Source of the DNA: an uncultured Lachnospiraceae bacterium
GTDB taxonomy: Bacteria > Bacillota > Clostridia > Lachnospirales > Lachnospiraceae
Reading direction: 5' to 3'
DNA length: 50,119 nt
Assembly (NCBI GenBank): GCA_947385425.1
Contig: CANDKY010000013.1
Location: 1-50,119, forward strand
In this document: positions 1-50,119 of the stretch, one piece after another
Numbering within the stretch: position 1 is the stretch's first letter
Layout: every line of letters starts with the position of its first letter
Notes under the pieces: model-generated
Seen by the model: the letters and a program-made list of their open reading frames with translations, nothing else
The model's database searches: none
Told to the model about the DNA's origin: nothing
Program-made: the position numbers and the translations under genes

Positions 1-115
1 ATCCAAAGTGGGTACTTTACACTGTAGGATCACCCCCGCACACGCGGGGAAAACCATCTCGACTTATCAAGAAATCTGCATGAAGCAGGATCACCCCCGC
101 ACACGCGGGGAAAAC
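1..115 (-). CRISPR. Type I-E CRISPR array, leader-proximal end (continues off the left edge)
   Basis: Two identical 28-bp repeats lie at 27-54 and 88-115, separated by a 33-bp spacer (55-87); positions 1-26 are part of a second spacer cut by the window edge. Read on the minus strand the repeat starts GTTTTCCCCGC and ends GCGGGGGTGATCC, with a CCCCGC/GCGGGG hairpin, which is the classical I-E repeat cleaved by Cas6e. Repeat and spacer lengths fit type I-E. The array lies just downstream of cas2 and is read in the same direction as the cas genes, so the repeat at 88-115 is leader-proximal and its spacer is probably the newest. Total array length cannot be seen. Confidence 0.97.
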
Positions 116-159
116 ACTAAAAAAACCGCGAAAAATCACCTGTTTCAAATTTCCAATCA
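116..159 (-). promoter_or_regulatory. CRISPR leader (short, AT-rich)
   Basis: Only 44 bp separate the cas2 stop codon from the first repeat. The stretch is AT-rich, with a T-run next to the repeat on the minus strand. By position it is the leader that would direct spacer insertion and may carry the array promoter, although leader function could extend into the 3' end of cas2. No clear -35/-10 pair is visible, so pre-crRNA might instead be made by read-through from the cas operon. Confidence 0.6.
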
Positions 160-2045
<1,886 letters not shown>

Positions 2046-2684
2046 TCAGCCCCCATTTCCTGCAATTGTCAGCAATCCCATGCCATACGCCTTTTCCCTT
2101 CCGATACCGGTAATAAGCGTATCTCTAAAAACTTCCTCATTTTCCACCTCCAGCCTTCCCTCAAATGCTGCTTCCAGAATCCGTATCTTATGTTTCGTAT
2201 CCCGTTTGTTAAAAATTTTCCATTTTGATTCCATCACCCTGACCGTATCAGGCACAATCCGGAAACCCTTTTTCACAGATTGGCCGGCCAGCCATTGAAG
2301 CTGAAATTCCTCCACCGTATGCGCCGTCACCTTCCCCCGGCCCTCCCCCTTCCTCTTACTGTAAGTAGGGTTTGCTACCAGGCGGAAATGCCAGACGGAG
2401 CCCTCCCGTATTCTGTTCAGCAGCGCTTCATACCCCTTTGTTTCACCGCAATCACGTATATCCCCAAACTGTCCTGCGATATATTCCAGATCCGGTTCAG
2501 ACTCGCTCAGAAGAAGTAAATATGTCCTCCCCTTTAAATTATCGATTCTCCATAGGTTCCTGCACTGTCTTTCAGCAAAAGCTTCTTCTATCGCCCCATG
2601 GAATTTATTGGGTGAAACAAGAGCCACCTGTGTTTTTCTTTTTGATATATCCAACGGAATTCTTGACAAATACATCTTCATCAC
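2046..2684 (-). CDS. cas6e: Cas6e (CasE), crRNA-processing endoribonuclease
   Basis: This 212-residue protein belongs to the CasE/Cse3 family, which cleaves the I-E repeat hairpin and stays bound to the crRNA 3' end in Cascade. Visible marks are the N-terminal ferredoxin-like strand (MYLSRIPLD), H29 in NKFHGAIEEAF at the position of the catalytic His, the basic NPTYSKRKGEGRGK segment, and the C-terminal glycine-rich GIGREKAYGMGLL loop. Start is either GTG at 2682-2684 or ATG at 2679-2681; both overlap the cas5e stop, indicating translational coupling. The cas1 ATG follows the stop immediately. Confidence 0.94.
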   Translation of the reverse strand: MMKMYLSRIPLDISKRKTQVALVSPNKFHGAIEEAFAERQCRNLWRIDNLKGRTYLLLLSESEPDLEYIAGQFGDIRDCGETKGYEALLNRIREGSVWHFRLVANPTYSKRKGEGRGKVTAHTVEEFQLQWLAGQSVKKGFRIVPDTVRVMESKWKIFNKRDTKHKIRILEAAFEGRLEVENEEVFRDTLITGIGREKAYGMGLLTIAGNGG

Positions 2685-3376
2685 CTCAGTTCCATCATAG
2701 GATCATGTCCTGTCGAAACAGGAAACATACCCTGGGTCACTATTTTAGCCGGCAGTTCCCTCATATAACGGTACCTGTATTCACGCCTGAAAGGTGAAAA
2801 CGAAATGGGGACATCCTTTTTCACCGCATCGCCAATCCTGCCGTCTACCACAATACGCAGCGGAATTTCTTTTGTAAAACGAAACAGGGATTTTCTTCTC
2901 CACTCCGGCACAAGCCATTCTTCCTCATTAAGAGCGGATTCCAGGCCGGCTTCGCGTATCCCCAAAACCAACGGCAATGTGGGAGGGCACGATTTTCTTC
3001 CCAGAAAAAGACTAAACCCCGGGTTCCTAAGCGCCGACTCGATATTCCTGAGAAATACAATATCCTCACAACCCAATCCCACAAGAAAAATAGCGTCGCT
3101 CAGATAAACCCGTTCAGAAAGGTTCGCATTCAGCTTATCTCCCATATGAGTAATCTGGAAATCCTCCAGCCTGGTTCCCGGCAGATCAACCCTGACCCCG
3201 AAAAAAAGCCCTGCCAAATCCTCTGCCGGCTCATCCCTCCTTCTCCCCAGTGCGGCCGCCAGCATTCCTGTCACACCACTTTTCGTCGGCATGTAATCCG
3301 TTTCCCGGCGATCATACATCGACTCAGACCCCCATGACTGCAAAGGGGCGCTGAATCGGAGCAACAATGTATACAA
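2681..3376 (-). CDS. cas5e: Cas5e (CasD), Cascade subunit
   Basis: Cas5e binds the 5' handle of the crRNA and joins the Cas7 backbone to Cse1. The 231-residue product begins with the family hallmark YTLLLRFSAPLQSWG, followed by DYMPTKSGVTGMLAAALG. I place the start at TTG 3374-3376: it is 4 nt after the cas7e stop, has a strong SD (GAGGAAGGGAAG) about 7 nt upstream, and gives the family-typical N-terminus. An in-frame ATG at 3413-3415 would add 13 residues and overlap cas7e, but lacks a comparable SD. Confidence 0.93.
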   Translation of the reverse strand: MYTLLLRFSAPLQSWGSESMYDRRETDYMPTKSGVTGMLAAALGRRRDEPAEDLAGLFFGVRVDLPGTRLEDFQITHMGDKLNANLSERVYLSDAIFLVGLGCEDIVFLRNIESALRNPGFSLFLGRKSCPPTLPLVLGIREAGLESALNEEEWLVPEWRRKSLFRFTKEIPLRIVVDGRIGDAVKKDVPISFSPFRREYRYRYMRELPAKIVTQGMFPVSTGHDPMMELR

Positions 3377-3380
3377 GGTA

Positions 3381-4478
3381 TCACTTCCCTTCCTCACAAT
3401 ATCGGCCAATTTCATTTTCCAGATTCTCTAACAATTCTGCCAAATTAACCTTTGGTGCAAAATCTCCGTCAATTCCCCCGACAATCCATGCTTTTTCCGG
3501 AGAAGCCGCATAATTCCCGTACACCTCTTTCGCCTGTGCCAAAAGCGCCTTTTCCGAATTAACCACATATCCCTCCATCCCCGCCGGCACCGGCCTTTCA
3601 AACGCACCGGAAAAGTTGACTGGCTGGTCACTCCGCAATGTGACATATATCATATCCGGCAGCGTCCGGTTGGCAAATGTATTCTGCTTTCCCGTAGGCA
3701 TGGAACGGACGAATGCCTCCGCGAACCCTTTCAATGCCAGCTTCAATTCATCCGGCTGCAGCGCCTGCGCCAGTTCCCTGACATTCACGGTCGCATACCG
3801 GTAAAGAGTAGACGAATTAAACTCTACAGTACCAATATGGCCCGCCCCTGTACTGTCCTCCGGTATACAGTCATCAACCGCCGTAAAATAATCATATTCA
3901 TTGGAAATCGTGTGGGTGGAAATACTGTGCGCCACCTGTGCCGCCGCGTCGTAATTCAGGCTCGGATTGCTTGCTGCCATTCGCCCGAATAACAGTATGT
4001 CCACACTCGGATTATCTTTTAAAGCATCCTCCGCGCTTTTTTTAAATTTCTTCTCTTTTTCCTTTTTCGCCGAAGTATCGTTATGATATTCCACTGCAAG
4101 CCTGGCCAGGCTCCCAACCTGCAGATTGCTCACGAAAAACAATACCTCTTTTTTATCATCGTCCGGCTTCACTCCTGCCAAATCCAGAATCTGTACAGCC
4201 ATGCCTTCCGCCGTTTCCCTGTCAATATCCGGATATCCGGCACATATTTCATCCATAACAAGAGCTTTCATTTTCCTTGTACGGTATCCGGTAAGATCGG
4301 AAGTAAAGATATCCTTAAACATTAACCGCATCGCCCGTTTCCACGCCTGGGATGAAACCCGCGCCCTGAGAGTCCCCCCGTATACCGCCGTTTTAGGGCT
4401 TCCTGTATCATCCCTGTTTATGCAGCTTGGCGGCACCGTCTGGATTACATGAAAATCAACATACAAATTTTTACTCAT
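3381..4478 (-). CDS. cas7e: Cas7e (CasC/Cse4), Cascade backbone
   Basis: This is the RAMP protein that forms the six-fold filament along the crRNA in type I-E Cascade. The 365-residue product starts MSKNLYVDFHVIQTVPPSCINRDD, which together with GSPKTAVYGGTLRARVSSQAWKRAMR is characteristic of CasC. Further matches include FNSSTLYRYATVNV and RSMPTGKQNTFANRTLPD. The ATG at 4476-4478 has an AGGAGG SD 10 nt upstream; a longer in-frame ATG at 4535 would add 19 basic residues not seen in the family and is not preferred. The gene lies 66 nt after the cse2 stop and 4 nt before cas5e. Confidence 0.96.
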   Translation of the reverse strand: MSKNLYVDFHVIQTVPPSCINRDDTGSPKTAVYGGTLRARVSSQAWKRAMRLMFKDIFTSDLTGYRTRKMKALVMDEICAGYPDIDRETAEGMAVQILDLAGVKPDDDKKEVLFFVSNLQVGSLARLAVEYHNDTSAKKEKEKKFKKSAEDALKDNPSVDILLFGRMAASNPSLNYDAAAQVAHSISTHTISNEYDYFTAVDDCIPEDSTGAGHIGTVEFNSSTLYRYATVNVRELAQALQPDELKLALKGFAEAFVRSMPTGKQNTFANRTLPDMIYVTLRSDQPVNFSGAFERPVPAGMEGYVVNSEKALLAQAKEVYGNYAASPEKAWIVGGIDGDFAPKVNLAELLENLENEIGRYCEEGK

Positions 4479-4544
4479 AATATTTTTACCTCCTGTTCTT
4501 CTTCCTTTCCACTTCCGGTACACCCACATTCCCATATCTCAAAA

Positions 4545-5156
4545 TCAAACTTCCCCATCTTTCCTTCCGGATCCGTCCGGCCTGCTGCCACGGGAATAAA
4601 AATCCTGTCCCCACCTTAAATTGACACGGTTTTTACCATCCGCAAACTGAAATTCATACAAATCTTCCGCCAGCATTTCATAATCAATGGGTATCCCTCT
4701 GTTTCCCAACAATTGTATAATACCTCGCAGATGGTGGGAAGCCTCCCTCATATCCACTGCCGTTGCAAATGCCTTAAGCTTTTGCAGCGCACGCTTTTCT
4801 GCATTAACGTCCTCAGAGGTCTTTGCCAGTTGCGCCAAAGCCCTTCCTATACTGATACTCTCATTCACATGCATTGGCCTGCTTTTCAGGTCATACCCCT
4901 GTTGATGCAGCGCATACAGCGTGAGGGCGATATAGCACGCCCACTCCTTTTTTGTGGCAATTCCGTCTTTACTCATAAATTCCTCCGGCATGTCCAGCAG
5001 GATTGTCCCAAAAAGCTCCGGCAATTCCCCCGGCTCATGCCCTGCTCCCCGCCGTAAATTAGCCATCATTGCTTTTCCTGCGCCAGTCTCCGAAACTGCC
5101 TGATACATTCTAATTTTCTTACCTACAAAATTTCCTATTTCTGATTTTCTGCTCAT
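4545..5156 (-). CDS. cse2: Cse2 (CasB), Cascade small subunit
   Basis: Cse2 dimerises along the Cascade belly and stabilises the R-loop. The 203-residue, mostly helical, basic product fits CasB in length and position. Recognisable segments are ANLRRGAGHEPGELPELFG near the N-terminus, the EWACYIALTLYALHQQG helix, and the RALQKLKAFATAVDMREASHHLRGIIQLL helices with DYEMLAEDLYEFQ near the end. SD AGGGAAG lies 5 nt before the ATG. Some 400 nt of palindromic non-coding DNA separate it from casA, so it may be less tightly coupled to casA than usual. Confidence 0.93.
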   Translation of the reverse strand: MSRKSEIGNFVGKKIRMYQAVSETGAGKAMMANLRRGAGHEPGELPELFGTILLDMPEEFMSKDGIATKKEWACYIALTLYALHQQGYDLKSRPMHVNESISIGRALAQLAKTSEDVNAEKRALQKLKAFATAVDMREASHHLRGIIQLLGNRGIPIDYEMLAEDLYEFQFADGKNRVNLRWGQDFYSRGSRPDGSGRKDGEV

Positions 5157-5218
5157 TTTTCTTCCCTAATTTATACTGCACACTGCAGACCGCCTCAGGT
5201 ACCTTTCGGGTTGCGTTA

Positions 5219-5410
5219 CCAATGTCATTAACTTAAGCTTTTCGGGGTGCTGCAGACCATATATCTCAATCCGGACCATTGAAAGACGCCGACACTTAAG
5301 CGACGTGTTTTGGCGCCTTAGTGCCGTTGCGTCTGCCGCTGCGCGAAAGCGCGTCCGGTTGAGATATGTGGTCTGCAGCGCTCCGGGAAGCTTAAGTTAA
5401 TGACATTGGC
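5219..5410. mobile_element. MITE-like palindromic element with putative 7-8 bp target duplication
   Basis: The left arm (5219-5275, beginning CCAATGTCATTAACTTAAGC) and right arm (5354-5409, ending GCTTAAGTTAATGACATTGG) are near-perfect inverted repeats of about 56 bp. Most mismatches are G-T compatible or lie in one small patch. The sequence TGCGTTA occurs immediately outside both ends (5212-5218 and 5411-5417), as expected of a target-site duplication, and the next base (C) also matches. The centre contains smaller hairpins, including GCGC-GAAA-GCGC at 5341-5352. There is no transposase; mobilisation in trans would be needed. The parent insertion-sequence family is not recognised. Confidence 0.75.
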
Positions 5411-5445
5411 TGCGTTACTGTAAATTCTGGCAGTCTGCAGTATCG

Positions 5446-5555
5446 TTCCGTAATCCCTACGCCGGTGTCTTCCCTGCAGAACAAATACCGGCTGACTTCA
5501 CTCATACTCCATCCATCCTGTATTTCCTCTGTGCTCCGGCGTTGGGATTACTGTT
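5446..5555 (-). repeat. Intercistronic hairpin module abutting the casA stop codon
   Basis: Sixteen-base arms at 5450-5465 (GTAATCCCTACGCCGG) and 5536-5551 (CCGGCGTTGGGATTAC) pair with one mismatch. The plus-strand flanks, TTCCG on the left and CTGTTTT on the right, are the constant ends shared with modules near 32.2, 45.6 and 50.0 kb. On the transcribed strand the AAAACAG end overlaps the casA stop codon. Unlike the other copies, this one is now separated from the next gene's ribosome-binding site by the MITE-like element. Confidence 0.65.
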
Positions 5556-7175
5556 TTATAGCATCTTTGGATATATCTTATACAATTCCCTATAATAACT
5601 GTTCATAGCCTGCGGAACGGTAATCATCCGGTTTTCTTCCTCTTTATGTACATAAATATTAATATTCCTCATCGCAATGAAATCTTCTACCGTCTGCCTG
5701 GCAAACCGGCAGGATTTTTCCTCCCACTCTGCCAGTTTGTCCTCCCGGCTGGATTTAACCGGGTCAATGCTTGCCAGCCATGCACGGAAAGCGTTGTCTA
5801 TCAGGCAATAATAAGAACGGACTAACGTGTCCTTTACACCATTCTTCTTATTTCCGCCACAAAACAGCTTGTTCATACTCATGGCAAAATGACTCAGGGC
5901 GCTTCTCACAACAGCCTGGCACTTTCCGACCTCATCCGATATAGCACTGATCCAACCTCTTCCGAAGTCGGAAAGCAGACCGGCCGACAACATAAGCGTG
6001 TCATTGATGCAGTCTCCATAAGTATATTTCATCTGATCACCATATACCGTCCCAACCATCCGGAACGTAACCAAAGTATCCGGAAACAATATTTTTTCTT
6101 TCCCTAACTGATTCATCCATTGGACTACTCCCGGGACATGGCCTTCGTTTTCCATGCACATCAAGGTGGGGAACTCCTCCCACGCATGGACTGCCGAGCT
6201 ATGTGTTCTTGGAATATAAATTTTATTTTGTGCCTTTTTTTCTGTTTTTCCTTCCCTCCAAAGAGTCATTTGTTCATTAAAATCATCCGCCGTCGTATAA
6301 AAATCCCCGCCGATAGCCCGGAAACCAATAACCGCCCCATCTTCTCTTTTTAACATAATGCGCCTGGACTGGATGGTATATAACTCCGGCAGATTATCCG
6401 GAGGCGCAATCTCCCTCCCTTGCTCCATGCATGTTTCCTGTTCCCAGGCAGGCTTTGGCATACCCCAAAGATCACTCCCGTTTTTCAACGGGCATAAATT
6501 GAGCATTAATATCCTGAACAGGTTTTCACCATTTACCATTACAAGCCCAAGCTGCCCAAGCCGCCCGATCCCTACGGCCTGCGTCGTTCCCGGTGCTTTT
6601 TTGTCCGGCTTTATATTTACGCCATATGCATTTAAGTAAATCAGCCATCTTGCCGCTTCCGCATAATCCAAGCGTTCCAGCTTTTCCCCTTCCGCCATGC
6701 TGAAATGATGCCTCGTCGCTTTATTATTGCTTTCCTTCATATTTCCGACTAAACATTCCGCCCCATAATCCGTCCCATACTGCAGATCCTTCACCTGATA
6801 AAACGGTGTCTCCGGATGGAACAGCCAGAATCTCTCACTATAATCCCCCAGATATTCCCTCACAGCAGTTTCCGGAAAGCTTCCCCTGTCCCAATAATCC
6901 CTCCACCGTTCCATTACCGCATCTTCATCCGCATCATTTTCCCCGGACAGCTCATCTTCTTCACCGTTTTCATCATACCGGTAAAAAACAGTCTGTGCTA
7001 TTGCAAGCAGCACCCGCAGTACAGCCGCATCCTGCGTCGGCATCTCCCCCGATAAATCCGCATATTCCTGTGCATGCAGCATGGCTTCCGCCAGAGAAAC
7101 CTCTTTCCGCTCCAAAGACACCGTACTGACCTTAATCCAAGGTTCCTCCAACAAATTAAACTCCTTCTCTTTCAT
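5556..7175 (-). CDS. casA: Cse1 (CasA/Cas8e), Cascade large subunit
   Basis: Cse1 recognises the PAM, opens the target duplex and recruits Cas3. The 539-residue product begins with EFNLLEEPWIKV, the CasA N-terminus, followed by FWLFHPETPFYQV, the NNKATRHHFSM region, NAYGVNIKPDKKAPGTTQAVGIGRLG and the C-terminal four-helix bundle. The ATG at 7173-7175 is preferred because it has a strong SD (GGAGGGAAGGG) and matches the family start; an ATG 13 codons upstream would add unrelated residues. It overlaps the end of cas3 by 20 nt, so the two are coupled. Confidence 0.95.
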   Translation of the reverse strand: MKEKEFNLLEEPWIKVSTVSLERKEVSLAEAMLHAQEYADLSGEMPTQDAAVLRVLLAIAQTVFYRYDENGEEDELSGENDADEDAVMERWRDYWDRGSFPETAVREYLGDYSERFWLFHPETPFYQVKDLQYGTDYGAECLVGNMKESNNKATRHHFSMAEGEKLERLDYAEAARWLIYLNAYGVNIKPDKKAPGTTQAVGIGRLGQLGLVMVNGENLFRILMLNLCPLKNGSDLWGMPKPAWEQETCMEQGREIAPPDNLPELYTIQSRRIMLKREDGAVIGFRAIGGDFYTTADDFNEQMTLWREGKTEKKAQNKIYIPRTHSSAVHAWEEFPTLMCMENEGHVPGVVQWMNQLGKEKILFPDTLVTFRMVGTVYGDQMKYTYGDCINDTLMLSAGLLSDFGRGWISAISDEVGKCQAVVRSALSHFAMSMNKLFCGGNKKNGVKDTLVRSYYCLIDNAFRAWLASIDPVKSSREDKLAEWEEKSCRFARQTVEDFIAMRNINIYVHKEEENRMITVPQAMNSYYRELYKIYPKML

Positions 7176-9969
7176 CCCTTCCCTCCTCCCGCACATATTC
7201 CAATCCCTTTTCATAACTGTATGACAGCAAATACCCGCCCAACCCAGCCTGATTATTCGGATCCAGCAGCAAAACCAATTCCCCCCGTATCCATGGCGAC
7301 TGCTGCCACTGCGCCAATTCCCTGCGGTTTATATCCTCCAGCTCTTTTATCGTGTTATCTATGTTCCATACCGTACTGAACAGATGGGGCAGCCGTAACC
7401 GCTGCGCGGCAATCCTCCGCCCTGCCGCGCTGTCCGGAGGCTGCTGCGCCGGGAACCCATCCCCAGCCTCAAAACCATCCCCGGATACCGAATCCTCTCC
7501 GACAAAAAATATCTTCCCGTCCGCTCCTTTTTTCATCAACAAAACCTCAAGGGAAGCTTCCCCGTCCCTTACACATGCTTCCGCCAATTTATCTTCTGAC
7601 CTTTCAGGGTTAAAAAGTAAATCGTCAATTCCCTTTTTGGGTTTCGGCTCCATCATCAGATAATTCCCTGCACGCATCTTCTTTTTCTGCAGTACTTTGC
7701 CATACTCCTCAACTGCTTCGCTGTATGCTCTCCCTTCCAGCCCCAGGTTGTCTTCCGGATTATATACCTTCTGCACCAGTTCCGGGATTTCTTCCGGTAT
7801 CCGGATTCCATCCTTAAGGACTTTATCCGTTCTCATCAGGAGATAATCGCCGTAAACTGCCCTGCTGCCGGCATCATACCTCCTATCCCCTTCCCCCAAT
7901 ATAAAACATTCCGGAACCTGTAATCTCTGCGGCCTCGAACAGCCGCCCCTGCGTCCGTCACGCACATGCCTGTGCAGCCTTCCGATTCTCTGAAGAAGCA
8001 AATCAACAGGACAAAGCTGCGTAACCATAATATCCGCATCATAATCCAGGCTCTGCTCCAGTACTTGCGTTCCTATTAAAATAAGCCTTCTTCTGTCCAT
8101 ATCTCCGGAAGCTTTTCCCATCCCATGAAGCAGCGCCTCCTCCTTTTTTATACGATCCGGCATAATAAACTGCGCATGGTACAAAATGATCCGGACATCT
8201 TTCATTGCTTTTTTACATACGGCATAAATTTCCTGGGCGCTTTTTACCGTATTGGCTATAATACAGGCACATCCTCCCTCCCCCAAACGTTCCTCCAATA
8301 ACTCCGTCATTTCCTCCATAGAATCCAGCCTGCTTATTCTCACCCGCTTCCCCTGTGCCTCCTGCTTTATCTCCTCCTGCCTGATACACTCCCCATCCGT
8401 CCATGTCAATAGCGGATAGGCGCTGCTTTTATGCCATCCTTCTTTACTGCATACAATCTCCGGCTTCCTCCTGCGCAGGAAAAACTTTGAGCGTGCTTTT
8501 GCATAACACTCCACCAGAGCCCTGCGACGATCCGCCGGAAGCGTTGCGGATAACAAAATGACAGGCACGTCATAGGCTGCCATCCATTGCAGGGCACGTT
8601 CCAGATATGTACCCATATACGCATCATAGGCGTGACATTCATCAATAATAACCACTTTCCCCGCCAGCCCGATATGCCTCAGCATAAAATGCCTGCGCTT
8701 CAATGCCGCCATCAGGAACTGATCCACTGTCCCTATCACAAAATTGGACAGAAGCGCTTTCTTATTCCCCTGAAACCACGGATGTACCCCCAACCCGTCC
8801 TGCTCTTCTTCCCCATTCTCAATATACGCTTTGCTTTCCATCAGCAGCCGGTTATACTGCTCATTAAACTCTGCGGAACCATGGGCCAGTGTAATCGCCG
8901 TTGCCGTCTCTTCCGAAACCCGTGCCCCCCAATCATACAGCCGCCGGAAAAGCCCGTTGCTGGTTGCCTGGGTCGGCAGTCCAAAGAAAATACCTCCTTC
9001 CTTTTTCCGTGCTGCCAATATCTCCGCTGCCCCCAACGCCGCCTCGGTTTTCCCTATCCCCATCTGGGCCTCTAACACAAAAATCCCCGGATTTTCACAG
9101 GAATTAACTGCTTTCAACACATATTCCTGAACATCATTTGGCAAAAAACCGAATCTGTCCCTGAACATACCGCTGTCCATAAAATTGGTTTCCGATTCCC
9201 AACTGTCCGGAAAAGATAATTTTCTCCATCCCTCATTGACCCTTGCCGGATACAGGCTTTCCTCCCCGTAATCTTCCGCGGGAATCAGGGGAAAATACGC
9301 CGTATTGCTGGCAATCCAGTCTGCAATAATCAACAGCCCTGACAAAAGCACCTGTGCTTCCAGGGTCAAGCCAGGCAGCCCGTCCAGAGAATCCAGCCCC
9401 GCCAGCCCCAACGCCTGATTTACGATCCCGGCCCAGGCATCTTTCCACACTTTCTTTATATCCTCCCCGCCCTCCGCACCAAAAAAGTTTACCGGATACC
9501 TTTTCATCAAATCAGGCTCGCCCATAAAGGAACAGACACTGCCCGGCTTGCCATGGTGAGCCCCCACTACCATGGCAAGTCTTTCATCGATTCCGAACCC
9601 ATCCTCGTCATTTTGCAGGATCCATTGCCCGGCATACGCATGGGGGGTTTTCCCCGGTTCCCGGTACTCCCTGTTCACCAGAAACCCCATGCTGTTAATT
9701 TCCTCATATTTCCCTATACTGGGTTTTGTAATGATACTTTGAAAATAAGATGTGGCTTTTCCGATATCATGGACTGCGGCCAGATAGACCGATACCGCCA
9801 GAAACTGCGCACCATCCATACCGGCCGCACAGAAAACGGATTCCGGCAGCCATTTTACTGCCAGTTTCTTCATTACCCCCGCAGTATCCCTTAAATGCAT
9901 CCACAAGGGCAGCCATAACCCTTCCGTTTCCGGATTGCTTTTCGCCATTAATACATGGTATTTCTTCAT
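7156..9969 (-). CDS. cas3: Cas3, HD nuclease-helicase
   Basis: Cas3 is the effector that nicks and degrades Cascade-bound DNA. The 937-residue product has an N-terminal HD domain (H25 in LWMHLRDT, H67-D68 in AAVHDIGKA, H110, H138-H139 in VGAHHGKP, D217 in IADW) and a superfamily-2 helicase: Walker A GIGKTE at about 304-309, DECH at 443-446, SAT at 474-476, and LEQSLDYDADIMVTQLCPVD followed by QRIGRLHRH for motifs V and VI. All key residues look intact. The ATG at 9967-9969 has SD AAAGGGGACAA; a farther ATG would add nine residues. It is first in the cas operon; the 176-bp upstream gap must hold the promoter, but no strong consensus is visible. Confidence 0.97.
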   Translation of the reverse strand: MKKYHVLMAKSNPETEGLWLPLWMHLRDTAGVMKKLAVKWLPESVFCAAGMDGAQFLAVSVYLAAVHDIGKATSYFQSIITKPSIGKYEEINSMGFLVNREYREPGKTPHAYAGQWILQNDEDGFGIDERLAMVVGAHHGKPGSVCSFMGEPDLMKRYPVNFFGAEGGEDIKKVWKDAWAGIVNQALGLAGLDSLDGLPGLTLEAQVLLSGLLIIADWIASNTAYFPLIPAEDYGEESLYPARVNEGWRKLSFPDSWESETNFMDSGMFRDRFGFLPNDVQEYVLKAVNSCENPGIFVLEAQMGIGKTEAALGAAEILAARKKEGGIFFGLPTQATSNGLFRRLYDWGARVSEETATAITLAHGSAEFNEQYNRLLMESKAYIENGEEEQDGLGVHPWFQGNKKALLSNFVIGTVDQFLMAALKRRHFMLRHIGLAGKVVIIDECHAYDAYMGTYLERALQWMAAYDVPVILLSATLPADRRRALVECYAKARSKFFLRRRKPEIVCSKEGWHKSSAYPLLTWTDGECIRQEEIKQEAQGKRVRISRLDSMEEMTELLEERLGEGGCACIIANTVKSAQEIYAVCKKAMKDVRIILYHAQFIMPDRIKKEEALLHGMGKASGDMDRRRLILIGTQVLEQSLDYDADIMVTQLCPVDLLLQRIGRLHRHVRDGRRGGCSRPQRLQVPECFILGEGDRRYDAGSRAVYGDYLLMRTDKVLKDGIRIPEEIPELVQKVYNPEDNLGLEGRAYSEAVEEYGKVLQKKKMRAGNYLMMEPKPKKGIDDLLFNPERSEDKLAEACVRDGEASLEVLLMKKGADGKIFFVGEDSVSGDGFEAGDGFPAQQPPDSAAGRRIAAQRLRLPHLFSTVWNIDNTIKELEDINRRELAQWQQSPWIRGELVLLLDPNNQAGLGGYLLSYSYEKGLEYVREEGRDEREGV

Positions 9970-10145
9970 TTGTCCCCTTTCCACCCTATATCCCATAGGC
10001 TGCGTATCTTCCTGCGGTATTCTGCAACTATACTCATATGGTTTTTCTACTTTAAACTAAAATCAGCATACCACAACTTTCCGGTTGCGTACAGGTAATT
10101 TTTTATCTTAGTATCAGAAATGCGTCTGATTCCCGTCTGTCCCTA

Positions 10146-11066
10146 TTACTCCAGCCTGTCCCCCACGCCCAGCTCCCGCCCGCACTCATAGCGGTCAATC
10201 AGCAGCGACCCGTCGACCGTCCGCACAATCGGTTTCCCGTCAAACACATCCACCACTTCCCCCGGCGCATAAGCCGAGAAATCAATTATTTCATCAAAAG
10301 GATGGGCTTCCCATACCGTAACCCTCTCCCCCCCGCACATGGCAAAAGCCCCGGGAAAAGGCGCCGCCACCCCGCGGATCAGATTATAAATCTCCCTCGT
10401 CCTCCCGTGGAAATCAATTTTCCCATCCGCCGCCGTCCTCTTATTGTACCAGGAATCAAAATCCTTTGACTCCGTCCTTATTACAATATTCTTTTCCTGA
10501 TATGCCCGTAACAGTTTTCTGATCAGCCTCTTGGAACAAATCATATTCTTATACTGCGCCGTCCTGATATCATCATAAGGCGTTATGGAAAACATCTCCG
10601 TAGCGAACACATTCGGGCTGTCCGCTTTCTCATCATAACGGAACAGATTCAGGTTAAACCGCGTATCGCCTAAAATAATTGACCAGTTCAACGGCGATCT
10701 CCCCCGCCCGAAGGGAAGATACCCGCTGTTGCCATGGAAACCGTACACCCCGTAGGCAAACCGATCCAGTACATAAGCCGGTATCAGCCTCTGCCATCCC
10801 ATGGAAACCGCTATCTCAAACTCATTCCCCTCCATAAACGCCCTTGTTTTGTCATCCGTCAGGAAATAACTGTCCGCCTCAAACACCGGAATCCCGTACT
10901 TATCCGTCAGCACGGATAGCCCCTTAAACCCGGATACCTGGTTCTTATTCAGAACCTCCCTGCTGATCGTAATCACCAAATCCACCGGACAGATATTCTG
11001 ATGGATAAATTCCACTATATTTTCCGATGTATCTTTTACACCAAATACCACCACATTATATTTCAT
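10146..11066 (-). CDS. Formyltransferase-family protein, possible sugar N-formyltransferase
   Basis: The 306-residue protein has the formyltransferase N-domain (substrate loop FHGNSGYLPFGRGRSPLNWSII, then a DxxxDS-type segment YDEKADSPNVF) and a C-terminal beta-barrel-like part (GRTREIYNLIRGVAAPFPGAF). In surface-polysaccharide loci such enzymes use N10-formyl-THF to formylate 4-amino-4,6-dideoxy sugars. The catalytic His and Asp are visible, but the Asn normally two residues before the His (NxH) is Gly (GFH), so activity or substrate may differ. The ATG at 11064-11066 follows SD AGAAGGGG. It is the last gene of the long operon and would suit the 4-amino sugar made by the PglF/PglE pair. Confidence 0.72.
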   Translation of the reverse strand: MKYNVVVFGVKDTSENIVEFIHQNICPVDLVITISREVLNKNQVSGFKGLSVLTDKYGIPVFEADSYFLTDDKTRAFMEGNEFEIAVSMGWQRLIPAYVLDRFAYGVYGFHGNSGYLPFGRGRSPLNWSIILGDTRFNLNLFRYDEKADSPNVFATEMFSITPYDDIRTAQYKNMICSKRLIRKLLRAYQEKNIVIRTESKDFDSWYNKRTAADGKIDFHGRTREIYNLIRGVAAPFPGAFAMCGGERVTVWEAHPFDEIIDFSAYAPGEVVDVFDGKPIVRTVDGSLLIDRYECGRELGVGDRLE

Positions 11067-11130
11067 GCCATACCCCTTCTCTGTCTCCAATTTCCAATCC
11101 GGCTCCGTCTGCCAGTCCCTTAAAGAATCC

Positions 11131-12108
11131 TTACTTCAGATTCTCCCTATACCAGTCAATCGCCAACTGAATCCCTTCCGCGAAATCATACTCCGGATCA
11201 TACCCCAGCATCTTCCGCGCTTTCGAAATATCCGCATTGGAGTCCCTGATATCCCCCAGCCGCGGCGGCCCGAAGATCGGCTCCATCTCCACACCCAGGG
11301 CCTTACACAAATCATAATAGACATCAATCAAAAATTCCCTGCCCCCGGCGCCGATATTAAACGCATTCCCTCCGGCCTCACCGGATGCAAGGCATGCCCT
11401 CAAATTTGCTTCGATCACATTATCAATGTAAGTAAAATCCCTGGACTGCTTCCCGTCCCCATGGATCACCGGCGTCTCCCCATGCAGTAACATACGGATA
11501 AATTTCGGTATAACCGCCGCGTAAGCCCCGTCCGGATCCTGCCTTCTGCCGAATACATTGAAATAACGCAGCCCGTAAGTATCCAGCCCATACAGCTCCT
11601 TGTACAGCCTCCCATACTCCTCATCCACTTTTTTCGTCAAAGCATACGGGGACAGCACCTTCCCTTCCGCACCTTCCCTCTTCGGAAGCTGGGGATGATC
11701 GCCATATACCGATGAACTGGACGCATATACAAACTTCTTCACTCCGCTGCGCCTTGCCGCCTCCATCATATTCAAGGTTCCGCGGATATTGATCTCCTCA
11801 TACAGCAAAGGCATTTCTATACTTCTCGGCACACTTCCCCAGGCCGCCTGGTTCAGCACATAATCCACTCCCTTTGCCGCCTCCAGGCAGGTATCTAATT
11901 CCCTGATATCCCCTTTGATAAAAGTAAACCTCTCCGACTTTGTAAAAGGTTCCACATTCTCATATTTCCCCGTAGAAAGATTATCCAGGCACCTCACCGT
12001 ATACCCCATGGCAAGAATCGCCTCACAAAGATTGGAGCCGATAAAACCGGCGCCGCCCGTCACAAGGAAAACACTCTTTTTGTCAAATTCCAAATCCTTA
12101 TATCCCAT
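11131..12108 (-). CDS. UDP-GlcNAc/GlcNAcA C4-epimerase, TviC/WbpP type
   Basis: This 325-residue extended short-chain dehydrogenase interconverts UDP-GlcNAc(A) and UDP-GalNAc(A) in Vi-antigen and O6 antigen pathways. The NAD motif is GGAGFIGS (18-25) and the catalytic pair is Y155/K159 in SPYALTKK. The segments QAAWGSVPRSIEMP, SSSSVYGDHPQLPK and GLRYFNVFGRRQDPDGAYAAVIPKF are near-diagnostic of WbpP/TviC rather than GalE. SD AGGAAAAG precedes the ATG. Together with the TviB-like dehydrogenase 2.5 kb upstream it should supply UDP-GalNAcA for the polymer. Confidence 0.88.
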   Translation of the reverse strand: MGYKDLEFDKKSVFLVTGGAGFIGSNLCEAILAMGYTVRCLDNLSTGKYENVEPFTKSERFTFIKGDIRELDTCLEAAKGVDYVLNQAAWGSVPRSIEMPLLYEEINIRGTLNMMEAARRSGVKKFVYASSSSVYGDHPQLPKREGAEGKVLSPYALTKKVDEEYGRLYKELYGLDTYGLRYFNVFGRRQDPDGAYAAVIPKFIRMLLHGETPVIHGDGKQSRDFTYIDNVIEANLRACLASGEAGGNAFNIGAGGREFLIDVYYDLCKALGVEMEPIFGPPRLGDIRDSNADISKARKMLGYDPEYDFAEGIQLAIDWYRENLK

Positions 12109-12237
12109 CTTTTCCTACTGCGGTTATGCCGCAACTCTCCTTTCAATAATTCCAATTCTTTCAATGATTCCAATGCTTTCAATAATTCCAATAAAACATT
12201 TGTCCAGGCCACAACGGAAGTTCCATTCCCGCCCCAT
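12109..12237. repeat. Short degenerate tandem repeats upstream of the epimerase gene
   Basis: Positions about 12143-12192 hold a degenerate tandem repeat whose minus-strand unit resembles ATTGAAAGnATTGGAAT, present about two and a half times. It lies just upstream of the epimerase SD. No hairpin or promoter can be assigned. Confidence 0.5.
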
Positions 12238-12942
12238 TCATACCCCTCTCGATGTCCTGGTATCGCCATGCAGTATCCTGCTCTTATCCGCCCCGTTCAT
12301 CTGCACAATACGCCCGCTCCTGTCATAATAAGTCAGCAAATCCGAATTTTTCACATAGCGCTCCATCTGTCCCCGATCTTCCAGATACCGCTCCGCCTCT
12401 GCCCTCCGGCCCTCCATTCCCGAAAGCTTCGTATCGGCACTCCGCTCAACCACGCCTTCCGCCTCTATGACATCCAGCCCGGTTTCCCCCTCCAGTTCCT
12501 GCGACATCTCCGTGACATCTATAGCCTGTGCCCCCTCTTCCGTTCCCGCACTGTCTCCTGCCGCCCCCGGACTGTCCGAATTCCAGAAATCCCAAAGCGC
12601 ATTCCTGATACTGCCGAAAAGCTCTGTGACTGATTTCCACAGCCCGCCGATAAAACCCCTGGCACGCTCCACCGTCTGGCCAAAGTCAATCCCCGGCGTC
12701 TCCCCGCCCTCCGCTCTTTCCCTGCTTTTGCTCCCTCCGTACTGCCCTCTTGACTGGCCGGAAAATTCCGCAATGACACCGTCCGCCTCTACCTTGGTCT
12801 TTTCCTCCCCTTTCTTCTCAGAGTCCTTTTCCGTATTGCCCTGTTCCAAAGAGAATTTCTCACCGTTCTCCATCCCTGTCCCGGCTTTTGTATTTACCCG
12901 TCTATATTCGTAATACCCCCGGTTATTCACCGGATCAACCAT
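12238..12942 (-). CDS. Hypothetical protein, acidic linker with a conserved C-terminal segment
   Basis: The product (234 residues from the ATG at 12940-12942) is not recognised. It has a charged, low-complexity N-terminal half, one short amphipathic or hydrophobic segment (ARGFIGGLWKSVTELFGSIRNALWDFW), an acidic region, and a C-terminus ERYVKNSDLLTYYDRSGRI with VQMNGADKSRILHGD that looks folded and conserved. There is no signal peptide or clear transmembrane helix. The start is chosen for SD GGTGAGGGCG and because upstream codons overlap the end of the preceding membrane-protein gene, to which it would be coupled by an 8-nt overlap. Its position suggests a role with the GT-C-like protein. Confidence 0.55.
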   Translation of the reverse strand: MVDPVNNRGYYEYRRVNTKAGTGMENGEKFSLEQGNTEKDSEKKGEEKTKVEADGVIAEFSGQSRGQYGGSKSRERAEGGETPGIDFGQTVERARGFIGGLWKSVTELFGSIRNALWDFWNSDSPGAAGDSAGTEEGAQAIDVTEMSQELEGETGLDVIEAEGVVERSADTKLSGMEGRRAEAERYLEDRGQMERYVKNSDLLTYYDRSGRIVQMNGADKSRILHGDTRTSRGV

Positions 12943-14623
12943 CGCCCTCACCAGCCTTTCCCTTAGAGCGTGCCTGAAAAATGCCGCCTGAAGTATTGTC
13001 CTGCCGCCCCCGTCCCCGGAACGCGACGAAAAAAGCATTTCTCCCCAACCGCCCGGCCAACACTTTCCGCCCTTCCTTCCCATACCTCCCAAAACATTCC
13101 AGGACAAGCAGAAAATACCCGATATAAAAAGGGACAAACCCATACACCATATATCTGGACAGGCACATAATCGTCAATGACACCGCCGCCACATTCGCCG
13201 CCACAGCCAGCAGAGAAACCGCCATCAGACGCACTGCCGGGCTTCTCCTATCCTTATGATATGCCAGGCACATCATCCCAAATGCCGACAGATAAATAAA
13301 AGCCGCCGCCCAATTTAATAACGGATGCACCACCGCGATGCTGCGCACCAGCCCATAACGGACTATCAGTAAATAATTGCCGCACCATCTAAGGAAACAT
13401 CCCGGCAGAATCCCCCTCATAATCTTCCCTGCGGCCTCATCTGCCATCAGATTCTGATAAATATAATCGCTCGTCACATTTTTATCATAATACTGATAGA
13501 AAACATCCTCTATCATCTCATATTTGACCGTATCATGCCAGGCCTCAATATGCTCCGTCTTTTCCCGCAAAGACTTCCCCGCATATTTATAATTAGCCTG
13601 CCTCTCTTCCGTCAAATCATACATACGGTAAAAAAAAACCCTCGCCTCCTCATCCTCTATCCGCTCCCCGTCCTCCCTGTCTGCAGCATAAAGGACATTC
13701 GTGAGCGTATTCACCGTCCCATACGTATTATTGATGAAATGCCCGTTAAAAACCAGATTATAACTCCTCACTGCCAGCGTGCGCAGGGAAAAAATGCCGA
13801 ACACCAGAGTAACGGCTAAAAGCAGGCGCAGAACTTTGTCCCTCCATATCCGTTTCCGTGACCGGCTCTTTCCCCTGCCCTTCCTCCGTATCCTCTTTAC
13901 TGCCGCAGCTTCCTCCCAATCGGAGGCATTCCCTCCCGGCACAGGCATAGCCTCCCGCTTTGCCTGCACAGGCCTCCGGCCATCCTCCGCAATCCTTTTT
14001 CCCCTTCTTCCGCCCTTCCTTTCTTTCTCCCGGGACGGCCCTGACAACATAATTTCCGCCCCCGTCACCACCAGCCACATCAAAATCGCCAGCATCATCT
14101 GACTTCTTGCCAAAGACAACAGGAAAGCAAGCAGCAGACTCGCCGCCGACGCCCTCCTGACAGCCCTCCTGTCCCTCTCCAAAACGATCTTAAAACATTC
14201 CAGCATGAAAAGCATGAAAAACGGCAGGCAGACAGCCTCGCTCATCACGGAATTCGGAATCAGCAGGTGCAGGGACGAAAAAAACATCGTCGTCACATAG
14301 GGCATCACCCCCAGGAAAACCACCGCCCCCTCCTGCCAAAAGCGAAGCCGGAACCGGCGTGCAACATATTCCGCCATCGCACATATACTGAACGCGGCAA
14401 ACAGATTCTGCAAAACTCCCATTGCCGTCAGCCAGCTTTCCTCCTCCGGCCACACAGCCCTGAGCCCTGCCAGGAAAAGCGGGTACAAAGGCTCCCTGTG
14501 TATATGCATCCTGATATACTGGTCCGAATCATTGTATACCCCCGCCCCAAACACAAAAAACGTACTCAAAAAACCGATATAAAGCAACAGAAAAAGCACC
14601 AGCGGTCTCGCTTTTTTTGCCAT
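12935..14623 (-). CDS. Polytopic membrane protein, putative GT-C-type glycosyltransferase
   Basis: The 562-residue protein has about ten hydrophobic segments. After the first helix (LVLFLLLYIGFLSTFFVFG) an acidic loop, GVYNDSDQYIRMHIHREPLYPLF, resembles the catalytic first loop of GT-C enzymes (ArnT/PMT-like), which use polyprenyl-phosphate sugars outside the membrane. A long basic cytoplasmic insert (about 195-270) interrupts the helices. No exact family was recognised. The ATG overlaps the TviB-like stop as TAATG. The last codons lie on a fragment (AGAGCGTGCCTGAAAAATGCC, 12964-12984 plus strand) of the palindromic element found at 25.2 kb, so the C-terminus GIFQARSKG is probably element-derived. 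Confidence 0.65.
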   Translation of the reverse strand: MAKKARPLVLFLLLYIGFLSTFFVFGAGVYNDSDQYIRMHIHREPLYPLFLAGLRAVWPEEESWLTAMGVLQNLFAAFSICAMAEYVARRFRLRFWQEGAVVFLGVMPYVTTMFFSSLHLLIPNSVMSEAVCLPFFMLFMLECFKIVLERDRRAVRRASAASLLLAFLLSLARSQMMLAILMWLVVTGAEIMLSGPSREKERKGGRRGKRIAEDGRRPVQAKREAMPVPGGNASDWEEAAAVKRIRRKGRGKSRSRKRIWRDKVLRLLLAVTLVFGIFSLRTLAVRSYNLVFNGHFINNTYGTVNTLTNVLYAADREDGERIEDEEARVFFYRMYDLTEERQANYKYAGKSLREKTEHIEAWHDTVKYEMIEDVFYQYYDKNVTSDYIYQNLMADEAAGKIMRGILPGCFLRWCGNYLLIVRYGLVRSIAVVHPLLNWAAAFIYLSAFGMMCLAYHKDRRSPAVRLMAVSLLAVAANVAAVSLTIMCLSRYMVYGFVPFYIGYFLLVLECFGRYGKEGRKVLAGRLGRNAFFVAFRGRGRQDNTSGGIFQARSKGKAGEGDG

Positions 14624-15936
14624 TACAGCCTCCAGTACAGGAATCCTTCCCGATACATATCTTTATCCAACAGCCCTTTGATATCCATCAACACCTTCTC
14701 CGTATGTCCCGCCTGGAAGAACCCGGAAATCTCCTCCCTGGACAGCTTCAAAAATTCCCTGTGCGCCACCGCTATAATGACCGCATCCATATCCCTGACA
14801 TCCTCCAGCTTCCGGAAAGAAATACCATACAGCCTCTCCGCTTCCTCCGCATCCGCCTCCGGATCCACCACCACAGGCGTAATCCCGTATTCCCCCAGCT
14901 CCTTATAAATATCGATTACCTTTGTATTCCTTGTATCCGGACAGTTCTCCTTAAAGGTAAAGCCTAATATAGCCACCTTCGCCCCCTTCACCGGAATATC
15001 CGTTTTAATCAGATTCTTAACAAGGTTCTCCGCCACATAGCGCCCCATATCATCGTTAATACGCCTTCCGGCCAGAATAATACGGGAATGATAACCAAGC
15101 GCATCCGCCTTATACGTCAGATAATAAGGATCCACCCCAATACAATGGCCGCCCACCAGCCCCGGCGCAAAATTCAGGAAATTCCACTTCGTCCCCGCCG
15201 CTTCCAGCACAGCCTTCGTATCTATCCCCATCTTATGGAAAATAATGGAAAGCTCATTCATAAACGCAATATTGATATCCCTCTGGCTGTTTTCAATTAC
15301 CTTCGCCGCTTCCGCTACCTTAATAGACTCCGCCCGGTATACCCCGGCCTCCACTACCAGCTCATACACCTTCGCCACCGTATCCAAAGTTTCCTCATCC
15401 ATGCCGGACACGATTTTCGTGATTGTCTCCAAACGGTGTACCTTATCGCCCGGGTTAATCCTCTCCGGAGAATAACCGATTTTAAAATCCACACCGCATT
15501 TCAGCCCCGACTCCTTCTCCAGGATAGGCACACAAATCTCCTCCGTCACCCCAGGATACACCGTAGACTCAAATACCACCACAGAACCCTTCGTCAGATT
15601 CTGACCCAACAGCCGGCTTGCCCCCTCCACAGGAGTCAAATCCGGCGTATGATCCTCATTTACCGGCGTAGGCACCGCCACAATATGGAACCTTGCCTCC
15701 CGCAGCCTTGAAGCATCCGCCGTAAATTCCACCGAAGTACCTTTAATCACCTCAGCCCCAACCTCATTCGTCGGATCTATCCCCGCCTTATACAGCCCGA
15801 TCTTCTGCTCATTCAAGTCAAAACCCACCACCTTAATCTTCCTCGCAAAAGCCACCGCAATAGGCATCCCCACATAACCTAACCCAACCAAAGAAAGCTT
15901 TTCCTCCCCGCTCACCAACTTCTCATAAAATCCCAT
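14623..15936 (-). CDS. UDP-N-acetylglucosamine 6-dehydrogenase, TviB/VipA type
   Basis: This 437-residue NAD-dependent nucleotide-sugar dehydrogenase oxidises the C6 hydroxyl of UDP-GlcNAc to a uronic acid. The NAD fold begins LSLVGLGYVGMPIAVAF; ESTVYPGVTEEICVPIL, IGYSPERINPGDK, AESIKVAEAAKVIENSQRD and LVGGHCIGVDPYY (catalytic C265) match Vi-antigen TviB closely, and GFTFKENCPDTRNTKV marks the C-terminal UDP-binding domain. Length is normal and key residues are present. SD AAGGAGG precedes the ATG. With the TviC-like epimerase it forms a UDP-GalNAcA route. Confidence 0.92.
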   Translation of the reverse strand: MGFYEKLVSGEEKLSLVGLGYVGMPIAVAFARKIKVVGFDLNEQKIGLYKAGIDPTNEVGAEVIKGTSVEFTADASRLREARFHIVAVPTPVNEDHTPDLTPVEGASRLLGQNLTKGSVVVFESTVYPGVTEEICVPILEKESGLKCGVDFKIGYSPERINPGDKVHRLETITKIVSGMDEETLDTVAKVYELVVEAGVYRAESIKVAEAAKVIENSQRDINIAFMNELSIIFHKMGIDTKAVLEAAGTKWNFLNFAPGLVGGHCIGVDPYYLTYKADALGYHSRIILAGRRINDDMGRYVAENLVKNLIKTDIPVKGAKVAILGFTFKENCPDTRNTKVIDIYKELGEYGITPVVVDPEADAEEAERLYGISFRKLEDVRDMDAVIIAVAHREFLKLSREEISGFFQAGHTEKVLMDIKGLLDKDMYREGFLYWRL

Positions 15937-16196
15937 CTGATTTTCCTCCTTTTTCTATTCCGCACCTAACTCCCGTTCGCCCGCTCCAGCGGGTACTTAA
16001 ATCAGGATAGTGACATCCTTGATTCCGCACTAACCAACATGCTGCCGCCCTGCGGCAGCAAAAAACCGCCATGAAAAACCTGGAAGAATGCCTGCTTTCC
16101 AAGGCATTCTTCCGTGTGAAATGGATTTGCCATACATGGCAAATCCTAGAAGTTCTTAGGCAGCGTACTTTGCTGCCTTAGAACTTCTTTTCACAC
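15937..16196. repeat. Cluster of extragenic hairpins between the GT4 and dehydrogenase genes
   Basis: This gap is almost entirely inverted repeats. In plus-strand order they are: AGGATAGTGACATCCT near 16012, GCTGCCGCC..GGCGGCAGC-type pairing near 16040, GGAAGAATGCC/GGCATTCTTCC at 16082-16113, and a composite element at 16115-16196 bounded by TGTGAAA/TTTCACA. The composite encloses GGATTTGCCAT/ATGGCAAATCC and AAGTTCTTAGGCAGC/GCTGCCTTAGAACTT stems. The last unit is homologous to the tandem array at 44.1-44.5 kb. Its edge supplies the TGA stop of the GT4 gene. Confidence 0.75.
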
Positions 16197-17273
16197 TTCG
16201 CACTTTATCACTTCCTCCAAATACGCGCCAATCACCTTTCTCCTGTCAAATTCCCTCTCCATTTTCGCACGTGCCGCCCTTCCCATCCGGGCCTTCTCTT
16301 CCCGTGGAAGAGCAAGGAATTTCTCCATTGCCCCTATCAGCTCCTCCGCACTGCCCGGCGTAAAACCGAACCCTGTCACACCTTCCTCAAAAGCCTCCCG
16401 GCAGCCGCTGATATCCGATGCAATCACCGGACGCCCCGTGGCGGCCGCCTCGATCAGCGCGTTGGACATCCCCTCGTGAAAAGATGCCACCACAATGGCG
16501 CAGGCTTTTGCCAGAAAAGGATGCACCTCCGTATGGAACCCCCATTGCCTGATAACCCCTTTATCCTCATAATCATTCAAAAGTTCCTGATAATCCTCAT
16601 CGCAATAACCCAATATGGCAAATTCCACATCCTCCCTGTGCAGCCGCACTGCCGCCTCGAGGAATTCCAGAATCCCCCGCTCCTTCATTACCCGTCCTAC
16701 AAAAAGGAAAACAGTCTTCCCGCCTTCCGGGTATTCCTCAAAAGTATGCCGGACAAGGTTCACACCGGAACCGTTTACAAGCCTTGCCTTCTTCCCACGG
16801 ATGCCGTATCCCTCAAAAATCCCTTTATTCTCCGTATTCTGGAAGAAAATGCATTCCGCCTTCTTAAGCCCCGTCCGGTACATCGCAATAATCATTTTCA
16901 GGAATAACCCCTTCCGGTCAAAAGCGCCTCCCAGCCCGGTAATTGTTGCCATGTAAGGAATCCCGGACAGCCTGCAGGCAAATCCGCCGTAAATATTAGG
17001 TTTAATCGTATAGGTAATCACCAAATCCGGTTTTACCTGTTTTAAAAGCTTCCGATAGGTGAGAAACAGCTTCCCGTCCTCCTTCGGATTCACACCCCTC
17101 CTGTTGATGGGTGTCCTGATGATTCCGCAGCCTTCCGCTTCCAGTTCCCTTACCTTCGTATCATCCGGAAGGCTGATGATTACCCTGTGTTTTTCCAACA
17201 ATCCCACCAGCAGTTCATTGCGGAAATCATACAATCCGCCGGAAGAATTTGTTAATATAAGTATCGTACCCAT
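16191..17273 (-). CDS. Glycosyltransferase family 4 (PglA-like)
   Basis: A 360-residue GT-B retaining glycosyltransferase. The N-terminal domain (ILILTNSSGGLYDFRNELL, VITYTIKPNIYGGFACRLSGIPYMATITGLG) is typical of enzymes that add HexNAc to lipid-linked sugars, as in PglA/CapM-like proteins. The C-terminal nucleotide-sugar domain has FLFVGRVMKERGILEFLEA and SFHEGMSNALIEAAATGRPVIASD, with the EGMSNALIEA motif for donor binding. It probably adds the second sugar after the PglC-like reaction. SD AGGTAGG overlaps the stop of the ATP-grasp gene just upstream. Confidence 0.88.
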   Translation of the reverse strand: MGTILILTNSSGGLYDFRNELLVGLLEKHRVIISLPDDTKVRELEAEGCGIIRTPINRRGVNPKEDGKLFLTYRKLLKQVKPDLVITYTIKPNIYGGFACRLSGIPYMATITGLGGAFDRKGLFLKMIIAMYRTGLKKAECIFFQNTENKGIFEGYGIRGKKARLVNGSGVNLVRHTFEEYPEGGKTVFLFVGRVMKERGILEFLEAAVRLHREDVEFAILGYCDEDYQELLNDYEDKGVIRQWGFHTEVHPFLAKACAIVVASFHEGMSNALIEAAATGRPVIASDISGCREAFEEGVTGFGFTPGSAEELIGAMEKFLALPREEKARMGRAARAKMEREFDRRKVIGAYLEEVIKCEV

Positions 17274-17274
17274 C

Positions 17275-18258
17275 CTACCTGACTATCTCCGTATCCCTCA
17301 TATCCTTAACCGCAACTTCATTATACTTCATCATACAAATGCCGGCGCGGTAGCAGCCGACGGAATCCCGGTTTGCCTCCCCTTTCAGATTGCGGATTAC
17401 CTGCTCCGGCATATTCACGCCGCATTCATAAGCATGGGGATAGCCGCCCCCAAAACGCGGATTCACCTCCGAAAAGTAATACGTATCCCCTATTTTAAAG
17501 ATATCCATATCTATCATGCCGCAAAACCCGCATTTCTCCACGAACTTCTCTATCATGGCAAACAGTCTCTCATCCTTCACGGAAACCGACTTATCCGTTT
17601 CCCCCGCACGCATCTTTATCTTTTCCTTCACGAAAATCGAAGTACACCTTCCGGTCACCATATCCACATACACATCCGCCCCGTACTCCGTGCCGTCCAT
17701 ATACTCCTGGATCATCAGATCCTCATATAAGCCAAACAGGACATCCATCTCCCTGTCGCTGCCCACTTTATTAATGTTTATGCTGGCACTTCCCTTTACC
17801 GGCTTTACAAACACCGGATAAGAGATCTCCCCGTTTTGAAGCGCCCGGTAAAAATCTTCCTTGTCCACATAACATCTCCCGGTCGGTATCCGCATCCCAC
17901 ATAACATCTGATACATCCTGTATTTGTCAAAGCAGGTTTCCACCAGCTCATAGGGCGAAATAACCGGTGTTGTCCCCACCTCCAGGAAACGGTCCCTCTC
18001 CTTCGCCAGCAGGCTAAGCTCCGGATCAATAAGCGAAAAGACCCCGTCCACGCTCTCCTTCCTGCATATATCCAGAATCAGATCCACATATCCGGGTTCC
18101 GATATACGGGGCACAATATAAAACTTATCCGCATCATACAATGCCGGCGCCAAATTGGAGCAGTCCGTTGCAATGACTTTCCCGTTCCCCTTAAGTTCCC
18201 GCCTAAAATACTGCACGATTTTATTTCTCGTCCCCGCACTCAAAATCAAAATATTCAT
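17275..18258 (-). CDS. ATP-grasp family carboxylate-amine ligase-like protein
   Basis: The 327-residue protein has a pre-ATP-grasp Rossmann-like domain (MNILILSAGTRNKIVQYF) and an ATP-grasp fold: VFVKPVKGSASININ for the phosphate loop, IQEYMDGTEYGADVYVD, and the metal-binding segment YFSEVNPRFGGGYPHAYECG. The family joins carboxylates to amines through acyl-phosphates. The gene overlaps the PglC-like stop as ATGA and the GT4 gene follows directly, so the enzyme probably acts within the lipid-linked amino-sugar pathway. Coupling an amino or carboxylic acid to the 4-amino group is a hypothesis; the substrate cannot be read from sequence. Confidence 0.8.
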   Translation of the reverse strand: MNILILSAGTRNKIVQYFRRELKGNGKVIATDCSNLAPALYDADKFYIVPRISEPGYVDLILDICRKESVDGVFSLIDPELSLLAKERDRFLEVGTTPVISPYELVETCFDKYRMYQMLCGMRIPTGRCYVDKEDFYRALQNGEISYPVFVKPVKGSASININKVGSDREMDVLFGLYEDLMIQEYMDGTEYGADVYVDMVTGRCTSIFVKEKIKMRAGETDKSVSVKDERLFAMIEKFVEKCGFCGMIDMDIFKIGDTYYFSEVNPRFGGGYPHAYECGVNMPEQVIRNLKGEANRDSVGCYRAGICMMKYNEVAVKDMRDTEIVR

Positions 18259-18920
18259 AAGCTTCCGCCGCCCTGTCCTTTCTTCAATTCCCCTGTTTCC
18301 TCCAGCCTTTTCTTACGTATCTGTGCAAAATTGCCCTCTGCCGCATTCGTATCTTCCGCCACCCCGTCACCGTGCCCAAGCACTGTTTTCACAGTCAGCC
18401 AGAGTACCTTGCAGTCCATCGCAAAAGACAGATTCCTCACATACTCCACATCCTTTTCCAGACGCCTGTCCCAATCTATGAAATTCCTTCCGCTCACCTG
18501 TGCCAGTCCCGTAAGCCCCGGCCGTACCGTATGGCGCAGCCGTTCTTCCTCCGTATAATAAGGCAGATAAGAAACCAGCAAAGGCCTCGGTCCGATAATG
18601 CTCATATCCCCCTTTAAAATATTCAACAGTTCCGGCAGCTCATCCAGGCTGGTTGCCCTTAATATCCTCCCGAATCCTGTCAGCCTCTCACTGTCCGGCA
18701 GAAGCCTGCCCTCCGCATCCTTTTTATCCGTCATGGTACGGAACTTGCACAAGGTAAAAATCTTCTCCCCCCTGCCCGGACGTTCCTGCCGGAACAATAC
18801 CGGGGAACCCAGTTTACAGCGGACCAATACGGCCAGTACCAGCAGCAGGGGGCTCAATATGATAATCGCTGCCAGTGACAGCAGGAAATCCAGGCATCGT
18901 TTTACGAACTTTTTATACAT
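18255..18920 (-). CDS. Initiating polyprenyl-phosphate sugar-1-phosphate transferase (PglC-like)
   Basis: This 221-residue monotopic enzyme transfers a sugar-1-phosphate from a UDP-sugar to undecaprenyl phosphate and so starts lipid-linked oligosaccharide synthesis. It has the N-terminal re-entrant hydrophobic helix (LDFLLSLAAIIILSPLLLVLAVLV), FRQERPGRGEKIFTLCKFRTM, the catalytic SLDELPELLNILKGDMSIIGPRPLL segment and RPGLTGLAQVSGRN. It is small like PglC, without the extra helices of WbaP/WcaJ. Its substrate is probably the UDP-4-amino-sugar made by the PglF- and PglE-like enzymes encoded upstream. Confidence 0.92.
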   Translation of the reverse strand: MYKKFVKRCLDFLLSLAAIIILSPLLLVLAVLVRCKLGSPVLFRQERPGRGEKIFTLCKFRTMTDKKDAEGRLLPDSERLTGFGRILRATSLDELPELLNILKGDMSIIGPRPLLVSYLPYYTEEERLRHTVRPGLTGLAQVSGRNFIDWDRRLEKDVEYVRNLSFAMDCKVLWLTVKTVLGHGDGVAEDTNAAEGNFAQIRKKRLEETGELKKGQGGGSL

Positions 18921-19170
18921 TTTGTTTTATTCCCTTTTATTTCCTTTTGTTTTATTTCCTTTTATTTTTTCCATTCCCCTTATTCCGGTTTTGCCGGAGC
19001 AGTCCCGGCCTTTTTCCCCCCCTCTTCCCCGCACCGCTGTTCCCGGCCATTTTCTGCCGTAAAGAACTGTACACGGCCATTTTCCCCGTCCCTGTCACCG
19101 GCGCCGCATTCCCATTCCATAGCAAACGTAATCTTCCTTCTCATTCAGGAACCTGCCTATACCGTCCCTG
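18921..19170. repeat. 250-bp non-coding gap with short direct repeats
   Basis: No gene is supported. A 16-bp direct repeat (CCGTCCCTGTCACCGG on the plus strand) occurs at 19086-19101 and 19162-19177, the second copy covering the aminotransferase stop codon. Near 18925-18970 the minus strand has AAAAGGAAATAAAAC-type repeats just before the PglC-like start, which also provide its weak purine-rich SD. No terminator or promoter is obvious. Confidence 0.6.
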
Positions 19171-20298
19171 TCACCGGAACACGCCCCGCACCAGACGGAT
19201 AATCCGCTCCATATCCTCCTCCGTATTTTTAACATCACTCGGCAGGCATAACCCCCGCTCAAAAATATCCCCGGCTACACTCCCCTGCCGCTGCACAGTA
19301 ATAAAATCGTATTCCGCAAACACCGGCTGCAGATGCATCGGTTTCCAAACAGGACGGCCTTCGATATTCTCCTGTTCCAGTACATCCAGCACTTTGTCCG
19401 GCGTTACGCCGCAGCCCTCGGCGATGGTCATACAGGACAGCCAGCAATTCGCATCCCCATCCACATTCAGAGGGTTCATGGTTATCTGCGGCAGATCGGC
19501 AAAAGCTTCCTTATACTGCGCATAGATCTCCTTTTTCCGCCTTTTATGCTCCTCCAGCGACAATAACTGCCCCCGGCCGATGCCGGCCACCACATTGCTC
19601 ATCCTATAATTATACCCAATCTGGGAATGCTGATAATATCTTGCCGGATCCCGCGCCTGGGTTGCAAGGAAACGCGCCCTCCCAATCAGCGCCTCATCCT
19701 CCGATACCAGCATGCCGCCTCCGGAAGTCGTAATAATTTTATTCCCGTTAAAAGAATAAATACCCATCTTCCCAAAAGTCCCTGTATGCTTCCCCTTATA
19801 GGTACTGCCAAGAGACTCCGCCGCATCCTCGATAAGCACTGTGCCGTGCCTCTCACAGATCGCCATAATCTCATCCAGTTTCGCCGGAGTACCATATAGA
19901 TGCACTACAATGACCGCCTTGGGATCCGGGTATTTCTCATACGCTCTTTCCAATGCTTCCGGGGACATATTCCAGGTGTCCCTCTCCGAATCGATAAATA
20001 CCGGCGCGGCATTTTCATAGACGACAGGATTGCAGGTCGCCGAAAAAGTCAGCGAAGGCACAAATACCACATCACCTTTACCGATTCCAAGCAAACGCAG
20101 CGCCAGATGTATCGCCGCCGTCCCCGAACTCAGCGCCGCCGCATGGGCAATACCCGCATATTGTGCCATCTCTTTTTCAAACCCGTTGACATTCGGCCCC
20201 AAAGGCGCTACCCAGTTCGTATCAAATGCCTCCTTCACAAATTCCTGCTCTTTCCCATGCATCGTAGGTGACGATAAATAAATCCTCTTTCCTTCCAT
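19171..20298 (-). CDS. UDP-4-keto-sugar aminotransferase (PglE-like, DegT family)
   Basis: A 375-residue PLP-dependent aminotransferase of the DegT/DnrJ/EryC1 family. LSSGTAAIHLALRLLGIGKGD is the phosphate-binding region, IEDAAESLG carries D158, and the PLP lysine is K187 in SFNGNKIITTSGGG. In the Pgl pathway such an enzyme aminates C4 of the keto sugar made by the dehydratase, whose gene is immediately upstream (2-nt gap). SD GGAGCAGGG is embedded in the end of that gene. Length and motifs are normal. Confidence 0.9.
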   Translation of the reverse strand: MEGKRIYLSSPTMHGKEQEFVKEAFDTNWVAPLGPNVNGFEKEMAQYAGIAHAAALSSGTAAIHLALRLLGIGKGDVVFVPSLTFSATCNPVVYENAAPVFIDSERDTWNMSPEALERAYEKYPDPKAVIVVHLYGTPAKLDEIMAICERHGTVLIEDAAESLGSTYKGKHTGTFGKMGIYSFNGNKIITTSGGGMLVSEDEALIGRARFLATQARDPARYYQHSQIGYNYRMSNVVAGIGRGQLLSLEEHKRRKKEIYAQYKEAFADLPQITMNPLNVDGDANCWLSCMTIAEGCGVTPDKVLDVLEQENIEGRPVWKPMHLQPVFAEYDFITVQRQGSVAGDIFERGLCLPSDVKNTEEDMERIIRLVRGVFR

Positions 20299-20300
20299 AA

Positions 20301-22244
20301 TTATGACCCTGCTCCTTCCTCACTTTTATAATGGTACGTAGGAACAATCTCATGAATCAGCGGCCTGATATCCCCACTCTCATTCTTCGATTCCTCCTTT
20401 AACTTCTTTAACTGGGCAAAAAAGCGCATCTCATCAATCTCTATGGGCCTTCCTACATGTATCAGCTTATTCGCCGTCTCCTTCATGCCCTCCTCGTCCA
20501 TCAGAAGCTCTTCATAAAGCTTTTCACCAGGCCTTAACCCGGTAAATTCTATCTTGATATCCTCACCGACCCGATAACCGGACAAACGGATCAGATTTTC
20601 CGCCAAATCGAGGATTTTCACCGGCTCCCCCATATCCAGCACAAAGATTTCCCCGCCCTTCGCATAAGCGCCTGCCTGTAAGACAAGGGACACGGCCTCC
20701 GGTATTGTCATAAAATAACGGATAATGTCCGGATGGGTCACCGTCACAGGCCCGCCCGCCATAATCTGTTTCCGGAACAGCGGAATCACACTTCCGTTGC
20801 TGCCAAGCACATTCCCGAAACGGACCGCCACAAATTCCGTTTCGTAATGATTATTGAATGTCTGTATAATCATCTCGCAGATCCGCTTGCTCGCCCCCAT
20901 AATATTCGTCGGGTTCACCGCCTTATCCGTGGAAATCAGGACAAACTTCTTCACACCGTAAAAAGCCGCCGCCTGCACAGTCTTCCATGTGCCGAACACA
21001 TTGTTCTTCACCGCCTCGTTGGGGCTGTCCTCCATCAGCGGCACATGCTTGTGCGCCGCCGCGTGGTATACAATATCCGGCCTGTATTTCTCAAAAATCC
21101 AATTCATCCGGTTTGTATTCCTCACCGAAGCGATCAGCACGGTCATTTTCAGTTCCGGATATTTCGTTTTTAACTCCTGCTGTATATCATATACATTATT
21201 TTCATAAATATCAAGGATTACCAACTGCCCCGGCTTATGGCTCGCTATCTGACGGCAAAGCTCGCTCCCGATGGAACCGCCGCCCCCGGTCACCAAAACT
21301 GTTTTATTCTGCACATATCCAAGGATGGAATCCAGATCCACACTGATCGGATCCCTGCCCAACAAATCCTCCACTTCCACATCCCGCAGCTTACTCACAT
21401 TCACTTCGCCGTTCACAAGCTGGTACATCCCCGGGAGAGAACGCAGCTTACAGTTCGTTTCCTTGCATATCTCCAGAATCTGGCGCATCTCCGAACGGGA
21501 TATGGCAGGCATCGCCACGATTATCTCATCGATATCATAAATATCCGCACTCTCTACAATCTTGTCCCGGCCTCCCGTCACCCGGATTCCCTGAATATAC
21601 TTCCCCCATTTTTCCTTGTCATCATCAATAATGCACTTTATAACCATTGTGCTGAAGTTGCTGTTTACAATCTCCTTGATAATCACATTCCCGGCCTCTC
21701 CGGCCCCAATAACCATGACCGAAATCACATTTTTCTTATTCTGCAGCTTATGCTTATGGCTGCGCAGGAACCGATAAGAAAAACGGCTGGCAAAAATCAT
21801 ACTGATCAGCACAAACATATATAGAAAATAATAGCTCCTCGGCACCGGCTGCCCCGCTGTCTTGAAAAACTGCAGCCCCACGCTGTTCACCACCGTGGAT
21901 GCCACGCCGGCCATCACCAGGTTCTGCAGTTCCGTTTCCCCCGCGAAAGCCCACAGGCTGTGATACATCCGGAAAAAATAGAAAATACACAGGGTCAGCA
22001 AAATATTCAGCACGAGAAACTGGTTGATCGGCGCCAGGAAGTGTTCGGGCACCTCATCCGGCCGGAATTCATAACGGATCATTACAGCCATATAGCTTGC
22101 AAATATAATACTGATCACATCATAAATAATCAGGGCCGTACGGCGGTAAAACAGCTTCACATTGAAAGGTTTCTTTTCTCTATTTTTTTGATTTTTTTCT
22201 TGCTTTTCCTGCATTTTTCCCATTGTTCTTTTCACCCATATCAA
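20301..22244 (-). CDS. Membrane UDP-GlcNAc 4,6-dehydratase (PglF/CapD-like)
   Basis: The 647-residue protein has four N-terminal membrane helices (from about residue 30 to 165), a CoA-binding-like Rossmann segment (VISVMVIGAGEAGNVIIKEI), and a C-terminal SDR dehydratase domain with LVTGGGGSIGSELCRQI, a TDKAVNPTNIMGASKR catalytic region and FVAVRFGNVLGSNGSVIPLF. These are hallmarks of PglF/WbpM-type UDP-GlcNAc 4,6-dehydratases, making the 4-keto substrate for the adjacent PglE-like enzyme. The start is uncertain: ATGs at 22244, 22223 and 22214 all lie in the lysine/glutamate-rich overlap with the preceding gene, and none has a clear SD. Confidence 0.9.
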   Translation of the reverse strand: MIWVKRTMGKMQEKQEKNQKNREKKPFNVKLFYRRTALIIYDVISIIFASYMAVMIRYEFRPDEVPEHFLAPINQFLVLNILLTLCIFYFFRMYHSLWAFAGETELQNLVMAGVASTVVNSVGLQFFKTAGQPVPRSYYFLYMFVLISMIFASRFSYRFLRSHKHKLQNKKNVISVMVIGAGEAGNVIIKEIVNSNFSTMVIKCIIDDDKEKWGKYIQGIRVTGGRDKIVESADIYDIDEIIVAMPAISRSEMRQILEICKETNCKLRSLPGMYQLVNGEVNVSKLRDVEVEDLLGRDPISVDLDSILGYVQNKTVLVTGGGGSIGSELCRQIASHKPGQLVILDIYENNVYDIQQELKTKYPELKMTVLIASVRNTNRMNWIFEKYRPDIVYHAAAHKHVPLMEDSPNEAVKNNVFGTWKTVQAAAFYGVKKFVLISTDKAVNPTNIMGASKRICEMIIQTFNNHYETEFVAVRFGNVLGSNGSVIPLFRKQIMAGGPVTVTHPDIIRYFMTIPEAVSLVLQAGAYAKGGEIFVLDMGEPVKILDLAENLIRLSGYRVGEDIKIEFTGLRPGEKLYEELLMDEEGMKETANKLIHVGRPIEIDEMRFFAQLKKLKEESKNESGDIRPLIHEIVPTYHYKSEEGAGS

Positions 22245-25095
22245 AAAGCAGAGGCGCCAGTACCAGCATCAGTAAAAATCCCGCGGGATTGCACAAATGG
22301 AAGATCCATTCCACCAACCCTGCCATGGCAAACGCGGTAAGCACCGCCACAGGCATTGCCGCGCACGGCACTTCCTTCTTCTTTTTATAGTAAATACAGC
22401 CCTGTACAAAGGACGCCGCCCCGACCAGCACAAATACGATACCGACAATAATGCCATGGTCATATGCCACCTGCAGATAAATATTATGCGCATGTACGGC
22501 AAGCGAACCATCCGGCAGTACAGCCCCCATCTCATCATGCCCTTCCAGATTCAATTCCCCCAGATAAGCCTTAAAAATATCCATCCGGCCGTTGGCATAA
22601 GCTTCCGTCTTTTCATACACGCTCATGTCTTCCCCTGCATCTTCTTCCTTTTCCTCCTCATCGTTTGTAAAATCACCTTCCAGCGCTTCCTTCTCCCGTT
22701 CCGCTGCCGCCGCATCATCGGCGGCGCGCTCTTCCTCTGTCTTCGTACCGATAATATTCAGCGTTCTCCCGCCGCTTGAGACGGTATCCGTCCCCCCGGC
22801 TCCCGCCGCGTTTCCGCCATCTGCCGCATTGCCGCCTTCCGCCTCGCTGCCGCCTTCTGCTGCATTGCCGCCTTCCGCTTCGCTGCCGCTATCTGCCGCG
22901 TTGCCGCCTTCCGCCTCGCTGCCGCCATCTGCTGCATTGCCGCCTTCCGCCTCGTTACCGCCATCTGCCGCATCCGCGGCTCCGTCTTCCATATCCATTT
23001 CCTCTATGTCGCCTTCCCAGATCACTTCCCCTTTATTATTGTAACGCTTCGCCAGATACCTCTGGTACTCTTCGCTTCTTTCATAAGAATTGCTTCCGCC
23101 TTCCGGGATACCGAAAATTTTGTTGTTAAACACTTCCATAAACCGGCTTATGTTAATAAAATACATGGAATCCGGCTCCGCCCCCCTTGTAATGACATCG
23201 GGAAACTCCTCTACCTCATACCGGTACACATCGCCCCACACTGCCGGAAGAAGCCTCTGCGCCGTAAAGATCATCGGGAAACACCACGCCAGGGAAACAG
23301 CCATAGCCGCAACCAGCCACGCAACTCCCACGATCCTGCGCTTTCCCATATCTGCGGCAGCCAGCACAAATACGGCAAGCATCATCACCCCGACTGCCAG
23401 GAACCCGGTCCTTGACGCCGTAAACATCATATAAGTCCCCGATACGCCAAACAACAGCAGCTCCTTCCCCATACATTTTATCATGTGCTCCCCATTGCCC
23501 TTCCAATATTCCATATAACGGCCCAGAAGCACCAGAAACGCCGCGCACATAATAAACGCCATATATACCGCAGTCACGGTCACGGTATGGAAAATAAAAG
23601 GATAACGCGGGTATATCCATGCCAAAAACGGCCTGCGCGCAAAACAGAACAGCATACTGCATAAAAAGTTCAGCACCAGCCCGTTACATATATTCTGCAG
23701 CAAATGCGCCCTTTTATCCCAAAATGCATAACGGATATAAAACAGCGCAAAAGCGACGGCCATCGCTACCGTCCACCATCTCGTATTTCGGAATATTACA
23801 AGAAGGGCCAGAAACACACCGATCACTGCCCCATACCATATACTCAGGCGCACGATCCGCTTCTTCCGCCTCCTCAGGATCTGGCAGAGAATACTTACCG
23901 CCAAAAGGCCGCCAAGCGCCGCTGCCGCCATCCCCCAGCGCAGTATCCTGAGATCCCACTCATCCATAGCCAGATAATCCACATAAATACTTCGGTACCA
24001 TAAAATAACCCCGGCCGCTATCACCGCATAGATTAACGTAAGCCTGTTCCAGATATCCCTTTTCCTGCACATCACAAGCGCCGACAAAGCCAGGAAAACC
24101 ATAAGCTGGCGCTCCGCTACCCTGTGATGGATTTCATACAGGCCATTCATATAATTACAGCATGCCCATATCGCCGCCGCAAAAAATATTGCCTGCAGAT
24201 AATCGGCCCCGTTCTTCTTCCACCTTTCGGCTATCGGCACATACTTATCCCTCTCCTTCTTTTGGTTAACAAGATAAAACAATGTTATACCGGCCAGCAG
24301 GATCCCGGCAGTATAAAAAATATTATCCACCCACCTGCCGCTGAACAGCCTCCGTATACTGACAAACCAGAGCGCGGCCGCAGTCCCTGCCGCTGTCAGC
24401 CCGTTCAAAGACATACGTACCATGTACTCCACAGTAACCAGCCGTTCCTTTTTCGTAAGCCTCACATACAGCTCCACCGCTGCCACAAGCACTGCCATCA
24501 CCGCTGCCAGTATTACATCATACCGAAACACCTTATCCTTGCGCAAAGGGACTGTATAATTGTACTCGCCTATAATATTATAACCTTCCAGCTCATCATA
24601 ATTATAAATAAGCCTGCTCACATAAGGCGTCCCGGCATTCTCCGTCTCCTCCAGCCCGAACCACACCCGGCTGCCCTTCACTCCCTGCAGGAAAAAATAA
24701 TAATCCTTTGACACTTCCAGATCTTCGTTAATATAAATCGGGCAGAAACCCGGAATATCGATAAACCTCACATCCACCTGCTGTTCAAACATAATCTGCA
24801 TGTCCGAATCCAGCATACGGAACAGGAAATAATCCACCCTCTGGTCATAATCCCACCCGTTCTGAAAATCCACAACATATAAATTAATCGTCCCCAAATG
24901 GTCATACTGCGCAATAAACCGCTGCAGCAGATAATCCTCCCCCACACTGTCGGAAGAACCGGCCATTCTCTGGTTACTTACGGAAGGGATCGTCTCTTCC
25001 CACAGCCGCAGCGGATATACCGTCAGCATGGCAAAAAGAGTCAGCAATATGATAATACACTGTACAGCCCGGCTTTGCTTTACCACTTTATACAT
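22180..25095 (-). CDS. O-antigen ligase/polymerase-like protein (Wzy/WaaL family) with a repeat insert
   Basis: A 971-residue protein with more than ten membrane helices. The conserved C-terminal HAHNIYLQVAYDHGIIVGIVF matches the periplasmic-loop and helix motif of Wzy/WaaL ligases, which join or polymerise lipid-linked glycans. An N-terminal extracytoplasmic domain (about 30-185) follows the first helix. Residues about 690-770 in the large external loop are a Gly/Ala/Glu/Asn-rich tract with a 12-residue repeat (36 bp, see repeat entry), followed by a very acidic segment. The extreme C-terminus is lysine-rich and overlaps the dehydratase start. Whether it polymerises or ligates cannot be decided. 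Confidence 0.82.
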   Translation of the reverse strand: MYKVVKQSRAVQCIIILLTLFAMLTVYPLRLWEETIPSVSNQRMAGSSDSVGEDYLLQRFIAQYDHLGTINLYVVDFQNGWDYDQRVDYFLFRMLDSDMQIMFEQQVDVRFIDIPGFCPIYINEDLEVSKDYYFFLQGVKGSRVWFGLEETENAGTPYVSRLIYNYDELEGYNIIGEYNYTVPLRKDKVFRYDVILAAVMAVLVAAVELYVRLTKKERLVTVEYMVRMSLNGLTAAGTAAALWFVSIRRLFSGRWVDNIFYTAGILLAGITLFYLVNQKKERDKYVPIAERWKKNGADYLQAIFFAAAIWACCNYMNGLYEIHHRVAERQLMVFLALSALVMCRKRDIWNRLTLIYAVIAAGVILWYRSIYVDYLAMDEWDLRILRWGMAAAALGGLLAVSILCQILRRRKKRIVRLSIWYGAVIGVFLALLVIFRNTRWWTVAMAVAFALFYIRYAFWDKRAHLLQNICNGLVLNFLCSMLFCFARRPFLAWIYPRYPFIFHTVTVTAVYMAFIMCAAFLVLLGRYMEYWKGNGEHMIKCMGKELLLFGVSGTYMMFTASRTGFLAVGVMMLAVFVLAAADMGKRRIVGVAWLVAAMAVSLAWCFPMIFTAQRLLPAVWGDVYRYEVEEFPDVITRGAEPDSMYFINISRFMEVFNNKIFGIPEGGSNSYERSEEYQRYLAKRYNNKGEVIWEGDIEEMDMEDGAADAADGGNEAEGGNAADGGSEAEGGNAADSGSEAEGGNAAEGGSEAEGGNAADGGNAAGAGGTDTVSSGGRTLNIIGTKTEEERAADDAAAAEREKEALEGDFTNDEEEKEEDAGEDMSVYEKTEAYANGRMDIFKAYLGELNLEGHDEMGAVLPDGSLAVHAHNIYLQVAYDHGIIVGIVFVLVGAASFVQGCIYYKKKKEVPCAAMPVAVLTAFAMAGLVEWIFHLCNPAGFLLMLVLAPLLFDMGEKNNGKNAGKARKKSKK
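22831..22974 (-). repeat. 36-bp tandem repeat, four copies, inside the ligase-like gene
   Basis: Four contiguous 36-bp units start at 22831, 22867, 22903 and 22939, with a partial unit before the first. Each encodes twelve residues of the type NAADGGSEAEGG. The period is a multiple of three, so copy-number change would lengthen or shorten the external loop without a frameshift. Units differ mainly by single-base changes, consistent with repeated slippage or recombination. Confidence 0.92.
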
Positions 25096-25207
25096 ACGAA
25101 ATCTCCATTCTTATATCCCCGCATATCGCAGGCAGGACTTGCGATATGCACCGTTTTACATTATTTCCGGCCGTCTTCCTTTATGCGGCATATTTTACCA
25201 ATCTTCG

Positions 25208-25373
25208 CTAGAGCGTGTCTGAAAAATGCTTTCCCTGAGATGTGCGTCACAATTTGTGGGAGATTTGCACCAAATGAAGGGCGCATAGTGGGCTATGTAA
25301 CCTGAATTTGGTGCAAATATCGCGCAAAGTGGGGCGTACAGATCGGGGGAATGATTTTTCAAACACGCTCTAG
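25208..25373. repeat. 166-bp palindromic element (CTAGAGCGTGT type)
   Basis: The ends CTAGAGCGTGT and ACACGCTCTAG are perfect inverted repeats, and the pairing continues through TGAAAAAT..ATTTTTCA. A second nested pair, GATTTGCACCAAAT and ATTTGGTGCAAATAT, surrounds the centre. The element fills most of the gap between the DUF6020-like and ligase-like genes. A fragment of the same end occurs at 12964-12984. It has no coding capacity and would form a long cruciform or RNA hairpin. I take it as a non-autonomous mobile or REP-like element. Confidence 0.8.
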
Positions 25374-25383
25374 TATAGCACAA

Positions 25384-27480
25384 TCAATCGCCTTTTACAA
25401 GAACTGCTGCCGCTCCCGGCAGGGCAAACCACAAAATCAGCACATATCTTGGCAAATAGGTAGGCCCCAGCACCACGGTCAGCCACAGGAGCAATACCAT
25501 GCCGAACGGAAGCAGCAGCCCGTACTGCCTCCTGTAATAAGCATAACCTCCTGTGAACACAAATATCCAAAAAAGAAAACCCGGCGAAAATAACATGGAC
25601 ACTGCCGGAACTTTCTGCTGCGTAATTTCCAACGACAGCCTCCGATACCATTCATCCAGCCAGGGAATCCTGCTCTCCCGCTCCCCCGGCAATTCCACCT
25701 CATACCCGAAAAAGGAACTGTCCCCATAAGTGAAAGTAAACACACCGTTTCCCCGGTATACATCAATCACCGTATCCGGATACCAGAAACCATAGGAAGT
25801 CATAAACCAGGCATTCAGGTAGCTGAACGGATGCCTCATTCCCACTTCCGCCCACAACCGGGCATACTTCCACGGATCTGACGCAAAAGCCTCGTTCACA
25901 AACCACCTCTTTACCCCGTCCGACACCTTTGCCGTATAAAAGGCAAGCGCCTCCTCCGGAAGAATTTCATATAAAGTTTCCTTCTGCTCCTCCGTCAGGC
26001 TGTCCCCTTCATAATTCCATACCCTGGCAAGCTGCTGGATCGGGACCGTAAGCATCTCCTGTTTTTCCGAACCCCCGGCGGACAGCAATCCTGCCAGCCC
26101 CGCTGTCACAGCGGTATATGCCCCGAACACAATCCCCAACAGCAATACCATCCTGCACACCATTTTCCGCCCGCACCTTTTCCCGCAAAAAAGCAGTACT
26201 GCCGGAACCAATACAAGAAAAGCATACATTCCGTTATGCCGGAAACACATCATCACCAATGCGCCGCCGCCAAACAGCAGCCATTTGTTCCAATCATCCC
26301 TAAAGCCCTCCGGGCGCATCCCAAGATCTGTCAGCGAGACAAGCACAAGCAGCAACGCAGCACTGAAAATACCATCCTTCGCCGAACAGAGTACAAACAT
26401 GACATTCACCGGAAAAAATGCAAAATACAGCGCGGTGGCAATACGCAGCCACCTGCGCACGCCTGATTTTTCCATAAAATACAGTACATAACTGAATACC
26501 CCCGCCATTCCGGCCATCTGCAGGAGCGTATAGGATGCAATCCCCGCGTTATAAGATCCGGTCAGTTTATGCACCGCCTGTATAATCCCCCCAAGCAGCA
26601 GTACATGGGGAAGGGGATGATGGGTAGTAAACCGGCGTGTCTGTACCTGCATCAGCTCATCCTGCGCATCATAAACAAAAAAACCGGGATACACTGCCAG
26701 AAAAACCGGAAGCCAGCAGAGGAGGAAAAAAGCTATCCGTATAACCGCCCGCTTCCTCCCAGCCATCCCGTCCCACCTCCTGAGCCAGGCATCCGTCCAT
26801 CCCCTCCATAATACAGCCCTGCCCCTTCCAGGGCGTCCTGCCGTGTCCCCTCCCTCTCCTGCCGAATCCGCACTCCCTCTGCATATCGCTGTTTTTCTAT
26901 CATCCCTGCACCCGCGCTGTTCCGCAACAGCCGTTTCCTCTTCCGGCTCCCGGCCGCAGCCGTCCCTTCTCCCACGCTGTTTTTCAGCAGCCGTTTCCTC
27001 CTCCGGCTCCCGGCCGCAGCCGCCCCTGCACCCGCGCTGTTCCAGCCACATCCACCCGCGGAAGATCCAAACAGCCAGCACGGCCGTCCAGGCCAGCACG
27101 GCCAGCCACATTCCGCCATCCCGGAAATTCACATTCTCCGAACAATCCAACTGCACCCCGAAAGCAATGCACAGCGAAAACAGCCCGGCAATGGCACAGG
27201 CCGCTCCCATTCCATGGCATCCCCATTTCCCCGGCATGTCACTTTTACCTTTCCCGCCGCACGCCTGCCGCACATCCCGCAGGGAACGGCAGCACAAAAA
27301 CCAAATGCCCCCATAAGCCAACACACTGAACCAGCTATTGCTGACCGCCAACGTATTTCCTTTCAAATTAAGCATCCGCGGCAGACAGTACACAGCCGCC
27401 AGGGACAGCACGCCGGATACTGCCAAATCCATTCTGTTTTTTTTGCTGTTTTTTTTGCTGTTTTCCTGCATCCTCTTCAC
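25384..27480 (-). CDS. Polytopic membrane protein, DUF6020-like, putative GT-C enzyme
   Basis: A 698-residue membrane protein with at least twelve predicted helices. The segment AVYPGFFVYDAQDELMQVQTRRFTTHHPLPHVLLLGG after the fifth hydrophobic block, then ALYFAFFPVNVMFVLCSAKDGIFSAALLL and MMCFRHNGMYAFLVLVPA, resemble the DUF6020 family common in Lachnospiraceae glycan loci. The acidic loop after a helix is GT-C-like, but biochemistry is unknown. A hydrophilic loop at about residues 140-235 contains 20-residue repeats (60 bp). The start is GTG at 27478-27480 or ATG at 27469-27471; neither has a strong SD. Confidence 0.7.
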   Translation of the reverse strand: MKRMQENSKKNSKKNRMDLAVSGVLSLAAVYCLPRMLNLKGNTLAVSNSWFSVLAYGGIWFLCCRSLRDVRQACGGKGKSDMPGKWGCHGMGAACAIAGLFSLCIAFGVQLDCSENVNFRDGGMWLAVLAWTAVLAVWIFRGWMWLEQRGCRGGCGREPEEETAAEKQRGRRDGCGREPEEETAVAEQRGCRDDRKTAICRGSADSAGEGGDTAGRPGRGRAVLWRGWTDAWLRRWDGMAGRKRAVIRIAFFLLCWLPVFLAVYPGFFVYDAQDELMQVQTRRFTTHHPLPHVLLLGGIIQAVHKLTGSYNAGIASYTLLQMAGMAGVFSYVLYFMEKSGVRRWLRIATALYFAFFPVNVMFVLCSAKDGIFSAALLLVLVSLTDLGMRPEGFRDDWNKWLLFGGGALVMMCFRHNGMYAFLVLVPAVLLFCGKRCGRKMVCRMVLLLGIVFGAYTAVTAGLAGLLSAGGSEKQEMLTVPIQQLARVWNYEGDSLTEEQKETLYEILPEEALAFYTAKVSDGVKRWFVNEAFASDPWKYARLWAEVGMRHPFSYLNAWFMTSYGFWYPDTVIDVYRGNGVFTFTYGDSSFFGYEVELPGERESRIPWLDEWYRRLSLEITQQKVPAVSMLFSPGFLFWIFVFTGGYAYYRRQYGLLLPFGMVLLLWLTVVLGPTYLPRYVLILWFALPGAAAVLVKGD
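26915..27034 (-). repeat. 60-bp tandem repeat, two full copies, inside the DUF6020-like gene
   Basis: Units start with CGCTGT at 26915 and 26975, with the next partial unit at 27035 and another partial at 26887. The encoded 20-residue repeat carries GCGREPEEETA. It is in frame and sits in a hydrophilic loop, so copy number could vary without breaking the gene. Confidence 0.8.
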
Positions 27481-27520
27481 ACCCGGAATATCCTATATCC
27501 TCCCGCAGCACTATTGAACT

Positions 27521-27650
27521 GCGCAAAAATAAATTTATCCTCCTGCTTGTCTATTTCTCCGACATCAAGTTACTGCGCTTCACCACTTTTCGCCTGATTT
27601 TTGTCCCGCACTCTCAAAAAAATATTCGGCGCAATCTGGTAAATTTATTT
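27521..27650. repeat. Inverted repeat at the 3' end of the acetyltransferase/glycosyltransferase gene
   Basis: The left arm at 27524-27539 (AAAAATAAATTTATC) and right arm at 27639-27650 (GGTAAATTTATTT) pair over about 13 bp, enclosing about 100 bp. On the transcribed strand the right arm supplies the TAA stop of the fusion gene. It is weaker than the other palindromes in the window. Confidence 0.45.
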
Positions 27651-29222
27651 CTGCCCAGTTCCCTCCCCGGCTTCGTTTACCGTCTCCCGCACCACAAACT
27701 GCGGCGAATTATTCATGGAAATATACATCCTCCCGACATACTCTCCCACCAGTCCCAGCATCACCATCATCATGCCGCCCATAAATACAATCGCCGCCAT
27801 CAGCGAACTGAACCCCAAAGGCACATCCGGGTTAATAAATTTCTTAACCACCGTATAAATCCCATACAAAAAACCGAAAGCAGAACAAATACCTCCGATT
27901 ACCATGGCAATCCGCAGCGGTTTCACGCTGAACGCGGTAAAACCGTTAAACCACAATGCCAGCAGCTTCCCAAACGTATAACCGGAAGTCCCCGTTTCCC
28001 TTTCCCTGTGGTTTACCGTCACATTGCTGATCCGTTTCGTGGTACGCAGTACCAGCCCGATGACATACGGATAAGCATTCGTATACCTTTTCATCTCTTC
28101 CACGACAAAACGCCTGGCCGCAAAATAACTGGACACATACAGTTCCTTCGGCTTCCCCAGCATCACCTTGGCCATTTCCTCATTTACCAGGCTTCCGAAA
28201 TTCCGGAACAAAGAATGCTTCTTATGCTCATATTTCGCATACACCACATCGGATCCCTTTTCTATCCCATCCAGCAGTTTTCCCACTTCATCGGCAGGCG
28301 TCTGCCCGTCGTCATCCAGACAAACGACGATATCCCCGTCCGCATAATGGAACCCTGCCATCAATGCCGCATGCTGGCCAAAATTCTTTGCCAGGTTAAT
28401 CCCCCGGATCCTCCCATCCTCCGCTGCCAGCCGCCGGATCGTCCCGAATGTATCGTCCGGCGAACTGTCATTTACGAGTATAATTTCATAACTATATCTT
28501 TTCCCATTTTCGCCCAATTCTTTCATAGCGGACTTAATTTCCGCCACCACCTTTGGCAGCGTGGCCTCCGAACGGTAACAGGGAATCACGAAACTTACCT
28601 TCTGCCCTCCCTCACAGCCTGCTTCCCCCACTCCAGGACACCCCCTGCCCCGGCTGTTCTTTTCCCATTCCGCCCGCTCCAGGCTCATGAAAAACATATC
28701 CTTTTTCTCACCGTCCGAACATTCCACCGCACGGAGTACTTCCCTTTTGGCGAAACCTGCCCGCTCATAACTCCTCACTGCCGCCTCATTATCCGTGAAT
28801 ACACGCAGCACCAGCCTGTCCAGTCCCATTTCCCCAAACGCATACCCTGCCGCCAGGCGCGCCGTCTCGGTGCCATACCCCTTTCCTGCCGCATCATCCT
28901 CACCGATGAAAATCCCATATTCCGCTTCCCCCTTCTCTCTGTCAATATCACGGAAATAAACACTGCCAACGGGACGCATGCTTTCCTTTTCACATATAAT
29001 AAACTGCACTACCTTACCCGTCTCCACCATCGACTCTATCCACTTCTCATGCCCCTGCGGCGTAAACGTCTCCCTATAGATGAAATGGCTCCTTACCCTC
29101 CCATTATTCCTCCATTTTACAATGTTTTCCGTATCCGTGCGCTCCATCTGCCGGAGCACTATATTCTGCCCTGTTACCCTGCTTTCCCGCATATACGAAA
29201 CCATGCCTTTCTCTTCTTTCAT
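27645..29222 (-). CDS. Fusion: GNAT amino-sugar N-acetyltransferase plus ArnC-type glycosyltransferase
   Basis: Residues about 15-185 form a GNAT acetyltransferase (IVLRQMERTDTENIVKWRNN, AGKGYGTETARLAAGYAFGEMG for acetyl-CoA binding, RSYERAGFAKREVLR), close to PseH/RimJ-like sugar acetyltransferases. After a short linker, residues 208-525 are a GT2 enzyme of the ArnC/GtrB type: SFVIPCYRSE, VNDSSPDDT, CLDDDGQTP (303-305), and two C-terminal helices (about 440-510) ending in GLVGEYVGRMYI. Such GT2s make polyprenyl-phosphate sugars. The gene overlaps the stop of the upstream membrane protein as ATGA; a second ATG at 29204 has a better SD. With the nearby WecE-like gene it suggests a route to Und-P-linked N-acetylated 4-amino sugar. 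Confidence 0.88.
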   Translation of the reverse strand: MKEEKGMVSYMRESRVTGQNIVLRQMERTDTENIVKWRNNGRVRSHFIYRETFTPQGHEKWIESMVETGKVVQFIICEKESMRPVGSVYFRDIDREKGEAEYGIFIGEDDAAGKGYGTETARLAAGYAFGEMGLDRLVLRVFTDNEAAVRSYERAGFAKREVLRAVECSDGEKKDMFFMSLERAEWEKNSRGRGCPGVGEAGCEGGQKVSFVIPCYRSEATLPKVVAEIKSAMKELGENGKRYSYEIILVNDSSPDDTFGTIRRLAAEDGRIRGINLAKNFGQHAALMAGFHYADGDIVVCLDDDGQTPADEVGKLLDGIEKGSDVVYAKYEHKKHSLFRNFGSLVNEEMAKVMLGKPKELYVSSYFAARRFVVEEMKRYTNAYPYVIGLVLRTTKRISNVTVNHRERETGTSGYTFGKLLALWFNGFTAFSVKPLRIAMVIGGICSAFGFLYGIYTVVKKFINPDVPLGFSSLMAAIVFMGGMMMVMLGLVGEYVGRMYISMNNSPQFVVRETVNEAGEGTGQK

Positions 29223-31042
29223 GTTATTTTATACACCCCGATAAGATCGCATACCGTATCTGTCAGTTCCAACTGCACCTCCACCCCCAATTCCCTGAAA
29301 TAGGAAGTAAAAACATCCGTACCTTTCTGCAGTTCCGCCATTATATACACATTGTCCTGATATAACAAAGCCTCCAGCATGGAATCCATCCCAAAAGCCT
29401 CCAGCTTCTTCCGGTGCGAAGGGCTTTTTACCAGCCAGCCGCCCATAATATCATAATTCCCTATACTGTTATCCACCTCCGCAAACATCTTCTCCGAATA
29501 CGGCGTAGACTGATACGGCTCCAGCGGATAAGAAACGGCGGAATACACATCCATAAAGTAAAAATTCCCGGGATGGGCCCTGCAATACCCCTTCATTCCC
29601 CTATCCACCGCATTCGCTGCGTCCCGGGCTTCATATTCCCTGTCTGTGCTTTCCACGCACTTTTGCGCCTCATATCCTACAGTGACCGCCAGAACCAGGG
29701 CAAGCGCCCCGTAAAACACCTTACCTGCCTTCTCCCCCTTCTGTGCCCCGTCCAGTTCCACACACAACATAGCGGCCAAAATGCAAAGCTCCATCCAATA
29801 TAAGGAATGGGTAATGCGTACCGGATCCCTTCCGCGCACCAATATAAACATCCACAATGCCGTCCTCACACAGAACAAAAACAGCAGCTTCCCGCCGCCA
29901 GCCCCCAGCTCCCGGTAAAATCCCTTCCCCTTTTTCCCCGCCGCGCATGCCGCCATTGCCAGGAATACGGTTATATAACCGGCCACCGCCCAATAATTCC
30001 ATGGATAATCGTCCGGCACTGCCGACCCTTCCGGTTCTTTATGGATATTCCGGTAAAAATACAATCCCAGCTTTTCCCGGAGCAATGCGGCAAAAGGCTG
30101 TTTTTCCGCCCTGCCCGCCAATTGATGTTCGGATATCCGATCCAGATCCTCAGCATCCAGCCCCTCTTCCAGCCCGAAATTATACTGTTCCAGCAGTAAT
30201 TCCTGCCCGCTCTCCGTCAGCCCCAGATCTCCATACAATCCCTCGTTCCCCTCATAAGGCGGAATCCCGTAAAAATCATACAACTGTGTCCGGCTGTTGA
30301 AAAACTCTGCATATTCTTTCCATTCCCTGCTGCCAAAAGCCGCGGCATTTATCCCCCATGCCATCGCCATACCCGCCAGGATTGCACCGATCACTGTCAG
30401 ATACTTCACCCTGTTGTCCCTGCTGAATATATCCTTTTCCAAAGACCAACGGTACATTCCCGACACACAGATTAACGGCAGCAACAACAAAAGCATCTCC
30501 GTCCGCAGCATATATGCCAGGACAGCCAGCAAAACCGCCGGAACATTCCTGCGTATGAAACTGCCCGGCTCCCCGTCCCAAGATGTAATAAACAGAAATG
30601 CCGCCGCTGCCGCCAGCATTGCACTGACAAACGTATATTGTACAAAAACCAGATGCGGCAGCAGAAAGGCCGCCGCCACTGCCCCCTCCGCTAACGCCAT
30701 CCCTGCCTTATGCCATGTGCTCTTCCCAAACCGCAGGCTCCTTTCCGCTGTCAGCCAGATACACCCGTACTGGCATAAACATAGAAATATGCCGTACACC
30801 GGAGCCTGCGGAAACACCCGGTATACCAGGCTGACTGCCAGGCTTAAGGGATAAAGCATCTGAATATTATGCCCCTCCGGCACCCCTGTATAAACCCCGG
30901 CCAAAGTATCTTTCATTGTTACATCATCGTTCAAATCATAATAATAATCATACCGGATACCAATCCCAACCAGAAGGGACAGTAACAGCGCCGACGCCAG
31001 TATTTTATTTTCATGCCTCACATAAAAGCCCTTAAGCCCCAT
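29219..31042 (-). CDS. Polytopic membrane protein, putative GT-C-type glycosyltransferase
   Basis: The 607-residue protein has a first helix (ILASALLLSLLVGIGI) followed by an acidic loop, YYYDLNDDVTMKDTLAGVYTGVPEGHN, of the kind that carries GT-C catalytic acids, then about ten more helices and a C-terminal extracytoplasmic domain (from about 490). No named family was recognised. The ATG at 31040-31042 has SD GAAGGAG inside the end of the aminotransferase gene (11-nt overlap), and its own stop overlaps the fusion gene. These tight couplings suggest that it transfers the Und-P-sugar made by the fusion protein. Confidence 0.65.
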   Translation of the reverse strand: MGLKGFYVRHENKILASALLLSLLVGIGIRYDYYYDLNDDVTMKDTLAGVYTGVPEGHNIQMLYPLSLAVSLVYRVFPQAPVYGIFLCLCQYGCIWLTAERSLRFGKSTWHKAGMALAEGAVAAAFLLPHLVFVQYTFVSAMLAAAAAFLFITSWDGEPGSFIRRNVPAVLLAVLAYMLRTEMLLLLLPLICVSGMYRWSLEKDIFSRDNRVKYLTVIGAILAGMAMAWGINAAAFGSREWKEYAEFFNSRTQLYDFYGIPPYEGNEGLYGDLGLTESGQELLLEQYNFGLEEGLDAEDLDRISEHQLAGRAEKQPFAALLREKLGLYFYRNIHKEPEGSAVPDDYPWNYWAVAGYITVFLAMAACAAGKKGKGFYRELGAGGGKLLFLFCVRTALWMFILVRGRDPVRITHSLYWMELCILAAMLCVELDGAQKGEKAGKVFYGALALVLAVTVGYEAQKCVESTDREYEARDAANAVDRGMKGYCRAHPGNFYFMDVYSAVSYPLEPYQSTPYSEKMFAEVDNSIGNYDIMGGWLVKSPSHRKKLEAFGMDSMLEALLYQDNVYIMAELQKGTDVFTSYFRELGVEVQLELTDTVCDLIGVYKIT

Positions 31043-32162
31043 AAAACTCCTTCACTTTTCCGGCAATATAATCCACTTCTTCCTCCGTCAGCTTATAAAA
31101 CATAGGGAGCCTCAGCAGCCGTTCGCTCTCCTTCGTCGTATACCGGTCTTCCCCGTGGAACCGCCCGAATTTTATCCCCGCGGGAGCCGAATGCAGCGGC
31201 ACATAGTGGAACACTGCCAGAATATTATTCGCCTTCAAAAAGTTAATCAATGCTCCCCTCTCTTCCAGATCCTTTGTTTTAATATAAAACATGTGGGCAT
31301 TATGTGTACACTCTTTTGGTATAAACGGCAGTTCTATCTTCCCGGCCTCCGCCAGCGGCGATAACAGTTCCCAATAACGGTTCCACCTCGCCAGACGGGT
31401 TTCGTTGATTTCATCAGCCATTTCCAACTGCGCATACAGATAAGCCGCGTTCATATCACTGGGCAGATAAGAGGAACCGTAATTCATCCACCGGTACTTG
31501 TCCACCTGTCCGCGGTAATATTTGCTCCTGTCCGTCCCCTTCTCCCTGAAAATCTCCGCGTCCTCAATATACTTTTTGTCCCGGATAAGCAAAGCGCCGC
31601 CTTCCCCCATACTGTAATTTTTCGTCTCGTGGAAGCTGAAACAGCCGAAATCACCGATTGCCCCCAATGCCCGCCCTTTATAAGAAGCCATAATCCCCTG
31701 TGCGGCATCCTCAATAACGAACAGCCCATGCCGCTTCGCTATGTCCATAATCCTGTCCATCTCACAGCCGACACCGGCATAATGGACCACCGCAATGGCT
31801 TTCGTCCTCTCCGTCACGGCCGCCTCTATCAGGTTTTCATCAATATTCATCGTGTCGGGCCGGATATCCACAAATACCGCTTTCGCCCCCCGCAGGACAA
31901 AAGCGTCCGCCGTGGACACAAAGGTGTAGGAAGGCATAATCACCTCATCCCCTTCCCCAATGTCCGCCAGCAATGCTGTCAGCTCCGTTGCATGCGTACA
32001 GGAAGTCGTCAGCAGGCACTTTTCCGTACCTGTCCTCTCTTCAATCCACTCGCTGCATTTCCTCGTAAACTCCCCGTCCCCGCATATCTTCTGGTTTTCC
32101 ACTGCCTGACGGATATAGTCCATCTCCTTCCCCGTAAACGGGGGTACATTAAAATTAATCAT
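31032..32162 (-). CDS. dTDP-4-amino-4,6-dideoxygalactose transaminase (WecE/RffA-like)
   Basis: A 376-residue DegT-family aminotransferase. NFNVPPFTGKEMDYIRQAV, GDGEFTRKCSEWIEERTG and TTSCTHATELTALL are WecE-like; IEDAAQGIMASYKGRALG holds D152 and the PLP lysine is K181 in SFHETKNYSMGEGGAL. WecE converts dTDP-4-keto-6-deoxyglucose to dTDP-4-amino-4,6-dideoxygalactose. No dTDP-glucose dehydratase is in the window, so its keto-sugar would come from elsewhere. The GNAT domain of the nearby fusion would acetylate the amine. The SD AGGAGG 6 nt before the ATG is continuous with the end of a hairpin module. Confidence 0.9.
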   Translation of the reverse strand: MINFNVPPFTGKEMDYIRQAVENQKICGDGEFTRKCSEWIEERTGTEKCLLTTSCTHATELTALLADIGEGDEVIMPSYTFVSTADAFVLRGAKAVFVDIRPDTMNIDENLIEAAVTERTKAIAVVHYAGVGCEMDRIMDIAKRHGLFVIEDAAQGIMASYKGRALGAIGDFGCFSFHETKNYSMGEGGALLIRDKKYIEDAEIFREKGTDRSKYYRGQVDKYRWMNYGSSYLPSDMNAAYLYAQLEMADEINETRLARWNRYWELLSPLAEAGKIELPFIPKECTHNAHMFYIKTKDLEERGALINFLKANNILAVFHYVPLHSAPAGIKFGRFHGEDRYTTKESERLLRLPMFYKLTEEEVDYIAGKVKEFYGA

Positions 32163-32166
32163 AAGT

Positions 32167-32278
32167 CCTCCTATTCCAGTCCCGCATCTGTGTGAAAAAT
32201 GCCCCCTCTATGGGAAGATTTCCGGCCGCAACCGCGTCCCGAAATCCTCCCGGGCATTTTTCACACAGATGCTGTTTT
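32167..32278 (-). repeat. Intercistronic hairpin module between two polysaccharide genes
   Basis: A perfect 21-bp inverted repeat (32184-32204 and 32252-32272, beginning GCATCTGTGTGAAAAATG) encloses further pairing GGGAAGATTTC/GAAATCCTCCC. On the transcribed strand the module begins AAAACAG right after the stop codon of the upstream membrane-protein gene and ends CGGGACTGGAATAGGAGG, so its last bases are the SD of the WecE-like gene. Shared flanks link it to modules near 5.5, 45.6 and 50.0 kb. It has no U-run after the stem in the direction of transcription, so it is not a normal terminator. Confidence 0.8.
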
Positions 32279-33985
32279 TTATTCCGGTTGGGCTGTATAA
32301 ACCTGGTAGTTGTTGTTTTCATATATGCAGGTGTATGGATGGGATTCGATAAAATCCAGAATCAAGTCTGTCTTCTCCCCCTCCGCCACCGGTTTCCCTG
32401 TCTCGTGGTGCAGTATTACCGTGGGCTGTCCTTCCAGTTCCATCAGGGCGCGGTCCAGCGCGTTATATGTGTTGCTCGGTATCTCCGGCCAGGTCGTGAA
32501 GATGGCCGACGGGACATCCAGGATATAACTGAGCCCCGGCGCATCCCCCCATATCAGTACCGGTTCCTGCGCCGCCCCGCTTTCTTCGCAGAAAGCAATC
32601 AAACCCGACAGGCTTTCCGCATTTTCGGCCGTTGTGTACATTCCCCGGAGTACGCCGCTGTTTTTTACCTGTGTGTCCCTTGCCTCCCCGTATATGCCGT
32701 CGCGGAATACATAATTTAACCCAAAACCAGTCCCCTGTACCAATGTCATAAACAGTATTAATACAAGGAATGCCTGCCATGGGAAATGCAGCGCCTGCTC
32801 CCGTGTCTTCCGCAAAAGGCGGCAGCAAAACCAAAGCGTATAGGGAGCTGCCAGAAACAGATTGTTCATATTCTGGTACGTGTAATTATTACTGCCCAAA
32901 GGAGTTATCAGCAAAACCAAAAGTACCACTGCCGCTGCCACCCGCTCCCTTTTATCCGCCGTTAAATACCCGGCGGCGCCCGCCAGCGCACAGCCGAGGG
33001 ACACAATAAGGAACAGCATCATCCATTGAAAAACACAGCCTTCATTATAATAACGCAGGGAAAACATCCCCTGTCCCCAATAAAACCGCAGCAATACAAT
33101 AATTCCTGCACAATAAAGCAGGCGCTTTCCCCTCTCAAACTTCCCCTTTCGCACCATAAACAGAACCATTCCTGCCGCCACGCACGGCACCATACAGGCC
33201 ATCCACTGAAACCCCGTCAGATAAGCGCCGGCTGTTGACGAAACCATTCCCCACAGCGTATAATCGGAAGCTTCCCCCGTCATACCAAACAGGCTTTCCA
33301 CCATACTGCCGAATGCGCCTGCCCCATACTTTGCCGCAATCAAGAGCAGCACACTGCCAAACCCGGCCAGATACCCGGCCAGACAAAAACCTGTCCTCTT
33401 TATTGTTACCCCAATTTTATCCCTGTACAACCATCCGGCATACCATACCGCCAAAATTAAAGCTGCTTCCGCCAGATTGGAAAAGCGCACCATCACATTC
33501 AGCCCCAGGCAGGCACCGGCCAGCACATAATAAACCGCCCTGTCCGTAAACAGTGCCTGGCATAAAAGCAGGCATCCTGCCGCAAAAAGAAAATACGTCA
33601 GATAATTATATAAAATCGTCGTCGGGCACCAGCATAACCCCAGCGCGATCATTTCGCCGAGAAACGCCGCCCAGGCCGGCATCCATCTTGCCGCCGCTGC
33701 ATAACAAAGCAAAGCAATCCCCGCTGCCAGAAGCCCTGTATATATATTCATTCCCAGTAAAGTATCTCCCATAGGAAGCCTCATCATGAATGCCCCCGCC
33801 ATATTTGCCAGATAAGTCGCCAGCACCCACGTTACATCCATCTCCTCCATAAACCGGTAATACCCCAGGGAATACGTCGTATCCGTAATATCAATCCCCT
33901 GATTTACCAGCAGCAAAGGAAATACCAGAAGCACAACAGGAAACACTATCCGACCCCATATTTTGTTCCTCCCTTCTGCCCTCAT
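32279..33985 (-). CDS. Polytopic membrane protein, putative GT-C-type glycosyltransferase
   Basis: A 568-residue protein with about eleven helices. After the first helix (IVFPVVLLVFPLLLVNQ) comes GIDITDTTYSLGYYRFMEEMD, an acidic extracytoplasmic loop of GT-C type; the C-terminal 130 residues are hydrophilic. No precise family was recognised. The ATG at 33983-33985 is chosen for SD AAGGAG; an upstream in-frame start would add 15 residues. A hairpin module follows the stop codon directly. Confidence 0.62.
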   Translation of the reverse strand: MRAEGRNKIWGRIVFPVVLLVFPLLLVNQGIDITDTTYSLGYYRFMEEMDVTWVLATYLANMAGAFMMRLPMGDTLLGMNIYTGLLAAGIALLCYAAAARWMPAWAAFLGEMIALGLCWCPTTILYNYLTYFLFAAGCLLLCQALFTDRAVYYVLAGACLGLNVMVRFSNLAEAALILAVWYAGWLYRDKIGVTIKRTGFCLAGYLAGFGSVLLLIAAKYGAGAFGSMVESLFGMTGEASDYTLWGMVSSTAGAYLTGFQWMACMVPCVAAGMVLFMVRKGKFERGKRLLYCAGIIVLLRFYWGQGMFSLRYYNEGCVFQWMMLFLIVSLGCALAGAAGYLTADKRERVAAAVVLLVLLITPLGSNNYTYQNMNNLFLAAPYTLWFCCRLLRKTREQALHFPWQAFLVLILFMTLVQGTGFGLNYVFRDGIYGEARDTQVKNSGVLRGMYTTAENAESLSGLIAFCEESGAAQEPVLIWGDAPGLSYILDVPSAIFTTWPEIPSNTYNALDRALMELEGQPTVILHHETGKPVAEGEKTDLILDFIESHPYTCIYENNNYQVYTAQPE

Positions 33986-34048
33986 CGCCTGCTCCTTTCC
34001 TGCCTTGCAATACTTTGCCAAATCCAACACAACTGCTTTTGCCGGAAT

Positions 34049-35185
34049 TTAATGGAAAATCCCATCCCAGCCCTGCACTTTTGCCGCAAACCGTGTCCGG
34101 GCCAGGTATCTGCCTGCGAACCGGAATATATTCAGCCGCACCGCATCCACAAAACTTCCCGCCATATACACCAACGCCGCCGAAGCAATCCAGTGGAGCA
34201 GAAATCCCAACAGGCCCGTTCCCTCCACCGGCCCCAGAAACTCTTCAATCCACCCCACCCATACATTCCGTATGGCAAGATGCTCATGGAACAGATACAC
34301 ACCGAAAGTAAATGCCGATAACCGGCATATCCCGTCCGCCGCCTTCCCCTCGGGTATCCTTACATACCCGAAAGCAAGAAACAGCCCGACAGCGCCCAGC
34401 AGGCACAAAATAAAATTGTAATGAAAAGGCAATTCAACCAGATAAGCCAATGCCCCTGTTTTCCCATAAAACAAATATGCCGATGCCGACAGGGCAAAAA
34501 CCAGCAATCCGCAACCCCCGTAACACACCCAGGCTCGCTTTGCCGTACCCAGGACGGGGCAGCCATACAGACGGATATAAGCCGCCAGAAGATATACGCA
34601 TAAAAACCAGCCAAAATCATATCCGAAATGATCCGTCACAAACTCTGCCGGAACCACACTCTTCACCCCGCAGAACATCAAAAACAGCCCGGCAAGCGCC
34701 GCCTGCATCTGCCGTTTCCCCATATGCTTCACCGCCGCATTCAGAAACGGCGTAAACAAATACAGAAGCACATAAGAAGTTGCAAACCAATAGTGCTCCG
34801 TATGCAAAGGGAACACATACGGCAGGAACTCATACCATCCTCCCCCGCCGTCCCAGTACCCCATACCGAACATAACCAAAGATACGATCAGCGAATAAAA
34901 TAATACCTGCCCGACAAGCGCCAGAATCCTCTTCACCCGGAATCCCGACCCCGCCAGAAAATAACCGCTGATCAACACATACACATTAACCGCCACTATA
35001 CAGAAAGATTCTATCAGCGTACCCAAAATCTGCCTGCCCTGCACCGCCTCGCCCGGCCGCAGCAGGCTTCCCGTATGGCTCATATAATGCAGCGTAATCA
35101 CCATAAACATGGACAAGATACGCAGCAATTCATAATTCGCCATCCTCCCTGGGCGCCCCGCCCCAGACTGATTCACCTGCCCCAT
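34049..35185 (-). CDS. Acyltransferase family 3 membrane protein (probable O-acetyltransferase)
   Basis: The 378-residue protein has the Acyltransferase_3 layout: an N-terminal RMANYELLRILSMFMVITLHYMSHTG block with the conserved arginine and histidine, then about ten helices, including YWFATSYVLLYLFTPFLNAAV and TFGVYLFHEHLAIRNVW. Family members O-acetylate sugars of surface polymers using cytoplasmic acetyl-CoA. The ATG at 35183-35185 has SD GAGGAGGG; a longer frame adds eight residues. It is transcribed after the GtrA gene. Confidence 0.85.
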   Translation of the reverse strand: MGQVNQSGAGRPGRMANYELLRILSMFMVITLHYMSHTGSLLRPGEAVQGRQILGTLIESFCIVAVNVYVLISGYFLAGSGFRVKRILALVGQVLFYSLIVSLVMFGMGYWDGGGGWYEFLPYVFPLHTEHYWFATSYVLLYLFTPFLNAAVKHMGKRQMQAALAGLFLMFCGVKSVVPAEFVTDHFGYDFGWFLCVYLLAAYIRLYGCPVLGTAKRAWVCYGGCGLLVFALSASAYLFYGKTGALAYLVELPFHYNFILCLLGAVGLFLAFGYVRIPEGKAADGICRLSAFTFGVYLFHEHLAIRNVWVGWIEEFLGPVEGTGLLGFLLHWIASAALVYMAGSFVDAVRLNIFRFAGRYLARTRFAAKVQGWDGIFH

Positions 35186-35302
35186 GATCCCTCCTCTGCT
35201 CCGGACCATCCGGCAAAGAATACCCGCTCCCCGAAAAGGATTTCCCGCCCTGTCCGTATCCCGGAATCCTTTCTGCCCTTCTTTGCCTATGGAACTGTCC
35301 CG

Positions 35303-35740
35303 CTACCCGTTCTTTTTCTTAAATATCCACAATTTACTGAAAAAATAGTTCGTAACAATCACCACAATATTCCCCACAAACTTGGCAATCATATCATCCA
35401 CGCTTACCGTTACCATCCCTACCACAATCACCTGCTCCAGCAGCCCGGTAGCAACCCTCGCGCTGACAAAAGCGCCGAACTCCTTCCAAACCCCCGCCTT
35501 ATCCTTCGTCCTGCTCTTAAACACAAACGTCCGGTTCGTCCAATAAGCAAACAAAACCGACACCACCCAGGCAAAAGCGGTCGCCGCCATTACCAGGAGC
35601 ACCTTTTCCTCATCCGCCCCCAGAAACCATGCCGCCAATGCATAAGAAACCATATTGACCACAAAAGCCAATCCCCCGAAGAACAGGTAATTCACAGCCT
35701 CCTCATACTTCTTATACATATCTATTGCAAACCTTATCAT
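35303..35740 (-). CDS. GtrA-like membrane protein
   Basis: This 145-residue protein with four helices matches the GtrA family: YLFFGGLAFVVNMVSYALAAW, WVVSVLFAYWTNRTFVFKSR, and a C-terminal IVVIVTNYFFSKLWIFKKKNG. GtrA proteins are linked to translocation or use of polyprenyl-phosphate sugars and often accompany GtrB/ArnC-type transferases, two of which are encoded in this window. It follows the ABC transporter gene, with SD GGTG upstream of the ATG. Confidence 0.9.
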   Translation of the reverse strand: MIRFAIDMYKKYEEAVNYLFFGGLAFVVNMVSYALAAWFLGADEEKVLLVMAATAFAWVVSVLFAYWTNRTFVFKSRTKDKAGVWKEFGAFVSARVATGLLEQVIVVGMVTVSVDDMIAKFVGNIVVIVTNYFFSKLWIFKKKNG

Positions 35741-35784
35741 ATAATAACACCTTTTTTATCCCTTTCTTTGGGTACCTTACCGCT

Positions 35785-37539
35785 TCAGGACTTCACACGG
35801 AGTATCTTCCCATCCTCCACCCGGTACACGATATCGCATTTTTCTATTGTCTGCAGTCTGTGCGCAATGATAATCAGCGTTTTACGCCCATGCAGCCGGT
35901 TTATGGAATCCATGATCGCGGCTTCCGTCTCATTATCCAACGCCGAAGTCGCCTCATCCAGCACCAGGACCTCCGGATCTTCATACAAAGCCCTGGCAAT
36001 ACCGATCCGCTGCCTCTGGCCGCCGGAAATACGTATCCCCCGTTCTCCGATCCCCGTATCCAGCCCCTCCGGCAGTCCCCTTACAAATCCATCCAACTGT
36101 GCCTCCTTTAACGCCGTCCACACCTTCTCATCGTCCGTCTCTTCCTCCGGACAGCCAAAAGCCACATTCCTGCGTATCGTAGAATCAATCATAAAAATTG
36201 TCTGGGGAATATAACCGATATTTTTCAGCCAGGATTCGTAATGCTCCCGCACCTCCACGCCGTCCGCCAGAATCTCTCCCTCCTGCAGCCGCAAAAGCCC
36301 CAGCAGGATATCCACCGCCGTTGTCTTCCCTGCGCCGGAAGTCCCCACAATGCCCACCGATTTCCCAACAGGGATACACATTTCGGCATGGTCAAAAATC
36401 AATACCTCCGAATTCGGGTATCGGTATGTGATATTTTGCAGCCGGATTTCCTTCGTAACCGGAAGCTTCTCCACCTGCTTTTTCGTCCGGTACACCATTT
36501 CATCATAATTTACATTTTCATCCCGTATTTCCTCCTGAAGGTTGTCCGTAACCCCCATGAAGAAAGGCTCGAAATAAGAAATAGAAGTCAGGTAATTATT
36601 AATACGGTTCGCACTGGGTATCAGCCGCATCGCAGCCGCAGCCAGCGTAATGAGCTGGGGCATGATATCCGTCACCGGCGTCCCCCATGCCAGCCGCAGC
36701 ATCATATAAAGGATCATCCCCGCAATAGCCACTGTCTCAATCAGCAGCCTCGGCGTCGCATTATACAGATTATACCGCTGTACCGCGCTCACATACCCCG
36801 CGCCGCATTTACAATACTCATTGATGAAATAACTCTCCCTGTTCGCAACCTTGATTTCCTTTATCCCCATCACCGACTGGTCAATCCATTTATACAGCCC
36901 GCTGTAAAAATCCTGGTTTTCCTCCCCGGCTTTCCTCATAATCGGTTTCAGCACACGTTTGATAATTATCAGCACCACAATCAGCAGCACCGCCACCGTC
37001 CCTGTCATAATGACATCACGGAACAGGCAGAACACGGTCAGGCAGACAAACACAATCATCTCACTGACAAGCTGCAGCAGGCTCAGTATAAGCCCATACA
37101 TATTGTTCACATCCGACGTGATGCTCCTCTGGATAACCGAAGTGTCCGCATTCAGATAATATTCATAGGGCCTCTGCATAAAGTTAATCATCATCCTTCT
37201 GGAAGTGGCGAACTGATTACTGTATACAAAACGGAACTGCATTTTGCTCTGAAAAAACAAATATGCGTTTTTCACCGCATAAACCAGAATCAAAACCCCA
37301 AGCATAAGCATGGAAAACTGCGTCATGCTCTCCATGCCAAGGGCTTCATATATATAAGCCAGCATATCATTCTTTTCCAATACGTCCGGATCCGTAATCA
37401 CGGTTGCCGCTTCCAGTATCATCCCCACTCCCAGAAGCTCCAGCGCCGCCCCAACCAGCATGACGAAAACCAACGCAACCATAATCCTTTTTTGCCGCTT
37501 GTCCAATAATATTTTCAGCTTCCTTAAAATCTTTTCCAT
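35785..37539 (-). CDS. ABC transporter, lipid-linked oligosaccharide flippase (PglK-like)
   Basis: The 584-residue half-transporter has six N-terminal helices (about 20-330) and a C-terminal ATPase with GTSGAGKTT Walker A, ISGGQRQRIGIARALY signature, and VLVLDEATSALD Walker B, then the H-loop IIIAHRL. Fusion order, length and context resemble PglK, which flips undecaprenyl-diphosphate oligosaccharides. It is the best flippase candidate here; no Wzx is present. SD AAGGTAAGGG lies just before the ATG, and a sigma-A-like promoter sits about 110 bp upstream. Confidence 0.88.
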   Translation of the reverse strand: MEKILRKLKILLDKRQKRIMVALVFVMLVGAALELLGVGMILEAATVITDPDVLEKNDMLAYIYEALGMESMTQFSMLMLGVLILVYAVKNAYLFFQSKMQFRFVYSNQFATSRRMMINFMQRPYEYYLNADTSVIQRSITSDVNNMYGLILSLLQLVSEMIVFVCLTVFCLFRDVIMTGTVAVLLIVVLIIIKRVLKPIMRKAGEENQDFYSGLYKWIDQSVMGIKEIKVANRESYFINEYCKCGAGYVSAVQRYNLYNATPRLLIETVAIAGMILYMMLRLAWGTPVTDIMPQLITLAAAAMRLIPSANRINNYLTSISYFEPFFMGVTDNLQEEIRDENVNYDEMVYRTKKQVEKLPVTKEIRLQNITYRYPNSEVLIFDHAEMCIPVGKSVGIVGTSGAGKTTAVDILLGLLRLQEGEILADGVEVREHYESWLKNIGYIPQTIFMIDSTIRRNVAFGCPEEETDDEKVWTALKEAQLDGFVRGLPEGLDTGIGERGIRISGGQRQRIGIARALYEDPEVLVLDEATSALDNETEAAIMDSINRLHGRKTLIIIAHRLQTIEKCDIVYRVEDGKILRVKS

Positions 37540-37647
37540 ACGGCCCTTACCTTTATCTGTCTTCCTTTATCTGCATTCCTTTTCCTGCCGCCCCGTCCAG
37601 CCTCCCCACCATATGGGGCGAACGGCGCCCTTCCACATTCTTTCCTG

Positions 37648-37677
37648 ATTTTAGCACACCTGGCTGTATAAATGCAA
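37648..37677 (-). promoter_or_regulatory. Probable sigma-A promoter for the flippase operon
   Basis: On the minus strand TTGCAT (37672-37677) and TAAAAT (37648-37653) are separated by 18 bp, and TG occurs in the extended -10 position (TGTGCTAAAAT). It lies in the gap between the HipA-like gene and the flippase gene, leaving a leader of about 100 nt that contains a GGGCGCCGTTCGCCC hairpin. This is the clearest promoter-like sequence in the window. Confidence 0.6.
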
Positions 37678-37722
37678 TGCTTATAAGAATTCCTCCCATA
37701 ACAGCCGGTTCCGGTTTTGTTC

Positions 37723-38637
37723 TCAGGATATAAGTTCCAAATACGGTTCCATAATAATCTGCCTGTTTCTTTCTAAAAGCATTTTTATATAAAACTCTTT
37801 CCTCAATGCAGAAATCCCCTCCGTGCCCCTGACAACATCACATATTTTACGTTTATCTATCCTGGGCGCTACCCGCATAAGCGCTTCCGTACAATCCGGA
37901 TTCTCAAAGGAAGCGATATACCTTTTGTAAGATACCTTTTTTCCGTCTATTATCAAAGCAGCCTGCGGAAATACATCAATTCTTTTTTGTATCTCCTCAC
38001 TGGAATTCAAAATCCTTTCCAGCCCATCATCTGCAATCTGAGGATATAGGCACGAACCACAGTCATATACCGGGGCAAGGGACACCTCTCTTGTATTTCT
38101 GTCTACCAGATATCCCCAGTTATTTGCATGCCGGTCGAAATTTCCCAACAATGCGTCCGCTATAAACTGATCCCAATACGCCGCCATGGCAATTTGACTA
38201 AACTCCTCGGAAAAATATGCATTTGGCTTTTGCATAATCTCGTATATATGAGCCAACCAAGGAATTTGGGGCGGCTTAATATCCAGTAATGCACTTTCTA
38301 TCATTTTAAATTCAATCAGTGTTTTATCCTCAGGCACAAAATTTTCACAGGCTACAACAGGATAAACCTGCCTGTTTCCCTTCGACGATGCCAAAGTAAT
38401 TCTGCCCAAAAGCGTCTTCTGTACATGAAAGCCCATGGTTTCCAATATATGACATCCAATGTACTCCGAATACGTACTGTTAGAGTAGGAACTATTCAGG
38501 GAATTCTGCTTTTCATCTGGAATTTTATCAGACATTTTCAGCATATACCGCTTACCTTCATACAGGATCCCTCTCTTTTTATCCGACCCCCCATAATTTG
38601 CTGTCAGATCTATTTCGCAATCCGTAAAATCCCTCAC
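37723..38637 (-). CDS. HipA/CtkA-like serine/threonine kinase domain protein
   Basis: A 304-residue protein of the HipA-like fold in the compact CtkA style, lacking the long N-terminal domain of HipA. Kinase hallmarks are MLKMSDK (ATP-lysine region), ADALLGNFDRHANNWGYL (catalytic loop with NFDRH and the Asn) and PVYDCGSCLYP (DxG-type metal motif). HipA homologues phosphorylate cellular proteins and are often toxin parts of toxin-antitoxin pairs. Start is GTG at 38635-38637, 7 nt after the stop of the small partner. The gene is AT-richer than its neighbours and unrelated to glycan synthesis, suggesting insertion into the locus. Confidence 0.82.
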   Translation of the reverse strand: MRDFTDCEIDLTANYGGSDKKRGILYEGKRYMLKMSDKIPDEKQNSLNSSYSNSTYSEYIGCHILETMGFHVQKTLLGRITLASSKGNRQVYPVVACENFVPEDKTLIEFKMIESALLDIKPPQIPWLAHIYEIMQKPNAYFSEEFSQIAMAAYWDQFIADALLGNFDRHANNWGYLVDRNTREVSLAPVYDCGSCLYPQIADDGLERILNSSEEIQKRIDVFPQAALIIDGKKVSYKRYIASFENPDCTEALMRVAPRIDKRKICDVVRGTEGISALRKEFYIKMLLERNRQIIMEPYLELIS

Positions 38638-38644
38638 TGTCGCC

Positions 38645-38860
38645 CTACCACCTTCTCCTGCAGTAATAATCGATAATTTCTTCCGCCTGTTCCTCCGTCA
38701 GCCCCGCATCTGTGCAGCCATGCGCCGAACTCCTCACCTCATCCTGCAGGCAGTCTACGTAAAGCACATCATTTTCCACACCCTCCTGTAATGCATCAAT
38801 ATCACTTTGCAAAAGTTCCGGTACTTCAAAATCTGTTTTGAGCTGTTCAAATTTTGCCAT
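38645..38860 (-). CDS. Small protein paired with the HipA-like kinase, putative antitoxin
   Basis: A 71-residue acidic protein (MAKFEQLKTDFEVPELLQSD, then ENDVLYVDCLQDEVRSSAHG and LTEEQAEEIIDYYCRRR). I associate this type of short protein with HipA-domain genes in Clostridia, where it precedes the kinase; no DNA-binding helix-turn-helix is evident, so classical HipB function is not shown. The ATG at 38858-38860 has SD GGAGGG; a longer frame upstream adds a glycine-rich tail of doubtful reality. The genes are 7 nt apart and surely co-transcribed. Confidence 0.68.
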   Translation of the reverse strand: MAKFEQLKTDFEVPELLQSDIDALQEGVENDVLYVDCLQDEVRSSAHGCTDAGLTEEQAEEIIDYYCRRRW

Positions 38861-38978
38861 GCCTCTGCCCTCCACCCGGTTTTTAAAGCTTTCTGCACCC
38901 GCTATAATCCCTTTCATAAATCCCCCTTTACCCCCTGATTTCCCAACCGAACCAAACATATTCCAGTTCCGGCTCCGC

Positions 38979-39623
38979 CTACAGCCTCAGCTCCACCTGG
39001 ATATCCCCGTCCCTTTCTTCCAAATCCTTCTTAAACTCCCCGCCGTCCGTACTCTTCCCGATAATACTCCCATAATGGGTCGGTATAACTGCCTTGGGCT
39101 TTAATTCCGCAATGTAATTTGCCGCCTGCTTCCTGTCCATTGTGTAATATCCGCCGATAGGGACCATAGCCACATCGCACTTCACCTTCCTGACATCCTC
39201 GTTTACATCCGTATCTCCGGACACATAATAAATAATCCCATCCATTTTCACTATGTACCCCAGCCACTTTTTCATTTTCGGATGGAAAGGTTTCAGCCTG
39301 TTATAAGCCGCTACCGTTTTTATCAGGATTTCTCCCTGCTCATATATCTTGTCCGGCTCGTAAAAAACACACTTGTCCATCATTATGTCCGCTTCGGAAA
39401 GCACTTTTGTCTTCATAGAAGTCGGTGCTGCCAAAACCGTGCTTTCCTTCTTTATTTTCACTATCGAATCCGGATCGAAATGGTCATAATGCTCATGGGT
39501 AATAAAAATAATATCCGCATCATGGCTGTCCTCCTCCACCTGAAACGGGTCAAAATATAATATTTTGGAACCTTCTATCCTGATACTGCTCTGTGTATTA
39601 ACTGTAATATTCTTTAAATCCAT
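38979..39623 (-). CDS. Metallo-beta-lactamase-fold hydrolase (UlaG-like)
   Basis: A 214-residue MBL-fold protein. FITHEHYDHFDPDSI is the HxHxDH metal motif, YVSGDTDVNEDV supplies the bridging Asp region, and IPTHYGSIIG the final His. The small size and sequence style match UlaG/YtkL-like hydrolases, whose substrates are mostly unknown. The start overlaps the end of the deacetylase gene by 10 nt, with SD AGGGACGGAG, so it may act in the same pathway, but a sugar substrate is only inferred. Confidence 0.85.
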   Translation of the reverse strand: MDLKNITVNTQSSIRIEGSKILYFDPFQVEEDSHDADIIFITHEHYDHFDPDSIVKIKKESTVLAAPTSMKTKVLSEADIMMDKCVFYEPDKIYEQGEILIKTVAAYNRLKPFHPKMKKWLGYIVKMDGIIYYVSGDTDVNEDVRKVKCDVAMVPIGGYYTMDRKQAANYIAELKPKAVIPTHYGSIIGKSTDGGEFKKDLEERDGDIQVELRL

Positions 39624-40579
39624 TTCTCCGTCCCTCTCCCTTTTGTATTATTGTTGAAACGCATTCCATAATTGCTTTTTACCTGTCCCATTACCGTCCG
39701 GAATTCCTGCCGTCTTCCCTCGGAGCTATAAAACCCTTTCGCATCCTCGCTGGTAAATTCCTCCCCCATCTCCTCCCTGGCAGTGAAGCCGGGATGAAAC
39801 AGGATTTCCAATATCCTTCCCCTCTGCCTGCTCCGCCCCTTCATGGAAGGCAGAAGCCTGTGCACCCGCTTCCTGTCCATATTCCCGCTGAGCAGCACCC
39901 CCCACAGGAACATAGGCTCCTGGCCCGTTACTAGCCTCACCTTCCTTTCCATTACAGGCGCCAGGACATTCAGCAGCAGGTTCTTTATCCAATTAACAGG
40001 GCGGTAGGTCCTCCACAGGGACGCTTCCTTCAAAAACGGAAGTACCGGTTCCTTCGTCACCCTGATATAAGACACCCGGTATCCCTCTTCCCGTATCACC
40101 TCCAAAAGCGCGCAGTACACCACCGGTATCATCTGCGTATGCTGATGCCCGTCAAAACGAAGCGGCTGCTCCCGGCCGAAACAGCGGATAAACCCCTCTG
40201 TCTGCGCCTTTATTTCCGCTTTTAATTCCTCTTTGATTTTTCCGTACTTCCACGGGCAGAAACTCCACAGCAGCAGCTTCCCCCAGCTTATGCAAAAATA
40301 CCCCCTGCTATCCGCCAAATCCGGCGCCGCTCCCGGCCCGGCCAGCGCTTTCCCTTCCATAAAATTCAGATGGACCGTAAGCAGCGGCTCTTTCTTCCAC
40401 GCCCCTCTTTCTTCCAGATAGCGATCCGCATATTTCTCATAGCAGGACATATTGGTAAGTACGCTGATACTGTCCAGGCGCCCCGCCCTGAGGCATTTTA
40501 AGATATCCTCCGAGGCTCCCGGCGACAGGGCATAATCGTCCGCGTGCACATCAAACTCCTTCTCATTTCCCTTTCCCAT
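39614..40579 (-). CDS. ChbG/YdjC-family carbohydrate deacetylase (NaxD-like by context)
   Basis: The 321-residue protein has the YdjC metal site: HADDYALSPGAS near the N-terminus, TVHLNF, RFDGHQHTQMIPVVY, and EILFHPGF. The family deacetylates N-acetyl sugars such as diacetylchitobiose; NaxD of Francisella acts on undecaprenyl-phosphate-GalNAc made by an adjacent GT2. The gene directly follows a GtrB-like GT2 here, so a NaxD-like role (unmasking an amino group on Und-P-HexNAc) is the best inference. A TTG start at 40588 would overlap the GT2 stop; ATG at 40577-40579 also has an upstream SD. Confidence 0.83.
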   Translation of the reverse strand: MGKGNEKEFDVHADDYALSPGASEDILKCLRAGRLDSISVLTNMSCYEKYADRYLEERGAWKKEPLLTVHLNFMEGKALAGPGAAPDLADSRGYFCISWGKLLLWSFCPWKYGKIKEELKAEIKAQTEGFIRCFGREQPLRFDGHQHTQMIPVVYCALLEVIREEGYRVSYIRVTKEPVLPFLKEASLWRTYRPVNWIKNLLLNVLAPVMERKVRLVTGQEPMFLWGVLLSGNMDRKRVHRLLPSMKGRSRQRGRILEILFHPGFTAREEMGEEFTSEDAKGFYSSEGRRQEFRTVMGQVKSNYGMRFNNNTKGRGTEKWI

Positions 40580-40584
40580 ACCGC

Positions 40585-41553
40585 TCAATCTTCCTTCTCC
40601 TTCCAGATCATAGCCTCAATAATATATCGCGGGCGCGCCTTTGTCTCCATATAGATTTTCCCCACATATTCCCCCACCACTCCCAGGGAAAAAATGGTCA
40701 GGCCGCCCATCAGAAGCGACACCACAAGAGTCGTCGTATATCCCTGTACATTTTTGCCTGTCATCCAATCCACCAGGCATATAATAATCATTACAAAACT
40801 GAACATACTGACCAGAAAGCCCCATACGGTTATCATCCGCAGCGGCCTGGTACTCATGGAAGTAATGCCGTCCACCGCCAGGGCCATCATCTTCTTCAAG
40901 GTATATTTGGAATGCCCTGCCTCCCGCTTCTTCACATCAAAATATACTACATCCGACGGAAAGCCCATAGTGGGAATCAGCCCCCGCAGAAAGAGATTCA
41001 CCTCCCTGTACTCCGTCAAAGCCTGCAGCGCCGCTTTCGACAGCAGGCGGTAATCCGCATGGTTCTGCATCACATTGCAGCCCAATAACCCCATAAGCTT
41101 ATAAAAGCCGGTTGCCGTCATTTTTTTGAAAAACCCGTCCGTATCCCTGTTGTTCCGTACCCCGTAAACCACCTCGCAGCCATTCCGGTAACATTCAATA
41201 AATTTGTCCAAAGCTTCAATATCCTGCTGCAAATCGGCATCTATCGTCACCACCATATCCGCATGCTTTGCAGACTCCAGCATTCCTGACAGAATCGCGC
41301 TCTGGTGCCCGTAATTCCTGGACAGGCAAATACCGGAAAATACCGCGTCCTCCTTGCATAAACCGGAAATGATTTTCCATGTGCCGTCCCTGCTCCCGTC
41401 ATTTACAAGCATCACTTTGCTTTTCGGCGATATTTTCCCTTCCTTCACCAACTGCCGTATTTTTTCCCGCATTACCCTCGCCGCATGTTCCAACCCTTCT
41501 TCTTCATTGTAGCACGGGACGACCAAATATAATATATTCCCTCTGCTGTCCAT
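40585..41553 (-). CDS. Polyprenyl-phosphate glycosyltransferase (GtrB/DPM1-like GT2)
   Basis: A 322-residue GT2 with two C-terminal helices. VVPCYNEEEGLEHA, LVNDGSRDGTW, and TIDADLQQDIEAL are the nucleotide and metal motifs; KREAGHSKYTLKKMM and the helices ending LGVVGEYVGKIYMETKARPRYI are typical of GtrB/ArnC enzymes that make polyprenyl-phosphate sugars on the inner membrane face. The ATG at 41551-41553 has a strong SD (GGAGGAGAAG); the in-frame extension upstream is arginine-rich and lacks family similarity. The deacetylase gene overlaps or abuts its stop. Confidence 0.9.
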   Translation of the reverse strand: MDSRGNILYLVVPCYNEEEGLEHAARVMREKIRQLVKEGKISPKSKVMLVNDGSRDGTWKIISGLCKEDAVFSGICLSRNYGHQSAILSGMLESAKHADMVVTIDADLQQDIEALDKFIECYRNGCEVVYGVRNNRDTDGFFKKMTATGFYKLMGLLGCNVMQNHADYRLLSKAALQALTEYREVNLFLRGLIPTMGFPSDVVYFDVKKREAGHSKYTLKKMMALAVDGITSMSTRPLRMITVWGFLVSMFSFVMIIICLVDWMTGKNVQGYTTTLVVSLLMGGLTIFSLGVVGEYVGKIYMETKARPRYIIEAMIWKEKED

Positions 41554-41687
41554 TTCTCTTCTCCTCCCGATTGCCGCCCGCCGTTCCCCGCCGTTTTGCC
41601 GGCTTCGCCGGAACACTGCTGCTTTCCGCCACCGCCCCGGCCCCTTTCGGAACAGGTTCTTCCCCAATCATCAGACATGAAACATCC

Positions 41688-42761
41688 CTATATCAATTCA
41701 TTTTGCCGATGCGCCTCCGGCGGCTCATACTGATCCATGAAATCCTCCCCCAGATAAACGATTTCCTCGGCAAACTGTATGGCGTGCACCACCGTAAACA
41801 CCGATATCACCCGGCGGAATCGCAGCCCCTTTATATAATTCAGCACCTCCATAGGAAATTTCCCGTCCAGCACAATATATTCCGGAAATACGTTCCGGTA
41901 ATCCAATATATCCCGCGGATGGGGCTTAATCAAAACCACGGATTCCTCCCCGTCTATTTTCCCATACTGTGCAATACAGTCCCTGAAAATCCTCTCCCTT
42001 ACATCCAGCCCGCACAAAGGCTCTGTCAGTAAAAGTATTTTGTTTTTCCCACCCATATCCAGCTTCTTCTGTATTTCATCCATATCTGCAATAAATAAAT
42101 GCACCAGCAGATCCTTCCCGGCCGCATCCAGCCCTTCCGCCAGTTCCCTGCGCGGCCTTTCCACATATTTCGGACAGGGATAGGGAAGAACCGAAATATC
42201 GTTCACCTCCATATCCAGGCAATACTTTGCCCACCCATTCTGGATAAAGATAAGATTCAGGGATGCCAGAAAAGCCTTCAGTTTAAAATGCCCCCGGTTG
42301 TCATATCTGGCCGTGTCATAAGTGCTGATGCAGTCCAGCCCGTCCTCCAGGGCATGGTAATGTATTTTTTTATAACTCAGATAATATCCAATCGGATCGG
42401 AATCACAGAAAACAAAAACATCCCTGTATTCTTTAAAATCCACCGGCACATAATCCTGCTGCATTTTCCCCAGAAGCTTTGTATATTTTATCCTTGCCAG
42501 CATATTGGAAAACAGGCTTCCCCGGTCCGTATGGTATTTCATTACTTCCGGAAAATTTATGTCCTCTTTCTCATCAAACATATATACCGCTTCAAACAGC
42601 CCGCACCGCCGCGCCCTGCCCTGCAAATCACCGAAATCATTGGACATGGTACTCAGCACCAGCGATGCCTTTCCCCTCTCCTGCGCCGGAAGGTTCAATT
42701 CCTTTAAGCATGCCACATATACATGATAATACGTGTGGCAGACATATATCCTGTCTTTCAT
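41688..42761 (-). CDS. GT52-like glycosyltransferase, putative nonulosonate (sialyl-type) transferase
   Basis: The 357-residue protein resembles glycosyltransferase family 52 (alpha-2,3/2,8-sialyltransferase type): an N-terminal IYVCHTYYHVYVACLKELN domain, YDVFVFCDSDPIG-like core, LLLTEPL, and the C-terminal VVLIKPHPRDILDYRNVF motif with a late HAIQFAEE segment, as in GT-B enzymes using CMP-sugars. Lying next to pseI, pseF and a PseG fusion, it is a good candidate to transfer CMP-pseudaminic acid. The ATG at 42759-42761 has SD GGAAAGGG; a longer frame overlaps the ATP-grasp gene and is not preferred. Confidence 0.75.
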   Translation of the reverse strand: MKDRIYVCHTYYHVYVACLKELNLPAQERGKASLVLSTMSNDFGDLQGRARRCGLFEAVYMFDEKEDINFPEVMKYHTDRGSLFSNMLARIKYTKLLGKMQQDYVPVDFKEYRDVFVFCDSDPIGYYLSYKKIHYHALEDGLDCISTYDTARYDNRGHFKLKAFLASLNLIFIQNGWAKYCLDMEVNDISVLPYPCPKYVERPRRELAEGLDAAGKDLLVHLFIADMDEIQKKLDMGGKNKILLLTEPLCGLDVRERIFRDCIAQYGKIDGEESVVLIKPHPRDILDYRNVFPEYIVLDGKFPMEVLNYIKGLRFRRVISVFTVVHAIQFAEEIVYLGEDFMDQYEPPEAHRQNELI

Positions 42762-42781
42762 ACTGCCCTTTCCGCTCTTTC

Positions 42782-44047
42782 TTACCGTTCCCATTCCACC
42801 GTAATAAATCCCATCGCTCTTCTTCCTATTTCCATGGCTTCCTCCGGCGTAGGCGCACAGGTAATAATATGCCCCAGGCGGTCATTGCTGGACTTCGTCC
42901 CATGCACCTCATCCCCGGGTTTCTTATAAATATCAACTTCCTCCACACCTTCTAACCGGTGCACCTCTTCCGCCACGGAGATCTTCCGGATTATGCCTTC
43001 CCCTGCCGGGAGGAAATGGATCGCCGCACCGCCCTGCCATTTCGGCCGGACATCCACTTTCCCGCCTGCCGCCAGTTCCACGGATGCCCCTACCAGATCC
43101 ACCCCTGTGGAAAGGGGCACTAATTTGGATGTAATAAAATCTCCTCCCAGCCTTGCCGCCAGCTCCACCACTTTCGGCCCCTGCGGAGTCACCTTGATTT
43201 CCGTATGGGAAGGGCCGTTGCAAAGCCCTATCGCTTTCACTGCCTGCAGCGCGACCTGCCGGATCTGCTCCTGCACCTCCCTTTCCAGCCTGCTCGGTTC
43301 GCAATGGGCCAGCTCCACGAAATAAGGAGGCGGAGTAATATACTTATCCGTAATTGCGACGATGTGCGTCTCCCCTTCCACCGTCAGCGCCTCTACGCTT
43401 ACCTCCGCGCCGGACATAAATTCCTCAGCCATCACCACCCCATTCCTGGAATGGCTCCTGCTGTACTCATAAACAGCCCTTAATCCCTCTTCCCCTCCCT
43501 CATTTTCGTTTCCATCCCGTCTCCCACAGCCTTCCCGCCCTGCACTTCCGTCCCCGCTCCCCTTCTTCCCTTCCAGCAATACTACCCCGCGGCTCCCCGC
43601 GTTATCGGCAGGCTTCACGATACAATACCCTCCCAGACGTTCCACTGCGTCCCGGAAACCTTCAAAATCCGCCGCCGCATAATACTCCGGAATCGGGACA
43701 CCGTTTTCCTTCAGCCGCTTTCTCATATCGCTTTTTACCGTAGCGCAGAAAGAATCCATATAAGACAAATCCGGCCGTTTCCCCAGCTTTTCATTCACAT
43801 ATGCCGCCGTCCTTACCGGCCCGTCGCTGGTAGAAGTGATCACCACATCCGGCTGATAAACCAGAGCCTGCCGGTAAACCTCTTCCTGATCCATAGTACT
43901 GACCACCAACTTCACATCCGCCAGGGAAAAACCCACCGCATTTTCATCATAATCCACAAGAATTACCTTATACCCAAGTTCCTTTGCTTTCTTAATCGCA
44001 GGCACCTGCAAAGCGCTGGCCCCCAGAATCATCATCTTTTTCTCCAT
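42782..44047 (-). CDS. ATP-grasp family ligase in the pseudaminic-acid cluster
   Basis: A 421-residue carbamoyl-phosphate-synthase-like ATP-grasp protein. MMILGASALQVPAIKKAKELG begins the PurK-like N-domain; CIVKPADNAGSRGVVLL is the ATP loop, AEEFMSGAEVSVEALTV and TEIKVTPQGPKVVELAARLGGDF the metal site, and a C-terminal lid follows. A glycine/glutamate-rich insert (about residues 165-195) is unusual. The family ligates carboxylates to amines; here it may add an acyl or amino-acyl group to the nonulosonic acid or its precursor, which is inference from context. The ATG at 44045-44047 follows SD GAAGGGC. Confidence 0.78.
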   Translation of the reverse strand: MEKKMMILGASALQVPAIKKAKELGYKVILVDYDENAVGFSLADVKLVVSTMDQEEVYRQALVYQPDVVITSTSDGPVRTAAYVNEKLGKRPDLSYMDSFCATVKSDMRKRLKENGVPIPEYYAAADFEGFRDAVERLGGYCIVKPADNAGSRGVVLLEGKKGSGDGSAGREGCGRRDGNENEGGEEGLRAVYEYSRSHSRNGVVMAEEFMSGAEVSVEALTVEGETHIVAITDKYITPPPYFVELAHCEPSRLEREVQEQIRQVALQAVKAIGLCNGPSHTEIKVTPQGPKVVELAARLGGDFITSKLVPLSTGVDLVGASVELAAGGKVDVRPKWQGGAAIHFLPAGEGIIRKISVAEEVHRLEGVEEVDIYKKPGDEVHGTKSSNDRLGHIITCAPTPEEAMEIGRRAMGFITVEWER

Positions 44048-44520
44048 ACTGCCCTTCATTCCCTCCCGGCAACCTTCGACGCCTTAGAGCTTCTCTTCCC
44101 ACCAATCAGCCCGGAACAGCCCGGAAGAATGCCCTCCCCTTGGGCATTCTTCCATGTGAAATGGATTTGCAATGCTACGCATGGCAAATCCTGGAAACTC
44201 TTAGGCGGCGTCCTTTGACGCCTTAGAGTTTCTTTTCACACAAATCAGCCCGGAATAGCCCGGAAGAATGCCCTCTTTTGGGGCATTCTTCCATGTGAAA
44301 TGGATTTGCAATGCTACGCATGGCAAATCCTAGAAACTCTTAGGCGGCGTCCTTTGACGCCTTAGAGTTTCTTTTCACACAAATCAGCCCGGAATAGCCC
44401 GGAAGAATGCCCTCTTTTGGGGCATTCTTCCATGTGAAATGGATTTGCAATGCTACGCATGGCAAATCCTAGAAACTCTTAGGCGGCGTCCTTTGACGCC
44501 TTAGAGTTTCTTTTCACATT
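44048..44520. repeat. Tandem array of a 139-bp multi-hairpin repeat (three copies plus a fragment)
   Basis: Copies run 44104-44242, 44243-44381 and 44382-44520; the last two are almost identical. About 25 bp of a fourth copy (GACGCCTTAGAGCTTCTCTTCC) remain near 44079-44100. Each copy folds as GGAAGAATGCCC/GGGCATTCTTCC, then a TGTGAAA/TTTCACA-bounded unit containing GGATTTGC/GCAAATCC and AAACTCTTAGGCG/CGCCTTAGAGTTT stems. No coding frame is present. The edge of copy three supplies the pseI TGA stop, as a related unit does for the GT4 gene at 16191. Confidence 0.92.
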
Positions 44521-45554
44521 ACGTGCTGCCAGGAAAGTGGTGTCCCCCGCGCGATATCCCCCCGTGCCTTCTTCCCCAGCACTTCTTCATAGTACATCGG
44601 GGACATGCCGAAAGCGGGCCGGATGGAACGCATATTTTCTTCCGTGAAAACCTCCCCGGCCTTCATATCCTTTACCACAAACAGGGATCTGCCCTCTTCC
44701 CTGCTCCTTTCCTGTTTCTCCGTCAGCTCATAAGTCACCTTGCCCAATGCCTTTTCCACGATACGCACTTCCTCCGCCATCCGCTTAAATTCGGCCGGCT
44801 CCATGGAAAACGCCGCATCCGGCCCTCCATCCGCCCTTGACAGCGTGAAGTGTTTTTCTATCATCCTTGCCCCCAGCGCGACACTGGCAACCGCCACCGC
44901 AGTTCCCATACTGTGATCCGACAGCCCTGTCAGACAGCCAAACACCTGCGCCATATTAGGAATCACTTTAATATTCATATCTTCGTACGGCGTAGGATAT
45001 GTGGAAGTGCATTTTAACAAAATAATCTGGTTATTCCCTTCCTCCCTGCATACCCGCACCGCCCTCTCAATATCCTCCAGACGGGCAATGCCCGTAGCCA
45101 TAATCACCGGTTTTCCCAGCTTCGCAATCTTGCGTATCAACGGGATATCCCTTATTTCAAAGGAAGCCACCTTATAAGCCGGCATCCCCATCTCCTCCAT
45201 AAAATCCACCGCCGTAGAATCAAACGGGGAAGAAAAACACTCCATTCCCAGTTCATTGGCCAGCTTCATCAGCTTCGGCTGCCACTCCCAGGGCGTATAA
45301 GCCTCCTGGTACAGCTTATAAAAAGTAGTCCCGTCCCAGATCGTCCCCTGTTTAATCTGGAAAAAATCGTTATCACAATCCATGGTAATCGTATCCGATG
45401 TATAAGTCTGCAGTTTTACCGCATCCGCCCCCGCTTCCTTCGCCGCACGGACCAACGCCTCCGCCCGGCCGTAATCCTGTAAGTGGTTCGCCGATAACTC
45501 CGCTACAATAAATGTCCTTTCCCCTTCCCCTAAATTACGCTTCCCGATTTTCAT
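44514..45554 (-). CDS. pseI: Pseudaminic acid synthase
   Basis: This 346-residue NeuB-family enzyme condenses phosphoenolpyruvate with 2,4-diacetamido-2,4,6-trideoxy-L-altrose to form pseudaminic acid. The N-terminal TIM barrel has FIVAELSANHLQDYGRA, AVKLQTYTSDTITMD, CFSSPFDSTAVDF, LKCTSTYPTPYEDMNI, LSDHSMGTAVAVASVALGARMIEKHFTLSRADGG, and a C-terminal antifreeze-like (SAF) domain from about 285 (SLFVVKDMKAGEVFTEENMRS). YPTPYEDMNI, FSMEPAEF and overall layout fit PseI better than NeuB or LegI. SD AGGAG is part of the end of a hairpin module; the stop lies in the 139-bp repeat. Confidence 0.9.
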   Translation of the reverse strand: MKIGKRNLGEGERTFIVAELSANHLQDYGRAEALVRAAKEAGADAVKLQTYTSDTITMDCDNDFFQIKQGTIWDGTTFYKLYQEAYTPWEWQPKLMKLANELGMECFSSPFDSTAVDFMEEMGMPAYKVASFEIRDIPLIRKIAKLGKPVIMATGIARLEDIERAVRVCREEGNNQIILLKCTSTYPTPYEDMNIKVIPNMAQVFGCLTGLSDHSMGTAVAVASVALGARMIEKHFTLSRADGGPDAAFSMEPAEFKRMAEEVRIVEKALGKVTYELTEKQERSREEGRSLFVVKDMKAGEVFTEENMRSIRPAFGMSPMYYEEVLGKKARGDIARGTPLSWQHVM

Positions 45555-45561
45555 TTTTCTT

Positions 45562-45787
45562 CTCCTATTCCAGTACCGCTTTTACCCAATCAGAGCCTTC
45601 CCCCACAGAAGAATTCCTGCCCCTAATGCTGGTCAGTAATTCTTCTGGGCTCTGCTTGGGTAAAAGCTGTTTTCCAGTACCGCCAATCCCCCTCCAGAGC
45701 CCACTCCCTGCAGAAGAATTCCTGCCCTTAATGCCGGTCAGTAATTCTTCTGGGCTCTTCCGGGGCATTGGCTGTTTTCCGGTACCG
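45562..45787 (-). repeat. Two tandem intercistronic hairpin modules between pseF and pseI
   Basis: Copy A (45579-45666) has outer stem CTTTTACCCA/TGGGTAAAAG; copy B (45683-45771) has CCAATCCCC/GGGGCATTGG. Both share AGAGCC/GGGCTCT and a central AGAAGAATT/AATTCTTCT stem. The spacers CTGTTTTCCAGTACCG (45667-45682) and CTGTTTTCCGGTACCG (45772-45787) are constant, giving a 104-bp period. Outer stems differ in sequence but stay paired. On the transcribed strand the array ends CGGTACTGGAATAGGAG, the SD of pseI, while its start is read as the C-terminus of PseF. Confidence 0.88.
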
Positions 45788-46472
45788 CTTTCACCATCAT
45801 TTGGTATTTGATTTCTGCCAGTTTCCAATCTGAGGGGTTGTCAATGTCCTGCACTTCCATTTCGGACACCTCCATCGGCACATAGCCGTCCGGCAAGTCC
45901 CCCCTGCATGCCCGGTAACGTTCCACATGATAACAGTAAAACTGCCCGCAGTCGTGATACATCTTTTCCAAATCCTGGGAGCGCTTCATGGCATTTTCCG
46001 GGTAGCAGTACTGCAGCCTGCCATCCCGCACTGCCATCCCTCTCTGCGGCGGAAAGGAAAAGCCCACCACGGGCATAACCCCTGAAGCATCTTTTTCTTT
46101 TAAAAGAGCCATTGCTTCCCTCAGCTTCTGTGCCGTGACAAACGGCGCTGTCGGGTAAATGCAGGCCATATATTCAAATTTCCTGCCCCGTTTTTCGTAT
46201 TCTTCCAGCACTTCCATCAGCACATCATCCGTAGTGGCGTAGTCATTCGCTGTGGCCTGGCTTCTCATAAAAGGCACCGCCGCGCCTGCCTTTCCGGCAA
46301 TGTCCGCTATCTCCCCATCATCCGTAGACACCATGACTTCCTCAAATAACCCGGAGGAAAGCGCCGCTTCGATAGAATAGCAGACAATCGGTCTGCCCAA
46401 AAATTCTTTCTTATTTTTACCCGGTATTCTTTTGCTGCCGCCCCGGGCCGTTATGATCGCTATTGAACCCAT
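45738..46472 (-). CDS. pseF: Pseudaminic acid cytidylyltransferase
   Basis: This 244-residue CMP-sugar synthetase activates pseudaminic acid with CTP. IAIITARGGSKRIPGKNKKEFLG is the nucleotide-binding motif; VMVSTDDGEIADIAGKAGA and YMACIYPTAPFV follow, and RSQDLEKMYHDCGQFYCY is characteristic of PseF rather than NeuA. The last 15 or so residues (VPENSQCPGRAQKNY) are encoded by the first hairpin module, so the natural C-terminus has probably been replaced or extended by the repeat. The ATG has AAAAGGACGG upstream. Confidence 0.9.
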   Translation of the reverse strand: MGSIAIITARGGSKRIPGKNKKEFLGRPIVCYSIEAALSSGLFEEVMVSTDDGEIADIAGKAGAAVPFMRSQATANDYATTDDVLMEVLEEYEKRGRKFEYMACIYPTAPFVTAQKLREAMALLKEKDASGVMPVVGFSFPPQRGMAVRDGRLQYCYPENAMKRSQDLEKMYHDCGQFYCYHVERYRACRGDLPDGYVPMEVSEMEVQDIDNPSDWKLAEIKYQMMVKAVPENSQCPGRAQKNY

Positions 46473-46499
46473 AGTCCGTCCTTTTCCTGTTTTACCTGC

Positions 46500-48914
46500 T
46501 CAAAGCTCCAGAATTGCCTGTGCGATCCGTTCAGCCCCCCTGCCGTCTGTCACACTATGCAATGCCTTCCGCATATGTTCCTGCAGCTTCACATCACCAA
46601 GAACCCTCTTTAACCCATCACAGATCCTCCGGATACATCCGGATCTGTCTTCTCTGATATCCCCTGCAAACAGCATTCTGTCCTCTGCTGCAAAAAACTC
46701 GCTGTCATACTGCTGGTTATCCGCGCTGACAAAGAAAACCGTCGGTACTCCCATCGCGCTTAATTCAAACAGCATCGTACCCGCCGCCGAAACCGCCGCA
46801 CAGCATGCTTCCATCAATTCTGACATATTCCTTACTTCCCTGTGGAGCCTGATATTCGGATACCCTGCGGCCAGCCGTTCCAACTCTTCTTTTCGGTTGT
46901 GGAACTTTCCTACCACCGTATGGAAAATAACACCCTGAAACCCCTCGTCCGCCGCTGCCCCGGCCAATATCCCCCAGAGCGCATCATATCTGTCCCCGCC
47001 GCCTGAACTTATTAAGATATGCCTCACTTCCTGGCCGGGTTCTTTTCCGGGCATTTCCCAGGCGCCGGTTTCCTTGCCTGTTTCTTTCCCTGCTTCTTCC
47101 TTCCCGTAAAACCTGCTTTCACCCGTCTCTCCGGCAGTTTCTTCCTGCGCCCGCCGTTCCGGGGAGTTCTTCCCACTGCCCTCCCCCCCGGGTATTATCC
47201 TCCTGCTGTCCCCCCTGGCCTGCCTGTCAAACTCATCCCTGAGCGGTACATAAGATGTCCCCAGCAGAAGCTTTGCCTTCCCATGATAAGCCTCCCCGTA
47301 AGGGAAACGCACCTGGTAAGCATTATAGTTTACCAACATGTCCACCGGGTAAATCCCGTCAAAACAATCATCTATATATATAAGTTTGCACAAGTCTTTC
47401 AATCTTTCAAAATAATCCGCGCTTACCTGGTAAGAATCTACCAACAGTTTTTTACATCCTGTTCTTTTTAATTCCTTCCGCAGCAGAAAAATTTCATCCT
47501 CCATATGTTTCCAATCGCTCTGCAGGCAGACCATATCCATCCCGGCCTGATCCAGCCACTCCCGGCCGTATTCATCCGCTGTAAAAAACACCACCCGGGC
47601 GCCCCTGCGTTTCAACTGCCTGGCTATTGTAATACAGCGCATCACATGCCCCGTTGCCACCGTCTCATTGGCATCCGCCCGGATACCGACTACCGGCAGG
47701 AAACCGCCGCTCCCTTCCGTCCACATAGTTCCCGCCGCCTGCCGCTCATACTCCTCCATTACCTCGGCAATCCGGCGCATCTCTTCCATTCCGTACCTCT
47801 GATCCATCGGAAGGGCCAGAATATGCCCGTAAATATAAGTTTCATCCTCTGATAAATCCCCCCCGTTTTCCGTCCCCACCGGCCAGAGTACAGGCGCATA
47901 AATATCCCGTTCCCGCAGATATTCCTGCAATTTCTCCCGCTCTTTCACATAAACCGCAAAATACAACGGGGCCGCCCCCTCTTCCCGTGTACTCCCCGTC
48001 CCCATGCCTGCCCCTTCCTCTCCCATTTGCAGGACAGGGGAAAACCGGGTCTTACCGCACAGCTTCCCATACAAATAACGGTAATTCTCACGCCTGCGCT
48101 CTTTCGCCGCTTCCTCATCTGTCTCCTTTAAAATATGCTCTGCCGTATGTGACAATCCCGTTATCCCCTGATAACGATCTAATTCCCCTTCCGCTTCCCG
48201 GTTTTTTTCCAAGAACTTTGCTTTTATTTTCTGCCTTTCCTCCAAGCTTTTGGAAACCGAAACACTACTGCCTGCCCCGTTTAAATACCTCCATTTTTCC
48301 TCCAGGGCTTCCAGCCGCATTTTGACATAAGCCGCCTCCCCCTCCAGCCATTTATCGGGAATCCATTCTTTTGAAGCCACAAATCCGCCGTCCGGCACCG
48401 GATACCACTTCCGTAAGCTTCCCACCACATAATCTGCCTCCGCGCCGGCGCCGTCCAGATAATAGGATTGGGTCACATCCTCCATTATGCATATCCCCTG
48501 TGCCTTCCACCCCCGGAACAAAGGCCGCACCGCCTTCCATGTATCCACACCATAATATGGATGGATAAAGAGCAGCCCCGGCCTAACCTCATCTATCCGC
48601 CTGCACAATTCCTCCGCCCTTACCGCCAGCCTCTTATCTATATGGTAAAAATGAAGTTCCCACCCTGCCCGCACGAAAGGGATAAAAACGGAATCGCACA
48701 TATACGCCGGCAAAAGGCACCGCTTAGGGATATCCTCCCTGTGCTCTTCCAGGCTTTTAAGGGCCAACGCTATCGCCTCCCTGCAGGAGGCCGTATAGAC
48801 ACAATATTCCTTCCCATACTTCCTTACCTCCGCCAGGGATAATTTCCCGCCGTCTTCTGCCCCTGCCGTTTCTGCAAGTGCCGGATTCACTTCATATATG
48901 CTCCCTATTTCCAT
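46500..48914 (-). CDS. Fusion: DegT-like PLP domain plus PseG UDP-sugar hydrolase
   Basis: The 804-residue protein has an N-terminal aminotransferase-fold domain (about 1-400): CVYTASCREAIALAL, CIMEDVTQSYYLDGAG with D146, and GSLRKWYPVPDGGFV with the putative PLP lysine K169. Residues about 407-804 are PseG, which hydrolyses UDP-2,4-diacetamido-2,4,6-trideoxy-L-altrose: GIRADANETVATGHVMRCITIARQL (catalytic H423), YIDDCFDGIYPVDMLVNY, LISSGGGDRYD and MLFELSAMGVPTVFFVSADNQ. A Gly/Glu/Lys-rich insert (about 565-630) splits the PseG part. The PLP domain is not a typical PseC and its reaction is unknown. The ATG at 48912-48914 has SD AAGGTAAGG, 8 nt after the GT2 stop. Confidence 0.87.
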   Translation of the reverse strand: MEIGSIYEVNPALAETAGAEDGGKLSLAEVRKYGKEYCVYTASCREAIALALKSLEEHREDIPKRCLLPAYMCDSVFIPFVRAGWELHFYHIDKRLAVRAEELCRRIDEVRPGLLFIHPYYGVDTWKAVRPLFRGWKAQGICIMEDVTQSYYLDGAGAEADYVVGSLRKWYPVPDGGFVASKEWIPDKWLEGEAAYVKMRLEALEEKWRYLNGAGSSVSVSKSLEERQKIKAKFLEKNREAEGELDRYQGITGLSHTAEHILKETDEEAAKERRRENYRYLYGKLCGKTRFSPVLQMGEEGAGMGTGSTREEGAAPLYFAVYVKEREKLQEYLRERDIYAPVLWPVGTENGGDLSEDETYIYGHILALPMDQRYGMEEMRRIAEVMEEYERQAAGTMWTEGSGGFLPVVGIRADANETVATGHVMRCITIARQLKRRGARVVFFTADEYGREWLDQAGMDMVCLQSDWKHMEDEIFLLRKELKRTGCKKLLVDSYQVSADYFERLKDLCKLIYIDDCFDGIYPVDMLVNYNAYQVRFPYGEAYHGKAKLLLGTSYVPLRDEFDRQARGDSRRIIPGGEGSGKNSPERRAQEETAGETGESRFYGKEEAGKETGKETGAWEMPGKEPGQEVRHILISSGGGDRYDALWGILAGAAADEGFQGVIFHTVVGKFHNRKEELERLAAGYPNIRLHREVRNMSELMEACCAAVSAAGTMLFELSAMGVPTVFFVSADNQQYDSEFFAAEDRMLFAGDIREDRSGCIRRICDGLKRVLGDVKLQEHMRKALHSVTDGRGAERIAQAILEL

Positions 48915-48922
48915 ACAATTCC

Positions 48923-49951
48923 TTACCTTCCCCGCGCTTTCCGCCATCTTCTGTATGCCCACAGTGCTTTATAATACAACATAAAAAGCAGCGTAGACTT
49001 CTGCTGCATCCGGATCAGTTTCCTTTCCTCCGCGTGGGTGCGTGCCAGATAATAGGGATTCTGCTCAAAATCCGGAAAGGTCTGCTTCATTTCTTTTCCC
49101 ATTGCCTTCACAAAACCATATTTCGTCTTTCCCACGCCTGCCATATAAGTAAACAGCGTATTGATGTAAAACAGAAGCGTAAAACTATATTCCAGTTCCG
49201 GCACGTAATCTTCGTAATATCCGTGCCTTTTCGCCTCCCCCAGCATCAGCCGTCCCGCTTCCATACGGTCTTCGCATCTTTTTTCGGAAATCGTATGTAC
49301 CGTGGACGTGTCATGCTGATAATAATAATATAGAGGTTCCTCTATATATTCAAAATGTTCCGCCAGCACCAGATAGGAATTGCCCAGGGCATTGTCTTCA
49401 TAGAAAATATCTTCCGGGAACCAAAGCTTGTGTTCCAGAATCATAGAACGCCGGAAAATCTTTACCACCAGGCTGCCGCCGTCCAATATCAGGCTCCGCC
49501 GTCTCTCTTCATTCAAAATACCGCTCTGGCTGCGCTTATTGTTCGGGACCACCTGCCCTACCTTCATCGAATGCTCTTGCGTCAGGCTGTAATCGCATCC
49601 CGCCAGATCCGCCCCGGCCGCCTCTGCCCGGGCAACCAGCCGCTCATACATATCCTCCGCGATCCAGTCGTCACTGTCAATAAAACCTATCCAGTCGCCC
49701 TTTGCCAGCTTCAGCCCGATGTTCTTCGCCCCGCCCTGATGCCTGTTCACCTCCGAGTGGACTGCATGGAATTTATCCGGGTAACACTTCTCATAATTTT
49801 GTAATATCGACAGGGAATTGTCCGTAGAACAATCATCCACCGCTATTATTTCATAATCCTGTATCGTCTGGCGGACAAGGGAATCAAGACAGTATTCCAG
49901 CTTTCCGTCCGCCGCCATATTATAAACCGGAACAATAATACTAAGCTTCAT
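48923..49951 (-). CDS. Glycosyltransferase family 2
   Basis: A 342-residue GT2 (GT-A fold). KLSIIVPVYNM, IIAVDDCSTDNSL, QGGAKNIGLKLAKGDWIGFIDSDDWI with the DSDD metal motif, and DIFYEDNALGNSYL (ED base region) are all present; the C-terminal 100 residues are helical and basic, suggesting membrane-surface association. Donor and acceptor are unknown. The ATG at 49949-49951 follows SD GGAGGGAAC, which is continuous with a hairpin module; the longer in-frame extension is encoded by that module and is rejected. Confidence 0.88.
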   Translation of the reverse strand: MKLSIIVPVYNMAADGKLEYCLDSLVRQTIQDYEIIAVDDCSTDNSLSILQNYEKCYPDKFHAVHSEVNRHQGGAKNIGLKLAKGDWIGFIDSDDWIAEDMYERLVARAEAAGADLAGCDYSLTQEHSMKVGQVVPNNKRSQSGILNEERRRSLILDGGSLVVKIFRRSMILEHKLWFPEDIFYEDNALGNSYLVLAEHFEYIEEPLYYYYQHDTSTVHTISEKRCEDRMEAGRLMLGEAKRHGYYEDYVPELEYSFTLLFYINTLFTYMAGVGKTKYGFVKAMGKEMKQTFPDFEQNPYYLARTHAEERKLIRMQQKSTLLFMLYYKALWAYRRWRKARGR

Positions 49952-50119
49952 GTTCCCTCCATTCCAGTTCCGCGTTAGGTGCAAAAATGTCCCACACAGG
50001 GAAGAATTTCCGGTCACATCCGTGCCCTGAAATCCTTCCGGACATTTTTCCTCCTAACGCTGTTTTCCAGTTCCGCGTTAGGTGCAAAAATGTCCCACAC
50101 AGGGAAGAATTTCCGGTCA
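49952..50119 (-). repeat. Tandem intercistronic hairpin modules upstream of the GT2 gene (cut by the window edge)
   Basis: Copy 1 spans 49973-50059, with stems CGTTAGG/CCTAACG and AAAAATGTCC/GGACATTTTT, and an inner GGGAAGAATTTC/GAAATCCTTCC pairing. The constant spacer CTGTTTTCCAGTTCCG (50060-50075) follows and copy 2 starts at 50076, identical to copy 1 over all 44 visible bases; the period is 103 bp. On the transcribed strand the end CGGAACTGGAATGGAGGG contains the SD of the GT2 gene. The inner part resembles the module at 32.2 kb, but the outer stem differs. Confidence 0.85.

Follow-up and report, generated by a model that had tools for sequence, protein, structure and literature searches.

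A dispersed, non-coding repeat with RNA structure has probably been multiplying in certain Lachnospiraceae by being copied, in the sense direction, to the 5′ edge of Shine-Dalgarno (SD) sequences. The repeat is a hairpin of about 103 nt whose inner part is conserved and whose end, GGNACTGGAAT(A), is constant. Copying into SDs is the favoured reading because one end of the repeat is constant and lies at the SD, the other end is ragged, the copies nearly always have one orientation, tandem arrays are formed, the occupied sites are lineage-specific and the sequence constraint is of the type expected for a transcript. The window analysed here is a stretch of 50,119 nucleotides (C13:1-50119) of the draft genome G000 (4.42 Mb, 198 contigs).

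An earlier note on this DNA had described a family of hairpin modules at about 5.5, 32.2, 45.6 and 50.0 kb, and this family is real, with matches to a covariance model (R1) at all four sites (Table 1). R1 was trained on 46 units. These include the 32174 and 49962 copies, which match by construction, but neither the 45.6-kb pair nor the copy at 5.5 kb. Fold z-scores of five window units range from -4.3 to -10.4, with energies of -39 to -63 kcal/mol. On the minus strand at 45.6 kb, two tandem units occupy positions 45568-45775, with a cytidylyltransferase gene upstream and a NeuB-family gene downstream. The linkers of this array start at 45568, 45672 and 45777 (periods of 104 and 105), and the 16-nt spacer, described earlier as constant between tandem copies, reads CGGTACTGGAAAACAG. 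That the modules run directly into the SD of the next gene holds at 32.2, 45.6 and 50.0 kb (unit 32174-32275, for example, runs into the TAGGAGG of a DegT/DnrJ-type aminotransferase gene with its ATG at 32162), but not at 5.5 kb, where the copy is diverged, no SD follows directly and a separate large palindrome stands between the copy and the next gene. This palindrome is a large inverted repeat, CCAATGTCATTAACTTAAGCTT...AAGCTTAAGTTAATGACATTGG, located at about 5200-5430 between the diverged module and the start of cse2 in the cas operon. A solo linker, CGGAACTGGAAT, occurs at 38961-38971 right before an ATG without recognisable SD and is possibly a collapsed array.

Table 1. Repeat units of the window and the features that adjoin them.
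Feature	Position	Strand	Remarks
Diverged unit between cse1 and cse2, CRISPR cas operon	5442..5554	-	44.5 bits; 3′ linker decayed
Single unit, top window match	32174..32275	-	99.9 bits; z -10.4
Downstream gene, NeuB family + SAF	44514..45554	-	Next after the 45.6-kb array
TAGGAG, made up of the last T(A) of the repeat and the SD of the NeuB-family gene	45562..45567	-	ATG at 45554
3′ (second) unit of the 45.6-kb array	45568..45670	-	ACA, outer stem GCTTTTACCCAA/TTGGGTAAAAGC, inner hairpin, GGTACTGGAA; covariance model 79.4 bits; fold -49.9 kcal/mol, z -6.4
5′ (first) unit of the 45.6-kb array	45672..45775	-	Outer stem GCCAATGCCCC/GGGGGATTGGC; 74.5 bits; z -5.9
Left linker CGGTACCGGAA of the 45.6-kb array	45777..45787	-	Within the 3′-terminal part of the upstream ORF
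Upstream ORF, cytidylyltransferase, PF02348	45738..46472	-	Last 12 codons and stop inside the first unit
Unit ahead of TGGAGG of a glycosyltransferase gene	49962..50063	-	88.9 bits; ATG at 49951
Upstream unit of the 50.0-kb array	50065..50119	-	26.4 bits; 5′ side cut by the window end

The unit (103 model positions), frequently found in tandem, consists of ACA, the 5′ arm of an outer stem, an inner hairpin with a 3′ bulge, the 3′ arm of the outer stem and the linker GGNACTGGAA, which in the last unit of the 45.6-kb array continues as TAGGAG...ATG. RNAalifold predicts 30 pairs from the alignment of the 46 units, 24 of them with changes on both sides. Cells are paired in 89.8% of cases versus 72.8% in shuffles (0/500 reach the observed value) and 35-47% when slid, a figure that leans towards structure because the structure was derived from the same alignment; the covariation score is 0.509 versus 0.203, and both-side changes amount to 252 versus 76. 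This covariation upholds the earlier description of outer stems that differ between copies while both arms change together. Beyond the first three pairs the sequence of the outer stem is free, only the outermost GCA/TGC being near constant: the 14-nt arms form 186 distinct pairs among 210 units, and 121 of the 10-nt 5′ arms are distinct among 145 units (one unit per array). When the nine outer pairs of 145 units, one per array, were inspected for non-Watson-Crick cells, 45 G.U, 10 A.C, 102 purine-purine and 10 pyrimidine-pyrimidine cells were counted. The excess of G.U over A.C (p 2e-6 over all units; 26 against 6 in G000, 19 against 4 elsewhere) points to the sense transcript as the selected molecule, whereas upkeep of a palindrome at the DNA level predicts equality. 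Selection thus likely acts on the sense transcript, unless mutation is strand-biased, which could also generate the G.U excess. The RNA-level constraint implied by the earlier proposal of an RNA element is supported by covariation, G.U over A.C and the single orientation. Within arrays, 11 of 39 adjacent unit pairs have an outer-stem identity below 0.75; core identity in these is 0.80-0.98 in ten and 0.53 in one, and this rewriting of stems may reflect drift under a pairing constraint, gene conversion of the core or another process.

The position of the repeat relative to genes was analysed in 156 arrays, of which 60 derive from named contigs (among the matches listed), 54 from G000, 21 from G013, 12 from G028, six from G009 and three from G006. 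In 134 of them the start codon of a same-strand ORF of at least 50 codons lies 5-31 nt past the last linker (median 13; 124 ATG), and the combination of SD, ATG and ORF follows 117/147 arrays versus 389/7350 random same-strand positions (5.3%). The other 22 arrays comprise eight that are followed by another unit whose linker is a variant, five that reach the end of the locus and nine that are startless within 32 nt; inspected by eye, five of these nine seem to be continuing arrays and four remain (L053, L089, L143, L165). On the upstream side, a sense ORF ends within -400 to +130 nt in 137 of the 146 arrays with upstream room, and within -60 to +10 in 91 of them. Some copies are located in 5′ leaders instead of between genes, for example after the T-box-like terminator of an ileS-like gene and after promoter-like sequences ahead of genes resembling rex and guaB (by eye). 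The rule is therefore a position immediately 5′ of the SD, not an operon-internal one. The downstream genes share no theme that could be recognised by eye in 97 translations.

Searching G000 and related genomes with the covariance model revealed many further units. G000 contains 276 occurrences of the end motif CGGNACTGGAA versus 4 of its reversed control, a count that includes some occurrences in coding sequence and hence not only repeat copies. R1 finds at least 134 matches in G000. Five congeners have at least 82, 68, 51, 24 and 4 matches, respectively, and the remaining 10 of the 16 genomes of the genus have none (best 150 candidates per genome, E <= 0.001). In a sample of the family with one genome per genus, matches occur in 6/250 genomes, G000 included (E <= 1e-8), and each of these six contains at least 11 to at least 16 matches (best 16 candidates scored); the zeros of this sample are less certain, as they rest on the best 16 candidates and stricter filters. 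Genomes thus have either no match or many. Among the matches listed for named genomes, which include chance matches from unrelated phyla, most arrays come from records whose titles read Lachnospiraceae, Clostridia or uncultured bacterium. The loci L107 (Acetatifactor muris), L139 (Roseburia sp. 1XD42-69), L179 and L199 were rejected as hosts because a recurrent coding sequence, CGGAACTGGAAGAAATC..., is the sole source of their arrays; these rows were part of a first array set (119) and are excluded from the second (156).

Comparison of orthologous sites indicates that occupancy changes between closely related species. Over 15 G000 sites, the covariance model detects a unit at 1/52 relative loci, the clpP-like gene of G013 (73.8 bits), with all other loci at 15.7 bits or less. 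The array of G000 at a yebC-like gene is absent in 15/15 congeners and that at the ileS-like gene in all 13 readable congeners. Thirteen more G000 genes were compared in the two closest congeners: in G013, 10 of 11 readable sites are without complete unit and the clpP-like gene carries a different array, and in G014 none of 10 readable sites has a complete unit. Relatives often show compact or overlapping stop/SD arrangements at the compared junctions, and some apparently empty ones may hold decayed remnants (by eye, for instance in G013 ahead of the aminotransferase gene of L054 and in G014 ahead of the ybaB-like gene). In the reverse test, five G013 sites were located in the G000 stretches examined: three are empty, another is occupied in both genomes by different units and the fifth is apparently a decayed remnant. 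One G028 site is empty in G000. The junctions at the clpP-like gene and at a glycosyltransferase gene are occupied in both G000 and G013, and five orthologous junctions are occupied twice among named contigs, mostly with different stems and cores, with L154/L193 as a close pair (neighbour protein 99% identical). The earlier suggestion of a REP-like mobile family hence survives as regards dispersal (1/52 relative loci; genomes with none or many), and not as regards membership of the REPs.

Other palindromes occur at similar places. In G013, G014 and G005, repeated palindromes of the form ..GAGTAGGGAAGA..TTCCCTACTCGATT.. are found in purA-, leuA- and ileS-like leaders. In three G009 loci (L082, L085, L087) a different hairpin, GTCCTAAGGAATCC..CCTTAGGAC, lies directly left of the array, so that more than one palindrome family is stacked at a junction. 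The window itself contains a second palindromic family, GTGTGAAAAGAAnnTCTAAG...CTAAGAnnTTTCTAGGATTT...TTTCACACGGAAGAATGCC, which is also located between cistrons and has stem letters that vary between copies. It occupies 44067-44518, where three copies of 139 bp stand in tandem, and 16059-16200; a loose signature of this family occurs 17 times in 420 kb when both strands are counted. An 18-bp periodic repeat is present at 22760-22989 within ORF 22180-25095.

The two ends of the repeat differ markedly. A constant sequence, ...CTGGAAT(A), forms the 3′ end and is followed by the SD: the base after CTGGAA is T in 134/134 cases and TA follows in 116, whereas TA stands ahead of GGAG in only 17/249 element-free genes, which argues that the repeat ends in ...GGAAT(A) with the SD following. 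The best SD is AGGAG or AGGAGG in 34/49 element genes of G000 versus about 25% of 512 others, which would reflect either a preference for strong SDs or a contribution of the repeat to them. The native SD seems kept at ileS and purA and differs from that of relatives at argB and rex; by a simple rule, an SD is absent in 15/134 element genes. At the 5′ side, 108/156 arrays were scored as having no complete unit before their first linker. The piece that precedes it spans 2-110 nt in the 95 arrays measured and is shorter than 80 nt in 84 of them; 68 pieces are below 30 nt (22 of these below 10 nt, amounting to little beyond the linker), 16 are of 30-79 nt and 11 of 80-110 nt, which may be complete but diverged units. 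A constant 3′ end together with variable 5′ truncation, as in SINE/LINE-like elements, is thus what the arrays display, although the ragged left ends could also originate from deletion following tandem duplication. A survey of 420,482 bases (C2, C3, C5, C4 minus its last 5 kb, and the window) yielded nine arrays by linker detection, outside which blastn with whole units adds 19 matches, five in the copies L043 and L038, both overlooked by linker detection, and 14 taken as chance (16-31 nt, E 0.002-0.031). This whole-unit blastn, which also missed the diverged 5.5-kb copy and which old fragments can escape, found no larger fragments without the 3′ half in the 420,482 bases. Left flanks frequently end in GGAA or GGAATAA, and the ragged units blur any target-site duplication.

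A possible, if unlikely, alternative is that the repeat is a REP/MITE-like DNA element, with a transposase recognising hairpin and linker, SD proximity reflecting a purine-rich target preference and tandem arrays arising from repeated insertion at the linker or from slippage. High-copy palindromes, tandem arrays with constant spacers and a patchy distribution would all suit such an element, but conserved terminal inverted repeats are missing beyond the three outermost pairs, raggedness is confined to one end, G.U exceeds A.C and the Y1 transposase does not co-occur. In 13 genomes, Y1_Tnp (PF01797) does not track the repeat: both are present in G000, G006, G009 and G013, the repeat occurs with 0 Y1_Tnp in G028 and G005, and Y1_Tnp occurs without repeat match in G001, G002, G003, G010 and G012. 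For the linked transposase or RAYT that the earlier note had advised looking for, these genomes thus give no tracking Y1 candidate. The reverse transcriptase family RVT_1 (PF00078 only) does not track the repeat in 15 genomes either, as G013 (83% complete) and G028 have the repeat without a PF00078 match and G002, G003, G010 and G012 the match without the repeat, and it was rejected as an obvious driver. No long autonomous form with matching stems was found among the array-bearing stretches examined; within a search range of 0.15-5 kb, the 17 matching-stem pairs are all 170-427 nt apart with a further linker between them in 16/17, and are therefore taken as arrays. Carriage by phages or plasmids was also rejected, since no phage or plasmid record is matched by the 45.6-kb array in blastn (E 1e-5); of the nine viral contigs with the spacer, L210 scores 34.8 bits and L208 and L212 20.2 bits with the model.

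Equally conceivable, though again somewhat unlikely, is an enzyme-free and RNA-free process in which DNA passively switches template at SD-SD microhomology during replication, followed by slippage and deletion at the left edge. This agrees with the constant SD junction, the enrichment of AGGAG-type SDs, the ragged 5′ ends and the lack of a tracking enzyme in the two families tested, but alone it explains neither why 244/250 sampled genera have no match and six have at least 11 nor the upkeep of the fold across genera. In the preferred model of sense copying into SDs, homology between SD sequences would set the 3′ junction, as the AGGAG enrichment suggests. A strand ending at one SD would prime the copying of a repeat attached to another SD, the 5′ end would fall wherever copying stops, and the copied strand could be RNA or DNA. 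Copies would be tolerated for being self-folding and outside coding sequence. A bolder and rather improbable version is a bacterial SINE-like element, in which a transcript ending in an SD is copied into new genes, primed from the anti-SD strand of the target. If true, this would account for a precise 3′ joint at the SD, 5′-truncated tandems and a fixed sense orientation, and it would represent a safe-haven strategy with the SD itself as landing code.

The repeat could instead be an RNA useful to the host (an intercistronic stabiliser, a processing signal or a translation standby site) that has spread mostly through selection for tuning expression. Such a role, which we consider doubtful, is in line with very stable, covarying, sense-only hairpins adjacent to SDs, and with intercistronic stem-loops of Clostridium cellulolyticum tied to transcript ratios in the cited report (PMC4423207); yet the downstream genes have no common theme, most compared sites are unit-free in congeners, 10/16 genomes of the genus are without match and the predicted C. 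cellulolyticum loops lie mainly by 3′ processed ends (27/33, as given in the same report), whereas the present hairpin abuts the next SD. The predicted accessibility of the SD is 0.66 with the unit versus 0.63 with shuffled units (better in 76/121) and 0.67 with the unit deleted, an effect so small that insulation of the SD was rejected as the main reason for the fold. A terminator was rejected as well, since an SD and no U-run follows the hairpin in the 45.6-, 50.0- and 32.2-kb copies. Hairpins of this strength in front of a cistron may nevertheless alter mRNA processing or stability, and with predicted energies of -39 to -63 kcal/mol (five window units) they are unlikely to be inert; a benefit to the host is unnecessary to explain the distribution. 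Very improbable is an old, ancestral intercistronic feature independently lost in relatives, for although some junctions are occupied in two species (G000/G013, and the five among named contigs), shared sites mostly have different stems and cores (L154/L193 being the close exception), only 1/52 relative loci has a unit and stop and SD in relatives are often compact or overlapping.

The repeat would illustrate how a parasite of the genome can occupy compact operons, those of housekeeping genes included, without gene breakage. Because sister species differ through it in the 5′ leaders of many genes, effects of leader hairpins on operon output become testable by natural replicates.

To our knowledge, no other repeat family lands so consistently between stop and SD in one direction. 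Rfam gives 0 matches at gathering score in the window and in 7 loci (106434 bases), and six sub-threshold matches in window positions 43900-46000. Four exact repeat strings of 15-17 bases occur in no open-licence PMC paper, an earlier exact-string search of this literature returned just a 10-base piece among the matches listed, and no topical report of the family was found in it. MITEs such as ERIC, BOX and Correia/NEMIS are non-coding and dispersed, and can be transcribed and fold. By description the present family resembles them in each of these respects. It differs in that its terminal inverted repeats are conserved over just three pairs, that the copies share one orientation and one constant end, and that no target duplication was recognised, which the ragged units would blur. 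SINE/LINE-type retroelements have a constant 3′ end, a ragged 5′ end, tandem forms and a fold at the transcript level, all features of the present repeat; unlike in these elements, no PF00078 reverse transcriptase tracks it and an RNA intermediate is hypothetical. REPs are described as palindromes of 20-40 bp, mostly with GTAG or CGTC tags, and those with GTAG are thought to be moved by RAYTs, a link that the cited part of this work makes for GTAG repeats only (PMC3733652); REPINs also form tandem clusters (PMC3116915). Like the present family, REPs and REPINs are described as numerous short palindromes, clustered in tandem, patchy among species and often located between co-directional genes (PMC3733652; PMC3116915). 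The present unit, in contrast, has about 103 nt and 30 pairs, carries GGNACTGGAA instead of a GTAG or CGTC tag, has a single orientation, abuts the SD and is not associated with a RAYT; membership of the REP/RAYT systems was therefore rejected on size, tag, orientation and transposase co-occurrence. The SRPS stem-loops of cellulolytic Clostridium share with the present hairpins their stability and their location between cistrons of clostridial operons. As portrayed in the cited report (PMC4423207), SRPS loops are locus-specific and mostly near 3′ processed ends, whereas the hairpins described here constitute one dispersed family that abuts the SD of the next gene.
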